Shown piece by piece: positions 1 to 64,000 of a stretch of 64,000 nucleotides of DNA (position 1 is its first letter; every line of letters begins with the position of its first letter). The DNA comes from Rhodococcus sp. SMB37 (GTDB lineage Bacteria; Actinomycetota; Actinomycetes; Mycobacteriales; Mycobacteriaceae): positions 62,001 to 126,000 of the forward strand of contig NZ_SLVY01000015.1 of assembly GCF_004345605.1 (NCBI RefSeq). Reading direction: 5' to 3'. Both the position numbers and the translations under genes were made by a program. Below the pieces are notes generated by a model. The model searched no databases and was not told the DNA's origin. It worked only from the letters and a program-made list of their open reading frames with translations.

Positions 1-1
1 G

Positions 2-550
2 GAGGGCCAGGAAGTCGTGTGCGAGACATGCCACGGACGTCGATTCACACCCGAGGTCCTCGCGCACACAGTCGACGGGCTGTCCATCGCGGACGTGGAC
101 GATCTGACCGTCGAGCAGGCCGTTGCCCGGTTGCCCGACAAGGGCATCGCCCGTGCGATGGAACAGCTCGCGGCGGTCGGCCTGGGCTATCTGCGCCTGG
201 GGCAGTCGTTGAGCACGCTCTCGGGAGGAGAATGCCAACGAGTCAAGATCGCCAAGGAACTGCGGGAGGTGGAACAGACCACCACCTATGTCCTCGACGA
301 ACCGACCACCGGGCTGCACATGGGCGACATCGACGCCTTGCTGCACGTTCTCGACAGGCTCGTCGAGTTGGGGAACGATGTGGTGGTCATCGAGCACAAC
401 CTCGATGTCATCCGCCGCGCTGACTGGCTGATCGACCTCGGCCCCGGGCCCGGCCGACACGGTGGGACGGTCCTGTTCGAGGGACACGTGGCCGACTACA
501 CCGGATACGACACACCCACGTGTCGTGCACTGGCGGACGCCCCTGAGTGA
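2..550 (+). CDS. UvrA-like excinuclease ABC ATPase, C-terminal part (5' end outside window)
   Basis: The reading frame is open from the first bases, so only the C-terminal ~182 residues are present. It contains a zinc-finger-like CETCHGRRF segment, the ABC signature [15 protein letters not shown] and a Walker B stretch [15 protein letters not shown] followed by [20 protein letters not shown]. That order is typical of the second ATPase half of UvrA proteins. UvrA binds damaged DNA in nucleotide excision repair. Shorter UvrA2/DrrC-type paralogues are linked to drug self-resistance in actinomycetes, and the visible part cannot tell the two apart. It stops 109 bp before hisA and is probably a separate transcription unit. 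Confidence 0.85.
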
Positions 551-659
551 GCACCGGCGTGCCCGCGTCGATGACGCCGGGCCCGGTGGCGGTCCCCCGT
601 GGCTCGATCCCGCCGAGTCGCTTTCGAGGTTCGATACGACAGGCACTACTGTAGGCGCA

Positions 660-1394
660 GTGAGCCTGGTCCTTTTGCCTGCAGTCGACGTTGCCAACGG
701 TGAAGCAGTTCGCCTCGTCCAGGGAGAGGCGGGCAGCGAAACCGGCTACGGTTCTCCGCGCGACGCCGCCTTCGAATGGCAGAACGCCGGTGCCGAATGG
801 GTGCACATGGTCGATCTCGACGCGGCGTTCGGTCGCGGCGACAACCGTGAACTCATCGCGCAGGTCGTCGGCGAACTCGACGTGAAGGTCGAACTCTCCG
901 GTGGCATCCGCGACGACGCCACCCTCGCAGCGGCCCTCGCGACCGGCTGCGCGCGGGTGAACCTCGGCACCGCCGCCATCGAGAATCCCGAGTGGTGTGC
1001 ACGGGTCATCGGCGAGCACGGCGACCGCATCGCCGTCGGCCTCGACGTCAAGCTCATGGACGGCGAATGGCGTCTCCGTGGGCGCGGATGGGTGTCCGAC
1101 GGCGGCGACCTGTGGGAGACACTCGAGAGGCTCAACAGCGAGGGCTGTTCCCGATACGTCGTCACGGACGTGACCAAGGACGGCACCCTCAGCGGCCCCA
1201 ACCTCGATCTGCTCGGCTCGGTGTGCAACGCCACCGACGCTCCCGTCGTTGCCTCCGGCGGCGTCTCGACCGTCGACGATCTGCGTGCGATCGCCACCCT
1301 CGTCGACGAAGGTATCGAGGGCGCGATCATCGGCAAAGCGCTCTACGCGGGCCGCTTCACCTTGCCCGAAGCGCTCGACGCGGTCTCGCGCTGA
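660..1394 (+). CDS. hisA: Phosphoribosyl isomerase HisA/PriA
   Basis: A 244-residue (beta/alpha)8 barrel that isomerises ProFAR to PRFAR in histidine synthesis. It opens with [19 protein letters not shown], which carries the catalytic Asp near residue 9. It also has the phosphate-binding ELSGGIRDD and VVASGGVS loops and the second catalytic Asp in [10 protein letters not shown]. The GTG at 660 is chosen because it puts the conserved strand right at the N-terminus. In actinobacteria this enzyme is usually the bifunctional PriA, which also does the TrpF reaction. No trpF is seen in the trp run here, which agrees. It is followed 5 bp later by impA. Confidence 0.95.
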
Positions 1395-1399
1395 CGTCG

Positions 1400-2227
1400 A
1401 TGGCCGCGAACACGGACCGCGAACACCTCCTTGCTGTGGCGAGCGAGGTGCTCGACGGTGTGTCCGAACGTTTCGTCACCGGCCATGGAGCGCCGCGGTC
1501 GGTGGACAAGGGGCGCAACGACTTCGCCACCGAACTCGATCTCGAACTCGAACGCCGCATCAGCGGCGAGCTCGCCGAGCGCACGGGTATCGCTGTGCAC
1601 GGCGAGGAGTTCGGAGGACCGTCTGCGAGCAGCGGGACAGTGTGGCTGCTCGACCCCATCGACGGCACCGTCAACTACTCGGCCGGACTGCCCACTGCGG
1701 GGATCCTGCTGTCGCTCGTCGAGGACGGCGAGCCGGTAGTGGGCTTGACGTGGATGCCACTGATCGGCCACAGGTTCTCCGCGGTGGTCGACGGTCCGCT
1801 GCTGTTCAACGGTGAGCCCCGCAAGCAGCTCGAGCCTCAGCGGCTCGAAGACCACATGATCGCCGTCGGCAGTTTCGACGTCGACAGTCGCGGTCACGTT
1901 CCCGGACGCACCCGGCTGTCCGTCATCACCGAACTGAGCCGGCGGGTCGCGCGGCTGCGCATGCACGGCTCGACGGGTATCGATCTGGCCTACACGGCGT
2001 CGGGTGCGCTCGGCGGCGCGGTCGTGTTCGGTCACCACCCGTGGGACAATGCAGCCGGGGTGGCCCTCGTCCGTGCGGCAGGCGGGATCGCCACCGACTT
2101 CGAGGGCGAGCCCTGGCGGATCGGATGCGGATCCGTGCTGGCCGCAGCGCCCGGTATCCACGACGAAATATCGGACATTCTGAGATCCGTGAGGACGGAG
2201 TCTCGTTCAGAAGGAGAATCCCAATGA
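1400..2227 (+). CDS. impA: Inositol monophosphatase family protein (ImpA-like)
   Basis: A 275-residue member of the Mg-dependent, lithium-sensitive phosphatase fold. It has the metal-binding signature [12 protein letters not shown] near residue 91, a preceding HGEEFGG segment carrying the acidic metal ligand, and the C-terminal [18 protein letters not shown] motif. The family removes phosphate from inositol phosphates or similar substrates. Between hisA and hisF it could also serve as the histidinol-phosphate phosphatase, a role reported for some actinobacterial members. That second role is inference from position. Its stop overlaps the hisF start by 4 bp. Confidence 0.88.
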
Positions 2228-2997
2228 CGCTCGCCGTGCGAGTGATCCCCTGCCTCGATGTCGACGCCGGACGGGTCGTCAAGGGAGTCAACTTCGAGAA
2301 CCTCCGCGATGCCGGCGACCCCGTCGAACTCGCCGCCCTCTACGACGCCCAGGGCGCCGACGAACTGACCTTCCTCGATGTCACCGCCTCGAGCGGTGAT
2401 CGTGGCACGATGCTCGACGTCGTCACCCGCACCGCCGAGCAGGTCTTCATTCCGCTCACGGTCGGCGGCGGTGTCCGCACGGTCGACGACGTCGACCGGC
2501 TGCTGCGGGCGGGTGCCGACAAGGTCTCGGTGAACACCGCGGCGATCGCGCGCCCGGAAGTGCTGCGCGAGATGTCCGAGCGATTCGGCTCCCAGTGCAT
2601 CGTGCTGTCCGTCGACGCCCGCACCGTTCCGGACGGTCAGGAACCCACCCCGTCGGGCTGGGAGGTCACCACCCATGGTGGTCGCCGCGGGACGGGTATC
2701 GATGCGGTGGAGTGGGCTCGGCGCGGTGAGGAACTGGGAGTGGGGGAGATCCTGCTCAACTCGATGGACGCCGATGGGACCAAGGCAGGGTTCGATCTGA
2801 AGATCATCGAATCCGTGCGCGCCGCGGTCCACGTCCCCGTCATCGCCTCCGGCGGCGCAGGCGCAGTGGAGCACTTCGCACCGGCCGTGCAAGCGGGTGC
2901 GGACGCGGTGCTCGCGGCGAGCGTGTTCCACTTCCGTGAACTCACGATCGGGCAGGTGAAGGACGCGATGCGTGCGGAAGGAATTGTGGTCCGATGA
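2224..2997 (+). CDS. hisF: Imidazole glycerol phosphate synthase cyclase subunit HisF
   Basis: A 257-residue barrel starting [21 protein letters not shown], with the first catalytic Asp in CLDVDAG and the second in [13 protein letters not shown]. The phosphate-binding loops [11 protein letters not shown] and [13 protein letters not shown] are present. It cyclises PRFAR, using ammonia channelled from HisH, to give imidazole glycerol phosphate and AICAR. The ATG at 2224 follows the strong Shine-Dalgarno GAAGGAGA and forms an ATGA overlap with impA. A second ATGA joins it to hisI, so translation is probably coupled. Confidence 0.97.
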
Positions 2998-3335
2998 GTA
3001 GCTCCCTGAACCCGGAGATCGCGGCCAGGCTCAAGCGTAACGAGGACGGTCTGTTCGCCGCCGTCGTGCAGGAGAAGTCCACCGGGGCGGTCCTGATGAT
3101 GGCGTGGATGGACGACGAGGCGCTCGCGCGGACGCTCGCCACCCGCAAGGCCACATACTTCTCGCGGTCCCGCAACCAGTACTGGGTCAAAGGCGAGACG
3201 TCGGGGCATACCCAGTACGTGCACGAGGTGCGGCTGGATTGTGACGGCGACACCGTGTTGCTCGTCGTCGATCAGGTCGGTGCGGCATGTCACACGGGTA
3301 CGCACACGTGTTTCGACACCGACGTGCTCCTTTAG
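2994..3335 (+). CDS. hisI: Phosphoribosyl-AMP cyclohydrolase HisI
   Basis: A 113-residue single-domain cyclohydrolase that opens the purine ring of PR-AMP in histidine synthesis. Visible family motifs are [35 protein letters not shown], the metal-binding [11 protein letters not shown] and the C-terminal [12 protein letters not shown] carrying the zinc cysteines. It lacks a fused HisE pyrophosphohydrolase domain, as is usual in actinobacteria. It is the last gene of the his run and overlaps hisF by ATGA. Confidence 0.96.
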
Positions 3336-3926
3336 ACCCTCCTGTTTCAGAAGGTGGTTTCGTGCCCGCTGGGGGGCGGGAGCGAGACCATGTCATCCCA
3401 CCATCGTGACGTGTCATGGAATCGCGAACTTGATCTGTGCGATGTGACACAGAATCGTCTCGAACTGCGTCTCTGAGGGTCCACACGACGTCCGTTTTCT
3501 CGTGAGGCGGACCCGAGGCGGGATGTGCTGGCGCCACCCCCGGCGGGCGAGACCGATCGAGTTGTCGGCAGAGGTCGACGGCCGCCGAATTATGTTGCGG
3601 CGCAAGTGATGACTCCAGATCGTTCGGCTGGAGGCGCGCCCGGAGCGGGTGCGCCCGGTCGGTTCGCGGTGTGGCGCTCGCGTGGCGTCGTCGAATGTTC
3701 CTGCCGCGCCGGATCGACCGAGATGAGACGTGGTTCACGTCTACGCCGTCCACGTGGCGTCGGGCACGATCGCTTGAAGGTGCCCGACCTGCGGCGTTAC
3801 CTGGTTGTGACCTCAAGGCCGCCGAATTGTGATCCGTCAGGGATGGACGACTTCCTTCGGTGCACGTGCGCGGCCGCCATCCCCCGGAGGCCGAACCGAA
3901 TTCGGTCGAATTTTGGAGCACGACCA
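3336..3926. other. Intergenic region with no convincing gene; leader of the secreted hydrolase
   Basis: About 590 bp without a supported coding region. A frame stays open through much of it but has no family features and no ribosome site, and the real gene start is at 3927. It contains a TGTG-N8-CACA site. The remainder is presumably promoter and 5' untranslated sequence of the hydrolase gene. I looked for c-di-AMP riboswitch hallmarks, which are known upstream of actinobacterial wall hydrolases, and did not find them. Confidence 0.5.
3436..3451. promoter_or_regulatory. Possible Crp/GlxR-type site
   Basis: The sequence TGTGCGATGTGACACA has the TGTG-N8-CACA symmetry of the Crp/GlxR consensus TGTGA-N6-TCACA, with one deviation in each half. 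It lies about 480 bp before the hydrolase start. Function is unproven. Confidence 0.3.
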
Positions 3927-4778
3927 ATGTCTCTTTCACATTCGCGCCATTTTCGTGTCGCGATCGCAGCTGCGGCCCTGATCGGCACGGCAAGCACCGC
4001 CGTCCTAGGACTCGGTACGTCCGACGCCAATGCCGATTCGGTGACCTCGGCGCCCACTCGGTACGAGGAGCCCGGCAATTTGCTCGAGGTGCTGGAGGTC
4101 CCTGCCTTTGCCGGGGGCGAGTGGGCCGGCCCCGGAGCCTCCCTGTCGTCGGCCTCCCCGTCGTCCGTTCCTGCCGAGTCCTCGGACGACTCCGACGATG
4201 CACCGGAGGCTACCTCGGCCGATTCCGCGGATCAGGCGCCTGCGCCACCTGCTGTCACCTCGGACGATCTCAGGCGGATCGTGCCGGGAATCCCGGCCGA
4301 GAGGATCGACCAGTACATTGCTCCGCTGAACGACGCGATGGTGCACAACGGCATAGACACGCCGATCCGTCAGGCGGCGTTCATCGCGCAGCTCGCCGTC
4401 GAGTCCGACTCCTTCCGGACCTTCGAGGAGTATGCGTCCGGTCGCGCCTACGAGGGCAGGGCCGATCTCGGCAACACCCAGCCCGGAGACGGAGAACGCT
4501 ACAAGGGGCGCGGCGCGATCCAGGTCACCGGTCGTCACAATTACGAGGAGTTGAGCCAGCACACGGGGGTGGACTTCGTTGCGAACCCGGAGTTGCTCGC
4601 CGCGCCGGAGAACGCCTTCGCCAGTGCTGCCTGGTATTGGACGGCGCGTGACCTCAACAAGGTTGCAGACACGGCGGGAATCGTGCGGGTGTCGGAACTC
4701 GTCAACGGCGGTCACCACGCCCTCACTCGTCGAATCGCCGACTTCGAGCGGGGCCTCGACGTGCTGCTCGCGCCGTAG
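3927..4778 (+). CDS. Secreted GH19-like (chitinase/lysozyme-type) hydrolase
   Basis: A 283-residue protein with a basic N-terminus, a hydrophobic core (VAIAAAALIGTASTAVLGLG) and a likely signal-peptidase site after DANA near residue 37. A Ser/Asp/Ala/Pro-rich linker runs to about residue 115. The C-terminal domain has AFIAQLAVESDSFRTFEEY and YKGRGAIQVTGRHNYEELS, the pattern of GH19 chitinases and phage-type endolysins. The Glu in AVESDSF is the probable catalytic acid. It likely cleaves peptidoglycan or chitin outside the cell. The ATG at 3927 is preceded by TTGGAGC. Substrate cannot be told from sequence. Confidence 0.82.
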   Translation: MSLSHSRHFRVAIAAAALIGTASTAVLGLGTSDANADSVTSAPTRYEEPGNLLEVLEVPAFAGGEWAGPGASLSSASPSSVPAESSDDSDDAPEATSADSADQAPAPPAVTSDDLRRIVPGIPAERIDQYIAPLNDAMVHNGIDTPIRQAAFIAQLAVESDSFRTFEEYASGRAYEGRADLGNTQPGDGERYKGRGAIQVTGRHNYEELSQHTGVDFVANPELLAAPENAFASAAWYWTARDLNKVADTAGIVRVSELVNGGHHALTRRIADFERGLDVLLAP

Positions 4779-4873
4779 GCGCGAGCAGAGGGGTGCGGAT
4801 CGACGCGAATCCCGACACGGCGATCGCCAATGCGACGTCACCGCTTCGCCTGCACTGTGATTACAGTGCGTCC

Positions 4874-5053
4874 ATGCCTCTTATCCAGATCAGTCAGACG
4901 CCCGGACTCACGAGTGAGCAGAAGGCCGAGGTGATTGCCGCGGTGACCCGCGCGTATGCCGAGGCCGCCGGCAAGAGCGAGTCGTCGGTGTGGGTGACTC
5001 TTACCGAGGTGCCGCGTGAGAATTGGGGTGTCGGCGGGACTCCACTGGGGTGA
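4874..5053 (+). CDS. 4-oxalocrotonate tautomerase family small protein
   Basis: A 59-residue protein beginning MPLIQISQTPGLTSEQKAE. After removal of Met the N-terminal Pro would be the catalytic base of the tautomerase superfamily. The spacing to SSVWVTLTEVPRENWGVGG fits the single-domain 4-OT/DmpI type. Members tautomerise small enol/keto acids in aromatic ring catabolism, and their physiological substrate is often unknown. It ends convergently with the GNAT gene. Confidence 0.85.
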   Translation: MPLIQISQTPGLTSEQKAEVIAAVTRAYAEAAGKSESSVWVTLTEVPRENWGVGGTPLG

Positions 5054-5092
5054 ACGGGGCCGGGACGCCGCTGGGTTCAGTGCGGACAGTGG

Positions 5093-5731
5093 TCAGAATG
5101 ATCGGACCATGGTGAGTTGGTGCACCCGGGCACCTTCGTAGCGAAGTCCGGGAACCGGTGGAGTGCTGCCGTGCGGTGCGAACCCCATTCGCTCGAAGAA
5201 TCTTGCTGCCCTGGCATTTTCGACCAGTGTCTGTAGGTGGCAACCCGGCACCTGTTCCGAGCGTAGGTGTTCGAACCAGGCGTCCATCAGTCCGGCGGCG
5301 GCTCCGGTGCCCCGCGCCTCCGGCGCGACGTTGATGTGCAGGTGCGCAGGCCACCGTGGATCGTGGATCTCGCCTGCCGTCGGTGTCCGGCAGATTGCTG
5401 CTGCGGCCGCGTCGAGCATGCTGCGGCCGAAGAATGTGACGGCCTGCCTGCTGCGAAACGGCCGGTACCGACGGAGGGCGTCGGTGATGAGTGTGTCCTC
5501 GCTCGGAAACGCCTCGGTGTCGATGCATCCGGTGAGGTATCCGACGAGTGCTCCGTCGTGCTCGGCCACGAACAGTGATGCGGGTTCGAGGTCCATGTAC
5601 GGATCGAGGTAGACCGCCGCTTCGGAATCGGTGTGCCCCCACAGTGATTCGGTGGGGGTTCCTTGCCCCGCGCGTGCGAACAGGACACGCAGGCCGGTTC
5701 GGTCGTTCTCGCTGAATGTCCGAATTTGCAT
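5093..5731 (-). CDS. GNAT-family N-acetyltransferase
   Basis: A 212-residue protein with the GNAT acetyl-CoA core. HLHINVAPEARGTGAAAGLM (near residues 130-150) gives beta4 and the pyrophosphate-binding RGTGAA loop, and LVENARAARFFERMGF is the typical motif B helix. The N-terminal RTFSENDRTGLRVLF is also typical. The family transfers acetyl groups to amines, and the substrate here is unknown. It lies 21 bp upstream of, and codirectional with, no clear partner; the MarR gene behind it is on the same strand. Confidence 0.85.
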   Translation of the reverse strand: MQIRTFSENDRTGLRVLFARAGQGTPTESLWGHTDSEAAVYLDPYMDLEPASLFVAEHDGALVGYLTGCIDTEAFPSEDTLITDALRRYRPFRSRQAVTFFGRSMLDAAAAAICRTPTAGEIHDPRWPAHLHINVAPEARGTGAAAGLMDAWFEHLRSEQVPGCHLQTLVENARAARFFERMGFAPHGSTPPVPGLRYEGARVHQLTMVRSF

Positions 5732-5752
5732 TCGGTCAAGCTACCGCAGGTC

Positions 5753-6238
5753 TCACGCTTTGCCGGTGCCTTCGGCGATGCCTTTGTCGAGTTGGGTCAG
5801 CAGGGCGGTTCCGACGGTCTCGAGGGTGCTCACCTGTTCGTTGTCGAGACCGTCGAAGACGAGCCGCCGCACCGTGTCGACGTGTGCGGGTGCGGTTTCG
5901 ACGACTTTGGCGTATCCGTCGTCGGTGAGGACGGCATACGACCCACGGCTGTGCGGGATGGCTTCGCGACAGACCCAGCCGCGTTTGGCGAGTCGGGTGA
6001 TGACGTGTGAGAGCCGGGACAGCGACGCGTTGGCTTCCGCGGCGAGTGTGGACAATTGTAGGCGACGGTCCGGGGCCTCCGACAGGACGGCGAGGACGAA
6101 ATACTCGAAGTGGGTGAGGTCGGCGTCGCGCTGCATCTGGGTGTCGAGGGCCGCCGGTAACCGCGTGATCACGGCCACGAGCGAACGCCAGGCTTTTTGT
6201 TGTCGGTCGTCGAGCCACCGGGGATCGTCGCTGCTCAT
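5753..6238 (-). CDS. MarR-family transcriptional regulator
   Basis: A 161-residue MarR-type winged-helix protein. The recognition segment RLQLSTLAAEANASLSRLSHVITRLAKRGWV is followed by the wing GSYAVLTDDGYAKVVETAP. The ATG at 6238 is preferred because AGAGAGG lies upstream at suitable spacing. An upstream in-frame ATG at 6265 would add nine residues. It is divergent from the dioxygenase gene, and a perfect palindrome lies between them, so it probably represses that gene and releases it on binding a phenolic ligand. The ligand is inference. Confidence 0.88.
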   Translation of the reverse strand: MSSDDPRWLDDRQQKAWRSLVAVITRLPAALDTQMQRDADLTHFEYFVLAVLSEAPDRRLQLSTLAAEANASLSRLSHVITRLAKRGWVCREAIPHSRGSYAVLTDDGYAKVVETAPAHVDTVRRLVFDGLDNEQVSTLETVGTALLTQLDKGIAEGTGKA

Positions 6239-6350
6239 CGTCGAATAGGCCTCTCTTCGAGTCATCGTGATCTGTCCAGCCTGCCAAACCGGACGGTTGT
6301 GTCCCGCGGTGGGAATGGAATCGGTTCGGGGGATGTTCCCTGTACGATAC

Positions 6351-6362
6351 TTGAAGCTTCAA
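6351..6362. promoter_or_regulatory. Palindromic operator, likely MarR site
   Basis: TTGAAGCTTCAA is a perfect 12-bp palindrome between the divergent MarR and dioxygenase genes. It sits just downstream of a TACGAT -10-like hexamer (6343-6348) and just upstream of the TAGGAG ribosome site of the dioxygenase. That is a good place for a repressor. Confidence 0.6.
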
Positions 6363-6376
6363 TAGTAGGAGTTCTT

Positions 6377-7153
6377 GTGAACGCGATGCCCGCCCTCTTC
6401 GTCAGCCACGGCGCCCCGCCCCTCGTCGACAGCGAGTTGTGGGTATCCCAGTTGGAGGCGTGGTCGTCGAACCTTCCGCGCCCTACCGCGATCCTGATCG
6501 TGTCCGCGCACTGGGAATCGGCGCCGCTCACCATCGGTGCGACCACCACCGGAACCCCTCTCGTGTACGACTTCGGTGGGTTCCCGCGCCGCTTCTACGA
6601 AGTCACCTACGAGTCACCGGGCGCACCCGAACTGGCTCGCAAGGTCGCCGCGCTCATGCCCGACGACGAGCCGGTGGTGCAGCAACCCCACCGTGGTCTC
6701 GACCACGGTGCCTACGTCCCCCTCACCGTGATGTATCCCGGCGCAGATATTCCCGTGCTGCAGATCTCGCTGCCCAGCCTCGACCCGCAGCGTCTGTTGG
6801 CACTGGGGGAGCGGCTACGCCCGCTGCGCGACGAGGGTGTGCTGATCATCGGGTCGGGGTTCACCACCCACGGTCTGCCGTTCCTGAGGGACATGCGCCC
6901 AGAGGCACCCGCGCCGGGCTGGTCGGCAGAGTTCGACCACTGGACCGCCGAAGAACTGGCCGCCGGAGACATCGATTCGTTGCTCGACTTCCAGCGTCGT
7001 GCACCCGGGATGCCGTATGCACACCCCTCCACCGAACACTTCGCGCCGCTGTTCGTCACGCTCGGCGCGTCCGGCGACCCAGGGCAACGACCCGACCAGG
7101 TCATCGATGGTTTCTGGCTGGGTTTGGCGAAGCGCTCGTTCCAGGTCGCGTAG
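6377..7153 (+). CDS. DODA-type (class III extradiol, LigB-like) dioxygenase
   Basis: A 258-residue protein of the LigB/DODA fold. Metal ligands are visible as His in LFVSHGAPPLV (near residue 11) and SAHWES (residue ~47). Conserved HRGLDHGAYVPLTVMYP, SGFTTHGLPF and the His in PSTEHFAPLFVTLGA also match. Bacterial members oxidise catecholic substrates by extradiol cleavage, or in some cases act on other aromatics. The GTG at 6377 is chosen because TAGGAG is 5 bp upstream. Control by the divergent MarR through the palindrome is likely. Confidence 0.85.
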   Translation: MNAMPALFVSHGAPPLVDSELWVSQLEAWSSNLPRPTAILIVSAHWESAPLTIGATTTGTPLVYDFGGFPRRFYEVTYESPGAPELARKVAALMPDDEPVVQQPHRGLDHGAYVPLTVMYPGADIPVLQISLPSLDPQRLLALGERLRPLRDEGVLIIGSGFTTHGLPFLRDMRPEAPAPGWSAEFDHWTAEELAAGDIDSLLDFQRRAPGMPYAHPSTEHFAPLFVTLGASGDPGQRPDQVIDGFWLGLAKRSFQVA

Positions 7154-7219
7154 AGCGGCCGACGCGCCGCAACGACCCGCGGCGCAGCCCGTTGTCATGG
7201 TGCCTGGGATGATGGGCGC

Positions 7220-8803
7220 ATGTCCGGCGAGCCCACCACCATTCCCGCAGCCACCACGACCACGTCGGCCGGGGGGTGGTCCGATACGACGACCTCCCGT
7301 GCGCAGTTCAGGCTCCTCGCGGCCGAGCACCGCGTGGTCCCGGTGACCCGCAAGGTGCTCGCCGACGCGGAGACCCCGCTGTCGGCCTACCGGAAGCTCG
7401 CGGCCGACCGGCCTGGCACATTCCTGCTCGAATCCGCCGAGAACGGCCGGTCGTGGTCGCGTTGGTCGTTCATCGGTGTGGGGAGCCCCGCAGCGCTGAC
7501 CGTCGTCGATGGTGAGGCTGCATGGTTCGGTCACGTACCCAGCGGTGCGCCGTCGGGAGGTGATCCGATCGAGGTTCTCCACGAGACCCTCTCGTTGTTG
7601 CACACCGATCGCATCCACGGTCTGCCGCCGCTCACCGGCGGCATGGTCGGGTATCTCGGATACGACATCGTCCGGCATCTCGAGAAGCTGCCTTCGCTGG
7701 CTGCCGACGATCTGCAGATCCCCGAAATGGTCATGCTGCTCGCGACCGATCTCGCCGCGGTCGACCACCACGAGGGCACGATCTGGCTGATTGCGAACGC
7801 GGTCAACTGGGACGGCTCGGACGAGCGCGTAGACGAGGCGTACGACGACGCCGTCGCGCGACTCGACCGCATGACCGCAGACCTGGCCGCTCCCGCGCCG
7901 TCGACCGTCACCACCTTCTCGAAGCCGGAGCCCGACTATCGGCGTCAGCGCACCACCGAGTCGTTCTGCACCGACGTGCGCAAACTCATCGGCGACATCG
8001 AAGCGGGCGAGGCATTCCAGGTGGTGCTCTCGCAGCGATTCGAAATGGATTGTGAAGCAGAACCGTTCGACGTGTACCGGATGCTGCGTGCATCGAACCC
8101 GAGCCCGTACATGTTCCTGGTGCACGTCCCCGATGCCGACGGCGGGACGGCGTTCTCGATTGTCGGGTCCAGTCCCGAAGCGCTCGTGACGGTCGCCGAC
8201 GGTGTTGCCACCACTCACCCCATCGCAGGCACCCGCTGGCGTGGTAGGGACGAAGAGGAAGATGTGCTCCTCGAGAAGGACCTCATTGCCGACGAGAAGG
8301 AGAACGCCGAGCACCTCATGCTCGTCGATCTCGGTCGCAACGATCTGGGACGTGTGTGTGAGCCCGGCACCGTCAAGGTGCACGATTACCGGCACATCGA
8401 GCGCTACAGCCACGTCATGCATCTCGTGTCGACCGTTACCGGGCACCTTGCCGACGGCAAGCACGCCCTCGATGCCGTGACCGCGTGCTTCCCGGCGGGC
8501 ACCCTGTCGGGCGCACCCAAGGTACGCGCGATGGAATTGATCGAGGAGCTCGAACCGACCCGCCGCGGGATCTACGGCGGGATCGTCGGTTACCTCGACT
8601 TCGCAGGTGACGCAGACACCGCGATCGCGATCCGCTCGGCCCTCGTCAAGGACGGGGTGGCCTACGTGCAGGCGGGTGCAGGCGTGGTGGCCGATTCGGC
8701 TCCGGAGGCCGAGGACACGGAGGCACGGAACAAGGCGATGTCCGCGCTCGCCGCGGTCGCGGCGGCAGCCACCCTGGCCCCGTTCGGAGGGGACGACGAG
8801 TGA
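7220..8803 (+). CDS. trpE: Anthranilate synthase component I
   Basis: A 527-residue TrpE that makes anthranilate from chorismate with ammonia from TrpG. The N-terminal LLESAE segment (residue ~70) matches the tryptophan feedback site. The chorismate-binding domain shows [34 protein letters not shown] and [23 protein letters not shown]. The length is normal. No trpG, trpD or trpF lies nearby, as in other Mycobacteriales. I saw no Trp-rich leader peptide upstream. Its last codons overlap the following membrane-protein gene by GTGA. Confidence 0.97.
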
Positions 8804-9531
8804 CGGACCCGGAACCTGTGCAGCCGGAGAACGCTCAGCCGGAACCCGACGCCGAACGCTCGACCCGGCCGGTCCGGCGGCGCTCGACCGCGCTTGCCGC
8901 GGTGCTCCTCGTCGTCGCGGCCGCAGCCCTGTGGGCATCGAGCCGCATGACCTGGGTGCAGGTGGACTCGGCCGACGGGCTCGGCACCGACCGGATCACC
9001 GACCTGGACGGCGGCACCTGGGCTGCCGCGACCACGCCACTTGCCCTGGCACTGCTCGCCGCGGTGGCCGCGGCGTTTGCGGTGCGTGGTCGCGCGGTGC
9101 GTGTCGTGGCCGGCGCGGTAGCGCTCGTGGGGGTGGCGGCGGCGATTCCGGTGGTGCAGTTGTTCACCTCCGGGGTGGATCCGGTTACCGCCGGGCAGGT
9201 TGCCGGGTTGCCGGACCGTGCCGCCGTGGTGGCCACCGAGGTCTTCCCGGTGCCCGCGGTCATCGCCGGTGTCGGTGCGTGTGTGGCACTAGCCGCGGCC
9301 GTCGCGCTATGGCGCACACCGAGTGCGCAGGCAGGCCTGTCCTCGAAGTACGACGCTCCCGCTGCGCGCCGCGAGGCCGCTGCGCGCAGCGCCGAAACGG
9401 ACGAGCCGATGACCGAGCGGACCCTGTGGGACAGCATCGATGCCGGGCACGATCCGACCATCGCCACCGCCGACGACGATGCGGATAACGACCCCGATAC
9501 GAATTCGGGCGAATCGGGGACCCGCCGCTGA
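8800..9531 (+). CDS. Trp biosynthesis-associated membrane protein (TIGR02234-like)
   Basis: A 243-residue membrane protein with about four hydrophobic helices: [49 protein letters not shown] and [20 protein letters not shown] short acidic N-tail precedes them and a charged C-terminal tail follows. A protein of this design sits between trpE and trpC throughout actinobacteria and is named only for that position. Its function is unknown. Translational coupling to trpE through the GTGA overlap suggests a link to the pathway. Confidence 0.85.
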
Positions 9532-9621
9532 GCGGCGTCGCGAGGCGGACTAGGCTGGGCAGTACTTCCGATGAAGTTGATCACATCGGGATTGACATGG
9601 GGCGAAAGGACTCGAGCCACG

Positions 9622-10431
9622 ATGACAGTTCTCGACTCGATTCTCGAAGGAGTGCGCGCAGACGTCGCCGCTCGGGAGGCGGTCGTCGACTTCGCTTCCG
9701 TCAAGGCTGCCGCGGCTGCCGCGCCCTCGCCGATCGACGCCAAGGCGGCGTTGCTCGAACCGGGGATTGCCGTGATCGCCGAGGTGAAGCGCGCGAGCCC
9801 GTCGAAGGGTGCGCTCGCCGATATCGGCGACCCGGCCGAGCTCGCCAAGGCGTACGAGGCAGGCGGTGCCCGTGCGATCAGCGTGCTCACGGAGGAACGG
9901 CGATTCCGCGGAAGTCTTGCCGATCTCGACGCGGTGCGTCGTGCTGTGCGTATTCCTGTGCTGCGCAAGGATTTCGTGGTCGGCCCGTATCAGATCCATG
10001 AGGCTCGCGCGCACGGCGCCGACATCGTGCTGCTGATCGTCGCTGCTCTCGAGCAGACGGTGCTGCATTCGCTCATCGAGCGCGTCGAGTCTCTCGGCAT
10101 GACCGCGCTCGTCGAGGCACACACGGAGGAGGAGGCCGACCGCGCCCTCGAGGCCGGCGCCAGCGTCATCGGAATCAACGCGCGAAATCTCAAGACCCTC
10201 GAGGTCGACAAGAACACCTTCGGCCGCATCGCGCCGGGACTGCCCTCCGATGTCCTCAAGATCGCCGAGTCCGGCGTTCGGGGACCGGCCGACCTGCTTG
10301 CGTACGCGGGAGCAGGAGCCGACGCCGTGCTCGTCGGCGAAGGCCTGGTCACCAGCGGTGATCCACGTCAGGCCGTCGCGGAACTCGTCACGGTGGGCAC
10401 CCACCCGTCGTGCCCGAAGCCTGCGCGCTGA
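9622..10431 (+). CDS. trpC: Indole-3-glycerol phosphate synthase
   Basis: A 269-residue TIM barrel that closes the indole ring from CdRP. The signature [14 protein letters not shown] is present, with [35 protein letters not shown] (catalytic Lys), [12 protein letters not shown] and [15 protein letters not shown] 9622 is used because it gives the usual N-terminus [18 protein letters not shown]. The frame could extend upstream to 9571 but without family sequence. There is no fused TrpF domain. Confidence 0.96.
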
Positions 10432-10518
10432 GGGCCGACTCCGCCCGAGCCTCGTACCTGGGAGCGGACCGCACAACCCGCCGGTGAACATGCACCACCG
10501 GTGGGGCAGACTGGACGT

Positions 10519-11823
10519 GTGACTGCAGACGATCCCGCACTGTCCGCCAAAGGTCGCGGACTTCCCCTGATGAGCGAAGCCGTCTCGACTTCGACCGCGC
10601 ATGAACCCGATGCCGGAGGACATTTCGGTGTATTCGGCGGACGCTACGTTCCCGAAGCGCTGATGGCGGTCATCGAGGAGGTCACCGCAGCATTCGAGAA
10701 GGAACGCACCGATCCGGGGTTCCTCGCCGAACTCGACCGGCTTCAGCGCGATTACACCGGGCGCCCGTCGCCCGTCTACGAGGCAGCCCGCCTGAGCGAG
10801 CACGCCGGGGGAGCCCGCATCCTGCTCAAGCGGGAGGACCTCAACCACACCGGCTCACACAAGATCAACAATGTGCTGGGCCAGGCCTTGCTCGCGAAGC
10901 GCATGGGCAAGACCCGTGTCATCGCCGAGACCGGAGCGGGCCAGCACGGCGTCGCGACCGCCACCGCGTGCGCACTGCTGGGGCTCGAATGCCGTGTGTA
11001 CATGGGCGAGGTCGACACCGAACGTCAGGCACTCAACGTCGCCCGTATGCGGTTGCTCGGCGCCGAGGTGATTGCTGCGAAGACCGGCTCGCGCACTCTC
11101 AAGGATGCGATCAACGAGGCGATGCGCGACTGGGTCACCAACGCCGACAACACCTACTACTGTTTCGGCACCGCGGCCGGACCGCACCCGTTCCCCGCAA
11201 TGGTCCGCGATTTCCAGCGCATCATCGGGCTCGAGGCGCGCGCGCAGGTCCGCGAGCTGACCGGCCGTCTGCCCGACGCTGTCGTCGCGTGCGTCGGCGG
11301 CGGCTCCAACGCGATCGGAATCTTCCACCCCTTCATCGACGACGCGTCGGTCAAGCTCGTCGGCTTCGAAGCCGGCGGCGACGGGGTCGAGACCGGTCGT
11401 CACGCCGCGACCATCGGCGGCGGTACCCATGGAGCGCTGCACGGCGCGTATTCGTACCTGTTGCAGGACGAGGACGGTCAGACCATCGAATCGCACTCGA
11501 TCTCGGCGGGCCTCGACTATCCCGGCGTGGGCCCTGAGCATTCGTGGCTGAACGACATCGGGCGCGCCGAGTACCGCGCGATCACCGACACCGAAGCAAT
11601 GAACGCGTTCGAATTGCTGTGCCGCACCGAGGGGATCATCCCTGCGATCGAGTCCGCGCACGCCGTCGCGGGTGCACTGAAGCTGGGCCCCGAACTCGGC
11701 GAGGGCGCGATCGTCCTCGTGAACCTGTCCGGCCGCGGCGACAAGGACGTCGATACCGCAGCCAAGTGGTTCGGATACCTCCCCGCCGACAACGAGACCA
11801 GCACCGAAGGAGCAGCGCAGTGA
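10519..11823 (+). CDS. trpB: Tryptophan synthase beta chain
   Basis: About 434 residues, PLP enzyme joining indole and serine. The core begins [22 protein letters not shown]. The PLP lysine is in [19 protein letters not shown], the glycine-rich phosphate loop is [11 protein letters not shown], and the C-terminal [14 protein letters not shown] is present. The start is uncertain: GTG 10519 has GGTGGGG upstream but at long spacing, and ATG 10570 would give a shorter N-tail. A GTGA overlap couples it to trpA, matching the alpha2beta2 complex. Confidence 0.95.
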
Positions 11824-12623
11824 GTGCCCCGCACGAACGCCTCACCGAGATCTTCGCAACCTGCCGCGCCGAGAAGCGTGCTGCACTCGTCGGTTATCTG
11901 CCCGTCGGATACCCCACGGTCGACAAGTCGATCGAGGCCATGACCACCCTAGTCGAGGCAGGGTGCGACCTCATCGAGGTCGGCATTCCGTACAGCGATC
12001 CGGTGATGGACGGCACCACCATCCAGGAGGCGGCGTTCGAAGCGATCGCCAACGGCGTGCGGGTACGCGACGTGTTCACGGCAGTCGAAGCCATCAGTGC
12101 AGCCGGTGGTGCAGCAGTCGTCATGACCTACTGGAACCTGGTGTTGAAGTACGGCGTGGAGAACTTCGCCCGCGACCTCGCGGCCGCGGGTGGACTCGGC
12201 ATCATCACCCCGGACCTGATCCCGGACGAGGCCGCCGACTGGATCGCTGCATCCGACAAGTACGGACTCGGACGCACCTTCCTCGTCTCGCCGTCGTCGA
12301 CGAACGAGCGTCTGGTGAACACCCTCGAACAGTGCCGCGGCTTCGTCTACGCCACCTCCACGATGGGTGTGACCGGTGCGCGCAACGCCGTCGACAATCG
12401 TGCACCCGAACTCGTCGCCCGGGTGCGTGCGCACTCGGACATCCCGGTCGGTGTCGGCCTCGGTGTCCGCAACGGCGCTCAGGCAGCGGAGATCGCCGGC
12501 TACGCGGACGGCGTCATCGTGGGTTCGGCACTCGTCACCGCTGTCGCTCAGGGGCCTGACGCGCTGCTGGCCCTGACACAGGATCTCGCGAAGGGCGTGC
12601 GCTCCGCTACCGTGGCGTCGTGA
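11820..12623 (+). CDS. trpA: Tryptophan synthase alpha chain
   Basis: A 267-residue barrel that cleaves indole-3-glycerol phosphate to indole, which passes to TrpB. The catalytic Glu is in [15 protein letters not shown] and [13 protein letters not shown] follows the alpha-chain pattern. Phosphate-binding [28 protein letters not shown] segments are also seen. The GTG start at 11820 overlaps trpB, and its stop overlaps the lgt start by GTGA. Confidence 0.96.
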
Positions 12624-13672
12624 CTTCGACCGCAGCAGTCCTGGCTTATCTGCCCAGCCCACCGCAAGGCGTCTGGTATGTGGGACCGTTGGCCCTCCGT
12701 GCATACGCACTCTGCATCATCGTCGGCATCGTCGTCGCGATCTGGTGGGGAGATCGCCGCTGGGTCGCCCGAGGTGGGCGGGCAGGCACCGTCCTCGACA
12801 TCGCCGTGTGGGCGGTGCCGTTCGGTCTCGTCGGTGGGCGCCTCTACCACGTGGCGACCGACTGGCAGAAGTACTTCGGTGAGGGCGGCGACCCCATCGA
12901 TGCCCTGAAGATCTGGGAGGGTGGCCTCGGGATCTGGGGCGCTGTGGCGTTCGGCGCGCTCGGCGCCTGGATCGGCTGCCGTCGACGGGGGATCCCGCTG
13001 CCGGCGTTCGGTGACGCTCTCGCACCCGCGATTCTTCTCGCGCAGGCCATCGGCCGGCTCGGGAACTGGTTCAACCAGGAACTCTACGGCCGTGAAACCA
13101 CGGTGCCGTGGGGCCTCGAGATCTACGAGCGCACCGACGATGCCGGCCGGAGCGCACCGGGGCTGATCGACGGCGTCTCGACCGGTGAGGTCGCGTTCGT
13201 CGTCCACCCGACGTTCCTCTACGAACTGCTGTGGAACGTGGCGGTCGTCGTTCTGCTGGTGCTCATCGATCGCAAGTTCGCGATCGGTCACGGCCGGCTC
13301 TTCGCTCTCTACGTGGCCGGGTATTGCGCCGGCCGATTCTGGATCGAACTCATGCGAGCCGACACCGCAACCGAGATCGCAGGCATCCGCATCAACACCT
13401 TCACCTCCGGCATCGTGTTCGTGCTCGCCGTCGGATACGTGATATTTGCGCGTAAGGGCAGGGAAGCGCCCGAGACACTCGACCCCGGTGCATCGAGAGT
13501 CGAGGGTGCCGCGACGGACACCGCGGCAGCCGTTGACACGGACACCGGTGCCGAGGAAGTCGGCGGGCAGACGGAGTCGACGAAGAGTGACGACACACCG
13601 GATCCGAAGGAGTCCGATTCCGCCGGTAAGGTCGGAAACGGTACGCCCGGCACCAGCAAGGGGGAGAAGTAG
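12620..13672 (+). CDS. lgt: Prolipoprotein diacylglyceryl transferase
   Basis: A 350-residue polytopic membrane enzyme. It transfers diacylglycerol from phosphatidylglycerol to the lipobox Cys of prolipoproteins, the first step of lipoprotein maturation. The Lgt signature [15 protein letters not shown] is clear (near residues 142-156). [28 protein letters not shown] and [11 protein letters not shown] also match. The C-terminal ~75 residues are an acidic Thr/Glu-rich cytoplasmic tail, common in actinobacterial Lgt. Substrates in this window are the three lipoproteins predicted here. Confidence 0.95.
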
Positions 13673-14535
13673 TGACCACACCCGATCCCGGTAATTCGGA
13701 CAAGCAGGACGACACGTCGGGGCGCGATCCCGTCGACAAGCCGGATCTTCGTAAGAAGACCGATTCTGCAGGACAGTCGTCGCCCACGGAGAACGCTGCC
13801 GAGGCAACCCACGAATTCGGCCGGACTTTCGATTACGACGCGACAGCGCAGGCATCGCTGTCCGAGCAACCCCCCACTCAGGAATCGCTCGGGGGATCCG
13901 GCGGTACGCCGGGGCCGGGTTGGGACACCTACTCGGGCGTGGGCAACGGACCGGGCTGGGGCACCACCCCGAGTTACCCGCCGCCGACGGAGAACCCGCA
14001 GTCCGACTACCCGGCACCCGGAAGCGCAGAGTTCGGCGCGGCCGCACCTCACTCGTATCCGGGCGGCCCGCAACCGGGGTTCACTCCGCCGCAGTACGGC
14101 ATGCCGGGCCCGATCTACGGCACACCCGATCCGCAGTACCCGATCGGTGGCACGCCCGGGTCTTCGATGCCGAACCCGCCGGGCGCGCCCCAGGACCCGT
14201 ACGGCAATCCACAGCCGTACGGTGCGTACGGTCCGCCGCCCGGATATCACGGGGTTCCGGTCGGATTCGTCGACCCGTCTGCGCCCTATGGTCGCGATCC
14301 CTATACGGGCGAGCCGTTCTCCGACAAATCCAAGGTCACGGCGGGTCTCCTCGAGATTCTGCTCGGCGCGTTCGGTGCCGGTCGTTTCTATCTCGATCAG
14401 CCCGGAATCGCGATCGCTCAGATCGCTGTCACGTGGCTGACCTGCGGCGTCGGCGGAATCTGGCCGCTGATCGACGGCATCCTGATGCTCACCGGAAAGG
14501 TTCGCGACAACCATGGGCGTCCGCTACAACCTTAG
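13672..14535 (+). CDS. TM2-domain membrane protein with proline/glycine/tyrosine-rich N-terminus
   Basis: A 287-residue protein. Residues 1 to about 215 are low-complexity and rich in Pro, Gly, Tyr and Gln. The C-terminal ~65 residues form a TM2 domain: KSKVTAGLLEILLGAFGAGRF, YLDQPGIAIAQ and two hydrophobic helices ending in DGILMLTG. TM2 proteins are small and of unknown role. The disordered tail resembles those of other actinobacterial envelope proteins. The GTG start overlaps the lgt stop by one base (TAGTG). Confidence 0.85.
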   Translation: MTTPDPGNSDKQDDTSGRDPVDKPDLRKKTDSAGQSSPTENAAEATHEFGRTFDYDATAQASLSEQPPTQESLGGSGGTPGPGWDTYSGVGNGPGWGTTPSYPPPTENPQSDYPAPGSAEFGAAAPHSYPGGPQPGFTPPQYGMPGPIYGTPDPQYPIGGTPGSSMPNPPGAPQDPYGNPQPYGAYGPPPGYHGVPVGFVDPSAPYGRDPYTGEPFSDKSKVTAGLLEILLGAFGAGRFYLDQPGIAIAQIAVTWLTCGVGGIWPLIDGILMLTGKVRDNHGRPLQP

Positions 14536-14603
14536 TGGAACGGCTACCGGCCGGTAACCGATGCGAAATGGTGGCGCAGGGTCGAGGGGACTAGGCTCGT
14601 CTC

Positions 14604-16025
14604 GTGACCCGACGCACCAAGATTGTTTGCACCATGGGCCCTGCGACAGCCGATCCCGATGTTCTACGAGAACTCGTCGATGCCGGCATGAACGTGGCCC
14701 GACTCAACTTCAGCCACGGAGAATATTCAGAACACGAGGGCCACTTCAACCGCGTCCGCGCGGCCGCCGAGGCCACCGGCAACGCAGTGGGTATCCTCGC
14801 TGACCTGCAAGGACCGAAGATCCGGCTCGGGCGTTTCGCCGAGGGACGCACCGTGTGGGAGAACGGCGAGGTCGTGCGCATCACCGTCGACGATGTCGAG
14901 GGCACGCACGATCGGGTGTCGACCACCTACAAGCAACTCGCGGAGGATGCCGCCGCGGGCGACCGGCTTCTCGTCGATGACGGCAAGGTCGGCCTCGTCG
15001 TTGAATCCGTCGAAGGCAACGACGTGGTCTGCCGTGTCACGGAAGGCGGACCGGTCAGCAACAACAAGGGCGTGTCCCTTCCGGGGATGAATGTGTCCGT
15101 TCCTGCTCTGTCGGAGAAGGACATTGCAGACCTCGAATTCGCACTGCGTCTGGGAGTCGACTTCATCGCTCTCTCGTTCGTCCGGTCCCCGGCCGACATC
15201 GAACTCGTCCACGAGGTCATGGACCGGGTCGGGCTTCGCCTCCCGGTCATCGCCAAACTCGAGAAGCCGGAAGCGATCGAGAACCTCGAGGCCGTCGTCC
15301 TGGCGTTCGACGCGGTGATGGTGGCGCGCGGTGACCTCGGTGTGGAACTTCCCCTCGAGGAGGTGCCGCTCGTGCAGAAGCGCGCGATCCAGATCGCGCG
15401 CGAGAACGCCAAGCCGGTCATCGTTGCGACACAGATGCTCGAGTCGATGATCGAGAATTCGCGGCCGACCCGCGCGGAGGCGTCGGATGTCGCCAACGCG
15501 GTGCTCGACGGCGCCGACGCGGTGATGCTCTCCGGTGAGACATCCGTCGGCAAGTTCCCGATCGAGACTGTCAAAACGATGGCGCGGATCGTCTCCGCCG
15601 TCGAATCGGACTCGACGGATGTGCCGGCACTGACGCACGTGCCACGCACCAAGCGCGGCGTGATCTCCTATGCCGCGCGTGACATCGGCGAGCGCCTCGA
15701 TGCGAAGGCACTGGTGGCCTTCACACAGTCGGGCGACACCGTTCGCCGCCTCGCGCGACTGCACACCCGGCTGCCCCTGCTGGCGTTCACGCCGGTCCCG
15801 CACATCCGCAACCAGCTCGCACTGACATGGGGCACCGAGACGTTCTCGGTCGAACCGGTGGACACCACCGATCAGATGGTCGAACAGGTCGACCTCGCGT
15901 TGCTCTCGCTCGGCCGGTACCAGCGCGGCGACCTCGTCGTCATCGTCGCCGGTGCGCCTCCGGGACGATCCGGGTCGACGAACCTCATCCACGTGCACCG
16001 ACTGGGGGAGAAGGACACTCGGTGA
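14604..16025 (+). CDS. pyk: Pyruvate kinase
   Basis: A 473-residue enzyme converting PEP and ADP to pyruvate and ATP. Motifs in order: RRTKIVCTMGPAT at the N-terminus, RLNFSHGEYSEH, the signature IAKLEKPEAIENLE with catalytic Lys (near residue 217), MVARGDLGVELPLEEVP, VATQMLESMIENSRPTRAE and the C-terminal allosteric domain. The length is standard. The GTG start at 14604 is 68 bp after the TM2 gene, and its stop overlaps tesB by GTGA. Confidence 0.97.
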   Translation: MTRRTKIVCTMGPATADPDVLRELVDAGMNVARLNFSHGEYSEHEGHFNRVRAAAEATGNAVGILADLQGPKIRLGRFAEGRTVWENGEVVRITVDDVEGTHDRVSTTYKQLAEDAAAGDRLLVDDGKVGLVVESVEGNDVVCRVTEGGPVSNNKGVSLPGMNVSVPALSEKDIADLEFALRLGVDFIALSFVRSPADIELVHEVMDRVGLRLPVIAKLEKPEAIENLEAVVLAFDAVMVARGDLGVELPLEEVPLVQKRAIQIARENAKPVIVATQMLESMIENSRPTRAEASDVANAVLDGADAVMLSGETSVGKFPIETVKTMARIVSAVESDSTDVPALTHVPRTKRGVISYAARDIGERLDAKALVAFTQSGDTVRRLARLHTRLPLLAFTPVPHIRNQLALTWGTETFSVEPVDTTDQMVEQVDLALLSLGRYQRGDLVVIVAGAPPGRSGSTNLIHVHRLGEKDTR

Positions 16026-16909
16026 CAGACCGCGAGTCCACGGGGAACACTTCCCGCGATCTCGATGTGCTCCTCGGTCTGCTCGATCTCGAGCAGACCG
16101 AGGAGCACATCTTCGTGGGGCAGCACCCGCAACAGACCGGGGCTCGTACGTTCGGCGGCCAACTGGTCTCGCAGGGCCTCGTCGCTGCCGGGCGCACGGT
16201 GGGGGATCGGCCGGTGCATGCCGTCAACGCCCACTTCATCCGGGGCGGCGACGTCAAAGAACCGATCGAATATCACGTCACCACGCATCGTGACGGCCGC
16301 GATTTCGCCAACCGTATGGTCACTGCCATGCAGGACGGCCGCGAACTGTGCGCGATGCTCGTGGCGTTCCAGCGATGGGGTAAGGGCCTCGAGCATTCGG
16401 TCGAGGTGCCCGAAGTTCCGATGCCGGAAGCACTTCCACCGATCGGCGATCGGCTTCGCGGGTTCGAGGAGCAGCTGCCGCACTTCGTCGGTGCGCTCAA
16501 ACCCATCGACATGCGATACGCGAACGACCCCGCGTGGGTGCTCAAGGGAACCGGCGAACGCTTGAACCACAACCGGGTGTGGATGCGCTCCGACGGCGAC
16601 CTCCCCGACGATCCGATGCTCCATGTCGCGACGCTCGCCTACGGATCCGACACCACGGTGCTCGATTCGATTCTGACGACGCACGGTCTCTCGTGGGGTC
16701 TGGACCGCATCGTTGCCGCCACGGTCAACCATTCGATCTGGTTCCACCGACCGCTGCGCTTCGACGATTGGCACCTGTACGCCACGGAGTCTCCTGTGGC
16801 TGCGGGTTCGCGGGGGATGGCGACGGGTCGTTACTTCACCCTCGAAGGTGAGCTGGTGGCGACGGTGGTGCAGGAAGGGCTCGTGCGGCACTTCCCGCGT
16901 CGCTCCTGA
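16022..16909 (+). CDS. tesB: Acyl-CoA thioesterase II (TesB-like)
   Basis: A 295-residue double hot-dog thioesterase hydrolysing medium- to long-chain acyl-CoA. The N-terminal half has GARTFGGQLVSQGLVAAGRTV and VHAVNAHFIRGGD. The C-terminal half has LAYGSDTTVLDSILTTHGLSW, then ATVNHSIWFHRPLRFDDWHLY, with the usual catalytic Asp/Thr/Gln arrangement. The pyk-tesB pairing is the same as in Mycobacterium. It ends convergently with the MarR gene. Confidence 0.94.
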   Translation: MTDRESTGNTSRDLDVLLGLLDLEQTEEHIFVGQHPQQTGARTFGGQLVSQGLVAAGRTVGDRPVHAVNAHFIRGGDVKEPIEYHVTTHRDGRDFANRMVTAMQDGRELCAMLVAFQRWGKGLEHSVEVPEVPMPEALPPIGDRLRGFEEQLPHFVGALKPIDMRYANDPAWVLKGTGERLNHNRVWMRSDGDLPDDPMLHVATLAYGSDTTVLDSILTTHGLSWGLDRIVAATVNHSIWFHRPLRFDDWHLYATESPVAAGSRGMATGRYFTLEGELVATVVQEGLVRHFPRRS

Positions 16910-16928
16910 TCTCCGTCGCTGATCCGGG

Positions 16929-17384
16929 TCAGCCCCCGGAGATCGCGTCGAGGGCCGAGGTGAGTCGGCGCATCGAGTCGAGGGCCGCATCGAGCTCGTC
17001 CCGGCCCATCGCTTCGACAAGTCGTGCGGCGGCGGCGGCGTGTGTGGGTTCCAGCGCCGAGACGGCATCGAGGCCGGCCTGTGTCGGCGCGACGAGTTTC
17101 GCGCGGCGATGTGACGGGTTGGGCCGGTATTCCGCCATCCCGCGCGTCACGAGCAGGTCGGCGATCCGCTGCACACTCTGTCGTGTGGTTCCCATCTCGC
17201 GTGCGATGGAAGCGACGGGCAACGGTTCGCGCAGGACCGCTCCGAGTACCTGCCACCACGCGGCGGTCAGTCCGACGGGGCGTGCCAGCATCTCGGCAAG
17301 CGCCAGGAACTGACCGTTGAGACGGAAGGTGGTGAGCGCGACACCGCTGAGCAAGTCTTGATCGGTGTGGTCCTGCGTGGTCAC
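16929..17384 (-). CDS. MarR-family transcriptional regulator
   Basis: A 151-residue winged-helix regulator: LTAAWWQVLGAVLREPLPVASIAREMG, then the recognition helix TTRQSVQRIADLLVTRGMAEY and the wing NPSHRRAKLVAPTQAG. The GTG at 17384 is chosen because it overlaps the DJ-1 stop (GTGA), making a two-gene operon. Upstream in-frame starts would lie inside the DJ-1 gene. It probably autoregulates the pair. Confidence 0.86.
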   Translation of the reverse strand: MTTQDHTDQDLLSGVALTTFRLNGQFLALAEMLARPVGLTAAWWQVLGAVLREPLPVASIAREMGTTRQSVQRIADLLVTRGMAEYRPNPSHRRAKLVAPTQAGLDAVSALEPTHAAAAARLVEAMGRDELDAALDSMRRLTSALDAISGG

Positions 17385-18013
17385 TGCTGCTGTTCCATCA
17401 GCGTGTAGAAGCCTGCGGGGTTGCGGTCCGCGTACAGCGCGAACCATGCGTCGAGGACCTCCGGTTCGTAGAGGTCGAGTCGTTCGAAGATGGCGTGCGC
17501 GAAGTGGATCGGTGCAATTCCGGTGGCCGTGATCAGCGCTCCGTCCGTCACTGCCGGCTCGTCGCGGTACAGGGCGCTGCCCGCGTAGCCGACTTCGTCG
17601 AGGAACTCTGCCGCGTTACTGGTGTGAGCGCGCTCGTCGAGAAGCCCGGCGGCAGCCAGGGCGCCGGTGGCGCCGCAGATCGCGGCGACCGGGACGTCGG
17701 CGTCGAGGAAGTCGCGGGCCTTGTCGGTGAACGAGGTGAAGCCATCGGTGTTCCAGATTTCGTTGCCCGGGAGGATCAGCATGGCGCTGTCGCCCGGTCG
17801 GATTTCATCGAGGGTCAGATCCGGAACGATCCGCAGGCCGCCTTTCGTCGTGACCGGATCGCGTGTCGCGCCGACCGTGGCCACCGTGAAGGATCCCGGT
17901 CGCTTCTGGAATTCGGGATCGTTGATTCCGGCCACTGCGTATCCGTACTCCCAGTCGGCGAGAGTGTCGTAGAGCGCGAGGTGAACTGTCTGTGGTGCGT
18001 CGAAATCAGACAT
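17381..18013 (-). CDS. DJ-1/PfpI-family protein
   Basis: A 210-residue protein of the class I glutamine-amidotransferase-like fold. The nucleophile elbow is VAAICGATGALAAAGLLD with Cys near residue 112. The acidic partner is in MLILPGNEIWNTDG. Members act as glyoxalases, chaperones or proteases, or as regulators' sensor domains. No HTH is attached here. It is first in a two-gene operon with the MarR gene, which suggests response to a stress compound. The exact reaction is unknown. Confidence 0.83.
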   Translation of the reverse strand: MSDFDAPQTVHLALYDTLADWEYGYAVAGINDPEFQKRPGSFTVATVGATRDPVTTKGGLRIVPDLTLDEIRPGDSAMLILPGNEIWNTDGFTSFTDKARDFLDADVPVAAICGATGALAAAGLLDERAHTSNAAEFLDEVGYAGSALYRDEPAVTDGALITATGIAPIHFAHAIFERLDLYEPEVLDAWFALYADRNPAGFYTLMEQQQ

Positions 18014-18028
18014 GACAGCAGCCTGTCA
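18013..18028. promoter_or_regulatory. Inverted repeat overlapping the DJ-1 gene start
   Basis: TGACA-N6-TGTCA is a perfect 5-bp inverted repeat that includes the last base of the start codon. On the minus strand a TTGACA -35-like hexamer lies at 18048-18043. A MarR dimer bound here would block initiation. Assignment to the downstream MarR is inference. Confidence 0.4.
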
Positions 18029-18073
18029 AAAAGGCAGCATGTTGTCAATATGAGTCATGGTGAACGAGACAAT

Positions 18074-18103
18074 TTGCCCTCGAGTTGTTCCTCGGATTAG
18101 CCT
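18074..18103 (+). promoter_or_regulatory. Candidate promoter for a leaderless cysteine leader ORF
   Basis: TTGCCC (18074-18079) and TAGCCT (18098-18103) are separated by 18 bp. Transcription would begin around 18110-18112, at or next to the ATG at 18112. That gives a leaderless transcript, a common arrangement in mycobacteria and relatives. Confidence 0.45.
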
Positions 18104-18111
18104 TGACCACC

Positions 18112-18195
18112 ATGTTCGGCAATGATCTCGCGCAGTTCGTGAGCGCACGCAGGGTAGGCGTCCATGCCTCCGTGTGTTGTTGTCGCAGTCTCTGA
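18112..18195 (+). CDS. Cys-Cys-Cys leader peptide (candidate cysteine-responsive attenuator)
   Basis: A 27-codon ORF. Its last residues are VHASVCCCRSL, with three consecutive TGT codons at 18175-18183 just before the stop. Actinobacterial uORFs with a terminal polycysteine tract are known to sense charged tRNA-Cys by ribosome stalling and to control sulfur genes downstream. Here the next genes are a 2-oxoglutarate/Fe(II)-type oxygenase, a methionine-type ABC importer and a ComB-like phosphatase, which fits. The ATG appears leaderless. A GTG at 18139 is an alternative start giving an 18-residue form. A hairpin follows 9 bp after the stop. Confidence 0.65.
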   Translation: MFGNDLAQFVSARRVGVHASVCCCRSL

Positions 18196-18204
18196 TGGTG
18201 CCTC

Positions 18205-18221
18205 CCGGGGCGATTCCCCGG
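18205..18221 (+). terminator. Hairpin after the cysteine leader (attenuator candidate)
   Basis: CCGGGG-CGATT-CCCCGG forms a perfect 6-bp GC stem 9 bp after the leader stop codon. No U-run follows, so it may act by RNA folding rather than as a classical intrinsic terminator. Confidence 0.4.
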
Positions 18222-18342
18222 ATCTCCTCGACGTTCCGGTTCCGCCCGCAGTCTCCGTGCCCGCAGTCGTCCACGGAATGAACCCGCTGCCGAACCCGTT
18301 CCTGCATGCGACGGCACGTCGCGTCCAGAAAGGATCCATCTC

Positions 18343-19365
18343 ATGCCCGACTCGGCAACATTGCCCATCATCGATCTCGCAGACCTCGACCGGGGCGACG
18401 ACGCGCGCAAGGCGCTCCTCGACCGCCTGCGGACGGTCACGCACGAGATCGGATTCTTCCACCTCGCCGGCCACGGCATCGAGGAGTCGAGCGCGCGCCG
18501 CCTGATCGCGTCCTCACGCGAATTCTTCGCGCTGCCCGAGGTCGACAAGCTCGAGATCGAGAACTCGTACTCGCCGCACTTTCGCGGTTACACCCGCGTG
18601 GGCGGCGAACACACCCAGGGATACATCGACTGGCGGGAGCAGCTCGACATCGGGCCGGAGCGTGAGGCGGTCACGGACATCGATCCGACGCGCCCATGGG
18701 AAGTGCTGCACGGGCCCAACCAGTGGCCGTCACAGGTGCCACGCCTGCGCGAAGAGTCCCTCGACTGGATCACCCGTTGCAGTGAAGTCGGGATGCGCCT
18801 GCTTCGTGCCTGGGCCGAATCACTCGGAGCCCCAGCCGTTTTCTTCGACGATGCGTTCGCCGAACCCGATCCGCTCCTCAAGATCGCCCGGTATCCCGGT
18901 CACGATGGGGCAGTCACGAATCAGGGGGTCGGTAGCCACAAGGACGTCGGTGCGCTCACCCTCCTGTATCCCGAACCCGGCAGCGGTGGATTCCAGGTCG
19001 AACGCGACGGAGCCTGGCTCGACGTCGATCCGCTGCCCGGGCACTTCATCGTCAACATCGGCGAACTCCTCGAATTCGCCACCGGCGGCTATCTCAAGGC
19101 AACCGTGCATCGGGTACTGCCCCCGCCGGCAGGGTCCGACCGGGTGTCACTGCCGTTCTTCCTCAACCCGGGTCTCGACAAGGCGCTGCCCACTGTCGAG
19201 CTCCCCGACGACCTGGCCGCTGCCGCAAAAGGCGTGGGCACCGACGTCCACGGCGGTACCTTGCATTCTGTGTACGGACTCAACGCCCTGAAGTCGCGAC
19301 TGCGGGCACATCCCAACGTCACGGACCGCTATCACACAGATCTGGCGCGGTCGTTCGACAGGTGA
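18343..19365 (+). CDS. 2-oxoglutarate/Fe(II)-type oxygenase (isopenicillin N synthase-like family)
   Basis: A 340-residue non-haem iron oxygenase. The N-terminal DIOX_N part has LPIIDLADLDRG and EIGFFHLAGHGIEESSAR. The catalytic part has the iron ligands His and Asp in GVGSHKDVGALTLLY (near residue 200) and the second His in KATVHRVLPP. RVSLPFFLNPG supplies the Arg that binds the co-substrate carboxylate. AAAGGAT precedes ATG 18343. The substrate is unknown. Next to a metQNI operon and behind a cysteine leader, a sulfur-containing substrate is plausible but inferred. Confidence 0.85.
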   Translation: MPDSATLPIIDLADLDRGDDARKALLDRLRTVTHEIGFFHLAGHGIEESSARRLIASSREFFALPEVDKLEIENSYSPHFRGYTRVGGEHTQGYIDWREQLDIGPEREAVTDIDPTRPWEVLHGPNQWPSQVPRLREESLDWITRCSEVGMRLLRAWAESLGAPAVFFDDAFAEPDPLLKIARYPGHDGAVTNQGVGSHKDVGALTLLYPEPGSGGFQVERDGAWLDVDPLPGHFIVNIGELLEFATGGYLKATVHRVLPPPAGSDRVSLPFFLNPGLDKALPTVELPDDLAAAAKGVGTDVHGGTLHSVYGLNALKSRLRAHPNVTDRYHTDLARSFDR

Positions 19366-19428
19366 TCCATCGCCGGCTCCACCCGGTACCGCGCCGCGGA
19401 CCGGTCTCCACCACGGAAGGTAGAAACG

Positions 19429-20265
19429 ATGTTCCTGCGTCGCACCGCCGCCGCTTCGGCAGCTGTTGTCCTCGGTCTCGGCCTGGCAGCCTGTGGGTCG
19501 TCGGGAGGTGACGAGAACACCCTGGTCATCTCTGCATCCTCCACACCGCACGTCGAGATCCTCGAGCAGGTCGTGAGCACCGGTGCGCTCGGCGACTACT
19601 CGCTCGATATTCGCGAGGTCACCGGTGAGATCGACCCCAACGAGCTGCTCGCCGCCGGCGATGTCGACGCCAACTTCTTCCAGCACGAGCCGTACCTCGT
19701 GGATTGGCAGAAGCAGAACGGAGTCGACAACCTCGTCGCCGTCGCCGACGTGCACCTCGAGCCGATCAGCCTCTACTCGAACAAGGTCACCTCGCTCGAC
19801 GAGATCGCCGACGGCGACTCGATCGCGGTCCCGCGCGACACCACGAACTATGCGCGTGCGCTGTACCTGCTCGAATCCGCGGGGCTGATCACGATGGACG
19901 TGCCGTTCACCGAAGCCGATCTGTCGGTGGTCACCGAAGCGAACATCACGGAGAACCCGAAGAACCTCGAGTTCATCCAGATCGAGCGCCCGCAGCTCGC
20001 GCGTCAGCTCGACGACCCACAGGTCACCGCCGCGGTGATCAACTCAAACTACGCACTCGAGGCCGGGCTCACTCCGGCGGACGATTCCATCTTCACCGAA
20101 GAAGTCGAGGGCAACCCGTTCTCCAACCTCCTCGTGGTGCGCGCGGAGAACGAGAATGATCCGATCGTGGTCGCGCTCGCCGAGGCGCTCGAGTCCCCCG
20201 AGACTGCCGCATGGATCGAGGAGACCTACTCGGGCTCCGTGGTTCCGGTGCACCCGGCGAACTGA
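19429..20265 (+). CDS. metQ: Methionine-type ABC transporter substrate-binding lipoprotein
   Basis: A 278-residue NlpA/MetQ family protein. The signal peptide ends in the lipobox LAAC with Cys22 as the lipidated residue. The core shows VISASSTPHVEIL, NELLAAGDVDANFFQHEPYL, VHLEPISLYSNK and SIAVPRDTTNYARAL, all typical of MetQ. GGAAGG lies before the ATG. It captures methionine or a related compound and passes it to MetN-MetI. The stop overlaps metN (TGATG). Confidence 0.9.
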   Translation: MFLRRTAAASAAVVLGLGLAACGSSGGDENTLVISASSTPHVEILEQVVSTGALGDYSLDIREVTGEIDPNELLAAGDVDANFFQHEPYLVDWQKQNGVDNLVAVADVHLEPISLYSNKVTSLDEIADGDSIAVPRDTTNYARALYLLESAGLITMDVPFTEADLSVVTEANITENPKNLEFIQIERPQLARQLDDPQVTAAVINSNYALEAGLTPADDSIFTEEVEGNPFSNLLVVRAENENDPIVVALAEALESPETAAWIEETYSGSVVPVHPAN

Positions 20266-21284
20266 TGATTGTCGTCGACACTCTCGTCAAGACCTTCCCC
20301 GGCGCCGGTGGCGCCGGGGAAGTCATGGCACTCCAGGGTATCGATCTCGAGATCGCGGATGGGGAGATCTTCGGGATAGTCGGCCCTTCCGGCTCGGGGA
20401 AGTCCACTCTGCTGCGCTGCCTCAATCTCCTCGAAGAACCCACGTCCGGCCGGATCCTGCTCGGCGGCGACGACCTGTCGAAGTTGTCGGGCTCCGAGCT
20501 CCGGTCGGCGAGGCGCCGCATCGGGACGGTCTTCCAGCAATTCAATCTGTTGCACTCGCGCACCGTGGTCGGCAACATCGAGTTTCCGCTCGAGGTCGGG
20601 GGTGTCGGCAAGGCCGCACGACGGTCACGTGCGAAGGCGCTGATCGATCTCGTCGGGCTCACGGGCAAGGAGAAGTCCTACCCGTCGCAACTGTCCGGGG
20701 GACAGCAGCAACGCGTCGGCATCGCCCGCGCCCTTGCCGCCGAACCCGATGTGTTGTTGTGCGACGAAGCGACCAGCGCCCTCGATCCCGACACCACCGA
20801 CCAGATCCTCGATCTCGTCGTGGAGGTCAACCGCCGCCTCGGTGTCACCGTCGTGATCATCACCCACGAACTCGGTGTGCTGAGGCGTGTCTGTACGTCC
20901 GCGGCCCGGCTCGAGGCCGGTCGCATCGTCGAAACGGGTCGCATCACGGATCTCGTCGCACACCCCGGCTCGGCGCTCGGCGCGGCGATCGTGCCGGTGG
21001 GCGACGATCCGTCGGCCGGGGCGATCAGCGACACCGCGCTCGTCACCGCGATCGGCGACTACGCACACGGGCCATGGCTCTCGGAGATGATCCGGGAGCT
21101 CGATGCCGATATTGCTGTCGTCGGTGGTCGTGTCGAGAAGGTGGGCGATGTGACGGTCGGCCGCCTGCGTCTGCGCTTCGCTGCCGGAGCCGATCGTGAC
21201 CGCATCGCGCGGTTCGTCGACGAGCGTGAACACCTGACCCTGTCGTGGGGGACCGACACCGACCTCGAGGGGTTGTCCGAATGA
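20265..21284 (+). CDS. metN: Methionine-type ABC transporter ATP-binding protein with NIL domain
   Basis: A 339-residue ATPase. Walker A is GPSGSGKST (residue ~43), signature LSGGQQQRVGIARAL, Walker B VLLCDEATSALDP. The C-terminal ~90 residues (DIAVVGGRVEKVGDVTVGRLRL) match the NIL domain through which methionine trans-inhibits MetNI. ATG 20265 overlaps the metQ stop. A longer frame from 20211 would lie within metQ. Confidence 0.93.
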   Translation: MIVVDTLVKTFPGAGGAGEVMALQGIDLEIADGEIFGIVGPSGSGKSTLLRCLNLLEEPTSGRILLGGDDLSKLSGSELRSARRRIGTVFQQFNLLHSRTVVGNIEFPLEVGGVGKAARRSRAKALIDLVGLTGKEKSYPSQLSGGQQQRVGIARALAAEPDVLLCDEATSALDPDTTDQILDLVVEVNRRLGVTVVIITHELGVLRRVCTSAARLEAGRIVETGRITDLVAHPGSALGAAIVPVGDDPSAGAISDTALVTAIGDYAHGPWLSEMIRELDADIAVVGGRVEKVGDVTVGRLRLRFAAGADRDRIARFVDEREHLTLSWGTDTDLEGLSE

Positions 21285-21949
21285 ACAAGACCGCCTGGTA
21301 CGAGGTCTTTCCCGAAGTCTGGGTCGCGACACTCGAGACCCTCTACATGGTCGGGGTCTCGTTCGTGCTCACCGTGATCGGCGGAATACTCGTCGGGATC
21401 ATCCTGCAGATCACAGGGCCGAGCGGCCTGTGGCCCCAGCGTCTGATCAACGGCGTACTCGGCGTGATCGTCAACCTCTTCCGTTCGCTGCCCTTCCTCA
21501 TCCTGCTCATCGCGCTGATCGGCGTGACGCGGTTCATCGTGGGCACGGCAATCGGCCCCACCGCCGCGATCGTGCCGCTCACCATCGGCGCGATCCCGTT
21601 CTTCGCACGCATTGTCGAGTCCGCGTTACGGGAAGTGCCACGTGGACGTGTGGAAGCCGCGGAGGCAATGGGCGCGACGAACATCCAGATCGTGCGTAAA
21701 GTGCTGTTGCCCGAAGCGACGACCGCACTCGTGGCCGGTGCGACGCTGACGCTCGTGCTTCTCGTCGGTTACTCGGCCATGGCCGGCGTGATCGGGGCCG
21801 GTGGCCTCGGCGACTTCGCGCTCGTCTACGGATACCAGCGCTTCAACACCCCGGTTCTGCTCGTCGCTGTGGTCGTGCTCATCGTGATGGTGCAGATCAT
21901 GCAGTCGATCGGCGACACGATCATCAAGCGGATGGCGCACCGACGTTGA
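21281..21949 (+). CDS. metI: Methionine-type ABC transporter permease
   Basis: A 222-residue integral membrane protein with five or six helices. It carries the permease EAA loop in ALREVPRGRVEAAEAMGATNIQIV, which contacts MetN. The segments IVNLFRSLPFLILLIALIGVTRF and VGYSAMAGVIGAGGLGDFAL are typical of MetI. Together with metQ and metN it forms a complete importer with ATGA-coupled translation. Confidence 0.93.
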   Translation: MNKTAWYEVFPEVWVATLETLYMVGVSFVLTVIGGILVGIILQITGPSGLWPQRLINGVLGVIVNLFRSLPFLILLIALIGVTRFIVGTAIGPTAAIVPLTIGAIPFFARIVESALREVPRGRVEAAEAMGATNIQIVRKVLLPEATTALVAGATLTLVLLVGYSAMAGVIGAGGLGDFALVYGYQRFNTPVLLVAVVVLIVMVQIMQSIGDTIIKRMAHRR

Positions 21950-21956
21950 CAGTCCG

Positions 21957-22766
21957 ATGAACGGTACCCGGATGAACGACAGTCGGATGAACACTGCACA
22001 CAGGCAAGGTGATTCCCGGATCCGATTCGACTGGGGATTGCGGGGCGCCGCGGCAATCGCCGAGGGCGCGGATGTTGCGGTCGTGGTGGACGTTCTCTCG
22101 TTCACCACGACGCTGTCCGTCGCGCTCGACGAAGGCATCGACGTCCTGCCCTATCGGTGGCGGGATGACACCGCAGAGGCCTACGCGGCCGCACACGACG
22201 CGGTGCTCGCGGGGGGGCGGCAGGAGATGACGCCGGGCGCAGTGAGCCTGTCACCCGGCACGATCCGGTCCGCGCGCACTGTCGAGCGGCTGGTCCTTCC
22301 CTCACCGAACGGGTCGTCGATCGCGTATGACCTGGATTCGCGGGCCTCGACGTGTCTCGGAGCGTCGCTACGGAACTTCCATGCCGTGGGCGAGTGGATC
22401 GCCCGGCACCATCCGACCGCGGTGGTCGCCGTTGTTGCGGCGGGGGAGAAATGGCCGGACGGGTCCTTGCGGCCGGCAGTGGAAGACTTGTGGGGCGCGG
22501 GTGCGGTGATCGCCGAGTTGGTGGGCGCACACGGTTTCGGGTCGTTGTCGCCCGAAGCTGAGCAGGCGCGCGCTGCGTGGGATGTGGTCGCCGGTCGAGT
22601 CACGAGTGTCCTGCAGGACTGTGCTTCGGGTCGCGAGCTTGCCCAGATCGGATTCGCCCGCGACGTGGAGATCGCGTCCGAGGTGCGGAGCAGCGACTGC
22701 GTTCCGGTCCTTGTTGATCACCGGTTCGTCGACGCCGACTCGCCTTCTTTCGCGGACGGCTCGTGA
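21957..22766 (+). CDS. 2-phosphosulfolactate phosphatase-like protein (ComB family)
   Basis: About 269 residues matching the ComB family. RIRFDWGLRGAAAIAEGADVAVVVDVLSFTTTLSVAL is the typical N-terminal block (quoted motif core VVVDVLSFTTTL). LVLPSPNGSSIAYD and AAGEKWPDGSLRPAVEDLWGAG follow. ComB dephosphorylates 2-phosphosulfolactate in archaeal coenzyme M synthesis; actinobacterial homologues have no settled role. Three in-frame ATGs within 30 bp (21957, 21972, 21987) leave the exact start open. It lies 7 bp after metI and may share its transcript. Confidence 0.75.
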   Translation: MNGTRMNDSRMNTAHRQGDSRIRFDWGLRGAAAIAEGADVAVVVDVLSFTTTLSVALDEGIDVLPYRWRDDTAEAYAAAHDAVLAGGRQEMTPGAVSLSPGTIRSARTVERLVLPSPNGSSIAYDLDSRASTCLGASLRNFHAVGEWIARHHPTAVVAVVAAGEKWPDGSLRPAVEDLWGAGAVIAELVGAHGFGSLSPEAEQARAAWDVVAGRVTSVLQDCASGRELAQIGFARDVEIASEVRSSDCVPVLVDHRFVDADSPSFADGS

Positions 22767-22789
22767 CCGCACTATCTTCGGCGCAAGCC

Positions 22790-22807
22790 CGGTCGTTCAC
22801 GGCCGGG
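22790..22807 (+). repeat. 18-bp direct repeat, left copy flanking tnpB
   Basis: CGGTCGTTCACGGCCGGG occurs here and again, identical, at 24075-24092. The copies bracket the TnpB gene and contain TTCAC, which may be a target-adjacent or end motif. Confidence 0.8.
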
Positions 22808-22860
22808 GACAGCCGATCCCTAGAGCGGTGTGTGTCGGTGGTCGCTTGTATGGTGCGGGC

Positions 22861-24009
22861 GTGCAACTTCGATACCGCTACCGCGTGTATCCGACGCCCG
22901 GCCAGCAGGACATGCTGGTCCGGTCGTTCGGATGCGCGCGGGTGGTGTTCAACGATGCGTTGCGCGCCCGGCAGGACGCGTATGCGGCGGGGGCGAAAAT
23001 CTCGGACACCGCCGTGCAGAAACAGGTGGTCACCGACGCGAAGAAGACTCCGCAGCGGGAATGGCTGGCCGAGGTGGCGTCGGTGGTGTTGGTCCAAGCC
23101 TGTCAGGACGCGCGTCGCGCGTATCGGAACTGGTTCGATTCACTGTCCGGGAAGCGGAAGGGCCGCAGGGTCGGGGCTCCGCGGTTCCGGTCTCGCAAGG
23201 ACACTCGGCAGTCGATCCGGCTCACTCGGAACGGGTTCGGTATCCGGGACAACGGGAAGTTGTATATCGCGAAGGTCGGCGAACTGAAAGTCGCCTGGTC
23301 ACGGGAGTTGCCGTCGGAGCCGAGCAGCGTCACGGTCGTGAAGGATTCGGCGGGCCGCTATTTCGCGTCGTTCGTGGTGGAGACCACCGATGTGCCGTTG
23401 CCGGAGTGCGATGCGGAGGTGGGGATCGATCTGGGTTTGACGACGTTTGCGGTCCTCTCGGATGGGAAGGTGATCGAGTCGCCGAGGTTCTTCCGCCAGG
23501 CCGAACGCAGACTCCGCAAGGCGCAGCAGAATCTGTCTCGCAAGGCGAAGGGCAGCAGGAATCGGGCCAAGGCACGTACCCGCGCGGCGAAGGCTCACGC
23601 GAGGGTGGCCGATGCCCGCAAAGATTGGGCGCACAAGCAATCCACGGCGATCGTCCGCGAGAACCAAGCGGTGTATGTCGAGGATTTGTGTGTCGTGGGG
23701 TTGGCGCGGACGCGGTTGGCGAAGTCGGTGCACGATGCCGGGTGGGGGATGTTCACTCGGTTGCTCGAGGAGAAGGCCGCCCGCTATGGGCGGGTCTTCC
23801 AGCGGGTGGACCGCTGGTTCCCGTCGTCGCGGTTGTGCTCGGTATGCGGCGTCTCGGACGGTCCGAAACCGTTGTCGGTGCGGGTGTGGACCTGTCAGGG
23901 GTGTGGTGTGGTCCACGACCGGGATCTGAATGCAGCACGAAATATCCTCGCCGCTGGACGGGCGGAGAGGCGAAACGCCTGCGGAGAGACGGTAAGTCTC
24001 TCCGCCTAG
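22861..24009 (+). CDS. tnpB: RNA-guided endonuclease TnpB family protein
   Basis: A 382-residue TnpB. The N-terminal RYRYRVYPTPGQQDMLVRSFG is typical. The RuvC active-site residues are Asp in VGIDLGLTTFAV (~residue 191), Glu in AVYVEDLCV (~residue 276) and Asp in VHDRDLNAARNI (~residue 355). The zinc finger has CSVCG and CQGCG pairs. All catalytic positions are intact, so it may be active as an omega-RNA-guided nuclease. GTG 22861 is chosen because it gives the conserved N-terminus. The long upstream extension of the frame runs into the ComB-like gene. Confidence 0.92.
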   Translation: MQLRYRYRVYPTPGQQDMLVRSFGCARVVFNDALRARQDAYAAGAKISDTAVQKQVVTDAKKTPQREWLAEVASVVLVQACQDARRAYRNWFDSLSGKRKGRRVGAPRFRSRKDTRQSIRLTRNGFGIRDNGKLYIAKVGELKVAWSRELPSEPSSVTVVKDSAGRYFASFVVETTDVPLPECDAEVGIDLGLTTFAVLSDGKVIESPRFFRQAERRLRKAQQNLSRKAKGSRNRAKARTRAAKAHARVADARKDWAHKQSTAIVRENQAVYVEDLCVVGLARTRLAKSVHDAGWGMFTRLLEEKAARYGRVFQRVDRWFPSSRLCSVCGVSDGPKPLSVRVWTCQGCGVVHDRDLNAARNILAAGRAERRNACGETVSLSA

Positions 24010-24074
24010 CGAGGAGCGCGACTCGATGAAACAGGAACCCACCGAAAGCGCCCAGCGGGCGCTGGTAGGAATCT

Positions 24075-24092
24075 CGGTCGTTCACGGCCGGG
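24075..24092 (+). repeat. 18-bp direct repeat, right copy flanking tnpB
   Basis: Identical to 22790-22807 and 65 bp after the tnpB stop codon. Confidence 0.8.
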
Positions 24093-24120
24093 AGGACGTC
24101 AACGTCCGCTGATCACCACA

Positions 24121-24353
24121 TCACCACATCAGGGTTTCGTCGCCCACGCGCACTCTGCCGAAGAAGCGTGTGCCTATGTCGGAGCCGTCGTGATTGTATC
24201 CGTTCATGAGGTCGGCGAGGTCGTCGAGGAGTGCTCGGAGCGCCGAACTCGGGGTGTCGATTCCGAATTCCGACACCCATCCCCAATCCTGCGGGACATT
24301 CTCCAAGGTGATCACGACCTCGGAATCATGGGGTGTCCGCACGGTATAGGTGA
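24121..24353 (-). pseudogene. 3' half of a gene interrupted by the Tn7-like transposon
   Basis: This is the C-terminal half (75 codons plus the 5-bp target copy) of a hypothetical gene. Its 5' half is at 33086-33400, on the same strand beyond the transposon. The fragment contains YTVRTPHDSEVVITLENVP, DWGW, LLDDLADLMNGYNHDGSD and ends RVRVGDETLMW. It has no start codon or ribosome site of its own. Joining codon 105 of the other half to 24348 restores an uninterrupted 180-residue frame. I do not recognise a named family or function. Any protein starting inside the transposon end would be a fusion artefact. Confidence 0.85.
24349..24353. repeat. Target-site duplication, left copy (ggtga)
   Basis: GGTGA directly precedes the TGTAGGGTCTCG terminus and is repeated directly after the other terminus at 33086-33090. 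A 5-bp duplication is the hallmark of Tn7/Tn5053/Mu-type insertion. Confidence 0.92.
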
Positions 24354-24365
24354 TGTAGGGTCTCG
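24354..24365 (+). repeat. Terminal inverted repeat, left end
   Basis: TGTAGGGTCTCG, matched exactly in inverted orientation at 33074-33085. The adjoining bases (AGACCCGTGGCC) differ from the other end. Confidence 0.92.
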
Positions 24366-24429
24366 AGACCCGTGGCCAAATCTCATCCGAGATGGCCACT
24401 CGGTGGCCAGTTGGCCATTTGGGTGAGAC
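24360..24429. promoter_or_regulatory. Cluster of candidate TnsB-binding repeats, left end
   Basis: Four TGGCCA palindromes lie at 24373-24378, 24393-24398, 24404-24409 and 24412-24417. Three composite units resemble GTCTCR-N5/6-RTGGCC: 24360-24377, 24380-24397 and, inverted, 24412-24429. Related units occur near the right end (32985-33001 and 33012-33027), as expected for transposase sites. Confidence 0.5.
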
Positions 24430-24511
24430 TGCCTTCGGCGTGGCTGCGTCGCGGAGCCGCGTAACGGGTGGATGATCCAACGAGTTACTTCCGAAGCGGG
24501 GAGATGCCGCG

Positions 24512-25279
24512 ATGGGGAACGCTACGGTGGTCGGATCATCGAAATCGCTTGCCGGTTTGGTGGATCTGCGTACGACGTTGCTCGCCCGCCGCCGTGCAGT
24601 GGACGGTGCCGAGGAGATCCGACCGCTGGCTGAGGTCGCGGTCGATGACATTGTCGCCTCCGCGCCGTGGCGGACCTTCCGCTGGCATGGAGGTCAGCAG
24701 CACTATTCGGGTACCTATTGGGCGGCGACCGAGTCCGATCATGTGATCTACGAATCGCGGCTGGAGCTGGCAAGGCTGCTGTTCGCGGACTTCGATGTGG
24801 GGGTGCAGCGCATTGCCGCGCAGCCGTTTCTGCTGCGGTGCCCTGTCGACGGCAAGGAACGCCGGCACATTCCGGACTACCTACTGCTGTCAAACGCTGG
24901 ACCGGTGATCGTGGATGTGAAACCTCGCCGGCGGTTGGAGTCGAAGAGTGTGGCGTTCACGTTCGAGTGGACCAGGTCGGTGGTGACCGAGCGGGGATGG
25001 CGGTACGAGGTGTGGAGCGAGCCGCCACCGATCGAGCTGGAGAATGTGCGGTTCCTCGCCGGCTATCGGCGGGCGTGGTTGTTCGATCCAGATGTACTCG
25101 ACGCGGTGAGAAGTGCAGCGCGGGAGGGGATCACGCTCGGACAATCGCTGTCTGCGGTGCCTGCCTATCCGGAACCGTCGATACGAGCGGCGCTGCTGCA
25201 TCTGCTGTGGCGGCAGGAGTTCAGTGTGGACATGACCCAGAGGTTGACCGCCGCCAGCGTGGTGCGGACCGCGCCATGA
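24512..25279 (+). CDS. tnsA: TnsA endonuclease of Tn7-like transposon
   Basis: A 255-residue protein with a restriction-endonuclease-like core. The acidic helix is in VIYESRLELARLLF, then the PD-(D/E)xK residues in RRHIPDYLLL and VIVDVKPRRR (near residues 115-140). The preceding segment FRWHGGQQHYSGTYWAA is common in actinobacterial TnsA-like proteins. The C-terminal ~60 residues resemble the winged-helix region that contacts TnsC. TnsA cuts the 5' ends so that the element leaves by cut-and-paste. The ATG follows GGGGAGATGCCGCG. It overlaps tnsB by ATGA. Confidence 0.88.
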   Translation: MGNATVVGSSKSLAGLVDLRTTLLARRRAVDGAEEIRPLAEVAVDDIVASAPWRTFRWHGGQQHYSGTYWAATESDHVIYESRLELARLLFADFDVGVQRIAAQPFLLRCPVDGKERRHIPDYLLLSNAGPVIVDVKPRRRLESKSVAFTFEWTRSVVTERGWRYEVWSEPPPIELENVRFLAGYRRAWLFDPDVLDAVRSAAREGITLGQSLSAVPAYPEPSIRAALLHLLWRQEFSVDMTQRLTAASVVRTAP

Positions 25280-27420
25280 GTGGAGCAGCGGCGCGGGTCG
25301 GTGTCGGGACTCGGTTCATGTACGACGGTGAGATCGTCGAGGTGATCGAGATGATCGCAACCGCCGTGGGCAATGAGGTCGTGCTCAGAACCAAGACGAA
25401 CGGTCAGATCCGCCGCGTCGCCATCAGAGAGCTGCTGACCTCAGAGAGTGCGCGTGTGATCCCCGAGGAGTCCGGGCCGTCCTCCGATGACCCCGGCGAG
25501 TTGTCTTCCGTCGTGACGGCGATGCTGACCGAACCCGACCGCATCCAGCTGCTCGAACGGGCTGAGCATGTGCGCGAGGTCCTGACCGGGTACAGGTCGG
25601 GTAGCGAGCAGTTGCCGGCGGCGGGCGAACCGCGCGGCGAGTACGGCCCGGCGGTGCCGTTGACGAGGCGGTATGCGGCCAAGGCCGCGGAGCTCGGGAT
25701 CGGGGTGCGGACACTGCGGCGCTGGGTCGGTGACTATCGCCGCGGCGGTGAGGCCGGCCTCGCCTCGGGCAGAGCGGCCGGGAATAGGCCGTTGGAGCAG
25801 CGCGACCAGCGCTGGGTCGAGACGGCGTTGGAGGTGATGGTCGAGCACACCGCTCAGTCGCGGCTGTCGCGGACGATGGTGATCGAACGAACGAACGCCC
25901 GGGTGATCGCGCGGTTCAGGGCAGGCGTGGTGCGGCTGCCGTCGCGGGCGACGGCGTTTCGCATACTCGAGGACTTGGAGCGGCGGCACCCGACGTTCCG
26001 GTTGAGCACCACACGCAACCGCGACATCGCGACCCGACCGGACGGGCCGTACGGGAAGCTGCGCCCGACCCGGCCAGGTGAGTACCTGTTGATGGACGCG
26101 ACACGGCTGGACGTGTTCGCGCTGGATCCGGTGACACTGCGGTGGGTGCAGGCCGAGCTCACGGTCGGGATGGACTGGTACACCCGCTGCATCGTCGGTA
26201 TCCGGCTCACCCCGGTGTCGACGAAGGCAGTGGATGCCGCCGCCACGTTGTATCAGGCGTTCCGGCCGCGCCCGGCGGGCAAGGACTGGCCCGCGCATGC
26301 GGTGTGGCCCGAACACGGGATTCCACGGTCGCTGCTGGTCGACGCCTCGGCGATCGACGGGCCGATGGCCGGGGCGGCGAGTCCGGCACTGGCGCCGGAG
26401 ACCATCGTGATCGACCACGGAAAGATCTACGTCTCCGAGCATCTGACCAGTGTGTGTCAACGGATGGGGATCTCGATCCAGCCGGCCCGGTTGCGGACCG
26501 GCCGCGACAAGGGGCCGGTGGAGCGGTTCTTCCGCACCCTCCGGGAGGACCTGCTGCAGGCCTTGCCCGGCTACAAGGGCCCGGATGTGCACTCGCGGGG
26601 AGTGGCGCCGGAGTCGGAGGCGTTCTTCTACCTCGACGAGTTGGAGGCGATCATCCGGGAGTGGGTGGCGGTGGTGTATCACCACCGGCCGCACGAGAGC
26701 CTGCTCGATCCGCATCTGCCGTCGGTGAAGATGTCGCCAGCGGTGATGTTCGAGCACGGTATCGCCCGCGCCGGCTACATCGAGGTGCCCCGCGATCCGG
26801 ACCTGGGGTACGAGTTCCTGAAGGTGCAGTGGCGCACCCTCCAGCATTACGGGTTCGAGGTGCACGGTCGCCGCTACCACGGCGAGCTGCCACCGGGATG
26901 CCGCGACGGCGCCAGCCCGTACCCGGACCGAGGCAAAGGCAGGGGCCGGTGGTGGCCACTGCACGTCGACCCGGACGACATCACCCGGATCTACCTGCGG
27001 GATCCGACCTCACGGCGGTGGTACCCGCTCGAATGGGAGCACGCCCGGTCGATGCAGATTCCGCTCAGCGAGGACGCATTGGCGTTCGCCCGCAGGCTGG
27101 CGCGAGCGAAGTGCACCTACCCCGACGACCGGATCGCGGTCGCCGACCTGCTCGAGCGATGGAACCTCGGCCTCGGATCGAGCATGACCGAACGGCGCAT
27201 GGCCCTGCGTATGGCACGCGAGGACGCGGCGCTCGACCTCGACCTCGACCCGGACGGACCGACAGACCCGACCGGACCGCCATCGGTGACGCGTCACGGC
27301 ACGTCGGCGCCGGTCGACGCCGCGCAGACCAGCGAGGACATCGGTGATGACGACGCCGAGGACGAACCGGACCGGCCCGACGACGGCGACTTCTACGCCG
27401 ATGCGCTGGAGTACCTGTGA
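25276..27420 (+). CDS. tnsB: TnsB/TniA-type DDE transposase
   Basis: A 714-residue DDE transposase of the Mu/Tn7 family. An N-terminal HTH region (LGIGVRTLRRWVGDYRRGG) precedes the RNase H-like core. Active-site residues are Asp in YLLMDATRLDVF (~residue 274), Asp in IVIDHGKIYVSE (~379) and Glu in KGPVERFFRTLRED (~416). The C-terminal beta-barrel domain and an acidic Asp-rich tail follow. It binds the transposon ends and joins the 3' ends to target DNA. ATG 25276 overlaps tnsA. A longer frame from 24667 lies within tnsA and is not used. Confidence 0.93.
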   Translation: MSGAAARVGVGTRFMYDGEIVEVIEMIATAVGNEVVLRTKTNGQIRRVAIRELLTSESARVIPEESGPSSDDPGELSSVVTAMLTEPDRIQLLERAEHVREVLTGYRSGSEQLPAAGEPRGEYGPAVPLTRRYAAKAAELGIGVRTLRRWVGDYRRGGEAGLASGRAAGNRPLEQRDQRWVETALEVMVEHTAQSRLSRTMVIERTNARVIARFRAGVVRLPSRATAFRILEDLERRHPTFRLSTTRNRDIATRPDGPYGKLRPTRPGEYLLMDATRLDVFALDPVTLRWVQAELTVGMDWYTRCIVGIRLTPVSTKAVDAAATLYQAFRPRPAGKDWPAHAVWPEHGIPRSLLVDASAIDGPMAGAASPALAPETIVIDHGKIYVSEHLTSVCQRMGISIQPARLRTGRDKGPVERFFRTLREDLLQALPGYKGPDVHSRGVAPESEAFFYLDELEAIIREWVAVVYHHRPHESLLDPHLPSVKMSPAVMFEHGIARAGYIEVPRDPDLGYEFLKVQWRTLQHYGFEVHGRRYHGELPPGCRDGASPYPDRGKGRGRWWPLHVDPDDITRIYLRDPTSRRWYPLEWEHARSMQIPLSEDALAFARRLARAKCTYPDDRIAVADLLERWNLGLGSSMTERRMALRMAREDAALDLDLDPDGPTDPTGPPSVTRHGTSAPVDAAQTSEDIGDDDAEDEPDRPDDGDFYADALEYL

Positions 27421-28517
27421 CCATCGCCCTGATCCGGCAGCGTCTGCAGGACTACGCGCCGCTGGGCAACGTGGCGCTCTCCCGCAAGGAGGGGTGGCGC
27501 GAGTTCGCCGACGCCCCTTCCCTGGTCGCGCCGCAGGTGCTGACCCACACGCAACTGCGCGCGCTCAGCGCGGACGATGCCGAGGTCTACAACCATTTCC
27601 GGCAGCTGTGGCACGCGAACCTGGGCCCGATCCGGACCCCACAACTGACCGCGCTGCACGAGCAGCTCTCGACCGTGGTCGACAGCAACCTCCAGTTCGG
27701 CGACAAGGCCAAGGGCGCGGTCGCGATCGACGCGTACCCCGGCCTGGGCAAGACGACGTCGGTGTTGGCGTTCGCCAAGGCGTTCCACCGCCGTGAGATC
27801 CGGATCAAGGGCACCCACACCCGCGAGGGGCACCAGCGGTGGCCGGTGTGCCGGGTCGGGTTGACCGGCAACACCGGGCTCAAGGAGTTCAACCGGGCGA
27901 TGCTCGAGTTCTACGCCCACCCCGGGACCACCCGCGGCACCAGCGCCGACCTGTCCCGCCGCACCCTGGACTGTGTGACCTCCTGCGAGACACGGCTTTT
28001 GGTAATCGATGATCTGCATTTCCTGAGATTGCACGCCACCAGCGGGGTGGAGATCAGCAACCACTTCAAGTACGTCGCCAACGAGTTCCCGGTCACCGTG
28101 GTGTTCATCGGGGTCAAGCTCGCCGACCGTGGCCTGTTCGCCGAGGCGCAGACGGCGCGGCGCACCACGCTGGTGGGGATGCGGCCGTTCGTCATCGACA
28201 CCGACACCGGCCGCCGCGAGTGGCGGACGATGCTGTTGGCGATCGAGCAGGGGCTGGTGCTGGCCGAGAAATATCCCGGCATGCTCGCCGACGATCTGTC
28301 GGACTATCTGTTCGCCCGCAGTACCGGCCACATCGGGTCGCTGATGGTGCTGATCAACCGCGGCTGCCATCGCGCGGTCGCCGGCGGCCGGGAACGCCTC
28401 GATACCGGCGTGTTGGACGCAGTGAGCAACGACGAGGACGCCGAGACCGCGCGGCGAGAACTGCAGGCTGCGATCGAGGCGCGGCGCATCACCACCCGGC
28501 CGCCCCGCCGCCGATGA
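27417..28517 (+). CDS. tnsC: TnsC/TniB-type AAA+ ATPase
   Basis: A 366-residue AAA+ regulator. Walker A is AYPGLGKTTSVLAFAKAF (residue ~107) and Walker B is RLLVIDDLHFLRL (residue ~195). Arg and sensor segments lie in LVGMRPFVIDT and ARSTGHIGSLMVLINRGC. Size and layout are nearer to TniB than to the larger TnsC of Tn7. It links target selection (TniQ) to the transposase through ATP. GTG 27417 overlaps tnsB by GTGA, and the stop overlaps tniQ by ATGA. Confidence 0.92.
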   Translation: MTIALIRQRLQDYAPLGNVALSRKEGWREFADAPSLVAPQVLTHTQLRALSADDAEVYNHFRQLWHANLGPIRTPQLTALHEQLSTVVDSNLQFGDKAKGAVAIDAYPGLGKTTSVLAFAKAFHRREIRIKGTHTREGHQRWPVCRVGLTGNTGLKEFNRAMLEFYAHPGTTRGTSADLSRRTLDCVTSCETRLLVIDDLHFLRLHATSGVEISNHFKYVANEFPVTVVFIGVKLADRGLFAEAQTARRTTLVGMRPFVIDTDTGRREWRTMLLAIEQGLVLAEKYPGMLADDLSDYLFARSTGHIGSLMVLINRGCHRAVAGGRERLDTGVLDAVSNDEDAETARRELQAAIEARRITTRPPRRR

Positions 28518-30882
28518 CCGAGGTGCGGTCCCTGCCGATCCGGGTGGCCCCGCTGCCCGGAGAGGCGATCGATTCCTGGCTCGAGGCCATCGCGCACCGC
28601 ACCGGCACGACATTCGGTGACCTGGACACGGCCCTGCGCCCCGACGACAGCACTGCCGCAGACAGGGGTCGGCGCCCGAGCAGGTGGCCGATGCACCTGC
28701 GCCCGAACGACGTGGACACCATCGCCACGGCGGCGGACCTGCCCACTACCACCGTCGAGGCGATGACGCTGGCCCGCTACGACGGCATCGCCCTGTCGCT
28801 CGCCGACGGGAAGGGGCGATCCGCCGTGGGGTGGCCCTGGGGCCGCGGGCGCCGATCCCGGTACTGCCCGCACTGCCTGGCCGAGTCCGGCGGACGGTGG
28901 CACCTGCAGTGGCGGCTGGGGTGCGTGTTCGCCTGCCTCGACCACCACTGCCTGCTGGCGGACACCTGCCCGGACTGCGGAAGCTTCCAACGGCGTAGCC
29001 GTCCCCTCCGCGGACTGGTTCCGAGTCCGGGCCACTGCGCCCACCGGAGCGCGGACACCGCTCGCCCACCGGGGTTCGCCCGGTGCGGAGCAGACCTGAC
29101 CTCGGCGCCGGTACTGCGGCTGCGCCCGGATCACCCGGCGATACGGGCGCAGCACCGGGTGCTCGAGGCCCTCACCTGCGGCCAGGGCACGTTCGGGGTG
29201 TACGCCGACCACCCCCATCCGGCCCGCGCGGTGCTGGCCGATCTGCACGCCCTCGCCTCCCGCGTCCTCGCCTACGGCCCCGCCGAAGCGATCGCCGAGC
29301 GGGTTCCCGCCGACCTCGCCGACGCGCTCACCCGGATTCGGTCCTCCGCATCCGCCGTACCGGTACGAAGATCGGAGCTGTCGAGGGCCGGTGGGGCGAC
29401 CGCGCCGGCCGTCGCGGTGACCGCGACCGCGGCCGTGCTGGAGCGGCCCGACATCGCCGAAGCCGGCGAGGCGTTGCGGTGGCTGGTGCACGGCGGTCGG
29501 CGTCTGGGCCGGCAGGTCGACGCCGGAACCATCTGCGACTGGGGCAGCGACACCAGCACGACCTTGGCGGCCATCCAGCTCGCCGCGTTGCGGCCACTGT
29601 TCGTCCGCGCCGTCGATCAGCTGCGGTATCGCAGCGCCGCCGCGGTTCCGAGCTACCCGTCGGCAAGCGCCACCGCCGTGGACGACGCCGCCCGCCGCAT
29701 CCCGTCCCTGCTGTGGCCGCAATGGTCGCTGCAGTGCACGGTGCCGCCGTGCAGCTCGACGCAGGTCCGACCGGCCCTGTCGGCGGCGCTGATGCTGGTG
29801 GGCACCACCCTGACCGTCGGCGAGGCCGCCGACCGCCTGGGATCTGCGGTCCGAGCGGGCGGAATCACCCGCACGCTGGCCTCCCTGCGGAACTCTCCAC
29901 ACTGGGGCGACACCCTGACCGCGCTGACCCGACTGGCGGACCACCTGGGCACCGAGGCGCCCCCGATCGACTACGACCGGCGCCGCCGCCTGGACTACCG
30001 AGCCCTGCTGCCCGACGCACTCTGGGACGAGATCTGCCGCCGAACCGGCACACCGCCCGGCGCCGGCCAGAAGGTAGACCTCGTCCGCTGCCTGCTATTC
30101 GAACGACTCAGCGGGCTCCCCGCGTCCCGGTCCCGTTCCTCGCGGCCGGTTACGACGTCCGCGCGAGATTGTCCGAGTTCCCGCGCGAACTCACCCCCGC
30201 ACTGGCCGCGCTGCTCGACGAGGCGGCCCGCGGGTTCCTCGACGACCAGGGACTCGGCGCAGAACCGGTGTCGTGGCATCCCCCACCGCATCTGCTCGAC
30301 GGGCTCGGTCTGCCCGGCCCCGATCCCGCCGCAGTGAACCTCGTCGACCTGCATGGTCTGACTCGCCGCGACCACATCGCGCTCTCGGAGATCGCGCGGC
30401 AACTGGGCACCACCGTCGAGGTGATCCGCTATCTCCTCGAACACCACCCCGCTCCCGCATCGTCCACTGTCGCACAGCGGTCCGGGCGACGCGCCGCCCG
30501 GCACACGGCCGAGGAAGCGATGAGTCGTTCGCAGTTCATCGACCTGTATGTCGTGCAGCGCCGCACCCTCGCCGACATCGGCGCGCTGCTCGGCGTCAGC
30601 AGGAAGGCGGCGGGTCGACTGGCCCGGCAGCACGGCATCACACCCCACACCGGTGGGCCCCCGGTCGATCCGGCCTGGCTCTACGACCAGTACGTCACAC
30701 CCCACACCCGTGGACCCCCGATCGATCCGGAGTGGTTCCACGACCAGTACGTCAATCAGCGGCGAACCTTGCGGGAACTGGGACACGAGGTGGGCCGCGA
30801 TGTCTCCCGGATGAGCCGGATCGCGAAAAGGTACGGCATCCCGATACGTACACCGAGCGAGGCGTGCCGTAGGCACAACTGA
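28514..30882 (+). CDS. tniQ: TniQ/TnsD-type target selector, interrupted by a -1 frameshift
   Basis: The N-terminal TniQ domain is clear: SLPIRVAPLPGEAIDSWLEA, then a zinc-binding block with CPHC (~residue 118), CLDHHC and CPDCG. In the first frame the protein becomes nonsense near 30120 and stops at 30337. The minus-one frame from about 30118 continues with family-like sequence (VPVPFLAAGYDVRARLSEF) and two HTH-type segments to a stop at 30882. The break lies in CTCCCCGCG; one extra C would join the parts into about 789 residues. The gene is therefore a recent mutant, a programmed -1 frameshift, or a sequencing error. The C-terminus has a 19-residue tandem repeat. Confidence 0.85.
30638..30751 (+). 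repeat. 57-bp tandem duplication inside tniQ
   Basis: Two adjacent 57-bp units (30638-30694, 30695-30751) differ at a few positions. Each codes for 19 residues (TPHTGGPPVDPAWLYDQYV and TPHTRGPPIDPEWFHDQYV). The length is a multiple of three, so the frame is kept. Confidence 0.85.
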
Positions 30883-31445
30883 GCGAGGCACACCGATGGG
30901 CAACTTCCGTCGATCGTGACGCACGGACCGGGTCTTCGAACTACACGGAAATCACCGGGCATGCCCCCAGCCGCCGAGCACCCCCGGCCCGCAGCATGGG
31001 CACCCGATCCCGCTGGACGATAAGCGAAATTCGACGAAGGCAGGGATCGACCCCTACCGGGACCATCGATACCTCTCGCATCAGGCCGGCACTCCCGCGG
31101 AATTTGCCGGGATCATGGGCAGAGGCGCCGGCATCCATCAGTTCCTCGTCACACTGAAGGTGCCGACCATCACGATCATCCCCGCCACTGATGCGGGCCA
31201 TCTCAGCAGCACTGAACCTGACGCTCCCCACACTCGGGGTCGTCATCCAGCGAGACGGTCAACAGACGGTTGCTGGCGACTCGCCGGGATAGCTCAACGG
31301 AACCAAGACCTTAAAGAATCAAAGCAGATTTCTAACAAGCTAACTTTCTATCGACATTTGTGCGGGCATCCGAGGCGCGTGCGATCAGTGCTGTGCCCCG
31401 ATTTTCTCAAGGACTACTAGAGCGGACCCTCTACACGACACCCGA
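30883..31445. other. Transposon interior with no supported gene
   Basis: About 560 bp between tniQ and the cargo genes. Composition falls in steps, with an A/T-rich stretch near 31300-31360. Short frames exist on both strands but none has a ribosome site or recognisable sequence. It may hold decayed cargo or the 3' region of the convergent operons. Confidence 0.5.
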
Positions 31446-32078
31446 TCACCCTATCGTCGCAATGTCGAGAACAAGGCTCGATGGATGGTCCAGTACCTTC
31501 GCACGGAAGGGTGGCCTGTCGCCTTGCACCCCGATGAACGACTGAGTAATTCCACCGACCACAGACTGAACGATTCCGCCCGCGCCTGCGCTCGGTCTCA
31601 AATACAGACGAGACACAATTGCGGCGTCCGGTTCCACAAGCGGGTTCGATACGCCATACGAGACTGCCTGTTCATCCACTTCGATGGAAGTACCCATCAT
31701 GTCGACTTGAATAATGGAAGGAGAATTTATCTCTAACGGAAAACCGCCTCCAAACGGAACCGCCTCACTGACGTACTCGGCCTTCCATGCGATGGTACCG
31801 ACGCCATCGAACTCATACACGATGCGGTCAAATTCGGGATTCGTCTCGATCCGAATATCCACCACGATCGGCCCTGAGGCTTGGGGCGGTGAGCCCTCAT
31901 CCCGGGGAATTGAATTCTCCTCGGTCGGTGGCGTCGATGGAGGGGTCCCCACTTCTATTTGGCCAGTCTGGGTATCGGCAGAATTCGAAGGGGCTTCCGA
32001 TCCTGGAACATTATCATTCCCGCACCCGAAAGACGTCATAAATACCGCTGCTGTGATTCCCAATAATCTCAGCGACAT
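31446..32078 (-). CDS. Secreted lipoprotein with AMIN-like domain (transposon cargo)
   Basis: A 210-residue protein with a signal peptide (LLGITAAVFMTSFGC) and a likely lipidated Cys19, then a Thr/Pro/Glu-rich linker to about residue 65. The C-terminal domain GPIVVDIRIETNPEFDRIVYEF to FRAKVLDHPSSLVLDI has the beta-rich pattern of AMIN-like domains, which in other bacteria bind the cell wall. ATG 32078 is used because it puts the signal peptide at the N-terminus. GC is clearly lower than in the chromosome, which suggests foreign origin. The role within the transposon is unknown. Confidence 0.72.
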   Translation of the reverse strand: MSLRLLGITAAVFMTSFGCGNDNVPGSEAPSNSADTQTGQIEVGTPPSTPPTEENSIPRDEGSPPQASGPIVVDIRIETNPEFDRIVYEFDGVGTIAWKAEYVSEAVPFGGGFPLEINSPSIIQVDMMGTSIEVDEQAVSYGVSNPLVEPDAAIVSRLYLRPSAGAGGIVQSVVGGITQSFIGVQGDRPPFRAKVLDHPSSLVLDIATIG

Positions 32079-32130
32079 CGCCGATGCCTGCAATAGAAAC
32101 CTACTCTCAGCCTGTCGATTCAAATACCAA

Positions 32131-32502
32131 TCATTCGCAGAGCCAACACCATCCGACAGTTTGCGCATCGAATCCCAGGTCCGGATTAGACGACAAGCCC
32201 CATACTGTACGCAAGGATCCTGAGCAATTTCCTGACCAGAAATCGATGGGTCCAACGTTATTAACTACCGAGCGGACAGAAATGACAGTTGGGCCACAAT
32301 ACGCCTGTGCGTTGACGGTGAAATCTCGGCGTGCGCCCGTGTAATTTGGCCCAGACCACGTGCATATCGTAGCGATTCCGCACGCTGGAGGTTGAGCATT
32401 GGCCGGCGCACCCAATGGTGAGACAGCACTTGCTGCCGCGAATCCAAACATCAAGGCGGCGACTCCGGCGAACCGTTTGACGGACTTGGATAGATGATTC
32501 AT
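32131..32502 (-). CDS. Small secreted cysteine-rich protein, peptidase inhibitor I36-like (transposon cargo)
   Basis: A 123-residue protein. The signal peptide likely ends APANA (cleavage after residue 36). The mature part has six cysteines, enough for three disulfides, and the segment ICTWSGPNYTGARRDFTV resembles the beta/gamma-crystallin-like fold of I36 inhibitors. GGTGGGGTGG lies before the ATG. It is 52 bp upstream of the lipoprotein gene on the same strand, so the two are probably cotranscribed. The inhibitor assignment is by pattern only. Confidence 0.65.
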   Translation of the reverse strand: MNHLSKSVKRFAGVAALMFGFAAASAVSPLGAPANAQPPACGIATICTWSGPNYTGARRDFTVNAQAYCGPTVISVRSVVNNVGPIDFWSGNCSGSLRTVWGLSSNPDLGFDAQTVGWCWLCE

Positions 32503-32530
32503 TCAACCCACCCCACCTAGTTGTTATGAC

Positions 32531-32550
32531 CTGCGGATAATAATCCGCAG
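32531..32550. promoter_or_regulatory. Inverted repeat upstream of the cargo operon
   Basis: CTGCGGAT-AATA-ATCCGCAG has perfect 8-bp arms around a 4-nt centre. It ends 29 bp before the start of the I36-like gene, at the place of an operator or a 5' leader hairpin. Confidence 0.55.
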
Positions 32551-32984
32551 TTGAAGTGATGCTACTGAGAGATATGCGATTGAGTCGGTCATTTCGGGCA
32601 GGTAGCCTCGTCAAAACGTAGCAGGGTGCTGGTAGTGGCGGCGACAGAATCGGCGGATTACCAGGCCAGGCCTTCGCAGCCACCGCCGACGCGGATCCAC
32701 GTCTGACTGCGCTGACCTGCATACTCGCCCAATACCCCACCCTACTTACCCGGCATCCTCACATCGATCGGTCGATCGCCATCACCGTGGGGAACCGCCG
32801 CAGCATCATTCATTCTCGGCTTCAGAGCGCTACGAGACTTGTCGATCCAGGCCCGCCCAACCGCGAGAAATCGCGTTCCTGTTCCCTGTCATCATCGACG
32901 GGACGATCCTGCAAGCGAAGATGGGTGTGGTCACCCGCCGACACGACCGCCGGGCACGCGCGCTTCGAAATGTTCCTGAAGAAA

Positions 32985-33027
32985 TGCCATAGCATTGAGA
33001 CAAATCGCGGAGGCCACACCATGAGAC
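32985..33027. promoter_or_regulatory. Candidate TnsB-binding repeats, right end
   Basis: Read on the minus strand, GTCTCATGGTGTGGCC (33027-33012) and GTCTCAATGCTATGGCA (33001-32985) share the GTCTCA...TGGC pattern of the left-end units. Spacing varies by one or two bases, so the assignment is tentative. Confidence 0.4.
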
Positions 33028-33073
33028 AACGGGCGAACGTGCAGATCGCAGCGTCCCGAAATGTCACCGGCCG

Positions 33074-33085
33074 CGAGACCCTACA
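33074..33085 (-). repeat. Terminal inverted repeat, right end
   Basis: CGAGACCCTACA on the plus strand, the exact reverse complement of 24354-24365. Confidence 0.92.
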
Positions 33086-33090
33086 GGTGA
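33086..33090. repeat. Target-site duplication, right copy (ggtga)
   Basis: GGTGA directly after the ACA terminus, identical to 24349-24353. Confidence 0.92.
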
Positions 33091-33400
33091 CGTCGGCAGG
33101 CGCATCTGCAATCGGGTCGTGCACGGCGGGTCGGGACGGCTGTGTCGACGGTGCGAATACGACGCGCGCGAAAGCGATGTCCTCGCGGATCATCTCCGCG
33201 ATACGCGACAGGTTCGAGTGTCGGCCGACACGGTGGTGCCGGGCACCGTACGTCCGGTCTCCGGAGTGCCGAGGGCTGCGTGACGCGGTCAGGGTCCTGT
33301 CGAGCATGCGCTGTGCTGCGGCGCGTTCACCGTCACCGGTGCCGGGGTGGTCGATCAGCGCCCGCAGACGCATGATCCGAAGGGTCACGTTGCCTGCCAT
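33086..33400 (-). pseudogene. 5' half of a gene interrupted by the Tn7-like transposon
   Basis: The first 105 codons of a hypothetical gene on the minus strand, starting at ATG 33400 and ending in HDPIADAPADVT at the transposon. Motifs include LRALIDHPGTGDGERAAAQR and DRTYGARHHRVGRHSNLSRI. The frame continues into the transposon only as artefact. Together with the 24121-24353 fragment it makes a 180-residue protein without any stop or shift. No named family is recognised. The original gene's loss is evidently tolerated. Confidence 0.85.
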
Positions 33401-33476
33401 GCACGCACACTAGCGCTTTCCGTCGATGGCCCATAGACGTACCACCCGCACAACGGACGAGAAGTGGGTTGCGACA

Positions 33477-33980
33477 ATGGCTGCCATGAGCAGTTCCAGC
33501 GGGGCGGACGGCACCGGCGTCAGGTCGTGGTTCGTCGAACGATTCGCCGACTACTGGCAGACGGGTGGAGCATCGAGGATCGAAGGGCGCATCGCGGGTT
33601 ACCTGCTCGTCGACGAATCGGGCGGGGTGAGCGCCGACGAGCTCGCCCGCGTTCTGGGCACGAGCCGGGGTTCGGTATCGACCTACACTCGCCGACTCGT
33701 CGCCCGCGGGTTCGTGCAGCGGGTCCGGCGTGCGGGGGAGCGTGCCCACTATTTCGTCATGGCCGACGATGTATGGGGCGGCTTTCTCGACATCGAGGAG
33801 GAGTACTTGCGTAGCCAACGGGCCCTCGCCGAGGAAGCACTCGCGCGGGTGGACCCGGAATCGGCAGCGCATGTCCGGGTCGAGAACATGCGCGACTACA
33901 TGGGCTGGCTGCTGGACAACCGGAAACTCGGCGCCGAGTGGAAGCGGTTCAAGACCGCACGCGACGACGAACGAGGGTGA
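33477..33980 (+). CDS. GbsR/MarR-type transcriptional regulator
   Basis: About 167 residues. The winged helix is RIAGYLLVDESGGVSADELARVL, then GTSRGSVSTYTRRLVARGFVQ and the wing RRAGERAHYFVM. A long amphipathic region follows for dimerisation. This is the GbsR-like branch of MarR proteins, often linked to osmolyte or transport genes. ATGs at 33477 and 33486 are both possible. It ends convergently with the binding-protein gene 46 bp away, so its target is not obvious from position. Confidence 0.82.
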   Translation: MAAMSSSSGADGTGVRSWFVERFADYWQTGGASRIEGRIAGYLLVDESGGVSADELARVLGTSRGSVSTYTRRLVARGFVQRVRRAGERAHYFVMADDVWGGFLDIEEEYLRSQRALAEEALARVDPESAAHVRVENMRDYMGWLLDNRKLGAEWKRFKTARDDERG

Positions 33981-34026
33981 GGGCGGACACTCGTCCGCCC
34001 CCACCCTCTCGGTGTGTGCCCGCCGT

Positions 34027-35061
34027 TTACCGATCGAGCTTCGAGATCGCTTCGTCGATCATCGGGACATAGCGGTCGAGCGCCCACGGCACCGTGAGCG
34101 GGTTGATGATCGACGACCCGGTGACGAACGGCTGCTCTTCGGGAGCCACGATCGAACCCCGCGAGATCGCCGGGATCTGCTGGTAGACCGGCTGTGCCTC
34201 GATCTCGGCGCGATTGGCGGGATCGCTGTAGAAGGTGAAGATCAGGTCGGAGTCGGCGAGTAGATGCGCGTTCTCGAGTCCGATGACCGACGAGTCGGTG
34301 CCCTCGGTCTCCTCGAGGGTGTCGACGACCGGGTCGACGGTGAGTCCGAGTCCGCGGACCATCGCGACACGCTGCTCGTTCGCGAGGAACACGCCGAGGG
34401 TCGCGGGGCCGGTGTTGTAGATGTACGAGAAACTCACGTCCTGGTATTCAGGATGCTCGGCGGCCGCATTCGCGAAAGTGTCGTCGATCTCGGTGATGAG
34501 ATCGAGGGCCTCGTCGTGCTTGCCCATCGCGGTGCCGATCGTCTCGATCTGCTGCTGCCAGGTGATGGTCCACGGCAGTTCCGGGTAGGCGACGGTCGGC
34601 GCGATTCCTTCGAGCATGTCGTACTGCTCTTGGGTGACTCCGGACCACGGAGCGAGGATCAGATCGGGTTCCAGCGTCGCGATCGCTTCGATATCGACCT
34701 CGGTTCCACCGGTGAACTGGGCGGGCAGTTCTTCGCCGCGCTCGGTGAGTTCTTCGTGGATCCACGGCAGATAGCCGGTCTCGTCGCTGCCCCATGAGTA
34801 CTCTTCGATGCCCACCGGAACAGTGCCGAGTGCGATCACGGTCTCCGCGGATCCCATTCCGAGCGTGACGATGCGTTCGGGTTCCTCGGTGATCTCGGCG
34901 GTGCCCAGGGCATGCTCGATGGTCACCGGCTCGAAGTCGCCGGACGCGGCGGTGTCGGATCCGCTGTCACTGCTCGAACATGCCCCGAGCAGGAGCGCAC
35001 CGGCCGCGACCATCGCGATGAGCTGGGGCCGGCGCAGGGCACGGCCGAGTCTGTTGTGCAT
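34027..35061 (-). CDS. Siderophore-type ABC transporter substrate-binding lipoprotein
   Basis: A 344-residue FepB/FecB-like binding protein. The signal peptide ends LLLGAC with Cys28 as lipidated residue. The core has PERIVTLGMGSAETVIALGTVPVG, DIEAIATLEPDLILAPW, GIAPTVAYPELPW and a C-terminal SSIINPLTVPWALDRYVP. ATG 35061 is chosen because AAAGG precedes it and the signal peptide then starts correctly. It is divergent from two ABC genes with an IdeR-like box between them. It probably captures a ferric siderophore. Confidence 0.88.
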   Translation of the reverse strand: MHNRLGRALRRPQLIAMVAAGALLLGACSSSDSGSDTAASGDFEPVTIEHALGTAEITEEPERIVTLGMGSAETVIALGTVPVGIEEYSWGSDETGYLPWIHEELTERGEELPAQFTGGTEVDIEAIATLEPDLILAPWSGVTQEQYDMLEGIAPTVAYPELPWTITWQQQIETIGTAMGKHDEALDLITEIDDTFANAAAEHPEYQDVSFSYIYNTGPATLGVFLANEQRVAMVRGLGLTVDPVVDTLEETEGTDSSVIGLENAHLLADSDLIFTFYSDPANRAEIEAQPVYQQIPAISRGSIVAPEEQPFVTGSSIINPLTVPWALDRYVPMIDEAISKLDR

Positions 35062-35113
35062 GGATGCCTTTCGACGGGGCGGGGCGAGGGGACGTCCCAA
35101 CCGAACTGTTGGG

Positions 35114-35132
35114 TCAGCCTAGCCTTACCTGG
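35114..35132. promoter_or_regulatory. IdeR/DtxR-like iron box
   Basis: TCAGCCTAGCCTTACCTGG, read on the minus strand, matches the IdeR/DtxR consensus TTAGGTTAGGCTAACCTAA at 13 of 19 positions by eye, including the central AGGCTA. It lies between the divergent binding-protein and ABC genes and could repress both when iron is plentiful. Confidence 0.6.
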
Positions 35133-35227
35133 GCACTGGTTTCAAAAATTCTGAAACTTCTGGCGGTGGAAGAATCCTCGGTGTCGCCGTCACCTAGGGT
35201 GAACCCCGGCGGAAACGGGAGGTGCCG

Positions 35228-36949
35228 GTGGACACGCAGATGCAGGCGTCGCACGGAAGCGCGCTGCTGTGGCGGACACTGCGGCGACACCGCGGAAGCA
35301 TGACCGTCGCCGTGGTGCTGTGCGGTCTGCACCAGTTGTTCGAGGCGCTCGTCCCGGTCGCGATCGGAGCGATCGTCGCGAACGCCATCGCCCCGGGCGA
35401 TCGGACAGCGCTGGTGGCCTGGCTCGCCGCCCTCGCGCTGCTGTTCATCGCCCTCACCTATTCCTGGCGTCTCGGCGCACGCCTCGTCGTCGCAGCGATG
35501 GAAGGGGAAGGGCACAGCCTCCGCGTCGAAGTCACCGACACCCTCCTGCGTCCACGTGGCGTCCGCACCGACATGCGCGCGGGGGAACTGCTTTCCGTCG
35601 CGACCTCCGACGCCGATCGCACTACCTGGATTCTCGACCTCGTCGCGCGGGCCGTCGCGAGCGCGGTCGCGGTGATCGCGACGGCGGTGATCCTGTTCGT
35701 GATCGATGTTCCGCTCGGTCTCGGCGTTCTCGTCGGAACAGCAGGGCTATTTGCAGCGCTGCACTTCGCGGCCCCGGTCATTGCGCACCGAACCGCCGAG
35801 CAACAGGCTCGCATCGGGACCGCGTCGGGCGTCGCGACAGATCTCGTCACAGGGCTGCGTCCGCTGCGCGGTATCGGTGGTGAGGCCGCAGCAGGGGAGC
35901 GTTTCCGCGCAGTCAGCGCCGACGCCCTGACCGCCACGCTCAGCGCTGCGAAGGTCCGCTCGCTGTTCGCGGGTGTCTCGACCACCTCGAGCGCGTTGCT
36001 CGCAGTGGCGATCGCAGGCTGGGCGGGTTGGCTGGCACTCAGCGGACGAATCGGTCTCGCCGAGGTCATCACGGTGGTGGGTCTTGCTCAATTCCTGATC
36101 GAACCACTCACCACTCTGGCGCGGGTCCCTGCCGTCGTCGCGGCGTCACGAGGGTCGGCGGATCGGGTGGCGCGCGTCCTCGACAGCGCTCCGCTGCTGG
36201 ATCCCGGACGTGACGACGTGACTCACCGCGACCAGGGGCCGGTACTCGAACTGGCCGATCTGCGGTACCGAACACTCGACGGGCTCGACCTCGCCGTCGC
36301 GCGCGGCGAGTTCGTCGGAATCGTGGCATACCGACCGGAGGACGCGGATGCGGTGTTCGCGCTGCTGTCGTCGCAGGTTCCTGCCGGCGACTACACCGGC
36401 TCGTTCACTGTCGGATCGGTGCTCGCCCGCGACCTTCCGATCGAGCTGGCCCGCACCCTGATCCTCGCCGAACCGCACGACACCTTCCTGTTCGCGGGCA
36501 CCCTGGGGTCCAACATCACCGCGGGACGTGGCCCTGCCGCGTCGATCGACCTCGAACGTGCACTCGAGGCGTCCGCCGCCCGCGATGTCGTAGACCTGCA
36601 TCCTGCGGGTCTCGATCACCCGGTCGGTGACGACGGCACCACACTGTCCGGTGGCCAGCGGCAGCGCATCGCATTGGCGCGGGCCCTCGTGGCGGATCCA
36701 CCGGTGCTCGTCCTGCACGATCCCACCACTGCGGTCGACTCGGTCACCGAACTGAACATCGCGGAGGGGCTCCTCGAACTCCGGCACGGAACCGACCCGC
36801 GCACCACGATCGTGCTCACCTCGAGTCCCGCGCTTCTTGCCGCCGCCGACCGCGTCATCGTGATCGACGACGGTCGCGTCATCGCCGCCGAGACCCACCA
36901 TCGGCTCGCCGAGACCGACGCGGTGTACCAGACAGTGGTCGTGCGATGA
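35228..36949 (+). CDS. ABC transporter, exporter fold, with degenerate Walker A
   Basis: About 573 residues: a six-helix transmembrane domain (to residue ~320) fused to a nucleotide-binding domain. The signature LSGGQRQRIALARAL is canonical. The Walker A position reads EFVGIVAYRPEDADAVFALL, lacking the GxxGxGKS/T residues, and Walker B is LVLHDPTTAVD with His and Asp in place of the usual Asp-Glu. So this subunit cannot bind ATP normally at its own P-loop. GTG 35228 is preferred because GGGAGG lies 5 bp upstream. It overlaps the partner by ATGA and forms a heterodimer with it. Confidence 0.9.
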   Translation: MDTQMQASHGSALLWRTLRRHRGSMTVAVVLCGLHQLFEALVPVAIGAIVANAIAPGDRTALVAWLAALALLFIALTYSWRLGARLVVAAMEGEGHSLRVEVTDTLLRPRGVRTDMRAGELLSVATSDADRTTWILDLVARAVASAVAVIATAVILFVIDVPLGLGVLVGTAGLFAALHFAAPVIAHRTAEQQARIGTASGVATDLVTGLRPLRGIGGEAAAGERFRAVSADALTATLSAAKVRSLFAGVSTTSSALLAVAIAGWAGWLALSGRIGLAEVITVVGLAQFLIEPLTTLARVPAVVAASRGSADRVARVLDSAPLLDPGRDDVTHRDQGPVLELADLRYRTLDGLDLAVARGEFVGIVAYRPEDADAVFALLSSQVPAGDYTGSFTVGSVLARDLPIELARTLILAEPHDTFLFAGTLGSNITAGRGPAASIDLERALEASAARDVVDLHPAGLDHPVGDDGTTLSGGQRQRIALARALVADPPVLVLHDPTTAVDSVTELNIAEGLLELRHGTDPRTTIVLTSSPALLAAADRVIVIDDGRVIAAETHHRLAETDAVYQTVVVR

Positions 36950-38757
36950 CCGACCTGAACTCGGCCACCGAGCGTCAGTTGCTGCCGGTCGCCACAGCCG
37001 GCGAATCATGGGCATGGCTCGGCCGCGCGGTCCGCACGAGATCGGTCGTCGCAGCAGCGGGGGTCGTCACGGCAGCGCTGGGCGCCGCGGCCACTGTGCT
37101 GCCCGTCTACATGTTCGGGGTCCTCATCGACCGCGTTCGTGAGTCGGCACCGATCTCCGCACTCGGCGGGATCGTCGCGATCATCGCCGTCGCCGCTATC
37201 GCGGCGGGCGTGTTCACCGGCCTTGCCGGATACTTCGTCGCGGTACTGGGATCCACGGTGCTCGCCCGTCTCCGTGAAGCGGCCGTCGTGCGCACCCTGC
37301 GGCTACCGATGCGCACGGTCGAGCAGGCAGGTAAGGGCGACGTGCTCGCCCGGGTCGGCGATGACGTCGCAGTGATCGACAAGGCGGTCTCCGAGGCCGT
37401 CCCCCCGGTGATCTCCGCACTGTTCCTCGTCGCGGTGAGCCTGACCACTATGGTCGGAATCGATTGGCGTCTAGGACTCGCCGGTGCGATCGCCGTCCCC
37501 ATGTACACCCTGGCGCTGCGCTGGTACCTGCCTCGGTCCGCGCCCCGATACGCTGCGCAGCGCGTGGCGATGGGAGCGCGATCCCAGGCCCTGATCAGCA
37601 GCATCCAAGGGCAGCGCACCGTGCGGGCCTACGGGACCGAAGCCGTACACCGCGACCTCGTGGACCAGGCATCCGACCGCGCACGGCTGCTCGGTATCGA
37701 CGTGTTCGGGATCTTCGCACGGTTCGCGAGCCGCGGGAACCGCGCCGAGTACGTGAGTCTGGCCTGCATCCTGGCCGCGGGATTCGTTCTCGTCGACAAC
37801 GGTTCGGTCTCGGTCGGTCAGGTCACCGCCGCAGCGCTGTTGTTCCACCAGTTGTTCAATCCCATTGCCGCGATCCTCTTCACCTTCGACGAAGTGCAAT
37901 CGGCGGGCGCGAGCCTGGCGCGGCTGGTCGGCGTCGTCTCGATCCAGGACCCGCCGCCGCCGGCCGACCTTCGCACGCCCTCGGATTCCGGCCTACAGCT
38001 GAGCGGCATCCGCCACGGTTACGACGGGCACGAGGTGCTCCACGGCATCGACCTGATGATCGCCCCCGGCGAGCGGATTGCGCTCGTCGGCCCGACAGGG
38101 TCGGGTAAGAGCACACTGGCGTCGATCGCAGCCGGCAGCATCATCCCGGATTCCGGCGAGGTGCTCCTGGGCGGCGTGCCGCTCGCCGAACTCACGGGAA
38201 CGATCCGCGACCACCTCGTGATCGTGACCCAGGAGGTGCACACCTTCGCAGGCACACTGCGCGACGACCTGCGACTCGCGGCGCCGCACGCCGACGATCG
38301 GGCCGTCGAACTCGCGCTCGCCTCGGTGGGTGCGACCGGCTGGGTCCGTGCGCTGCCCGCCGGTGTCGACACGGTGGTGGGCGAGGGCGGTCATCGGCTC
38401 ACCGCCGCACAAGCGCAGCAACTCGCACTCGCGCGCGTCCTACTCGTAGACCCCGCGGTCGTTGTGCTCGACGAGGCGACCGCCGAAGCCGGAAGTGCCG
38501 GGGCCAGGGATCTCGAGAGTGCGGCTGCCGCCGCGGTGGCCGCCCGGACCTCGCTGGTGGTGGCGCACCGTCTCACCCAGGCGGCCACCGCGGACAGGAT
38601 CGTCGTACTCGAGCACGGTCTGGTCTGCGAGTCGGGAACCCACGAGGCGTTGGTTGCTGCGGGAGGGCGGTACGCCAGGCTTTGGGCCACTTGGTCGGGG
38701 GACAGCGCGGTCGGTGACAGTGTTCGTGAGGACGAGGGCGAGGGCGGCGCTGAGTGA
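36946..38757 (+). CDS. ABC transporter, exporter fold, partner with degenerate signature motif
   Basis: A 603-residue partner of the preceding gene with the same layout. Here Walker A is intact (LVGPTGSGKSTLASIAAG) and Walker B is VVVLDEATAEAG, but the signature is LTAAQAQQLALARVL instead of LSGGQ. In a heterodimer the intact P-loop of this subunit would face the intact signature of the other, leaving one working ATP site and one dead site. Such asymmetric pairs are known among exporter-fold transporters, including siderophore systems such as IrtAB. Substrate is inferred from the binding-protein neighbour. Confidence 0.9.
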   Translation: MTDLNSATERQLLPVATAGESWAWLGRAVRTRSVVAAAGVVTAALGAAATVLPVYMFGVLIDRVRESAPISALGGIVAIIAVAAIAAGVFTGLAGYFVAVLGSTVLARLREAAVVRTLRLPMRTVEQAGKGDVLARVGDDVAVIDKAVSEAVPPVISALFLVAVSLTTMVGIDWRLGLAGAIAVPMYTLALRWYLPRSAPRYAAQRVAMGARSQALISSIQGQRTVRAYGTEAVHRDLVDQASDRARLLGIDVFGIFARFASRGNRAEYVSLACILAAGFVLVDNGSVSVGQVTAAALLFHQLFNPIAAILFTFDEVQSAGASLARLVGVVSIQDPPPPADLRTPSDSGLQLSGIRHGYDGHEVLHGIDLMIAPGERIALVGPTGSGKSTLASIAAGSIIPDSGEVLLGGVPLAELTGTIRDHLVIVTQEVHTFAGTLRDDLRLAAPHADDRAVELALASVGATGWVRALPAGVDTVVGEGGHRLTAAQAQQLALARVLLVDPAVVVLDEATAEAGSAGARDLESAAAAAVAARTSLVVAHRLTQAATADRIVVLEHGLVCESGTHEALVAAGGRYARLWATWSGDSAVGDSVREDEGEGGAE

Positions 38758-38986
38758 GGTGGGCCGGTCCCGAGATGCAACAGCTTGGTGACGCACCACA
38801 GCTCGGTTGCGAGATATTCATCACATTTGGTAGTGTTTCGTTATCCGCTACGCTGCCGGCCCGGGCGTGGCGGGTGAAGAGCGGAACTTTCGGTCCATTC
38901 GGATACCGCGATCGTGCATCTCGATGATTTCGATCTCTCGACGAAGCGCGGTCGAGTCCGCTCCGGGGAGGGAACGGGAGGGAATC

Positions 38987-39289
38987 ATGGGCGAACATCG
39001 CGCCGAGTCGGGGGAGCGGTCGTCACAGGGCAGGGCGTTGGCAATCCTCGTTCTGTCAGCAGCACTCATCATCGGAACCACGGTGGTCATGGTCACCGGG
39101 TCGGTCGTGTCGGGAGTTCTCTACGGCGCGCTCACAGGCGTATGCGTCATCGTGGCGCACCTGATGATCACGCCGGGGCCGGCAGCAGGCCGGTTTCATA
39201 CCGCAGGCGAACGAGTCCGGAGTCTGCGCCGAGCGCATCCGCGGGGAGCGGTCGGCGTCCGGGAGGGCGGCAAACACTCCGTCGCCTAG
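38987..39289 (+). CDS. Small two-helix membrane protein
   Basis: A 100-residue protein with two hydrophobic segments, ALAILVLSAALIIGTTVVMV and GVLYGALTGVCVIVAHLMI, and a basic C-terminal tail. ATG 38987 is chosen because GGGAGGG lies just upstream. A longer frame from 38867 has no ribosome site. I recognise no family. It lies before the Hsp70-like genes with a 113-bp gap. Confidence 0.6.
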   Translation: MGEHRAESGERSSQGRALAILVLSAALIIGTTVVMVTGSVVSGVLYGALTGVCVIVAHLMITPGPAAGRFHTAGERVRSLRRAHPRGAVGVREGGKHSVA

Positions 39290-39402
39290 CGGAACCGCAG
39301 CGAGGCAGGAGAGCCACGGCAACGCGGCACCACTCGTGTTCATCGACGCCGGGTTCCTGCTGGGTCGGTGTGTCCGCATGGCCTCGCTTACGCTCTTGAG
39401 CC

Positions 39403-41769
39403 ATGAGCAATGGGGACCGGTCGCTGGCGATCGATTTCGGCACGTCGAACACCGCTGCGGCCGTGACCGATCCACGGACGGGCATCCACACTCTTTCGTT
39501 GACGCATCACGGCAACCTCATGTCGTCGTCGGTCTTCGTCCGGTCGGTACCGGTTCGGTCGCTCGACGACATCCTTGTCGGTGATGCCGCGGTCAATGCC
39601 GCCGATTCGGATCCGAGTGCCTTCGTTCCGTCACCGAAACGGCTCGTGAGCATGCCCGCCGTGTCGGTCCACGGCACACCCGTGCCTCGCACAGCCCTGT
39701 TCGCGGCCGTGATCGGCAACGTCTACCAACGCGCACTGCGGCACAACAACAACGCGCCGCCGTCCCGCGTCGTACTCACCCACCCCGAAGGATGGTCGGC
39801 GGACCTGGTCGCTGTGTTGACCGACGCAGCCGCGCAGGTCGGCATCGATCCGTCCACAGTCGTGACAGTGTCCGAACCGCGCGCCGCCGCGCACTTCTAC
39901 TCCCATAACACCCCCGTCACGGCAGGATCGGCTATTGCTGTGTTCGACTTCGGCGGCGGCACCGTCGACGTAGCGATCCTGCGCAGCACCCCCGACGACG
40001 AATTCGAAGTCGTCACCGCTGTCGGCGACAACGGACTCGGCGGTAAGAACTTCGACGCGCTCGTCCGCGGCTGGGCAGAAACCCAGCTCGCAGATCTCAA
40101 CCCCGAACTCGCCGAGTACCTGCGGGGATCCGGCCCCGATCAGTTGCAGGCGCGTCGGGCACTCGAGGAGTCCGCGCGGCGGGCCAAGGAGGTGCTGTCC
40201 GATGCGCCCTCCGCGACGGTCACGGCCGCCGGTGGTCCGTGGCGCGAGAACCTACTCCTGACCCGCGACGAGTTCGAAGACCTCATCGCCCCGCAGATCG
40301 AGCAGGCAGCAGCGCTGGTCCGTACCGCACTGACCCAGGGCCGCGTTCCTCAGGATCGGCTGCAGGCGATCTATCTCACCGGCGGATCGTCACGGATCCC
40401 GCTGGTGCACAGTGTGCTCGGGCGGGTCGGCCCCGTCGCGACCCTCGACGATCCCAAGACCGTCGTCGTGCGAGGGGCACTCATCGCGACCGCTCGCTCG
40501 GGACGGCCCGCGGCCGCACCCACCGTGCCGGTGCGTGCACCTCGGCCGGCCGATACGTCGAACCGAGGCCGCGTCTCCGGCCGAACTCTCACCGTGCTCG
40601 GTGCGGTACTGGCGGTGATCGCTGCCGCCATCGGTGTCGTGGTGTACTGGCCTGATTTCAGGTCCGGCGAGGGCACCACGGCGAGTGGAGGGCCAGCACC
40701 GTCGCCGACGGAGAACGACGTGTTCACCGTCGCTGCCGGCGGGTGGTTCACGTGCGCTGATTCTCTCGGTGACGTCAGCTGCTGGGGACTCAACTCCTCC
40801 GGCCAACTCGGAGACGGAACCACCGATTCCCGATATTCACCTGTCTCGGTCGAACTCCCCGGACCCGCCTCCGCACTCGGCACGGGTCGCGAGCACACCT
40901 GCGCGTCACTCGACGACGGCGAGACCTACTGCTGGGGATACAACACGTTCGGTCAGCTCGGGACCGGCACCACCGACCCGAGTGCAGAACCGGTGCGGAT
41001 CGACATGCCCGCCGCTGTCTCCGCGCTGAGCGCAGGGGAAGACCACACGTGTGCCTTGACCGAAGGCGGAGAAGGCTACTGCTGGGGCCGCAACACCAAC
41101 GGCCAGATCGGCGAGGAGGGGACGGACCTGATCGAATCGCCCTACCGCATCGACCTGCCCACCATGACGTCGCTGGCAGCGGGTGGTAACCACACGTGCG
41201 CGTCCACCGTCATCGGCGATGTCTTCTGCTGGGGCGCGAATACGTCCGGCCAACTCGGCCGCGGATACACCAACGACTCGGACGTCGCGATCGCCGACCC
41301 GCTGCAAGTCGAACTCCCCGGACGTGCCGCGTTCGTCGCGGCGGGGCGCGGACACACCTGCGCCGCCCTCGAAGACGCCCGGACATACTGCTGGGGTGAC
41401 AACGGCTGGGGCCAGCTCGGGGACGGCACCAGCGATTCGCACCCCGAACCCGTGCAGACCTCGATGGCCGGTCGAGTAGTCGCTCTGTCTGCCTCGCTGC
41501 GGCACACCTGCGCGCTGACGGAGGACGGCGTCGTCTCCTGCTGGGGTACGGCGGACTGGGGTCAGCACACCAGCGCGCCCGGCACCCTGTCGACCGCAGC
41601 ATCCCGGGTGACACTGCCGGCAGCGGCCACGACCATCACGACCGGTGCCGTTCATACCTGCGCGACCACGGTCGACGAGGAGGTGTTCTGTTGGGGAGAG
41701 AACGGAAACGGGGAACTGGGCAACGAATCGACGACGGCGAGTGCGGTACCGGTGCGGGTCCCGGTCTGA
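39403..41769 (+). CDS. Membrane-anchored Hsp70-like protein with seven-repeat RCC1 ectodomain
   Basis: A 788-residue fusion. Residues 1-370 are an actin/Hsp70-type ATPase: SLAIDFGTSNTAAAV (phosphate 1), AVFDFGGGTVDVAIL (phosphate 2) and IYLTGGSSRIPLVHSVLG (adenosine). A single hydrophobic helix follows near residue 395 (VLGAVLAVIAAAIGVVVYW). After a short linker come seven RCC1 repeats to the C-terminus, each with the pattern HTCA...CWG...GQLG. Seven repeats would close one beta-propeller. Paired cysteines fit an extracellular, oxidised location. The substrate-binding domain of DnaK is absent. Function is unknown; it may be an ATP-gated surface receptor. Confidence 0.85.
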   Translation: MSNGDRSLAIDFGTSNTAAAVTDPRTGIHTLSLTHHGNLMSSSVFVRSVPVRSLDDILVGDAAVNAADSDPSAFVPSPKRLVSMPAVSVHGTPVPRTALFAAVIGNVYQRALRHNNNAPPSRVVLTHPEGWSADLVAVLTDAAAQVGIDPSTVVTVSEPRAAAHFYSHNTPVTAGSAIAVFDFGGGTVDVAILRSTPDDEFEVVTAVGDNGLGGKNFDALVRGWAETQLADLNPELAEYLRGSGPDQLQARRALEESARRAKEVLSDAPSATVTAAGGPWRENLLLTRDEFEDLIAPQIEQAAALVRTALTQGRVPQDRLQAIYLTGGSSRIPLVHSVLGRVGPVATLDDPKTVVVRGALIATARSGRPAAAPTVPVRAPRPADTSNRGRVSGRTLTVLGAVLAVIAAAIGVVVYWPDFRSGEGTTASGGPAPSPTENDVFTVAAGGWFTCADSLGDVSCWGLNSSGQLGDGTTDSRYSPVSVELPGPASALGTGREHTCASLDDGETYCWGYNTFGQLGTGTTDPSAEPVRIDMPAAVSALSAGEDHTCALTEGGEGYCWGRNTNGQIGEEGTDLIESPYRIDLPTMTSLAAGGNHTCASTVIGDVFCWGANTSGQLGRGYTNDSDVAIADPLQVELPGRAAFVAAGRGHTCAALEDARTYCWGDNGWGQLGDGTSDSHPEPVQTSMAGRVVALSASLRHTCALTEDGVVSCWGTADWGQHTSAPGTLSTAASRVTLPAAATTITTGAVHTCATTVDEEVFCWGENGNGELGNESTTASAVPVRVPV

Positions 41770-41876
41770 CCACGTGAAGCACCGGGCCACTGCGAGGCTT
41801 CCCCCAATTGCGTGGGTCACGACCCGGGCAACGTGAGGGAAGTTCCGTGCGGGGTGTAGTACTAGTCTCCTGAATC

Positions 41877-43691
41877 ATGAGTGATGACCGATGGTGGCTC
41901 GCGATCGATTTCGGGACGTCGAACACAGCCGCCGCACACACCCGGACAGGCGACGGTTCGATCCATCCGGTGTCGCTCACCCATCGGTCGAACCTGCTGC
42001 CCTCGGCGGTGTTCGTACGCGCAGACGGCGAGATTCTCACCGGCGACGCCGCCCAGAATGCGGCAGATCACCACCCGGAGGGCTTCGTACCCGCGCCCAA
42101 GCGACTGATCTCGCAGCCGTTCATCCGGACCGGCAGTGTGGATCTGACACCGTCACTGATGATCGCAGCCGTGTTGCGTAGTGTGATACGCCGGGCGGCG
42201 GTACTGCACGACGACGTGCCGCCCGAGCGTGTAGTGCTCACCCATCCCGAAGCGTGGTCACACGCCACCGTCGCGGTGCTGGTCGACGCGGCCTCGCGTG
42301 CGGGAATCGATCCGTCCACGATCACCACCGTGTCGGAACCCCGCGCGGCGGCCTACTACTACACCCGCACCGCTCCGCTGCAGCCCGGTACTGCTCTCGC
42401 CGTGTTCGACTTCGGCGGCGGAACCGCCGACGTCGCGGTACTGCGGATCGCGGACTCCGGGGTGTTCGACGTCGTGGCCGCGCGGGGCGACAACGCTCTC
42501 GGAGGCAAGAACTTCGACGCACTCATCCGGCGCTGGGCCCTCGACCACGTGACCGACCGCGACCCCGTATTACGCGCCGAATTCGCCGACGGGGCGCCCG
42601 GAAGTATCGAGGCGATCCGTGCGCTCGACGAGGCCGCCCGCGGCGCCAAGGAAGTGCTCTCCGAGACACCCTCGGCAACGGTCGCGGTCATAGGGTCAGG
42701 ATCCCGGACGACTCTGTCGCTGACCCGGCCGGAATTCGATTCGCTGATCACCCCGCAGGTCGAGTCGGCGGCGGACCTGGTCCGAGACGCGCTCGCCGAT
42801 TCCCGTATCGCGCCGGGTTCCCTGCACGCCCTCTACCTGACCGGCGGATCGTCGCGGATTCCGCTTGTGCACCAGGAATTGTCGCGAGTGGCGCGGGTCG
42901 CGACCCTCGATGACCCCAAGATGGTGGTGGCGCAGGGTGCCCTGATCGCTGCGCGGCACACATTCGCGTCGGACCGGAATCCTGTAAAAGACCAGAACCC
43001 GGGTGAAGCCCCGAACCGTGTCGCCGCCCGCCAGTCCACGAATCCCGCGGCGGGTGCGAACGTCCCGGAGCGCTCGTCCGGAGCTTCCACGAGCAACACT
43101 CGCCGAGGCGCGATCGCGGGCGCGGTCACCGCGCTCGTCGCCGTCGGTGTCGTGGTCGCGTGGGTCGGTACGCGAGGCGATTCGGTCGATCCGCAGACGT
43201 TTGCCGGTCCGTCGGCCGGCGTCGGCACAGTGACGGTCGCCCAGGAAACCAGGACCACGGGCGCCCCCATGACGACACCGGTGACGACCACCAGCACTAC
43301 ACCCGCGACCACCTACGCCACGACGACACGGACCCCCAGCACGAGAACGCCAGGGGGAGTTGTCACGGTGGCCAACGCGGACGCGCAGGGATTCGTCGAC
43401 GAGGTGGGTCCGCGGTGCAACGCGGACAACGAGGCGCTCGGTATCGCACGCACCACGGACTCGCTCATCGTCGTGTGCAGGACCGGTGTCGACCGCCTCT
43501 ACTACAAGGGAATCAGGGTCGAGGACGGATCCGGCATCGAGATCGACGACCCGATCGTGGTCGCGGACGGATTCCAGGTCACCAATGCCGGAGTGACCTA
43601 CCGGTTCGACGACAGTGCCCTGCTCATCACGGAAGGGGGAACGGAACTGGCGCGAGAACCCATGCTCGAATTCTGGTCGGCATACAACTGA
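41877..43691 (+). CDS. Membrane-anchored Hsp70-like protein, second paralogue
   Basis: A 604-residue protein. Residues 1-370 are clearly paralogous to the preceding gene's ATPase (WLAIDFGTSNTAAAHT, VFDFGGGTADVAVLR, LYLTGGSSRIPLVHQELS). A hydrophobic helix lies near residue 415 (IAGAVTALVAVGVVVAWVG). A Thr-rich linker of about 55 residues leads to a ~105-residue C-terminal domain with two cysteines and no RCC1 repeat. I do not recognise that domain. The tandem pair suggests one cytoplasmic module used with two different outside domains. Confidence 0.82.
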   Translation: MSDDRWWLAIDFGTSNTAAAHTRTGDGSIHPVSLTHRSNLLPSAVFVRADGEILTGDAAQNAADHHPEGFVPAPKRLISQPFIRTGSVDLTPSLMIAAVLRSVIRRAAVLHDDVPPERVVLTHPEAWSHATVAVLVDAASRAGIDPSTITTVSEPRAAAYYYTRTAPLQPGTALAVFDFGGGTADVAVLRIADSGVFDVVAARGDNALGGKNFDALIRRWALDHVTDRDPVLRAEFADGAPGSIEAIRALDEAARGAKEVLSETPSATVAVIGSGSRTTLSLTRPEFDSLITPQVESAADLVRDALADSRIAPGSLHALYLTGGSSRIPLVHQELSRVARVATLDDPKMVVAQGALIAARHTFASDRNPVKDQNPGEAPNRVAARQSTNPAAGANVPERSSGASTSNTRRGAIAGAVTALVAVGVVVAWVGTRGDSVDPQTFAGPSAGVGTVTVAQETRTTGAPMTTPVTTTSTTPATTYATTTRTPSTRTPGGVVTVANADAQGFVDEVGPRCNADNEALGIARTTDSLIVVCRTGVDRLYYKGIRVEDGSGIEIDDPIVVADGFQVTNAGVTYRFDDSALLITEGGTELAREPMLEFWSAYN

Positions 43692-43775
43692 GCAGACCGA
43701 CAGGTTCGGTGCGACACGCCGCACGAGTCCGTCCGAACGGTCCGGTGACGTCCGCGAGGATCTAGCATCGGGCGC

Positions 43776-44201
43776 GTGAGTGATGCTACGAGCCGTCCCG
43801 CAACTCTGAAGGTCCTGGTGTACAGCGACGACGTTACTGTGCGCGACCGTGTGCAGGCCGCACTGGGCACGGCGCTGCACCCGGACCTCCCGCCGATCGA
43901 GTACGTCGAGGTGGCCACGGCAGCCGTAGTCCTCTCGCACCTCGACGCCGGTGGGATCGATCTGGTGATCCTGGACGGAGAGACCGCGCCCGCCGGCGGG
44001 TTGGGAATTGCCAAGCAGCTCAAGGATGAAATCGACCCGTGCCCGCCCGTCGTCGTCATCATCGGACGTCCCGACGACACGTGGCTCGCAACGTGGTCGC
44101 GGGCCGAGGCCGTCGTCTCCCACCCGATCGACCCGATGAAGCTCGGCCGCGAAGTCGTCCGGCTCCTGCTGCCCGGCACCGATCCGGCACCTGCACGCTG
44201 A
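43776..44201 (+). CDS. Atypical response-regulator receiver domain protein
   Basis: A 141-residue single receiver-like domain: LKVLVYSDDVTVRDRVQAAL at the N-terminus, GGIDLVILDGETAPAGGLGIAK with the phospho-acceptor-like Asp, and VVVIIGRPDDTWLATWSRAEAVVSHPIDPMKL with a Pro in place of the usual Lys context. No output domain follows. A similar gene lies just before nuoA in Mycobacterium tuberculosis (Rv3143), so the pairing with complex I is conserved. Its role is not established. Confidence 0.8.
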   Translation: MSDATSRPATLKVLVYSDDVTVRDRVQAALGTALHPDLPPIEYVEVATAAVVLSHLDAGGIDLVILDGETAPAGGLGIAKQLKDEIDPCPPVVVIIGRPDDTWLATWSRAEAVVSHPIDPMKLGREVVRLLLPGTDPAPAR

Positions 44202-44233
44202 CCCGATCGGCCCTTGTCGGGGCGCGAAGACTA

Positions 44234-44247
44234 CTCCTCGCGAGGAG
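44234..44247. promoter_or_regulatory. 14-bp perfect palindrome before the nuo operon
   Basis: CTCCTCGCGAGGAG lies in the 200-bp gap before nuoA. A TGGACA/TAGTGT pair (44293-44298, 44318-44323) downstream could be a weak promoter. The palindrome may be an operator or an RNA hairpin. Confidence 0.35.
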
Positions 44248-44401
44248 CTCGAACAGGTGGACACGCCGCGCCGAAGAATGCGTGTCGAATCCTGGACAAG
44301 TCCGGCGCCATCGGCACTAGTGTGTGTGCCGTGGCTCACAGGATGTCCGATTGTCCGTCAGCCGCACGACCGGGGATCGAAGTTCGGAACCGGAGGTGCC
44401 G

Positions 44402-44761
44402 ATGAACGTCTACGTGCCGATTCTGGTGCTCGGCGCAGTTGCGCTCGCGTTCGCTCTCTTCTCCGTGGTGGTGGCGAGTATCGCCGGCCCGAGTCGCTAC
44501 AACCGGGCGAAGCTCGACGCCTACGAGTGCGGCATCGACCCGACGCCGCAGCCCACCGGTGGCGGCAGATTTCCGGTCAAGTACTACCTGACGGCGATGC
44601 TGTTCATCATCTTCGACATCGAAATCGTCTTCCTGTACCCGTGGGCGATCCATTTCGATGCACTCGGGGTGTTCGGTCTGCTCGCCATGGGCCTGTTCAT
44701 GTTCAACGTGTTCGTCGCCTACGCCTATGAGTGGAGGCGGGGTGGCCTGACATGGGATTGA
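44402..44761 (+). CDS. nuoA: NADH-quinone oxidoreductase subunit A
   Basis: A 119-residue membrane subunit with three helices. The loop KLDAYECGIDPTPQPTGG and FPVKYYLTAMLFIIFDIEIVFLYPWA carry the family signatures. ATG 44402 follows GGAGGTGCC. The helices sit at the junction of the peripheral and membrane arms of complex I. It is the first gene of the fourteen-subunit operon and is separated from nuoB by 85 bp, the largest gap before nuoL. Confidence 0.95.
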   Translation: MNVYVPILVLGAVALAFALFSVVVASIAGPSRYNRAKLDAYECGIDPTPQPTGGGRFPVKYYLTAMLFIIFDIEIVFLYPWAIHFDALGVFGLLAMGLFMFNVFVAYAYEWRRGGLTWD

Positions 44762-44846
44762 CCGGATGAGCTCCGAAAAGGGCCTCATCAAATCGATTGC
44801 GCCCGAATAAGATCCCCAACCTTGTCGAAGGTGGTAAGAGTCGGAT

Positions 44847-45401
44847 ATGGGTCTCGAAGAGAAGGTCCCGAGCGGATTTCTGCTCAGCACGGTCGAAGTG
44901 CTCGCCGGCTTCGCCCGTAAAGGGTCGCTGTGGCCCGCCTCGTTCGGTCTCGCGTGCTGCGCCATCGAGATGATGTCGACTGCGGGGGGACGCTTCGACA
45001 TCGCCCGATTCGGTATGGAGGCCTTCCGAGCTTCGCCACGGCAGGCCGACGTGATGATCGTTGCCGGACGTGTCAGCCAGAAGATGGCGCCGGCGCTCCG
45101 TCAGGTCTACGACCAGATGGTCGAACCGAAATGGGTCCTGTCGATGGGGGTGTGTGCATCGTCCGGGGGAATGTTCAACAACTACGCGATCGTGCAGGGC
45201 GTCGACCACGTGGTGCCGGTCGACATATACCTGCCCGGATGCCCACCGCGTCCCGAGATGCTGATCAACGCGATCCTCGCGCTGCACGACAAGATCCAGC
45301 ACATGCCGCTCGGGGCCAACCGGGAGGACGCGGTCCGCGCGGCCGAGCAGGCAGCCCTCGCCCAGCGCCCGCTCATCGAGCTGAAGGTGCCGCGCCGATG
45401 A
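44847..45401 (+). CDS. nuoB: NADH-quinone oxidoreductase subunit B
   Basis: A 184-residue subunit holding the N2 [4Fe-4S] cluster that passes electrons to quinone. The adjacent cysteine pair is in [11 protein letters not shown], and the others are in [10 protein letters not shown] and [11 protein letters not shown]. The segment [19 protein letters not shown] is the family hallmark. AAGGTGGTAAGAG lies upstream of the ATG. It overlaps nuoC by ATGA. Confidence 0.97.
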
Positions 45402-46093
45402 CCGACGACCCCACACCCGATCCGGTCCCCGCGGAAGTCATTGCCCAGCGCCGCGGGATGTTCGGCATCCGCGGCAGCGGGGACACCAGTGGCTATGGCC
45501 GGCTCGTGCGCCGGATCGCCCTGCCGGGCAGCAGTCCGAGACCGTTCGGAGGTTACCTCGATGACCTCGCAGATACCTTCGAGGATGCCGTGAACGATGC
45601 GGGGTCCGGCGGATTCGAGGCCGCCGTGGAGAAGCTCGTCGTGTTCCGGGGAGAGATGTCGGTGCACGTGCGCCGCGAGCATCTCGCTTCGATCGCCCGC
45701 ACCCTGCGCGACCATCCCGCACTGCGATTCGAACTGTGCCTCGGCGTCAGCGGCGTGCACTACCCCGAGGACACCGGCCGCGAACTGCACGCGGTGTATC
45801 CGCTGATGTCGATCACCCACAACCGTCGCATCCTCGTCGAGGTCACCGCGCCCGACGCCGATCCTCACATTCCGTCGCTCCACACCGTCTACCCGACAAC
45901 GGACTGGCACGAACGCGAGACATACGACTTCTTCGGTCTCGTCTTCGACGGGCATCCGTCCCTCACCCGGATCCAGATGCCCGACGACTGGAACGGCCAC
46001 CCGCAACGCAAGGACTACCCGCTCGGCGGAATCCCCGTCGAGTACAAGGGCGCACAGATTCCGCCACCGGACGAGCGGAGGGCCTACAGTTGA
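45398..46093 (+). CDS. nuoC: NADH-quinone oxidoreductase subunit C
   Basis: A 231-residue peripheral subunit without cofactors. The family pattern [24 protein letters not shown] and [27 protein letters not shown] (quoted core [16 protein letters not shown]) is present near the C-terminus. An N-terminal extension of about 40 residues is normal in actinobacteria. It is separate from nuoD, unlike the NuoCD fusion of enterobacteria. Confidence 0.95.
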
Positions 46094-46107
46094 CGAACGG
46101 GGCTGCG

Positions 46108-47409
46108 ATGGAGTCGGATACAGGCACGACCGTCTACGACGCGGTGGGCCAGGACTGGGACGAGATCAGCGCTGCGGCACGTGTTGCCGGCGAAGACCAC
46201 ATCGTGGTCAACATGGGCCCGCAGCACCCGTCCACCCACGGCGTGCTGCGCCTGATACTCGAGATCGACGGTGAGATGGTGACCGAAGCCCGGTGCGGAA
46301 TCGGCTATCTGCACACCGGAATCGAGAAGAATCTCGAATACCGCAACTGGACGCAGGGCGTCACATTCGTGACTCGAATGGACTATCTGGCGCCGTTTTT
46401 CAACGAAACCGCGTACTGCCTGGGCGTCGAGAGACTTCTCGGGATCACCGACCTGATCCCCGAACGTGCGTCGATCATCCGCGTGATGCTCATGGAGCTC
46501 AACCGTATCTCGTCTCACCTGGTGGCCCTCGCGACCGGCGGCATGGAACTCGGCGCCACCACGCCGATGCTGTTCGGTTTCCGTGAACGCGAACTCGTCC
46601 TCGAGGTGTTCGAGATCGTCACCGGTCTGCGCATGAACCACGCCTACATCAGGCCCGGCGGGCTCGTGCAGGATCTCCCACCCGAGGCCGTGCCCAAGAT
46701 CCGCGACCTGCTGAAGCTCATGCCCAGCCGCCTGCGCGACATGGAGCTGCTGCTCAACGACAACCCGATCTGGAAGGCGCGGACCGAGGGAATCGGATAC
46801 CTCGACCTCACCGGGTGTATGGCGCTCGGAGTCACCGGGCCGATTCTGCGCGCCACCGGGCTGCCGCAAGATCTGCGCCGGGCACAACCGTACTGCGGAT
46901 ACGAGAACTACGAATTCGACGTCGTCACCCACACCGGAAACGATTGCTACGGCCGCTATCTGATCCGAGTGAACGAAATGTGGGAGTCGCTGAAAATCGT
47001 CGAACAATGCCTCGACCGGTTGCAGCCCGGCCCGGTGATGGTGCAGGACAGGAAGATCGCGTGGCCGGCGCAGCTGGCGCTCGGCCCCGACGGCCTCGGT
47101 AACTCGCTCGAGCACATTCGCACCATCATGGGTACCTCGATGGAGGATCTCATCCATCATTTCAAGCTCGTCACCGAAGGTATCCGGGTTCCTGCCGGTC
47201 AGGTGTACGTCGCGGTCGAGTCACCCCGTGGCGAACTCGGAGTGCACATGGTCAGCGACGGCGGTACCCGCCCCTATCGAGTGCACTACCGCGACCCGTC
47301 GTTCACGAATCTGCAGGCAGTCGCCGCGATGTGCGAGGGCGGCATGATCTCCGACGTGATCGCCGCGGTCGCGAGCATCGACCCGGTGATGGGGGGAGTC
47401 GACCGATGA
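46108..47409 (+). CDS. nuoD: NADH-quinone oxidoreductase subunit D
   Basis: A 433-residue subunit lining the quinone site. The motifs [38 protein letters not shown] and the C-terminal [14 protein letters not shown]-like end are typical. The quinone-contacting His and Tyr lie in PQHPSTHG and the following segments. ATG 46108 is used. A TTG at 46090 would overlap nuoC as TTGA and add six residues. It overlaps the next gene by ATGA. Confidence 0.96.
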
Positions 47410-49532
47410 ACACCGAACCCAGCGTGCCGGTGGTACCCGGACCGAGACCGGCCGAGCCGGTGTTCGTTCCGCTGGGACCGCGGCCGGAGGAAGACACCCA
47501 GCTCGTGCGGCCCGGCGGTCGCCGTAGTTACCCCGATGATGTCCGCGCTCGCCTCGACGCCGACGCCGCGCAGATCATCGCCCGGTATCCGCAGAGCAGG
47601 TCGGCGCTGTTGCCGTTGCTGCATCTCGTCCAGTCAGAGGACAGCTACATCACCCCGGCGGGTATCGAATTCTGCGCCGGCCAGCTCGGGCTGACCGGGG
47701 CGGAGGTGGCCGCGGTCTCCACGTTCTACACGATGTACCGCCGATCCCCGACAGGGACCTACCACGTCGGTGTGTGCACCAACGCGCTGTGCGCGACCAT
47801 GGGCGGCGACGACATCTACGCCACGCTCTGCAGCCGGCTCGGTGTGGACAACGGCGGCACCACACCCGACGGCGCACTCACGATCGAACACATCGAATGC
47901 AACGCAGCATGCGACTACGCGCCGGTGATGACCGTCAATTGGGAACTGTTCGACAATCGCACCGTCGACTCCGCGACGGCCCTCGTCGACGATCTGCTGG
48001 CCGGGTCACCACCGGACCCCACTCGCGGCGCGCCGTTACGCACCTTCCGCGACACCGCGCGCCTCCTCGCCGGATTCCCCGACAACCGTCCCGGGGCGCT
48101 CGACGCCGGGGGTAGCGCCGGCCCGGCGTCGCTCGTCGGCCTGCACCTCGCTCGCGACAGGCACATGCAGGCGCCGCCCGTGACGGACGACCCCGTCGTG
48201 CATGACGAACCACTCGACTCCACCCTGACACCCGTTCTCACCGAGCACTGGGACGACGACCGGTCCTGGACTCTCGAGGCGTATCGGCGCCACCGCGGAT
48301 ACGACGCACTGCAGATCGCACTGCGCAAGGATCCCGATGAGATCATCGACGATGTCAAACAATCCGGCCTGCGTGGACGAGGTGGGGCCGGATTCTCCAC
48401 CGGCACCAAATGGTCGTTCATTCCCCAGGGCGACGGAAAACCGCACTACCTTGTCGTGAATGCGGACGAATCGGAACCGGGCACCTGCAAGGACATGCCG
48501 CTGATGCTCGCGACCCCTCACACGCTCGTCGAAGGGGTCATCATCTCGGCGTACGCGATCCGCGCACAGCACGCCTTCATCTATCTGCGCGGTGAGGCAG
48601 TACCGGTGCTGCGCCGACTGCAGGCTGCCGTCGCCGAAGCCTACGACGCGGGATATCTCGGCCGAGACATCCTCGGATCCGGATTCGACCTCGAACTTGT
48701 GGTGCATGCCGGTGCCGGTGCGTACATCTGCGGAGAGGAGACGGCCCTGCTCGATTCCCTCGAAGGACGCCGCGGCCAGCCACGCCTGCGGCCACCGTTC
48801 CCCGCCGTCGCCGGCCTGTATGCGTGCCCGACCGTGGTCAACAACGTCGAATCCATCGCGAACGTGCCGTCGATCATCCGCAACGGCGTCGAGTGGTATC
48901 GCTCGATGGGCACCGAGAAATCCCCCGGCTACGCGTTGTTCTCCTTGTCGGGTCATGTGAACAACCCCGGCCAGTACGAGGCTCCGCTCGGCATCACCCT
49001 GCGCGAACTTCTCGACCTCGCCGGTGGTGTGCGTCCGGGGCACCACCTCAAATTCTGGACACCCGGGGGCTCGTCGACGCCGATCTTCACCGATGAACAC
49101 CTCGATGTCCCACTCGACTACGAGAACGTAGGGGCCGCCGGGTCGATGCTCGGCACCCGCGCACTGCAGATCTTCGACGACACCACGTGCGTTGTCCGCA
49201 CCGTGCTGCGGTGGACGGAGTTCTACGCGCACGAATCGTGCGGAAAATGCACTCCGTGCCGCGAGGGCACGTTCTGGCTCGAGCAGATCCTGCACCGACT
49301 CGAGCGCGGAGACGGCACCGAGGCAGATCTCGAGAAGCTGCTCGACATCGCCGACAACATCCTCGGCCGCGCCTTCTGTGCACTCGGCGACGGCGCCACG
49401 AGCCCGATCACCTCATCGCTCGCCTACTTCCGCGACGAGTACATCGCGCATTTCGAGCACGGGGGGTGCCCGTTCGACCCGGCCCTGGCAGCTCTGTCCG
49501 ATGTGCACGCGACCGGAAGGGAGTACTCATGA
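47406..49532 (+). CDS. nuoEF: Fused NADH-quinone oxidoreductase subunits E and F
   Basis: One 708-residue frame holds both subunits. Residues 1 to about 210 are NuoE, with the [2Fe-2S] ligands in [12 protein letters not shown] and [12 protein letters not shown] linker of about 50 residues follows. NuoF begins near [15 protein letters not shown] and has the NADH/FMN site in [18 protein letters not shown] and the N3 cluster ligands in [14 protein letters not shown]. No stop codon separates the parts. A GTG near 48197 could at most be an internal start. In most bacteria these are two genes. The fusion would fix 1:1 stoichiometry in the NADH-oxidising tip. Confidence 0.92.
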
Positions 49533-51979
49533 CCGCCGCCGCACAGACAGGTTCCGGCGACACGGCCCCCGTCGACCTGGTTACCGTCTCCATCGACGAC
49601 ACCGACGTGTCCGTCCCCAAGGGAACATTGGTGATCAGGGCCGCCGAGCTCATCGGCATCCAGATCCCGCGGTTCTGCGACCACCCGCTCCTGGACCCGG
49701 TCGGGGCATGCCGGCAATGTCTCGTCGACGTAGAGGGACAACGCAAGCCGCTCGCCTCGTGCACCACGGTCGTCACCGACGGAATGGTCGTGCGTACACA
49801 GGCCACGTCACCCGTCGCCGACAAAGCACAGCAGGGCGTGATGGAGCTCCTGCTGATCAACCACCCCCTCGACTGCCCGGTGTGCGACAAAGGTGGTGAA
49901 TGCCCGCTGCAGAACCAGGCGATGTCCAACGGCCGACCCCAAACCCGCTTCGACGACGTCAAACGCACCTATCCCAAACCGATCGCCATCTCGGCGCAGG
50001 TCCTCCTCGACCGGGAACGTTGCGTGCTGTGTGCCCGCTGCACCCGCTTCTCCGACCAGATCGCCGGCGACCGTTTCATAGACATGCTCGACCGCGGTGC
50101 TCTGCAACAGGTCGGTATCTACACCGAGGAACCGTTCGAATCGTATTTCTCGGGTAACACCGTGCAGGTGTGCCCCGTCGGAGCGCTCACCAGCAGTGCG
50201 TACCGATTCCGGGCACGGCCGTTCGATCTCGTCTCGACCCCGAGCGTGTGCGAACACTGCGCCGGAGGCTGCGCGCAACGCACCGACCACCGTCGTGGAT
50301 CCGTGATGCGCCGTCTCGCGGGCGACGACCCCGAGGTCAATGAGGAGTGGAACTGCGACAAGGGACGATGGGCGTTCACCTACGTCACCGAACCGGACCG
50401 TCTCACAGGGCCGATGATCCGCGATTCGGCGGGGATGCTGGTCCCTGCGTCGTGGCCCGCGGCGCTCACCGTCGCCGCCAGGGCTCTTGCTGCCGCCCGC
50501 GGCCACACGGGTGTGCTGACCGGCGGACGCCTCACCTGGGAAGAGTCCTATGCGTACGCGAAATTCGCGCGAACTGTGCTCGGCACCAACGACATCGACT
50601 TCCGTGCCCGCGCACACACTTCGGAGGAGACCGAGTTCCTCGGTCGCCGGATCGCAGGAACACGGATGTCCGTGACCTACGCCGACCTCGAGAAGGCGCC
50701 GGTCGTACTCCTCGCCGGCCTCGAACCGGAAGAGGAATCGCCCCTGATCTTCCTGCGCTTGCGCAAGGCGGTCCGAAAGCAGCGCGCAGCGGTGGTGTCG
50801 GTGGCGTCGTACGCAAGCCGAGGGCTGCAGAAGATGTCCGGAACGCTCCTCGATTGTGTTCCCGGTGACGAAGCCCGGGTGCTCGACGATCTGCGCTCCG
50901 GTGGATATCCGGAACTCGACGGGCAGCTGCGGGGGGACGGCGCGATCATCCTGGTGGGGGAGCGGCTCGCCACAGCATCCGGTGCGCTGGCCGCCGTCGC
51001 GCGTCTCGCCGACGAGACCGGTGCGCGCCTCGCGTGGGTGCCCCGCCGCGCGGGCGACCGAGGTGCGCTGGAAGCCGGTGCCTTCCCGACGCTCCTCCCC
51101 GGAGGCCGCGCGGTCACCGATCCCGATGCGCGGCGTGAGGTCGAATCCTTGTGGGGCTCAGATTCCGGCACACGATCGATACCTGAGAAGCCGGGCCGCG
51201 ACACCGCGGGAATCCTCGCCGCCGCGGCATCCGGGGACCTCTCCGCACTGGTGGTCGCCGGCGTCGACGTCACCGACCTACCCGACCCGCATGCCGCCCG
51301 CGACTCGATCGACTCCGCAGGGTTCGTGGTGAGCCTCGAGATCCGCCGCACCGACATCACCGACCGGGCCGATGTCGTCTTCCCGGTCGCCCCCGTCGTC
51401 GAGAAATCCGGGACCTTCCTCGACTGGGAAGGACGCGAGCGACCGTTCCCGGTCGCGCTGCCCGACACCGGGGCATTGTCCGATCTGCGCATCCTCGACG
51501 CACTTGCCGAGGCCATGGATATCCCGATCCGCCTTCCCGACGTGGCAGCGGCCAGAGCCGAACTCGTCGAACTGGGACAACAGCGTGGTACCGGCCTCGA
51601 GTTCCCCGCGGCGTCGCCGGGAGCGACGCCGAAACCTGTTTTGGGTGAGGCGGTTCTGTCGACCTGGCGGATGCTCCTCGACGCCGGACGCATGCAGGAC
51701 GGAGAACCGCACCTCGCCGGGACCGCGCGGGCGCCCGTCGCACGCCTGTCCGCCGCGACCGCTGACGAGATCGGCGTGCGCGAGGGCGACCCGCTGACGG
51801 TGTCGACGGGGCACGGTGAGATCACCCTTCCGTTGGTGATCGACACACTCCCGGATCGCGTCGTGTGGATTCCCCTCGACTCTGAGGGGTCGGAAGTACA
51901 CGAACACCTCGCCGTCGACGCGGGAGCGATCGTGCGGATCCGCGCCGCCGCGGCCGTCGGTGAGGAGGCGCAGCCATGA
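49529..51979 (+). CDS. nuoG: NADH-quinone oxidoreductase subunit G
   Basis: An 816-residue subunit carrying several iron-sulfur clusters. An N-terminal ferredoxin-like part has [18 protein letters not shown]. The His-Cys cluster region is [20 protein letters not shown], and the next is [13 protein letters not shown] with CPVGAL. A further CEHCAGGC...NCDKGRW set matches the extra N7 cluster known from E. coli and Thermus. The C-terminal part is a molybdopterin-oxidoreductase-like domain. It overlaps nuoH by ATGA. Confidence 0.96.
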
Positions 51980-53304
51980 CCGTCGGAGCATCCAGCGCCG
52001 TCGGGACCCCCACCGCCGTCAGCGCGCGCAACGTCGATCTGTCGATGTTCGGCACCGATCCGTGGTGGCTCGTGATCGCGAAGGCCATCGTGATCTTCGC
52101 GTTCCTCGTCCTGACCACGCTCGTGCTGATCCTCGCCGAACGCAAGGTCATGGCGTGGATGCAGATGCGCGTCGGACCCGACCGGGTGGGGCCCAAGGGC
52201 CTGCTCCAAACCGTCGCCGACGGTATCAAACTCGGTCTCAAGGAAGGCATCACACCCACCGGTGTAGACAAGCCGATCTACCTGCTGGCACCCGTCATTG
52301 CGACCGCGCCCGCATTCATGGCCTTCGCCGTGATCCCGTTCGGACCAGTGGTGTCGGTCTTCGGGCAACCCACCCCACTGCAGTTGACCGATCTTCCCGT
52401 CGCCGTGCTCTACATTCTCGCGGTCACCTCCGTGGGGGTCTACGGCATCGTCCTTGCAGGTTGGGCGTCCGGATCCACCTATCCGCTCCTCGGTGGGCTG
52501 CGTTCGACGGCGCAGGTGATCTCCTACGAAATCGCGATGGGACTGACCTTCGCGGCAGTGTTCCTGCTGTCCGGCACGATGTCGACCTCGGGCATCGTCG
52601 CCGCGCAGGACGGACTGTGGTTCGTCGTGCTGCTGGTTCCGTCGTTCCTGATCTATTCGGTGTCGATGGTCGGTGAAACCAACCGTGCACCATTCGATCT
52701 CCCCGAAGCCGAAGGAGAACTCGTCGGCGGTTTCCACACCGAGTACTCGTCGCTGCGTTTTGCGATGTTCATGCTCGCCGAGTACGTGAACATGATCACC
52801 GTCTCCGCGCTGTTGACCACGATGTTCCTGGGCGGCTGGCACGCGCCGTGGCCGTTCAACATGGGCGGCTGGGCGAATGCCGGTTGGTGGCCGGTGCTGT
52901 GGTTCGTCCTCAAGGTGTGGGGTGTGCTGTTCGTCTTCGTGTGGCTGCGCAGCACGCTTCCCCGCCTCCGATACGACCAGTTCATGGCGTTGGGATGGAA
53001 ACTGCTCATCCCGATCGCCGTGGTCTGGGTGATGGTCGTTGCCGTCGTGAGGCAACTCGCCGGCGACGAGGTGCTCCCGCAATCGGTGACCCTCGTCGTC
53101 GCCGGCGTGGTCCTCACCGCGATGGTGTTCGTCTATCTGATGATCCGCTCCCGCCGCCGTGATCGAGATCGCCTCGCGCCGCCCCCACCCGCCGCGGCCG
53201 ATTTCGATCCGATGGCCGGAGGATTCCCGGTTCCGCCGATGCCGGCCCCATCCGCGCAAGCCACATCCAAGGAGGCGAGCGATGCCCGAAAAATCGATGT
53301 CTGA
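51976..53304 (+). CDS. nuoH: NADH-quinone oxidoreductase subunit H
   Basis: A 442-residue membrane subunit of about eight helices that helps form the quinone chamber. Signatures include [37 protein letters not shown], then [20 protein letters not shown]. The C-terminal ~50 residues are a charged Pro-rich tail. The end overlaps nuoI by 23 bp. Confidence 0.96.
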
Positions 53305-53851
53305 ACTGTTGGGTCCGCTGGCAGGTTTCGGTGTAACCCTGTCGACGATGTTCAAGAAGCCGAACACCGAGTTCTATCCCGAGGTGAAAACACCCACCGC
53401 ACCCCGCTATCACGGTCGGCACCAACTCAACCGCTATGCCGATGGACTCGAAAAATGCATCGGCTGCGAGTTGTGTGCCTGGGCGTGCCCCGCCGACGCG
53501 ATCTTCGTCGAGGGCGCCGACAACACCGATACCGAACGCTACTCGCCGGGCGAAAGGTACGGCCGGGACTACCAGATCAACTACCTTCGCTGCATCGGGT
53601 GCGGCTTGTGCATCGAAGCGTGCCCGACGCGCGCGCTGACCATGATCAACGACTACGAGATGGTCGACGACAACCGCACCGACCTCATCTACACGAAGGA
53701 CCGGCTGCTCGCGCCACTCGAACCCGGAATGCAGACCCCACCGCATCCGATGGCACCGGGAACGACCGACGACGACTACTACCGCGGCACCGTGCCGGCG
53801 CCCGACGCTCCCCGAAGCGGAGCCGGCAGCGACGAAGAGCAGGCGTCGTGA
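53282..53851 (+). CDS. nuoI: NADH-quinone oxidoreductase subunit I
   Basis: A 189-residue ferredoxin-like subunit with two CxxCxxCxxxCP motifs, [12 protein letters not shown] and [12 protein letters not shown], for clusters N6a and N6b. An amphipathic N-terminus and [21 protein letters not shown] match the family. ATG 53282 lies inside the nuoH end and follows AAGGAGGCG, a strong ribosome site. It overlaps nuoJ by GTGA. Confidence 0.96.
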
Positions 53852-54681
53852 CCGCCGCCGTGCTCGCGGCCGACGCGACGTCGACCGGTGAAGCGGTGCA
53901 GTTCTGGATTCTCGGCACCGTCGCGGTGATCGGGGCGCTCGGTGTCGTGGGAGCAGCGAAAGCGGTCTATTCCGCGATCTTCCTCGCCATGACCATGATC
54001 GTGCTCGCCATCTTCTACATCGCGCAGGGTGCGCTGTTCCTCGGCGTCGTCCAGGTGGTTGTCTACACGGGCGCCGTCATGATGCTGTTCCTGTTCGTGC
54101 TCATGCTGGTCGGCATCGACTCGTCCGACTCGCTCGTGGAGACCCTCCGGGCGCAACGCGTGCTCGCCATCGTGGTCGGACTCGGATTCGGGATCCTGCT
54201 CATCGGCGGTCTCGGTAATGCTGCGACCACCGCAGTAATCGGTCTCGACGACGCGAACGCGGCGGGCAACGTCGAAGCGCTCGCCGAACTCCTCTTCCTC
54301 GACTACGTGTGGGCCTTCGAACTCACCGGCGCGCTCCTGATCACCGCAACGGTCGGCGCGATGGTGCTCGCACACCGCGAACGCGTCAGGCCTCGGGAAA
54401 CGCAACGGGAACTCGCAGAGCGCCGGTTCCGGGAGGGCGGTCGGGTCACACCGCTGCCCTCGCCCGGCGTATATGCACGGCACAACTCGGCCGACGTCCC
54501 GGCCTTGTTACCCGACGGTTCCTTCTCCGACGAGTCCGTCGGCCCACTGCTTCAACGGATCGGCCGCGACTGGGGGCCTACGGATCTGGGAGTTCCCGGT
54601 CCGGCGGAGCCTCGTGATGCGGAAGGCGCGAAGGCGGACGGCCCGGCGCAGACGACCACGGGGAAGGGGGATCGGGTGTGA
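53848..54681 (+). CDS. nuoJ: NADH-quinone oxidoreductase subunit J
   Basis: A 277-residue membrane subunit with five helices. The conserved [21 protein letters not shown] (helix core [15 protein letters not shown]) contains the pi-bulge helix. The C-terminal ~95 residues are a hydrophilic tail longer than in E. coli, common in actinobacteria. It starts with GTG and overlaps both neighbours. Confidence 0.95.
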
Positions 54682-54977
54682 ACCCGGAGAACTACCTGTA
54701 TCTGTCGGCACTGCTGTTCACGATCGGTGCATCCGGAGTGTTGCTGAGGCGCAACGCTATTGTCGTGTTCATGAGCATCGAGTTGATGCTCAACGCCGCC
54801 AATCTGGCATTCGTCACGTTCGCCCGGATGCACGGGAACCTGCACGGCCAGGTTTTTGCGTTCTTCACGATGGTCGTCGCCGCCGCAGAAGTGGTGGTGG
54901 GACTTGCGATCATCGTCACGATCTTCCGGAGCCGCCGTTCGGCGTCCGTCGACAACGCCAACCTCCTCAAGTACTGA
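54678..54977 (+). CDS. nuoK: NADH-quinone oxidoreductase subunit K
   Basis: A 99-residue three-helix subunit. The two membrane Glu residues needed for proton movement are in [17 protein letters not shown] and [15 protein letters not shown]. The GTG start overlaps the nuoJ stop (GTGTGA). A 124-bp gap precedes nuoL. Confidence 0.96.
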
Positions 54978-55101
54978 CCGTCAGGACGGTGAGTGTGACC
55001 GCGACAGCGTGTGAAGCAGCAACAACCGAAGTAGCCACAACCGAAGCAGTGACAGCCTACGAATCGGTAGCGGACCCCGCGATGGTGAGAGGACGTGCGT
55101 C

Positions 55102-56994
55102 ATGAGCTCGTCGATCTCCTCGATCATCTGGCTGATTCCGGCGCTTCCGCTCGCCGGTGCGGTGGTGCTGCTGCTGGCCGGGCGACGAAGCGATCCGTGG
55201 GGGCATCTGCTCGGATGCGCCACGGCGATCGCTTCGTTCGTGCTCGGACTCGTCGCCTTCGCCGATATGCTCGGCGCCGCCACCGCCGAAAGGACGGTGC
55301 AGGAGACCCTGTTCGTGTGGGTGCCCGTCGAGAGCCTGCAGGTCGACTTCGGGCTGCAGCTCGATCAGCTGTCGATGTGCTTCGTCCTGTTGATCACGGG
55401 GGTCGGCTCGCTGATCCATCTCTACTCGATCGGCTACATGGCGCACGACGCCGCCCGTCGTCGCTTCTTCGCCTACCTGAACCTGTTCCTCGCCGCGATG
55501 CTGCTCCTCGTGCTTGCCGACAACTTCCTCGGCCTCTATCTCGGCTGGGAAGGCGTCGGATTGGCGTCGTACCTACTCATCGGGTTCTGGCAGCACAAAC
55601 CCACCGCTGCGACCGCCGCGAAGAAGGCGTTCGTCGTCAACCGAGTGGGCGACATCGGTCTACTCGTCGCCCTCATGGTCATGTTCACGACCTTCGGCAC
55701 GCTGTCGTACGACGAGGTGTTCGCCGCAGTGCCCGCGGCGGGCGAAGGCACGACCACCGCACTCGGGTTGGCGCTGCTGCTCGCCGCATGCGCGAAATCC
55801 GCGCAGCTGCCGCTCCAGTCGTGGCTCGGCGACGCGATGGAAGGCCCCACACCGGTGTCGGCGCTCATCCACGCCGCGACGATGGTCACTGCAGGGGTCT
55901 ACCTCATCACCCGCGCGCATGCGATCTTCGACGCAGCACCCGTGGCGCAGCTCGCCGTCGTCATCGTGGGCACCGCGACGCTCCTGTTCGGTGCGATCAT
56001 CGGCTGCGCGAAGGACGACATCAAGAAGGCGCTCGCCGCGTCGACCATGAGTCAGATCGGGTACATGGTCCTCGCAGCAGGCCTCGGTCCAGCCGGCTAT
56101 GCCTTCGCGATCCTGCACCTGCTCACCCATGGATTCTTCAAGGCCGGGCTCTTCCTCGGCGCCGGATCGGTGATGCACGGGATGAACGACGAGACCGACA
56201 TGCGACGCTACGGCGGCCTGCGCGCATTCATGCCCCTCACCTTCATCACGTTCGGGCTCGGGTATCTCGCGATCATCGGTATCCCACCGTTCGCGGGTTT
56301 CTTCTCCAAGGACAAGATCATCGAAGTGGCATTCGCCGAGCCCGGCGCGAAAGGCGTGACCCTCGGCGTTGCCACACTGCTCGGCGCCGGCCTGACCGCC
56401 TTCTACATGAGCCGCGTGATGATCATGACGTTCTTCGGGGAGCGTCGCTGGCGCGGCGATGCCGATCCCCACGAATCCCCGGGCATCATGGTGTGGCCGA
56501 TGATCCTGCTTGCGGTGGGCTCCGTCGCCGCCGGTGGGCTGCTCGTTCTCGGTGGTTCGCTGCAGCATTGGCTCGAACCGGTCGTCGGATCCGTGCATCA
56601 CGAAGGTGGCCTCCCGGTGTGGCTGATCACGCTCATGACGCTCGCGGTGGTCCTGGTGGGTGTCGGGTTCGCCTACCGCGAGTACGCGACCCGGGAGATC
56701 CCCGGCACGGCTCCCGATGATGTGTCGGCGCTGACCGTCGCCGCGCGCAACGATCTCTACGGCGATGCATTCGACGAGGCCGTGTTCATGCGTCCCGGTC
56801 AGGGGATGGTGCGCACGCTTGTCGCAGTCGAGAACACCGGTGTGAACGGCGTCGTCTCCGGAGTTTCGGGTGTTGTCGGGGCGCTGTCGAGCTCGCTGCG
56901 ACGCCTGCAGACCGGCTTCGTCCGGTCGTATGCCCTGTACATGTTCGCCGGTGCGGCCGTTGTGGTCGCAGCGCTGATGCTGGTGCGGTTGTGA
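55102..56994 (+). CDS. nuoL: NADH-quinone oxidoreductase subunit L
   Basis: A 630-residue antiporter-like subunit with about fourteen to sixteen helices and the long lateral helix near the C-terminus. Conserved parts are [21 protein letters not shown] (core [15 protein letters not shown]), [35 protein letters not shown] and [17 protein letters not shown]. The Lys/Glu pair for proton pumping is retained. Confidence 0.96.
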
Positions 56995-57009
56995 GGGGGT
57001 GAGCCGAGC

Positions 57010-58710
57010 ATGAACGAATTTCCGTGGTTGACGATCCTGTGGGTGCTCCCGGTTGTCGGTGCCGTCGTCGTTCTCGCGTTGCCGGCGCGGATGCGGACCC
57101 TCGCCAAGAGCGTCGCCGTCGTCGCCGGGCTGCTGACCCTCGCGGTTGCGGTGGTGCTCGCGGCGTTGTTCGAACCCGGTGGCGAGCAGTTCCAGTTCGT
57201 CGAATCGCACACGTGGATCCCCGCGTTCGGCGCCGGCTACACGCTCGGCGTCGACGGCATCGCGCTGGTACTCGTGCTGTTGACCGCGGTGCTGGTACCG
57301 CTGCTCCTCGTCGCCGGATGGCACGACGACCGGCATGCCATAGCGGAAGCCGCCCCCGCTTCCCGCCCCCGCGCCGCGCACACCTACACAGCGTTGATCC
57401 TGCTCGTCGAGGCGATGGTGCTCATCTCCTTCGTCTCCCTCGACATCCTTCTGTTCTACGTCTTCTTCGAAGCGATGCTCATCCCGATGTACTTCCTCAT
57501 CGGCGGGTTCGGTGGTCGCGGCAGTGAACGGGCCCAACGCTCCAGAGCCGCGGTGAAGTTCCTGATCTACAACCTGTTCGGCGGTCTGATCATGCTGGCC
57601 GCGGTCATCGGCCTGTATGTGGTCACAGCGCAGGCCGGGCTGGGGGAGTCGGGCACCGTCGGCACGTTCGACTTCCGGCGCATCGTCGAAGCAGCATCGT
57701 CGGGTGAGCTCGGCGCGACCCCCGCCGTCCTCAACGCGCTGTTCCTCGGTTTCATGTTCGCGTTCGCCGTCAAGGCCCCGCTGTGGCCGCTGCACAGCTG
57801 GCTTCCCGACGCGGCGGTGCAGACCACTCCCGTATCCGCGGTGCTGATGATGGCGGTGGTCGACAAGGTCGGCACATTCGGGATGCTGCGGTACTGCCTG
57901 CAACTGTTCCCCGACGCCTCGGTCTTCTTCGCACCGCTTGTCGTGACGCTGTCGGTGATCGGCATCGTCTACGGCGCGATGCTCGCGATCGGGCAGACCG
58001 ACGTGATGCGACTGATCGCGTACACCTCCATCTCGCACTTCGGGTTCATCATTCTGGGGATCTTCGCGATGACCAGTCAGGGCCAGGCCGGGTCGACGCT
58101 GTACATGGTCAACCACGGCATTTCCACCGCCGCGCTGTTCCTGATTGCCGGGTTCCTGGTGTCGCGGCGGGGATCCCGGGCGATCGCCGCGTACGGCGGA
58201 GTCCAGAAGATCGCACCGATCCTCGCCGGCACGTTCCTCATCGCGGGGCTCGCCACGCTCTCACTACCGGGCCTCGCGCCGTTCGTCAGCGAATTCCTCG
58301 TCTTCGTCGGCACCTACCCGCGGTATCAGGTCGCAGCGATCATCGCGACCATCGCGCTTGTCCTGTCCGCGCTCTACGTGCTGTGGCTCTACCAGCGCAT
58401 GATGGGCGGACCGGTACGCACAGACCACGGATTGGCACCGAGCGATCCTCCGGACGAGGGGTCGGGCGAGGGGCACGGAACCTCGATCACCGATCTCGTC
58501 CCCCGCGAAATCCTCGTGGTCGCACCGTTGATCGCCCTGCTGATCGTCCTCGGGGTCTATCCGAAACCGATGCTGGACGTGATCACTCCCGCTGTGGACC
58601 ACACCCTCATCACCGTCGGCGAAGAGGATCCCACACCACGCGTCCCAGCCGAGACACCGGTCGCCGACGGTGACACCGCCGTCGGCTCCGGAGGAGGTGC
58701 CCACAGATGA
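57010..58710 (+). CDS. nuoM: NADH-quinone oxidoreductase subunit M
   Basis: A 566-residue antiporter-like subunit related to NuoL and NuoN. Visible signatures are LFYVFFEAMLIPMYFLIG, VKAPLWPLHSWLPDAAVQ and DVMRLIAYTSISHFGFIILG. The C-terminal tail is hydrophilic. ATG 57010 follows GAGGGGGTGAGCCGAGC by 15 bp after nuoL. It overlaps nuoN by ATGA. Confidence 0.96.
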   Translation: MNEFPWLTILWVLPVVGAVVVLALPARMRTLAKSVAVVAGLLTLAVAVVLAALFEPGGEQFQFVESHTWIPAFGAGYTLGVDGIALVLVLLTAVLVPLLLVAGWHDDRHAIAEAAPASRPRAAHTYTALILLVEAMVLISFVSLDILLFYVFFEAMLIPMYFLIGGFGGRGSERAQRSRAAVKFLIYNLFGGLIMLAAVIGLYVVTAQAGLGESGTVGTFDFRRIVEAASSGELGATPAVLNALFLGFMFAFAVKAPLWPLHSWLPDAAVQTTPVSAVLMMAVVDKVGTFGMLRYCLQLFPDASVFFAPLVVTLSVIGIVYGAMLAIGQTDVMRLIAYTSISHFGFIILGIFAMTSQGQAGSTLYMVNHGISTAALFLIAGFLVSRRGSRAIAAYGGVQKIAPILAGTFLIAGLATLSLPGLAPFVSEFLVFVGTYPRYQVAAIIATIALVLSALYVLWLYQRMMGGPVRTDHGLAPSDPPDEGSGEGHGTSITDLVPREILVVAPLIALLIVLGVYPKPMLDVITPAVDHTLITVGEEDPTPRVPAETPVADGDTAVGSGGGAHR

Positions 58711-60347
58711 AGAATCTGGACAGCAATGTCGTTCTTGCGCAGGCGCTTCCCGCACCCGACATCGACTACGGTGTGCTCAGCCCGATGCTCATCGTGTTCG
58801 GGGTCGCGGTGGTGGGTGTCATCGTCGAGGCGTTCGCACCCGCCCGCGCCCGCTACGTGAGTCACCTCGTGCTGGCCTTCGCGGGCCTGATCGCGGCGCT
58901 CGTGGCGGTCATCCTGCTCGCGGGAACCGAGACCACCACCGCCGCCGGCGCGGTCGTGATCGACGGCCCGGCCCTCTACCTGCAGGGCGCGATATTGGTC
59001 GTATCGATCCTCGCGGTCGCGCTCATCGCCGAACGCGGTGTCGAGGGTGCACGAACGACGGTGGATGCCGCGGCGGCCTTGGATACCGCAGGAGCCGCAG
59101 TCGGTACGGGATCGACCCGGACGAGAACCGACGCGTTCGCTCCGCAGGCTGCGGCGGTACCCGGAAGCGCCGCCGAACGTGAAGCCACCGATGCGGGTAT
59201 CACACGCACCGAAGTGTTCCCGCTGGCGTTGTTCGCAGTCGGTGGCATGATGCTCTTCCCCGCGTCCGATGACCTGTTGACGATGTTCATTGCACTCGAA
59301 GTGCTCTCCCTGCCGCTGTATCTGCTGTGTGGGCTGTCGCGTCGACGTCGTTTGCTGTCGCAGGAGGCGGCACTCAAGTACTTCCTCCTCGGCGCGTTTT
59401 CGTCGGCGTTCTTCCTCTACGGTGTCGCGTTGCTCTACGGCTACGCGGGAACCATCTCGCTGGCGGGTATCGCCGACACTGTGGAGTCCGGTGGCGGCAG
59501 CGACATCACCGCCCTGATCGGTGTCGGTCTACTGTCCGTGGGCCTGCTGTTCAAAATCGGTGCGGTGCCGTTCCATTCGTGGACACCCGACGTCTATCAA
59601 GGCGCACCCACCGCGGTGACCGCGTTCATGGCCGCGGCGACGAAGATCGCGGCGTTCGGAGCGCTGCTCCGCGTGCTCTACGTCGCGGTGCCGGGACTGA
59701 GCGACGAGTGGCGCCCGATCCTCTGGGCAGTGGCCATCGCCACCATGCTGGTCGGCGCCGTCCTCGCGGTGACACAGACGGACGTCAAACGAATGCTGGC
59801 GTATTCGGCGATCAGCCATACCGGCTTCGTGCTCACCGGTGTCGTCGCCGCCAATGAGCAGGGCATCTCGTCGACGCTGTTCTATCTGGTCGTCTACGGG
59901 ATCGGCACCATCGGAGTGTTCGCGGTGGTCACCCTGATCCGCGACCCCGACGGCGAAGCCTGGGACCTGTCGCGCTGGGAGGGAGTGGGACGTCGTTCAC
60001 CGGTGCTGGGAGGCATCTTCGCACTGTTTCTGCTGTCGATGGCGGGGATCCCGCTCACCGGCGGATTCATCGCAAAGCTGAGCGTGTTCAGCGCCGCGAT
60101 CTCGGGCGGTGCGGTGCCGCTGGTGATCGTCGGCGTGGTCGCGAGCGCGATCGCCGCCTACTTCTATGTGCGGGTGATCGTGCTCATGTTCTTCCGCGAT
60201 CCACCGTCCGATGCGCCCGCGATCGTGCTGCCGAGCGTGCTCACAACGGTCACTATCGCGGTGACCGCCGTGATCACGCTGCTGCTCGGTATCGTGCCGC
60301 AACCGTTGCTCGATCTGGCCGGGCAGGCAGCCGTCTTCCTGTCCTGA
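58707..60347 (+). CDS. nuoN: NADH-quinone oxidoreductase subunit N
   Basis: A 546-residue antiporter-like subunit. The parts LFIALEVLSLPLYLLCGL-like helix, KIGAVPFHSWTPDVYQGAPT and DVKRMLAYSAISHTGFVLTG are typical. An Ala/Thr-rich hydrophilic insert of about 50 residues lies near residue 115-165. It is the last gene of the operon. No clear intrinsic terminator is seen behind it. Confidence 0.95.
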   Translation: MKNLDSNVVLAQALPAPDIDYGVLSPMLIVFGVAVVGVIVEAFAPARARYVSHLVLAFAGLIAALVAVILLAGTETTTAAGAVVIDGPALYLQGAILVVSILAVALIAERGVEGARTTVDAAAALDTAGAAVGTGSTRTRTDAFAPQAAAVPGSAAEREATDAGITRTEVFPLALFAVGGMMLFPASDDLLTMFIALEVLSLPLYLLCGLSRRRRLLSQEAALKYFLLGAFSSAFFLYGVALLYGYAGTISLAGIADTVESGGGSDITALIGVGLLSVGLLFKIGAVPFHSWTPDVYQGAPTAVTAFMAAATKIAAFGALLRVLYVAVPGLSDEWRPILWAVAIATMLVGAVLAVTQTDVKRMLAYSAISHTGFVLTGVVAANEQGISSTLFYLVVYGIGTIGVFAVVTLIRDPDGEAWDLSRWEGVGRRSPVLGGIFALFLLSMAGIPLTGGFIAKLSVFSAAISGGAVPLVIVGVVASAIAAYFYVRVIVLMFFRDPPSDAPAIVLPSVLTTVTIAVTAVITLLLGIVPQPLLDLAGQAAVFLS

Positions 60348-60483
60348 GCGGTCCGGCCACGTGACAGATCGGTCCGAGGACTCCTCGCGGTCCTGCGTCA
60401 GCCGCTCGACACGCGCGAGATCGGAGCTCGGTGGGCAGGACGGAGTGAGACCAGGTGTGGCGCAGCCGGTCACGCTGCAGACG

Positions 60484-61155
60484 TCATTCTTCGCGGCCGA
60501 GTGGATTCCGATACACGGTGGAGCAGCCGCTCTCGCGTACGAGAACATCGTCGAATGCAGCGATCAGTCCGTCCGGGAACCACCGCGCGCCATGATCGCT
60601 GCTGGTCGCGACGACGGTGAGGTTGCGGGTTCGTGCCGTGGTCACCAGTCTGGTCAGACGCTCACGGTCGGGGAGATCCAACTTCGCGATCGTCGTGGAG
60701 AGTCCTGCGAGGAGCAGTAGTCGTTGGGGCCCGGCGCCTGCTGAGTCCAACTCGGCGAGCATACGACCGATCTCATCCGGGGTAGCTGCCCAGGATGAGA
60801 CCCCGTCTCCTGCGTCGCGATACCCGGCGAGCCAGTGGTGGCGATGATGCGGATCGGCGACGAACAACTCGTGGGTGCGTCTGGACAGGACGCCCGTTGC
60901 CATGAGGGTGAGCGGCAGATTGGGGAAGTTCTCCGTGTCGCGTTGGTGCACGAGGAGGTTGCGTCCGGCAGTCACTGTCCACGCCACGGTGTTGCCCTCG
61001 CCGTCGCGCCCGAACGGGATGACGAGACTGTCCGCCCGATCCTGTGAGCGGCACACCGTGTTGATCCGGGCGTTGTCGGCGCGGGGCCGGCCGGAATGCG
61101 ACCGAACCGCGTTTGAACAGCTTCGATGCGTGGGCGGGATGACGGGATGCGCCAT
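60484..61155 (-). CDS. Degenerate FtsK/SpoIIIE-like protein without a P-loop
   Basis: About 223 residues. The part IPFGRDGEGNTVAWTVTAGRNLLV followed by HELFVADP resembles the start of an FtsK/TraB-type motor domain. Where Walker A should be, the sequence reads HQRDTENFPN, so it cannot be an active motor. LLLLAGLSTTIAKL sits at the Walker B position but lacks acidic residues. The downstream part (RTRNLTVVATSSDHGARWF) still has the fold's pattern. It is divergent from the frameshifted winged-helix gene. Both may be remains of a conjugative element. The start codon is uncertain. Confidence 0.5.
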   Translation of the reverse strand: MAHPVIPPTHRSCSNAVRSHSGRPRADNARINTVCRSQDRADSLVIPFGRDGEGNTVAWTVTAGRNLLVHQRDTENFPNLPLTLMATGVLSRRTHELFVADPHHRHHWLAGYRDAGDGVSSWAATPDEIGRMLAELDSAGAGPQRLLLLAGLSTTIAKLDLPDRERLTRLVTTARTRNLTVVATSSDHGARWFPDGLIAAFDDVLVRESGCSTVYRNPLGREE

Positions 61156-61170
61156 GTCGTGGTCCGTTCC

Positions 61171-61520
61171 ATGTCGGCGATGTCCGAATCTGTGTTCGAT
61201 ACCGCAGTCAGGCTAACCGTCGCCACCGACATGCAGGTGCGCCAGGCTCGAGGGCGGATTCCAGCGATCGTCGCAACACTCATGGTTCGGCAGAAGTATG
61301 GCCGTCCCGGTGCTACGGCCAAGGAGATCGCCCGCTTCGCGGGTGTCGCACCCACCGCCGCCTATCGGATGCTCAACCTGCTTGCCGCAGAGGGTTTCCT
61401 GGTGCCGAGGTGGTCGGGGGCCTGTGTCTGCAGGGCTCGCCGCTTCGGGTATCGCCGTCGGATTTCGAGCAGTTGCGGTTTCTCTACGAGGGGTCTCGTA
61501 GGCTCACCGGCCTGCGGTAG
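61171..61520 (+). pseudogene. Winged-helix protein gene, probably frameshifted
   Basis: The N-terminal frame from ATG 61171 gives a plausible HTH: GATAKEIARFAGVAPTAAYR, then MLNLLAAEGFLVPR. After about 61408 this frame becomes Arg/Cys-rich and improbable, ending at 61533. The minus-one frame from 61410 gives VVGGLCLQGSPLRVSPSDFE then QLRFLYEGSRRLTGLR and a stop at 61518-61520. One missing base near GGTGGTCGGGGG would explain this. The intact protein would have about 116 residues. It could be a relic of a mobile element, or the shift could be a sequencing error. Confidence 0.55.
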
Positions 61521-61583
61521 GTGCGACCCGTGAGTTCCGGCGTGTCGGCGACGTGTGTGCGCGATGCTCGGCGAAGGTGAGGT

Positions 61584-62864
61584 GTGGCAGCGTGGATCAA
61601 GGTCGTACTGCTCATTGTCGGCGGCTACACAGCGGCGGTCGTCCTCGGAGCTCCCACCGTCGACACCTATCCGATGGCGACAGGATTCGGCCCCGCGCCC
61701 GTGATGGCATCCGCGATCGCTGCCTCGGCAACCGGGGCGATCGTGGCGGCCCTGGTCGCGGCAGGAACTCGTCAGCGGTCTCTAGTGATCGCGGCAGTCC
61801 TGGCGGGTGCGCTCCTCGTGGCAATGGTGGCCTTGCCGGGCGCGTGGCGGTACGACACGTACATCTCGGCGGTCGGCGCCGGCTCGCTGCTCGGCGGCCT
61901 CGTGGTCATGTGTATCGGACCGCGACGAGTGCAGCTGCAGGCGGTGCTGGCCGCTGCGGGCGTTGCGGGCCTGCTGACTGCCGAACCGATCGCGGAGTTC
62001 CGGAACTTCGCCTCGGCACCGAGACGGTACGCGGACTACGTGGACGTCGGTTCCCCACCTGTCAACACCGTGTGGTTGCTTCTGGCGGTCGTCACGTTGG
62101 TTGCAGGGGCATCGATGTGGGTGATCGGCCGTGGCGATACGGCACCGATCGGTGAACGGAGGGGAAGCGGGCGAGAGGTGCTGGTCGGCATCGGCATTCC
62201 GGCGGTCGGGATGGGGCTGCACTGGTCGTTCGAGCGTGCCGTGATGTCGTCACGTGCGGAAACGCAGGAAGCGGGCAGATGGCTCCTGGGGGTCGTGGCG
62301 GTGGTGCTCGTGATCGCTGCTGCGTTGTGGTTGCGCGGGCGCACGGGAACGGTTCTTCTGGCGGCGATGGTACTGGCCGTGGTCGGGCGCGAGGCGGTCT
62401 CGTGGTCTCCCACGGTGTGGCCGCTGCTCCTGGTTCCGGTCGTCCTCGCCGGCGTCGGTGCCTGGCTCGGCCACCGTTCGCCCCGACCGCTGGTAGGTGT
62501 CGGTGTACTGGCGCTGATCGCAGCAACGGGGGTCGTCGCCGGTCGACCATGGGACGACATGAGCATTGCAGCGAATCTGTTCATGGTGCCACTTGCGGCT
62601 GCCTACACGATCGCCGCATCTCTGCCGTCCACCCCGCCGGTGGTGGCGACGTCGATGACGCTGCCGGCCGCGCTGGCGTTACCTCTTGTCGCGCAGTACG
62701 GGTGGACCGCCCACACCCCGCTCACGAGCGAGTCGGTCGGGTGGTCGTCGAACTCCTGGACGTGGATGTCCTCGGCCGTATCGGTGGCGGCGGTGGTGGC
62801 AATCGGGAGCGCGATGGCGTGGATTCGGTACCGCAGGCCGACCGATGTGCGCCGGCCGACGTGA
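61584..62864 (+). CDS. Polytopic membrane protein of unknown function
   Basis: A 426-residue protein with about ten to twelve hydrophobic helices spread over its length, for example VVLLIVGGYTAAVVLGA and LLGVVAVVLVIAAALWL. It has Arg-rich cytoplasmic loops. No transporter signature or catalytic motif stands out. GTG 61584 follows GAAGGTGAGG. It lies alone between the element relic and the tRNA gene. Confidence 0.7.
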   Translation: MAAWIKVVLLIVGGYTAAVVLGAPTVDTYPMATGFGPAPVMASAIAASATGAIVAALVAAGTRQRSLVIAAVLAGALLVAMVALPGAWRYDTYISAVGAGSLLGGLVVMCIGPRRVQLQAVLAAAGVAGLLTAEPIAEFRNFASAPRRYADYVDVGSPPVNTVWLLLAVVTLVAGASMWVIGRGDTAPIGERRGSGREVLVGIGIPAVGMGLHWSFERAVMSSRAETQEAGRWLLGVVAVVLVIAAALWLRGRTGTVLLAAMVLAVVGREAVSWSPTVWPLLLVPVVLAGVGAWLGHRSPRPLVGVGVLALIAATGVVAGRPWDDMSIAANLFMVPLAAAYTIAASLPSTPPVVATSMTLPAALALPLVAQYGWTAHTPLTSESVGWSSNSWTWMSSAVSVAAVVAIGSAMAWIRYRRPTDVRRPT

Positions 62865-62910
62865 CGGAGTGACGAGCAGGACGATGCACGAAACTGCGAT
62901 TGTTCGGCGG

Positions 62911-62987
62911 TGGTGCCCCCGGTGAGACTCGAACTCACACTGGACGGGTTTTGAATCCGTTTCCTCTGCCAATTGGGATACGGGGGC
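62911..62987 (-). tRNA. tRNA-Leu (anticodon CAA)
   Basis: The minus strand folds as a cloverleaf. The acceptor stem GCCCCCG pairs with CGGGGGC, the T arm GTGAG-TTCGAGT-CTCAC is perfect, and the anticodon loop TTCAAAA gives CAA. CCA is encoded (62911-62913). The anticodon stem has an A-C mismatch next to the loop. The variable loop is only about five bases, although bacterial tRNA-Leu normally has a long variable arm. So the amino-acid identity rests on the anticodon alone. Confidence 0.85.
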
Positions 62988-63098
62988 GTGGTGCGGAGAC
63001 CACTGTAAGGGATGGATGGACCGAGCGTGAACACCGGTACCCTTCTAACGTTCGATTCCCTCACGAGGGCATCCGCAGCGAGATGGGAAGGGCCCGCC

Positions 63099-63710
63099 AT
63101 GACAGCCGTGCCGCAAAACGACAACGCCGGGGCGAAGCGAGTCGTCGTCGCCGAAGACGAGGCGTTGATCAGGCTCGATCTGGTCGAAATGCTGCGCGAA
63201 GAGGGGTACGACGTGGTCGGCGAGGCCGGCGACGGGCAACGCGCGGTGGAGCTCGCCGAAGAGTTGGGACCCGACCTCGTGATCATGGATGTGAAGATGC
63301 CGCGCCGAGACGGAATCGACGCCGCATCGGAGATTGCGCAGAAGCGCATCGCCCCTGTGGTTATTCTCACAGCGTTCAGTCAGCGTGAACTCGTCGAACG
63401 TGCACGCGACGCAGGAGCCATGGCGTACCTGGTCAAGCCGTTCTCGAAGAGCGATCTGGTCCCGGCCATCGAGGTGGCGGTGAGCCGGTTCACCGAGGTC
63501 CGCGAACTCGAACGTGAGGTCCAGGGGCTGTCCGAGCGGTTCGAGACCCGCAAGCTCGTCGACCGGGCAAAGGGAACGTTGATGGACAAGCATGCGATGA
63601 CCGAACCGGAGGCCTTCCGCTGGATTCAGCGTGCGGCAATGGACCGGCGGACCACGATGAAGCAAGTCGCCGAGGTGATCATCGAGACACTGGGGGAGAC
63701 CGCCGGCTGA
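63099..63710 (+). CDS. pdtaR: Response regulator with RNA-binding ANTAR domain (PdtaR-like)
   Basis: A 203-residue regulator. The receiver domain has acidic residues in VVVAEDEALIRLD, the phospho-Asp in LVIMDVKMPRRDG (near residue 65), Thr in VVILTAFSQ and Lys in AYLVKPFSKSDL. After a coiled linker the ANTAR domain (VDRAKGTLMDKHAMTEPEAF, then RWIQRAAMDRR) binds paired RNA hairpins to relieve termination. It matches Rv1626 of M. tuberculosis, which is partnered by the kinase PdtaS encoded elsewhere. ATG 63099 follows GGGAAGGG. Confidence 0.94.
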   Translation: MTAVPQNDNAGAKRVVVAEDEALIRLDLVEMLREEGYDVVGEAGDGQRAVELAEELGPDLVIMDVKMPRRDGIDAASEIAQKRIAPVVILTAFSQRELVERARDAGAMAYLVKPFSKSDLVPAIEVAVSRFTEVRELEREVQGLSERFETRKLVDRAKGTLMDKHAMTEPEAFRWIQRAAMDRRTTMKQVAEVIIETLGETAG

Positions 63711-63785
63711 CCATCACCGGGGTCCGATCGCCCAAGTTCGTCGGGGTTGTCGTGGACGTCGTACCCGGTCCCTAGACTGACACCC

Positions 63786-64000
63786 GTGACCCGTGCATCC
63801 GCTTCGCCCTCGACCACCCCGGCCGCCGACGACCGTCCGACCCTTCTGCTCCTCGACGGACATTCGCTGGCATTCCGCGCGTTCTACGCGCTCCCGGCCG
63901 AGAACTTCAGAACTACCAGCGGACAGACCACCAATGCGGTCTACGGGTTCACCTCGATGCTGATCAACCTTCTGCGCGACGAGAAGCCCACACATGTGGC
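63786..64000 (+). CDS. polA: DNA polymerase I, N-terminal part (3' end outside window)
   Basis: The first ~71 residues of PolA. The segment PTLLLLDGHSLAFRAFYALP and TNAVYGFTSMLINLLRDEKPTHVA are the start of the 5'-3' exonuclease domain (metal-binding Asp in LLDGHS). The GTG at 63786 is the chosen start, 75 bp after pdtaR. The same pdtaR-polA neighbourhood exists in mycobacteria. Confidence 0.93.
   Translation, partial: MTRASASPSTTPAADDRPTLLLLDGHSLAFRAFYALPAENFRTTSGQTTNAVYGFTSMLINLLRDEKPTHV

Follow-up and report, generated by a model that had tools for sequence, protein, structure and literature searches.

A Tn7-like transposon of Rhodococcus sp. SMB37, its actinobacterial relatives behind dnaB, and a candidate code linking element ends to TnsB

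The analysis of a 64,000-nucleotide stretch of Rhodococcus sp. SMB37 DNA (the window) reveals a Tn7-like transposon that very probably belongs to the TnsA_like_Actin branch, with TniQ-directed insertion that leads mostly to dnaB in relatives and mostly to a plasmid site in its own lineage, the copy in the window having missed both. On balance, we lean toward a wider picture of a widespread actinobacterial family that homes to the 3' end of dnaB through one large helix-turn-helix TniQ, with sub-lineages that have changed target and, in one case, now home to a non-coding Rhodococcus plasmid sequence. In this picture, the end sequence would be specific to each element and recognised by three residues of a single TnsB recognition helix, and the window copy would be an off-site escape of the plasmid-homing branch. 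With such element-specific ends, and under this same reading, neighbours would not have to cross-mobilise, even where they stand in tandem at dnaB.

The element spans 8,732 bp (Table 1). An earlier sequence-only reading of the window had proposed the gene order tnsA-tnsB-tnsC-tniQ with two extra genes, and open reading frames together with Pfam/NCBIfam domains recovered the same arrangement. The Tn7-like assignment with cut-and-paste gene content agrees with the TnsA, TnsB, TnsC and TniQ domains, the PDB matches, the ends and the 5-bp duplication, and the description of a compact TnsC beside a very large TniQ also stands. The window TnsA scores above the curated cut-off of the NCBIfam TnsA_like_Actin subfamily (NF033179), and a PDB sequence search with TnsA returned zero matches. 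TnsB matched the CAST TnsB in PDB by sequence (E 1.5e-17), and TnsC matched the TnsC proteins of Tn6677, Tn7 and ShCAST. Residues D273, D379 and E415 of TnsB are conserved in all 71 aligned relatives, and E81, D122 and K137 of TnsA in 74, 74 and 73 of 74 relatives, respectively; we take these residues to be catalytic. TnsB numbering counts from 25279, with the start codon assumed from relatives. The element had been called not CRISPR-linked, and indeed no array-like repeats were seen in it and no cas domain among its ORFs scanned with Pfam/NCBIfam; PADLOC matches were limited to Tns/TniQ models, the two cargo proteins giving no defence match. The sole close direct repeat of at least 20 nt in the element is a 57-nt tandem duplication inside tniQ (30638-30751). 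The peptidase inhibitor ORF overlaps the start of the AMIN-like cargo gene.

Table 1. Coordinates of the element, its ends and the interrupted gene in the window
Feature	Position	Strand	Evidence or remark
Interrupted host gene, 3' part	24121..24353	-	intact in G010, G011
Target-site duplication GGTGA, tnsA-side copy	24349..24353	.	sequence read
tnsA-proximal end: TGTAGGGTCTCG + TGGCCA at 24373, 24393, 24404, 24412	24354..24428	+	family layout
tnsA, TnsA-like endonuclease subunit	24512..25279	+	NF033179 250.5 bits (cut-off 110); PF08722 29.4 (cut-off 26.5)
tnsB, DDE transposase	25276..27420	+	helix-turn-helix residues 132-165 (HTH_28)
tnsC / tniB, AAA+ ATPase, 366 aa	27417..28517	+	PF05621; PDB TnsC matches
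tniQ, putative target selector: TniQ domain first, helix-turn-helix array second	28514..30882	+	PF06527 84.1 bits
Cargo gene, AMIN-like domain protein	31446..32255	-	PF24837 65.4 bits
Cargo ORF, peptidase inhibitor I36 domain	32131..32502	-	PF03995 22.3 bits, barely over cut-off 21.1
tnsA-distal end: inverse of TGTAGGGTCTCG; GTCTCA at 33022-33027, 32996-33001; hexamer-like sites 33061-33066, 32984-32989	32976..33085	-	
Target-site duplication GGTGA, second copy	33086..33090	.	sequence read
Interrupted host gene, 5' part (whole gene about 179 codons)	33086..33400	-	intact in G010, G011

The boundaries of the element were located to the base. The sequence TGTAGGGTCTCG, starting at 24354 on the forward strand, is mirrored by its exact inverse ending at 33085, giving 12-bp inverted ends, and GGTGA stands exactly on both flanks, just as the sequence-only reading had placed them. 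Across the 6.2-Mb genome this 12-mer occurs once per strand, both times as an element terminus, and the same pattern read backwards has 0 occurrences. When up to two mismatches were allowed, 9 matches were found within the window against a chance expectation of 4.95, and the informative value is therefore limited to the exact pair. When the surroundings of tnsB were searched blindly for inverted TG...CA ends accompanied by a 5-bp duplication, the 24354/33085 pair came out on top (score 13.5, with the runner-up at 6). A TnsB scan found 85 relatives, the best 80 of which were kept and correspond to 78 loci. The end motif is shared by 58 of these 78 loci at the matching place upstream of tnsB, as scored by a strict scan that replaced a loose version because the latter gave too many chance hits, and homologues with other ends further out were absent. 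Exact 5-bp duplications were seen in only 13 of the 78 loci.

The most frequent neighbour of the related elements is dnaB, which lies upstream of tnsA and in the same direction in 48 of the 78 loci (22 are elsewhere and 8 lack a usable flank), a share that is no census since the loci were picked by likeness to the window TnsB. DnaB was identified by TIGR00665 and Pfam PF03796 at two loci and by likeness to the DnaB tail of this genus at the others. In 35 of the 48 dnaB loci, the tnsA-side end of the element stands 7-13 nt past the dnaB stop. Among the others, 241 nt separate dnaB from the element end at L073, the element at L100 sits behind another set of tns genes, and only the tail of dnaB is visible on the short contig of L050; at ten loci (L070, L090, L096, L099, L102, L103, L104, L109, L112, L116), dnaB was found 1.0-4.1 kb before tnsB with no motif-type end.

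The closest relatives of the window element point to a different home. Close TnsB matches were found in 55 plasmid records, and the ten at 81-91% identity are all from Rhodococcus. Six of the eight close elements whose flanks were compared (L191, L202-L206) have a conserved sequence in common outside the tnsA-side end. These flanks are pairwise 70-88% identical over 63-698 bp and differ in the last five bases before the end; in L202 the similarity gives out about 43 bp before the element end, and the flanks of L205 and L206 are 88% identical over 698 bp. Part of this sharing may stem from common descent, above all for L205 and L206. The shared plasmid sequence was matched at 169 places in 96 plasmid records, with no annotated gene beneath it at any of the 40 places listed. 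The flanks of the remaining two close elements, L190 and L207, agree in full over 700 bp, and both elements lie away from dnaB and from the plasmid sequence. A right end with a matching duplication was not found for L202-L207, and the right ends of L190 and L191 were not placeable. Further sites were seen in more distant Rhodococcus elements, namely L192/L193, located 17 nt after the end of a gene whose L192 copy encodes a cutinase domain, and L198/L199, located 22-23 nt after the end of a gene whose L198 copy encodes M23, SLT and NlpC domains.

The window element belongs to neither group by location. Its flank is another gene, which places it outside the dnaB-site group, and it falls outside the Rhodococcus plasmid-site group even though its TnsB is 81-91% identical to that group. 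Its flanks were no more similar to dnaB ends or to the plasmid sequence than shuffled sequences were, and the dnaB end is free in 18 of 18 genomes of the genus, its own included. Given flanks unlike either site and a free dnaB end in the same genome, the window copy is therefore, on sequence grounds, read as an off-site insertion. On the TniQ tree, Rhodococcus koreensis L049 is the sister of the window element (99/97), and the two belong to a 22-row group of weak resolution in which 16 rows are dnaB-site.

The sequence-only reading had called the insertion complete, which does not hold as stated because the reading frame of the window tniQ is interrupted: the TniQ-domain part (from 28514) and the helix-turn-helix part (up to 30882) are in different frames and meet at about 30.1 kb. 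This break may be a real mutation or an assembly error; the frame is open in eight close relatives, in L190 and L191 by translation and in L202-L207 as one annotated CDS. All six relatives scanned have a TniQ domain followed by several helix-turn-helix matches, and five of the six show a LysR-type tail; a profile of 19 TniQs matched LysR regulators and, weakly, a TniQ in PDB. The LysR-type tail is absent from the TniQ of the window, L190 and L191. Since the break separates the TniQ domain from the helix-turn-helix part, and the flanks resemble no known home site, it could be argued that the broken TniQ still activates TnsC through its TniQ domain, has lost its DNA-binding array and so lets the element land anywhere. 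We consider this untargeted insertion unlikely. L190 and L207 are also off dnaB and the plasmid sequence with an open tniQ, and the break may postdate the insertion or be a sequencing error. Moreover, among relatives' rows uncut by a contig end, 13 of 69 TniQs are shorter than 700 aa and 7 of those 13 are at dnaB, so that a broken frame alone lacks the power to explain the odd location of the window element. Three of the short TniQ rows (L083, L086 and L115) may be naturally shorter.

Under the preferred reading of a TniQ-targeted element whose window copy went off-site, the following sequence of events is proposed. TnsB would bind the hexamers arrayed at each end of the element, TnsA and TnsB would together excise it in a presumed cut-and-paste reaction, and TnsC would couple the transposase to the target. 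Target choice would fall to the single large TniQ and its C-terminal helix-turn-helix array, a role like that of TnsD in Tn7. In relatives, TniQ would thereby direct the element mostly to the dnaB end, 7-13 nt past the stop with the tnsA side facing dnaB, and in the window lineage mostly to the conserved non-coding Rhodococcus plasmid sequence. The window copy would instead have entered a chromosomal gene, missing both the dnaB and the plasmid sites and leaving a 5-bp duplication.

The hexamer arrays were defined from the tnsA-side ends of 58 of the 78 loci and of the window element, 59 in all. These ends follow one 75-bp layout, in which positions 20, 40 and 51 each carry a hexamer and a fourth, inverted, lies near 59. 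At least three exact copies of one 6-mer occupy the layout sites in 21 of the 59 ends, against 0.37 expected from shuffles. With identical ends dropped (65 to 61 distinct ends), hexamer agreement was 0.78-0.85 within an element and 0.50-0.52 between shuffled elements (z 11.9-13.3), and the fourth hexamer position at the first site was C in 61 of 61 ends. On its tnsA side, the window element has four in-register copies of TGGCCA; the hexamers of its distal end depart from TGGCCA but are arranged according to the family layout. Both ends of the element hold subterminal repeat arrays, which are predicted TnsB sites. Ends were not located for 14 loci (L176, L177, L179, L183-L186, L189, L200, L201, L035, L039, L043 and L044), which for that reason were left out of the end-code analysis.

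These repeats were then compared with TnsB. An unsupervised scan of TnsB columns across 51 elements, reduced from 54 by dropping TnsB proteins more than 97% identical, ranked residue 148 at the top for hexamer positions 1 and 2 (z 12.4 and 5.8), residue 142 for position 3 (z 7.4) and residue 147 for position 6 (z 6.7), and left position 5 unexplained in regression (best z 2.8). All three residues lie within one helix-turn-helix (HTH_28, residues 132-165), and they track the hexamer letters in a manner that suggests a candidate end code. A sister-pair test with 25 pairs and 528 columns, in which pairs were formed by greedy nearest identity and not from a tree, placed residue 147 first for position 6 (p 4.9e-6) and for position 5 (p 2.4e-3, uncorrected), residue 142 first for position 3 (p 1.5e-4), and residue 148 first for position 2 (p 4.0e-4) and second for position 1 (p 1.9e-3). 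Only residue 147 with position 6 survived correction for the 528 columns. Plasmid relatives outside the scan follow the same pairing, L202-L204 combining R147 with TGGCCA and L205-L207 combining E147 with TGGCGG (bar one L206 site), a fit that amounts to two clades and not six independent cases. There are exceptions: R148 occurs with C at position 1 in 1 of 31 cases (L063), S142 pairs with G, T or C, E147 occurs with C at position 6 in 2 of 10 cases and also in the L198 group, L042 has Q147 with G at position 6, L206 has A142 with G at position 3, and L082/L169 have E147 with mixed hexamers.

It might be objected that this co-variation is a by-product of common descent and involves no reading of bases by TnsB, given that related elements have hexamers in common and that the sister-pair values for residues 142 and 148 are nominal, preceding the 528-column correction. 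We regard this as rather improbable. For four of the five variable positions (1, 2, 3 and 6), the best-ranked columns cluster inside a seven-residue segment of a single helix-turn-helix, the pairing of residue 147 with position 6 withstands correction in sister pairs, and residue 147 also fits the ends of plasmid relatives that were not part of the scan.

The empty site was sought in 18 genomes of the genus, its own included, and two related genomes (G010 and G011) lack the insert, in keeping with what the sequence-only reading had anticipated. The joined flanks of the window element align at 80% over 646 bp to G010 and at 77% over 670 bp to G011, with a gap-free junction; in both, the target is one uninterrupted open gene of about 179 codons, which the window element splits. 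The insertion is therefore real, and its description as recent is plausible in view of the exact duplication and intact ends. Reading the ORF translations by eye also places his and trp genes, pyruvate kinase and the nuo operon in the window, and the location thus points to the chromosome. The interrupted gene gave no Pfam or NCBIfam match. One could propose that it is a dedicated attachment site of the window lineage, as it is conserved and uninterrupted in two genus genomes and as other relatives occupy other recurrent sites such as gene ends. This seems quite doubtful to us, however, because the element end lies inside the gene and not behind it, because the window flank is absent from the 78 loci and from the eight closest relatives compared, and because a single insertion is known.

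The recurrence of dnaB among relatives is read as repeated site-specific insertion, comparable to that of Tn7 behind glmS. Tn7 generates a 5-bp duplication, with its tnsA side facing the attachment gene. That the association was mostly inherited from a few old insertions is a proposal with little probability: some loci are near-copies, and TniQ is identical in L087, L088 and L121, but with near-copies removed (TnsB more than 95% identical), 40 of 63 loci remain at dnaB, 19 are elsewhere and 4 lack a flank. Hosts span many genera, including Mycobacterium, Nocardia, Tsukamurella, Streptomyces, Pseudonocardia and Actinoplanes, and the bases between the dnaB stop and the element end differ among loci despite the 7-13 nt spacing; the free dnaB ends of the 18 genus genomes argue in the same direction. 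On the TniQ tree, which kept 60 rows after TniQs shorter than 600 aa were dropped (except that of the window), the dnaB label needs 11 changes, against a shuffled mean of 16.1 with 2 of 500 shuffles as low, and homes have therefore switched often. One set of identical TniQ rows falls in both the dnaB and the non-dnaB groups. The link between TniQ and site is correlational, and TniQ is accordingly described here as a putative reader of the dnaB or plasmid sequence. Arrival on the chromosome by homologous or plasmid-borne recombination instead of transposition, an idea prompted by plasmid-borne closest relatives and by the recombination between Tn7706 copies described in the accessible text of PMC12915292, is hardly credible beside an exact 5-bp duplication and an empty site that is gap-free on both sides.

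Elements of this kind are already known, whereas neither a home at dnaB nor the end code turned up in the main texts of the literature searched. As the accessible parts of PMC8649781 and PMC11406308 describe it, Tn7 resembles the window element in its tnsA, DDE tnsB, AAA+ tnsC and TniQ-domain selector with a C-terminal DNA-binding part, in its subterminal arrays of TnsB sites and in its insertion behind a conserved gene. The differences are that Tn7 uses glmS and the window family most commonly dnaB, that Tn7 has TnsD and TnsE where the window family has a single TniQ of mostly 760-900 aa, that the Tn7 TnsC chain in PDB measures 523 aa against 366 aa in the window, and that the elements of the window family each have their own hexamer. 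The Actinobacteria-dominated clade 2 of Tn7-like transposons, none of which had been experimentally characterised by 2021 according to the available text of PMC8649781, has the same phylum and core genes as the window family, a likeness drawn from these features. Tn7706 of Rhodococcus erythropolis, as described in the accessible text of PMC12915292, likewise carries tnsA, tnsB, tniQ and tniB and is mostly found on plasmids; this likeness rests on description, and Tn7706 differs in its length of 19,377 bp and in its cargo. Similarly, in the TnsD, TnsF and TniQ selectors of PMC10293859, the C-terminal parts attached to the TniQ core vary and bind the attachment site, and words beginning with Actino are absent from its main text as available.

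Reported home sites of Tn7-like elements in the accessible texts include glmS, tRNA genes and parE (PMC11406308) and comM (PMC10293859); dnaB would join them, in a clade that had no characterised member by 2021 (PMC8649781). The term dnaB is absent from the available main texts of PMC8649781, PMC10293859, PMC11406308, PMC12915292 and PMC12231136, although a dnaB home may be listed in supplements or in subscription literature, and in the accessible part of PMC10991518 DnaB appears only as a negative control. TnsB-DNA structures display mainly backbone contacts, as far as the available text of PMC10201428 describes them. Despite such contacts, natural variation points to three TnsB residues and the bases that they track, which makes the matter testable. 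If confirmed, the end code would predict compatible transposases and ends and could aid orthogonal insertion tools for actinomycetes.

A second Tn7-like element resides in the same genome (contig 23, L125), with the end TGTAGGTTCTC. It also carries tnsA-tnsB-tnsC-tniQ and differs from the window element in a TnsB that is 44% identical, a TniQ of 314 aa, an adjoining P-type ATPase and the hexamer TGTCAG. Kin of this second element were found in 7 of the 18 genus genomes.

The genome of Rhodococcus sp. SMB37 carries a second Tn7-like element on contig 23, which has a short TniQ, is followed by a P-type ATPase gene, and whose TnsB shares 44% identity with that of the window element. TnsBs of this type were found to be present in 7 of the 18 genomes of the genus set, which includes the strain's own.

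Coordinates of the second element and of features within and beside the window element
Feature	Record	Coordinates	Description
Second Tn7-like element	L125, contig 23, own genome	11496-18721	
tniQ tandem duplication	Window	30638-30751	57-nt unit in the helix-turn-helix part; copies 88% identical
tnpB	Window	22789-24103 (region)	RNA-guided nuclease family; just left of the Tn7-like element

By comparing the tniQ product of the window element with the proteins of two close relatives with an open tniQ frame (L190 and L191), no counterpart of the 57-nt duplication was seen in either. To the left of the element, the DNA at the tnpB 3' end, to about position 24103, recurs in many further copies in the same genome and in relatives of the genus.

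Among the related loci, tandem or remnant elements were observed at L073, L078, L118, and L100, where either a right-end-like sequence abuts the end of the next element or dnaB is separated from the element by another set of tns genes, and two TniQ-like genes are present at each of L055, L114, and L115. Regarding dnaB, the commonest home of the relatives, the open frames in the window's genus (e.g., L147) fall into two size classes depending on the genome, 765-834 aa and 1076-1131 aa, and the DnaB match within them is split by insertions that were taken for inteins, with a second presumed intein near the C-terminal part of the longer form. Homing-endonuclease domains were found in the dnaB of L053.

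Two Streptomyces elements (L120 and L124) have matching left flanks and both adjoin one kind of gene, which we take to be Ku-like, and this neighborhood is perhaps another home site. The plasmid home-site sequence, the conserved non-coding Rhodococcus DNA lying outside the tnsA-side end of L191 and L202-L206, often occurs in two or three copies per plasmid (L208-L210 and other plasmid records), and small hypothetical genes lie beside it in these records, some of which also have a ParB-domain gene there.
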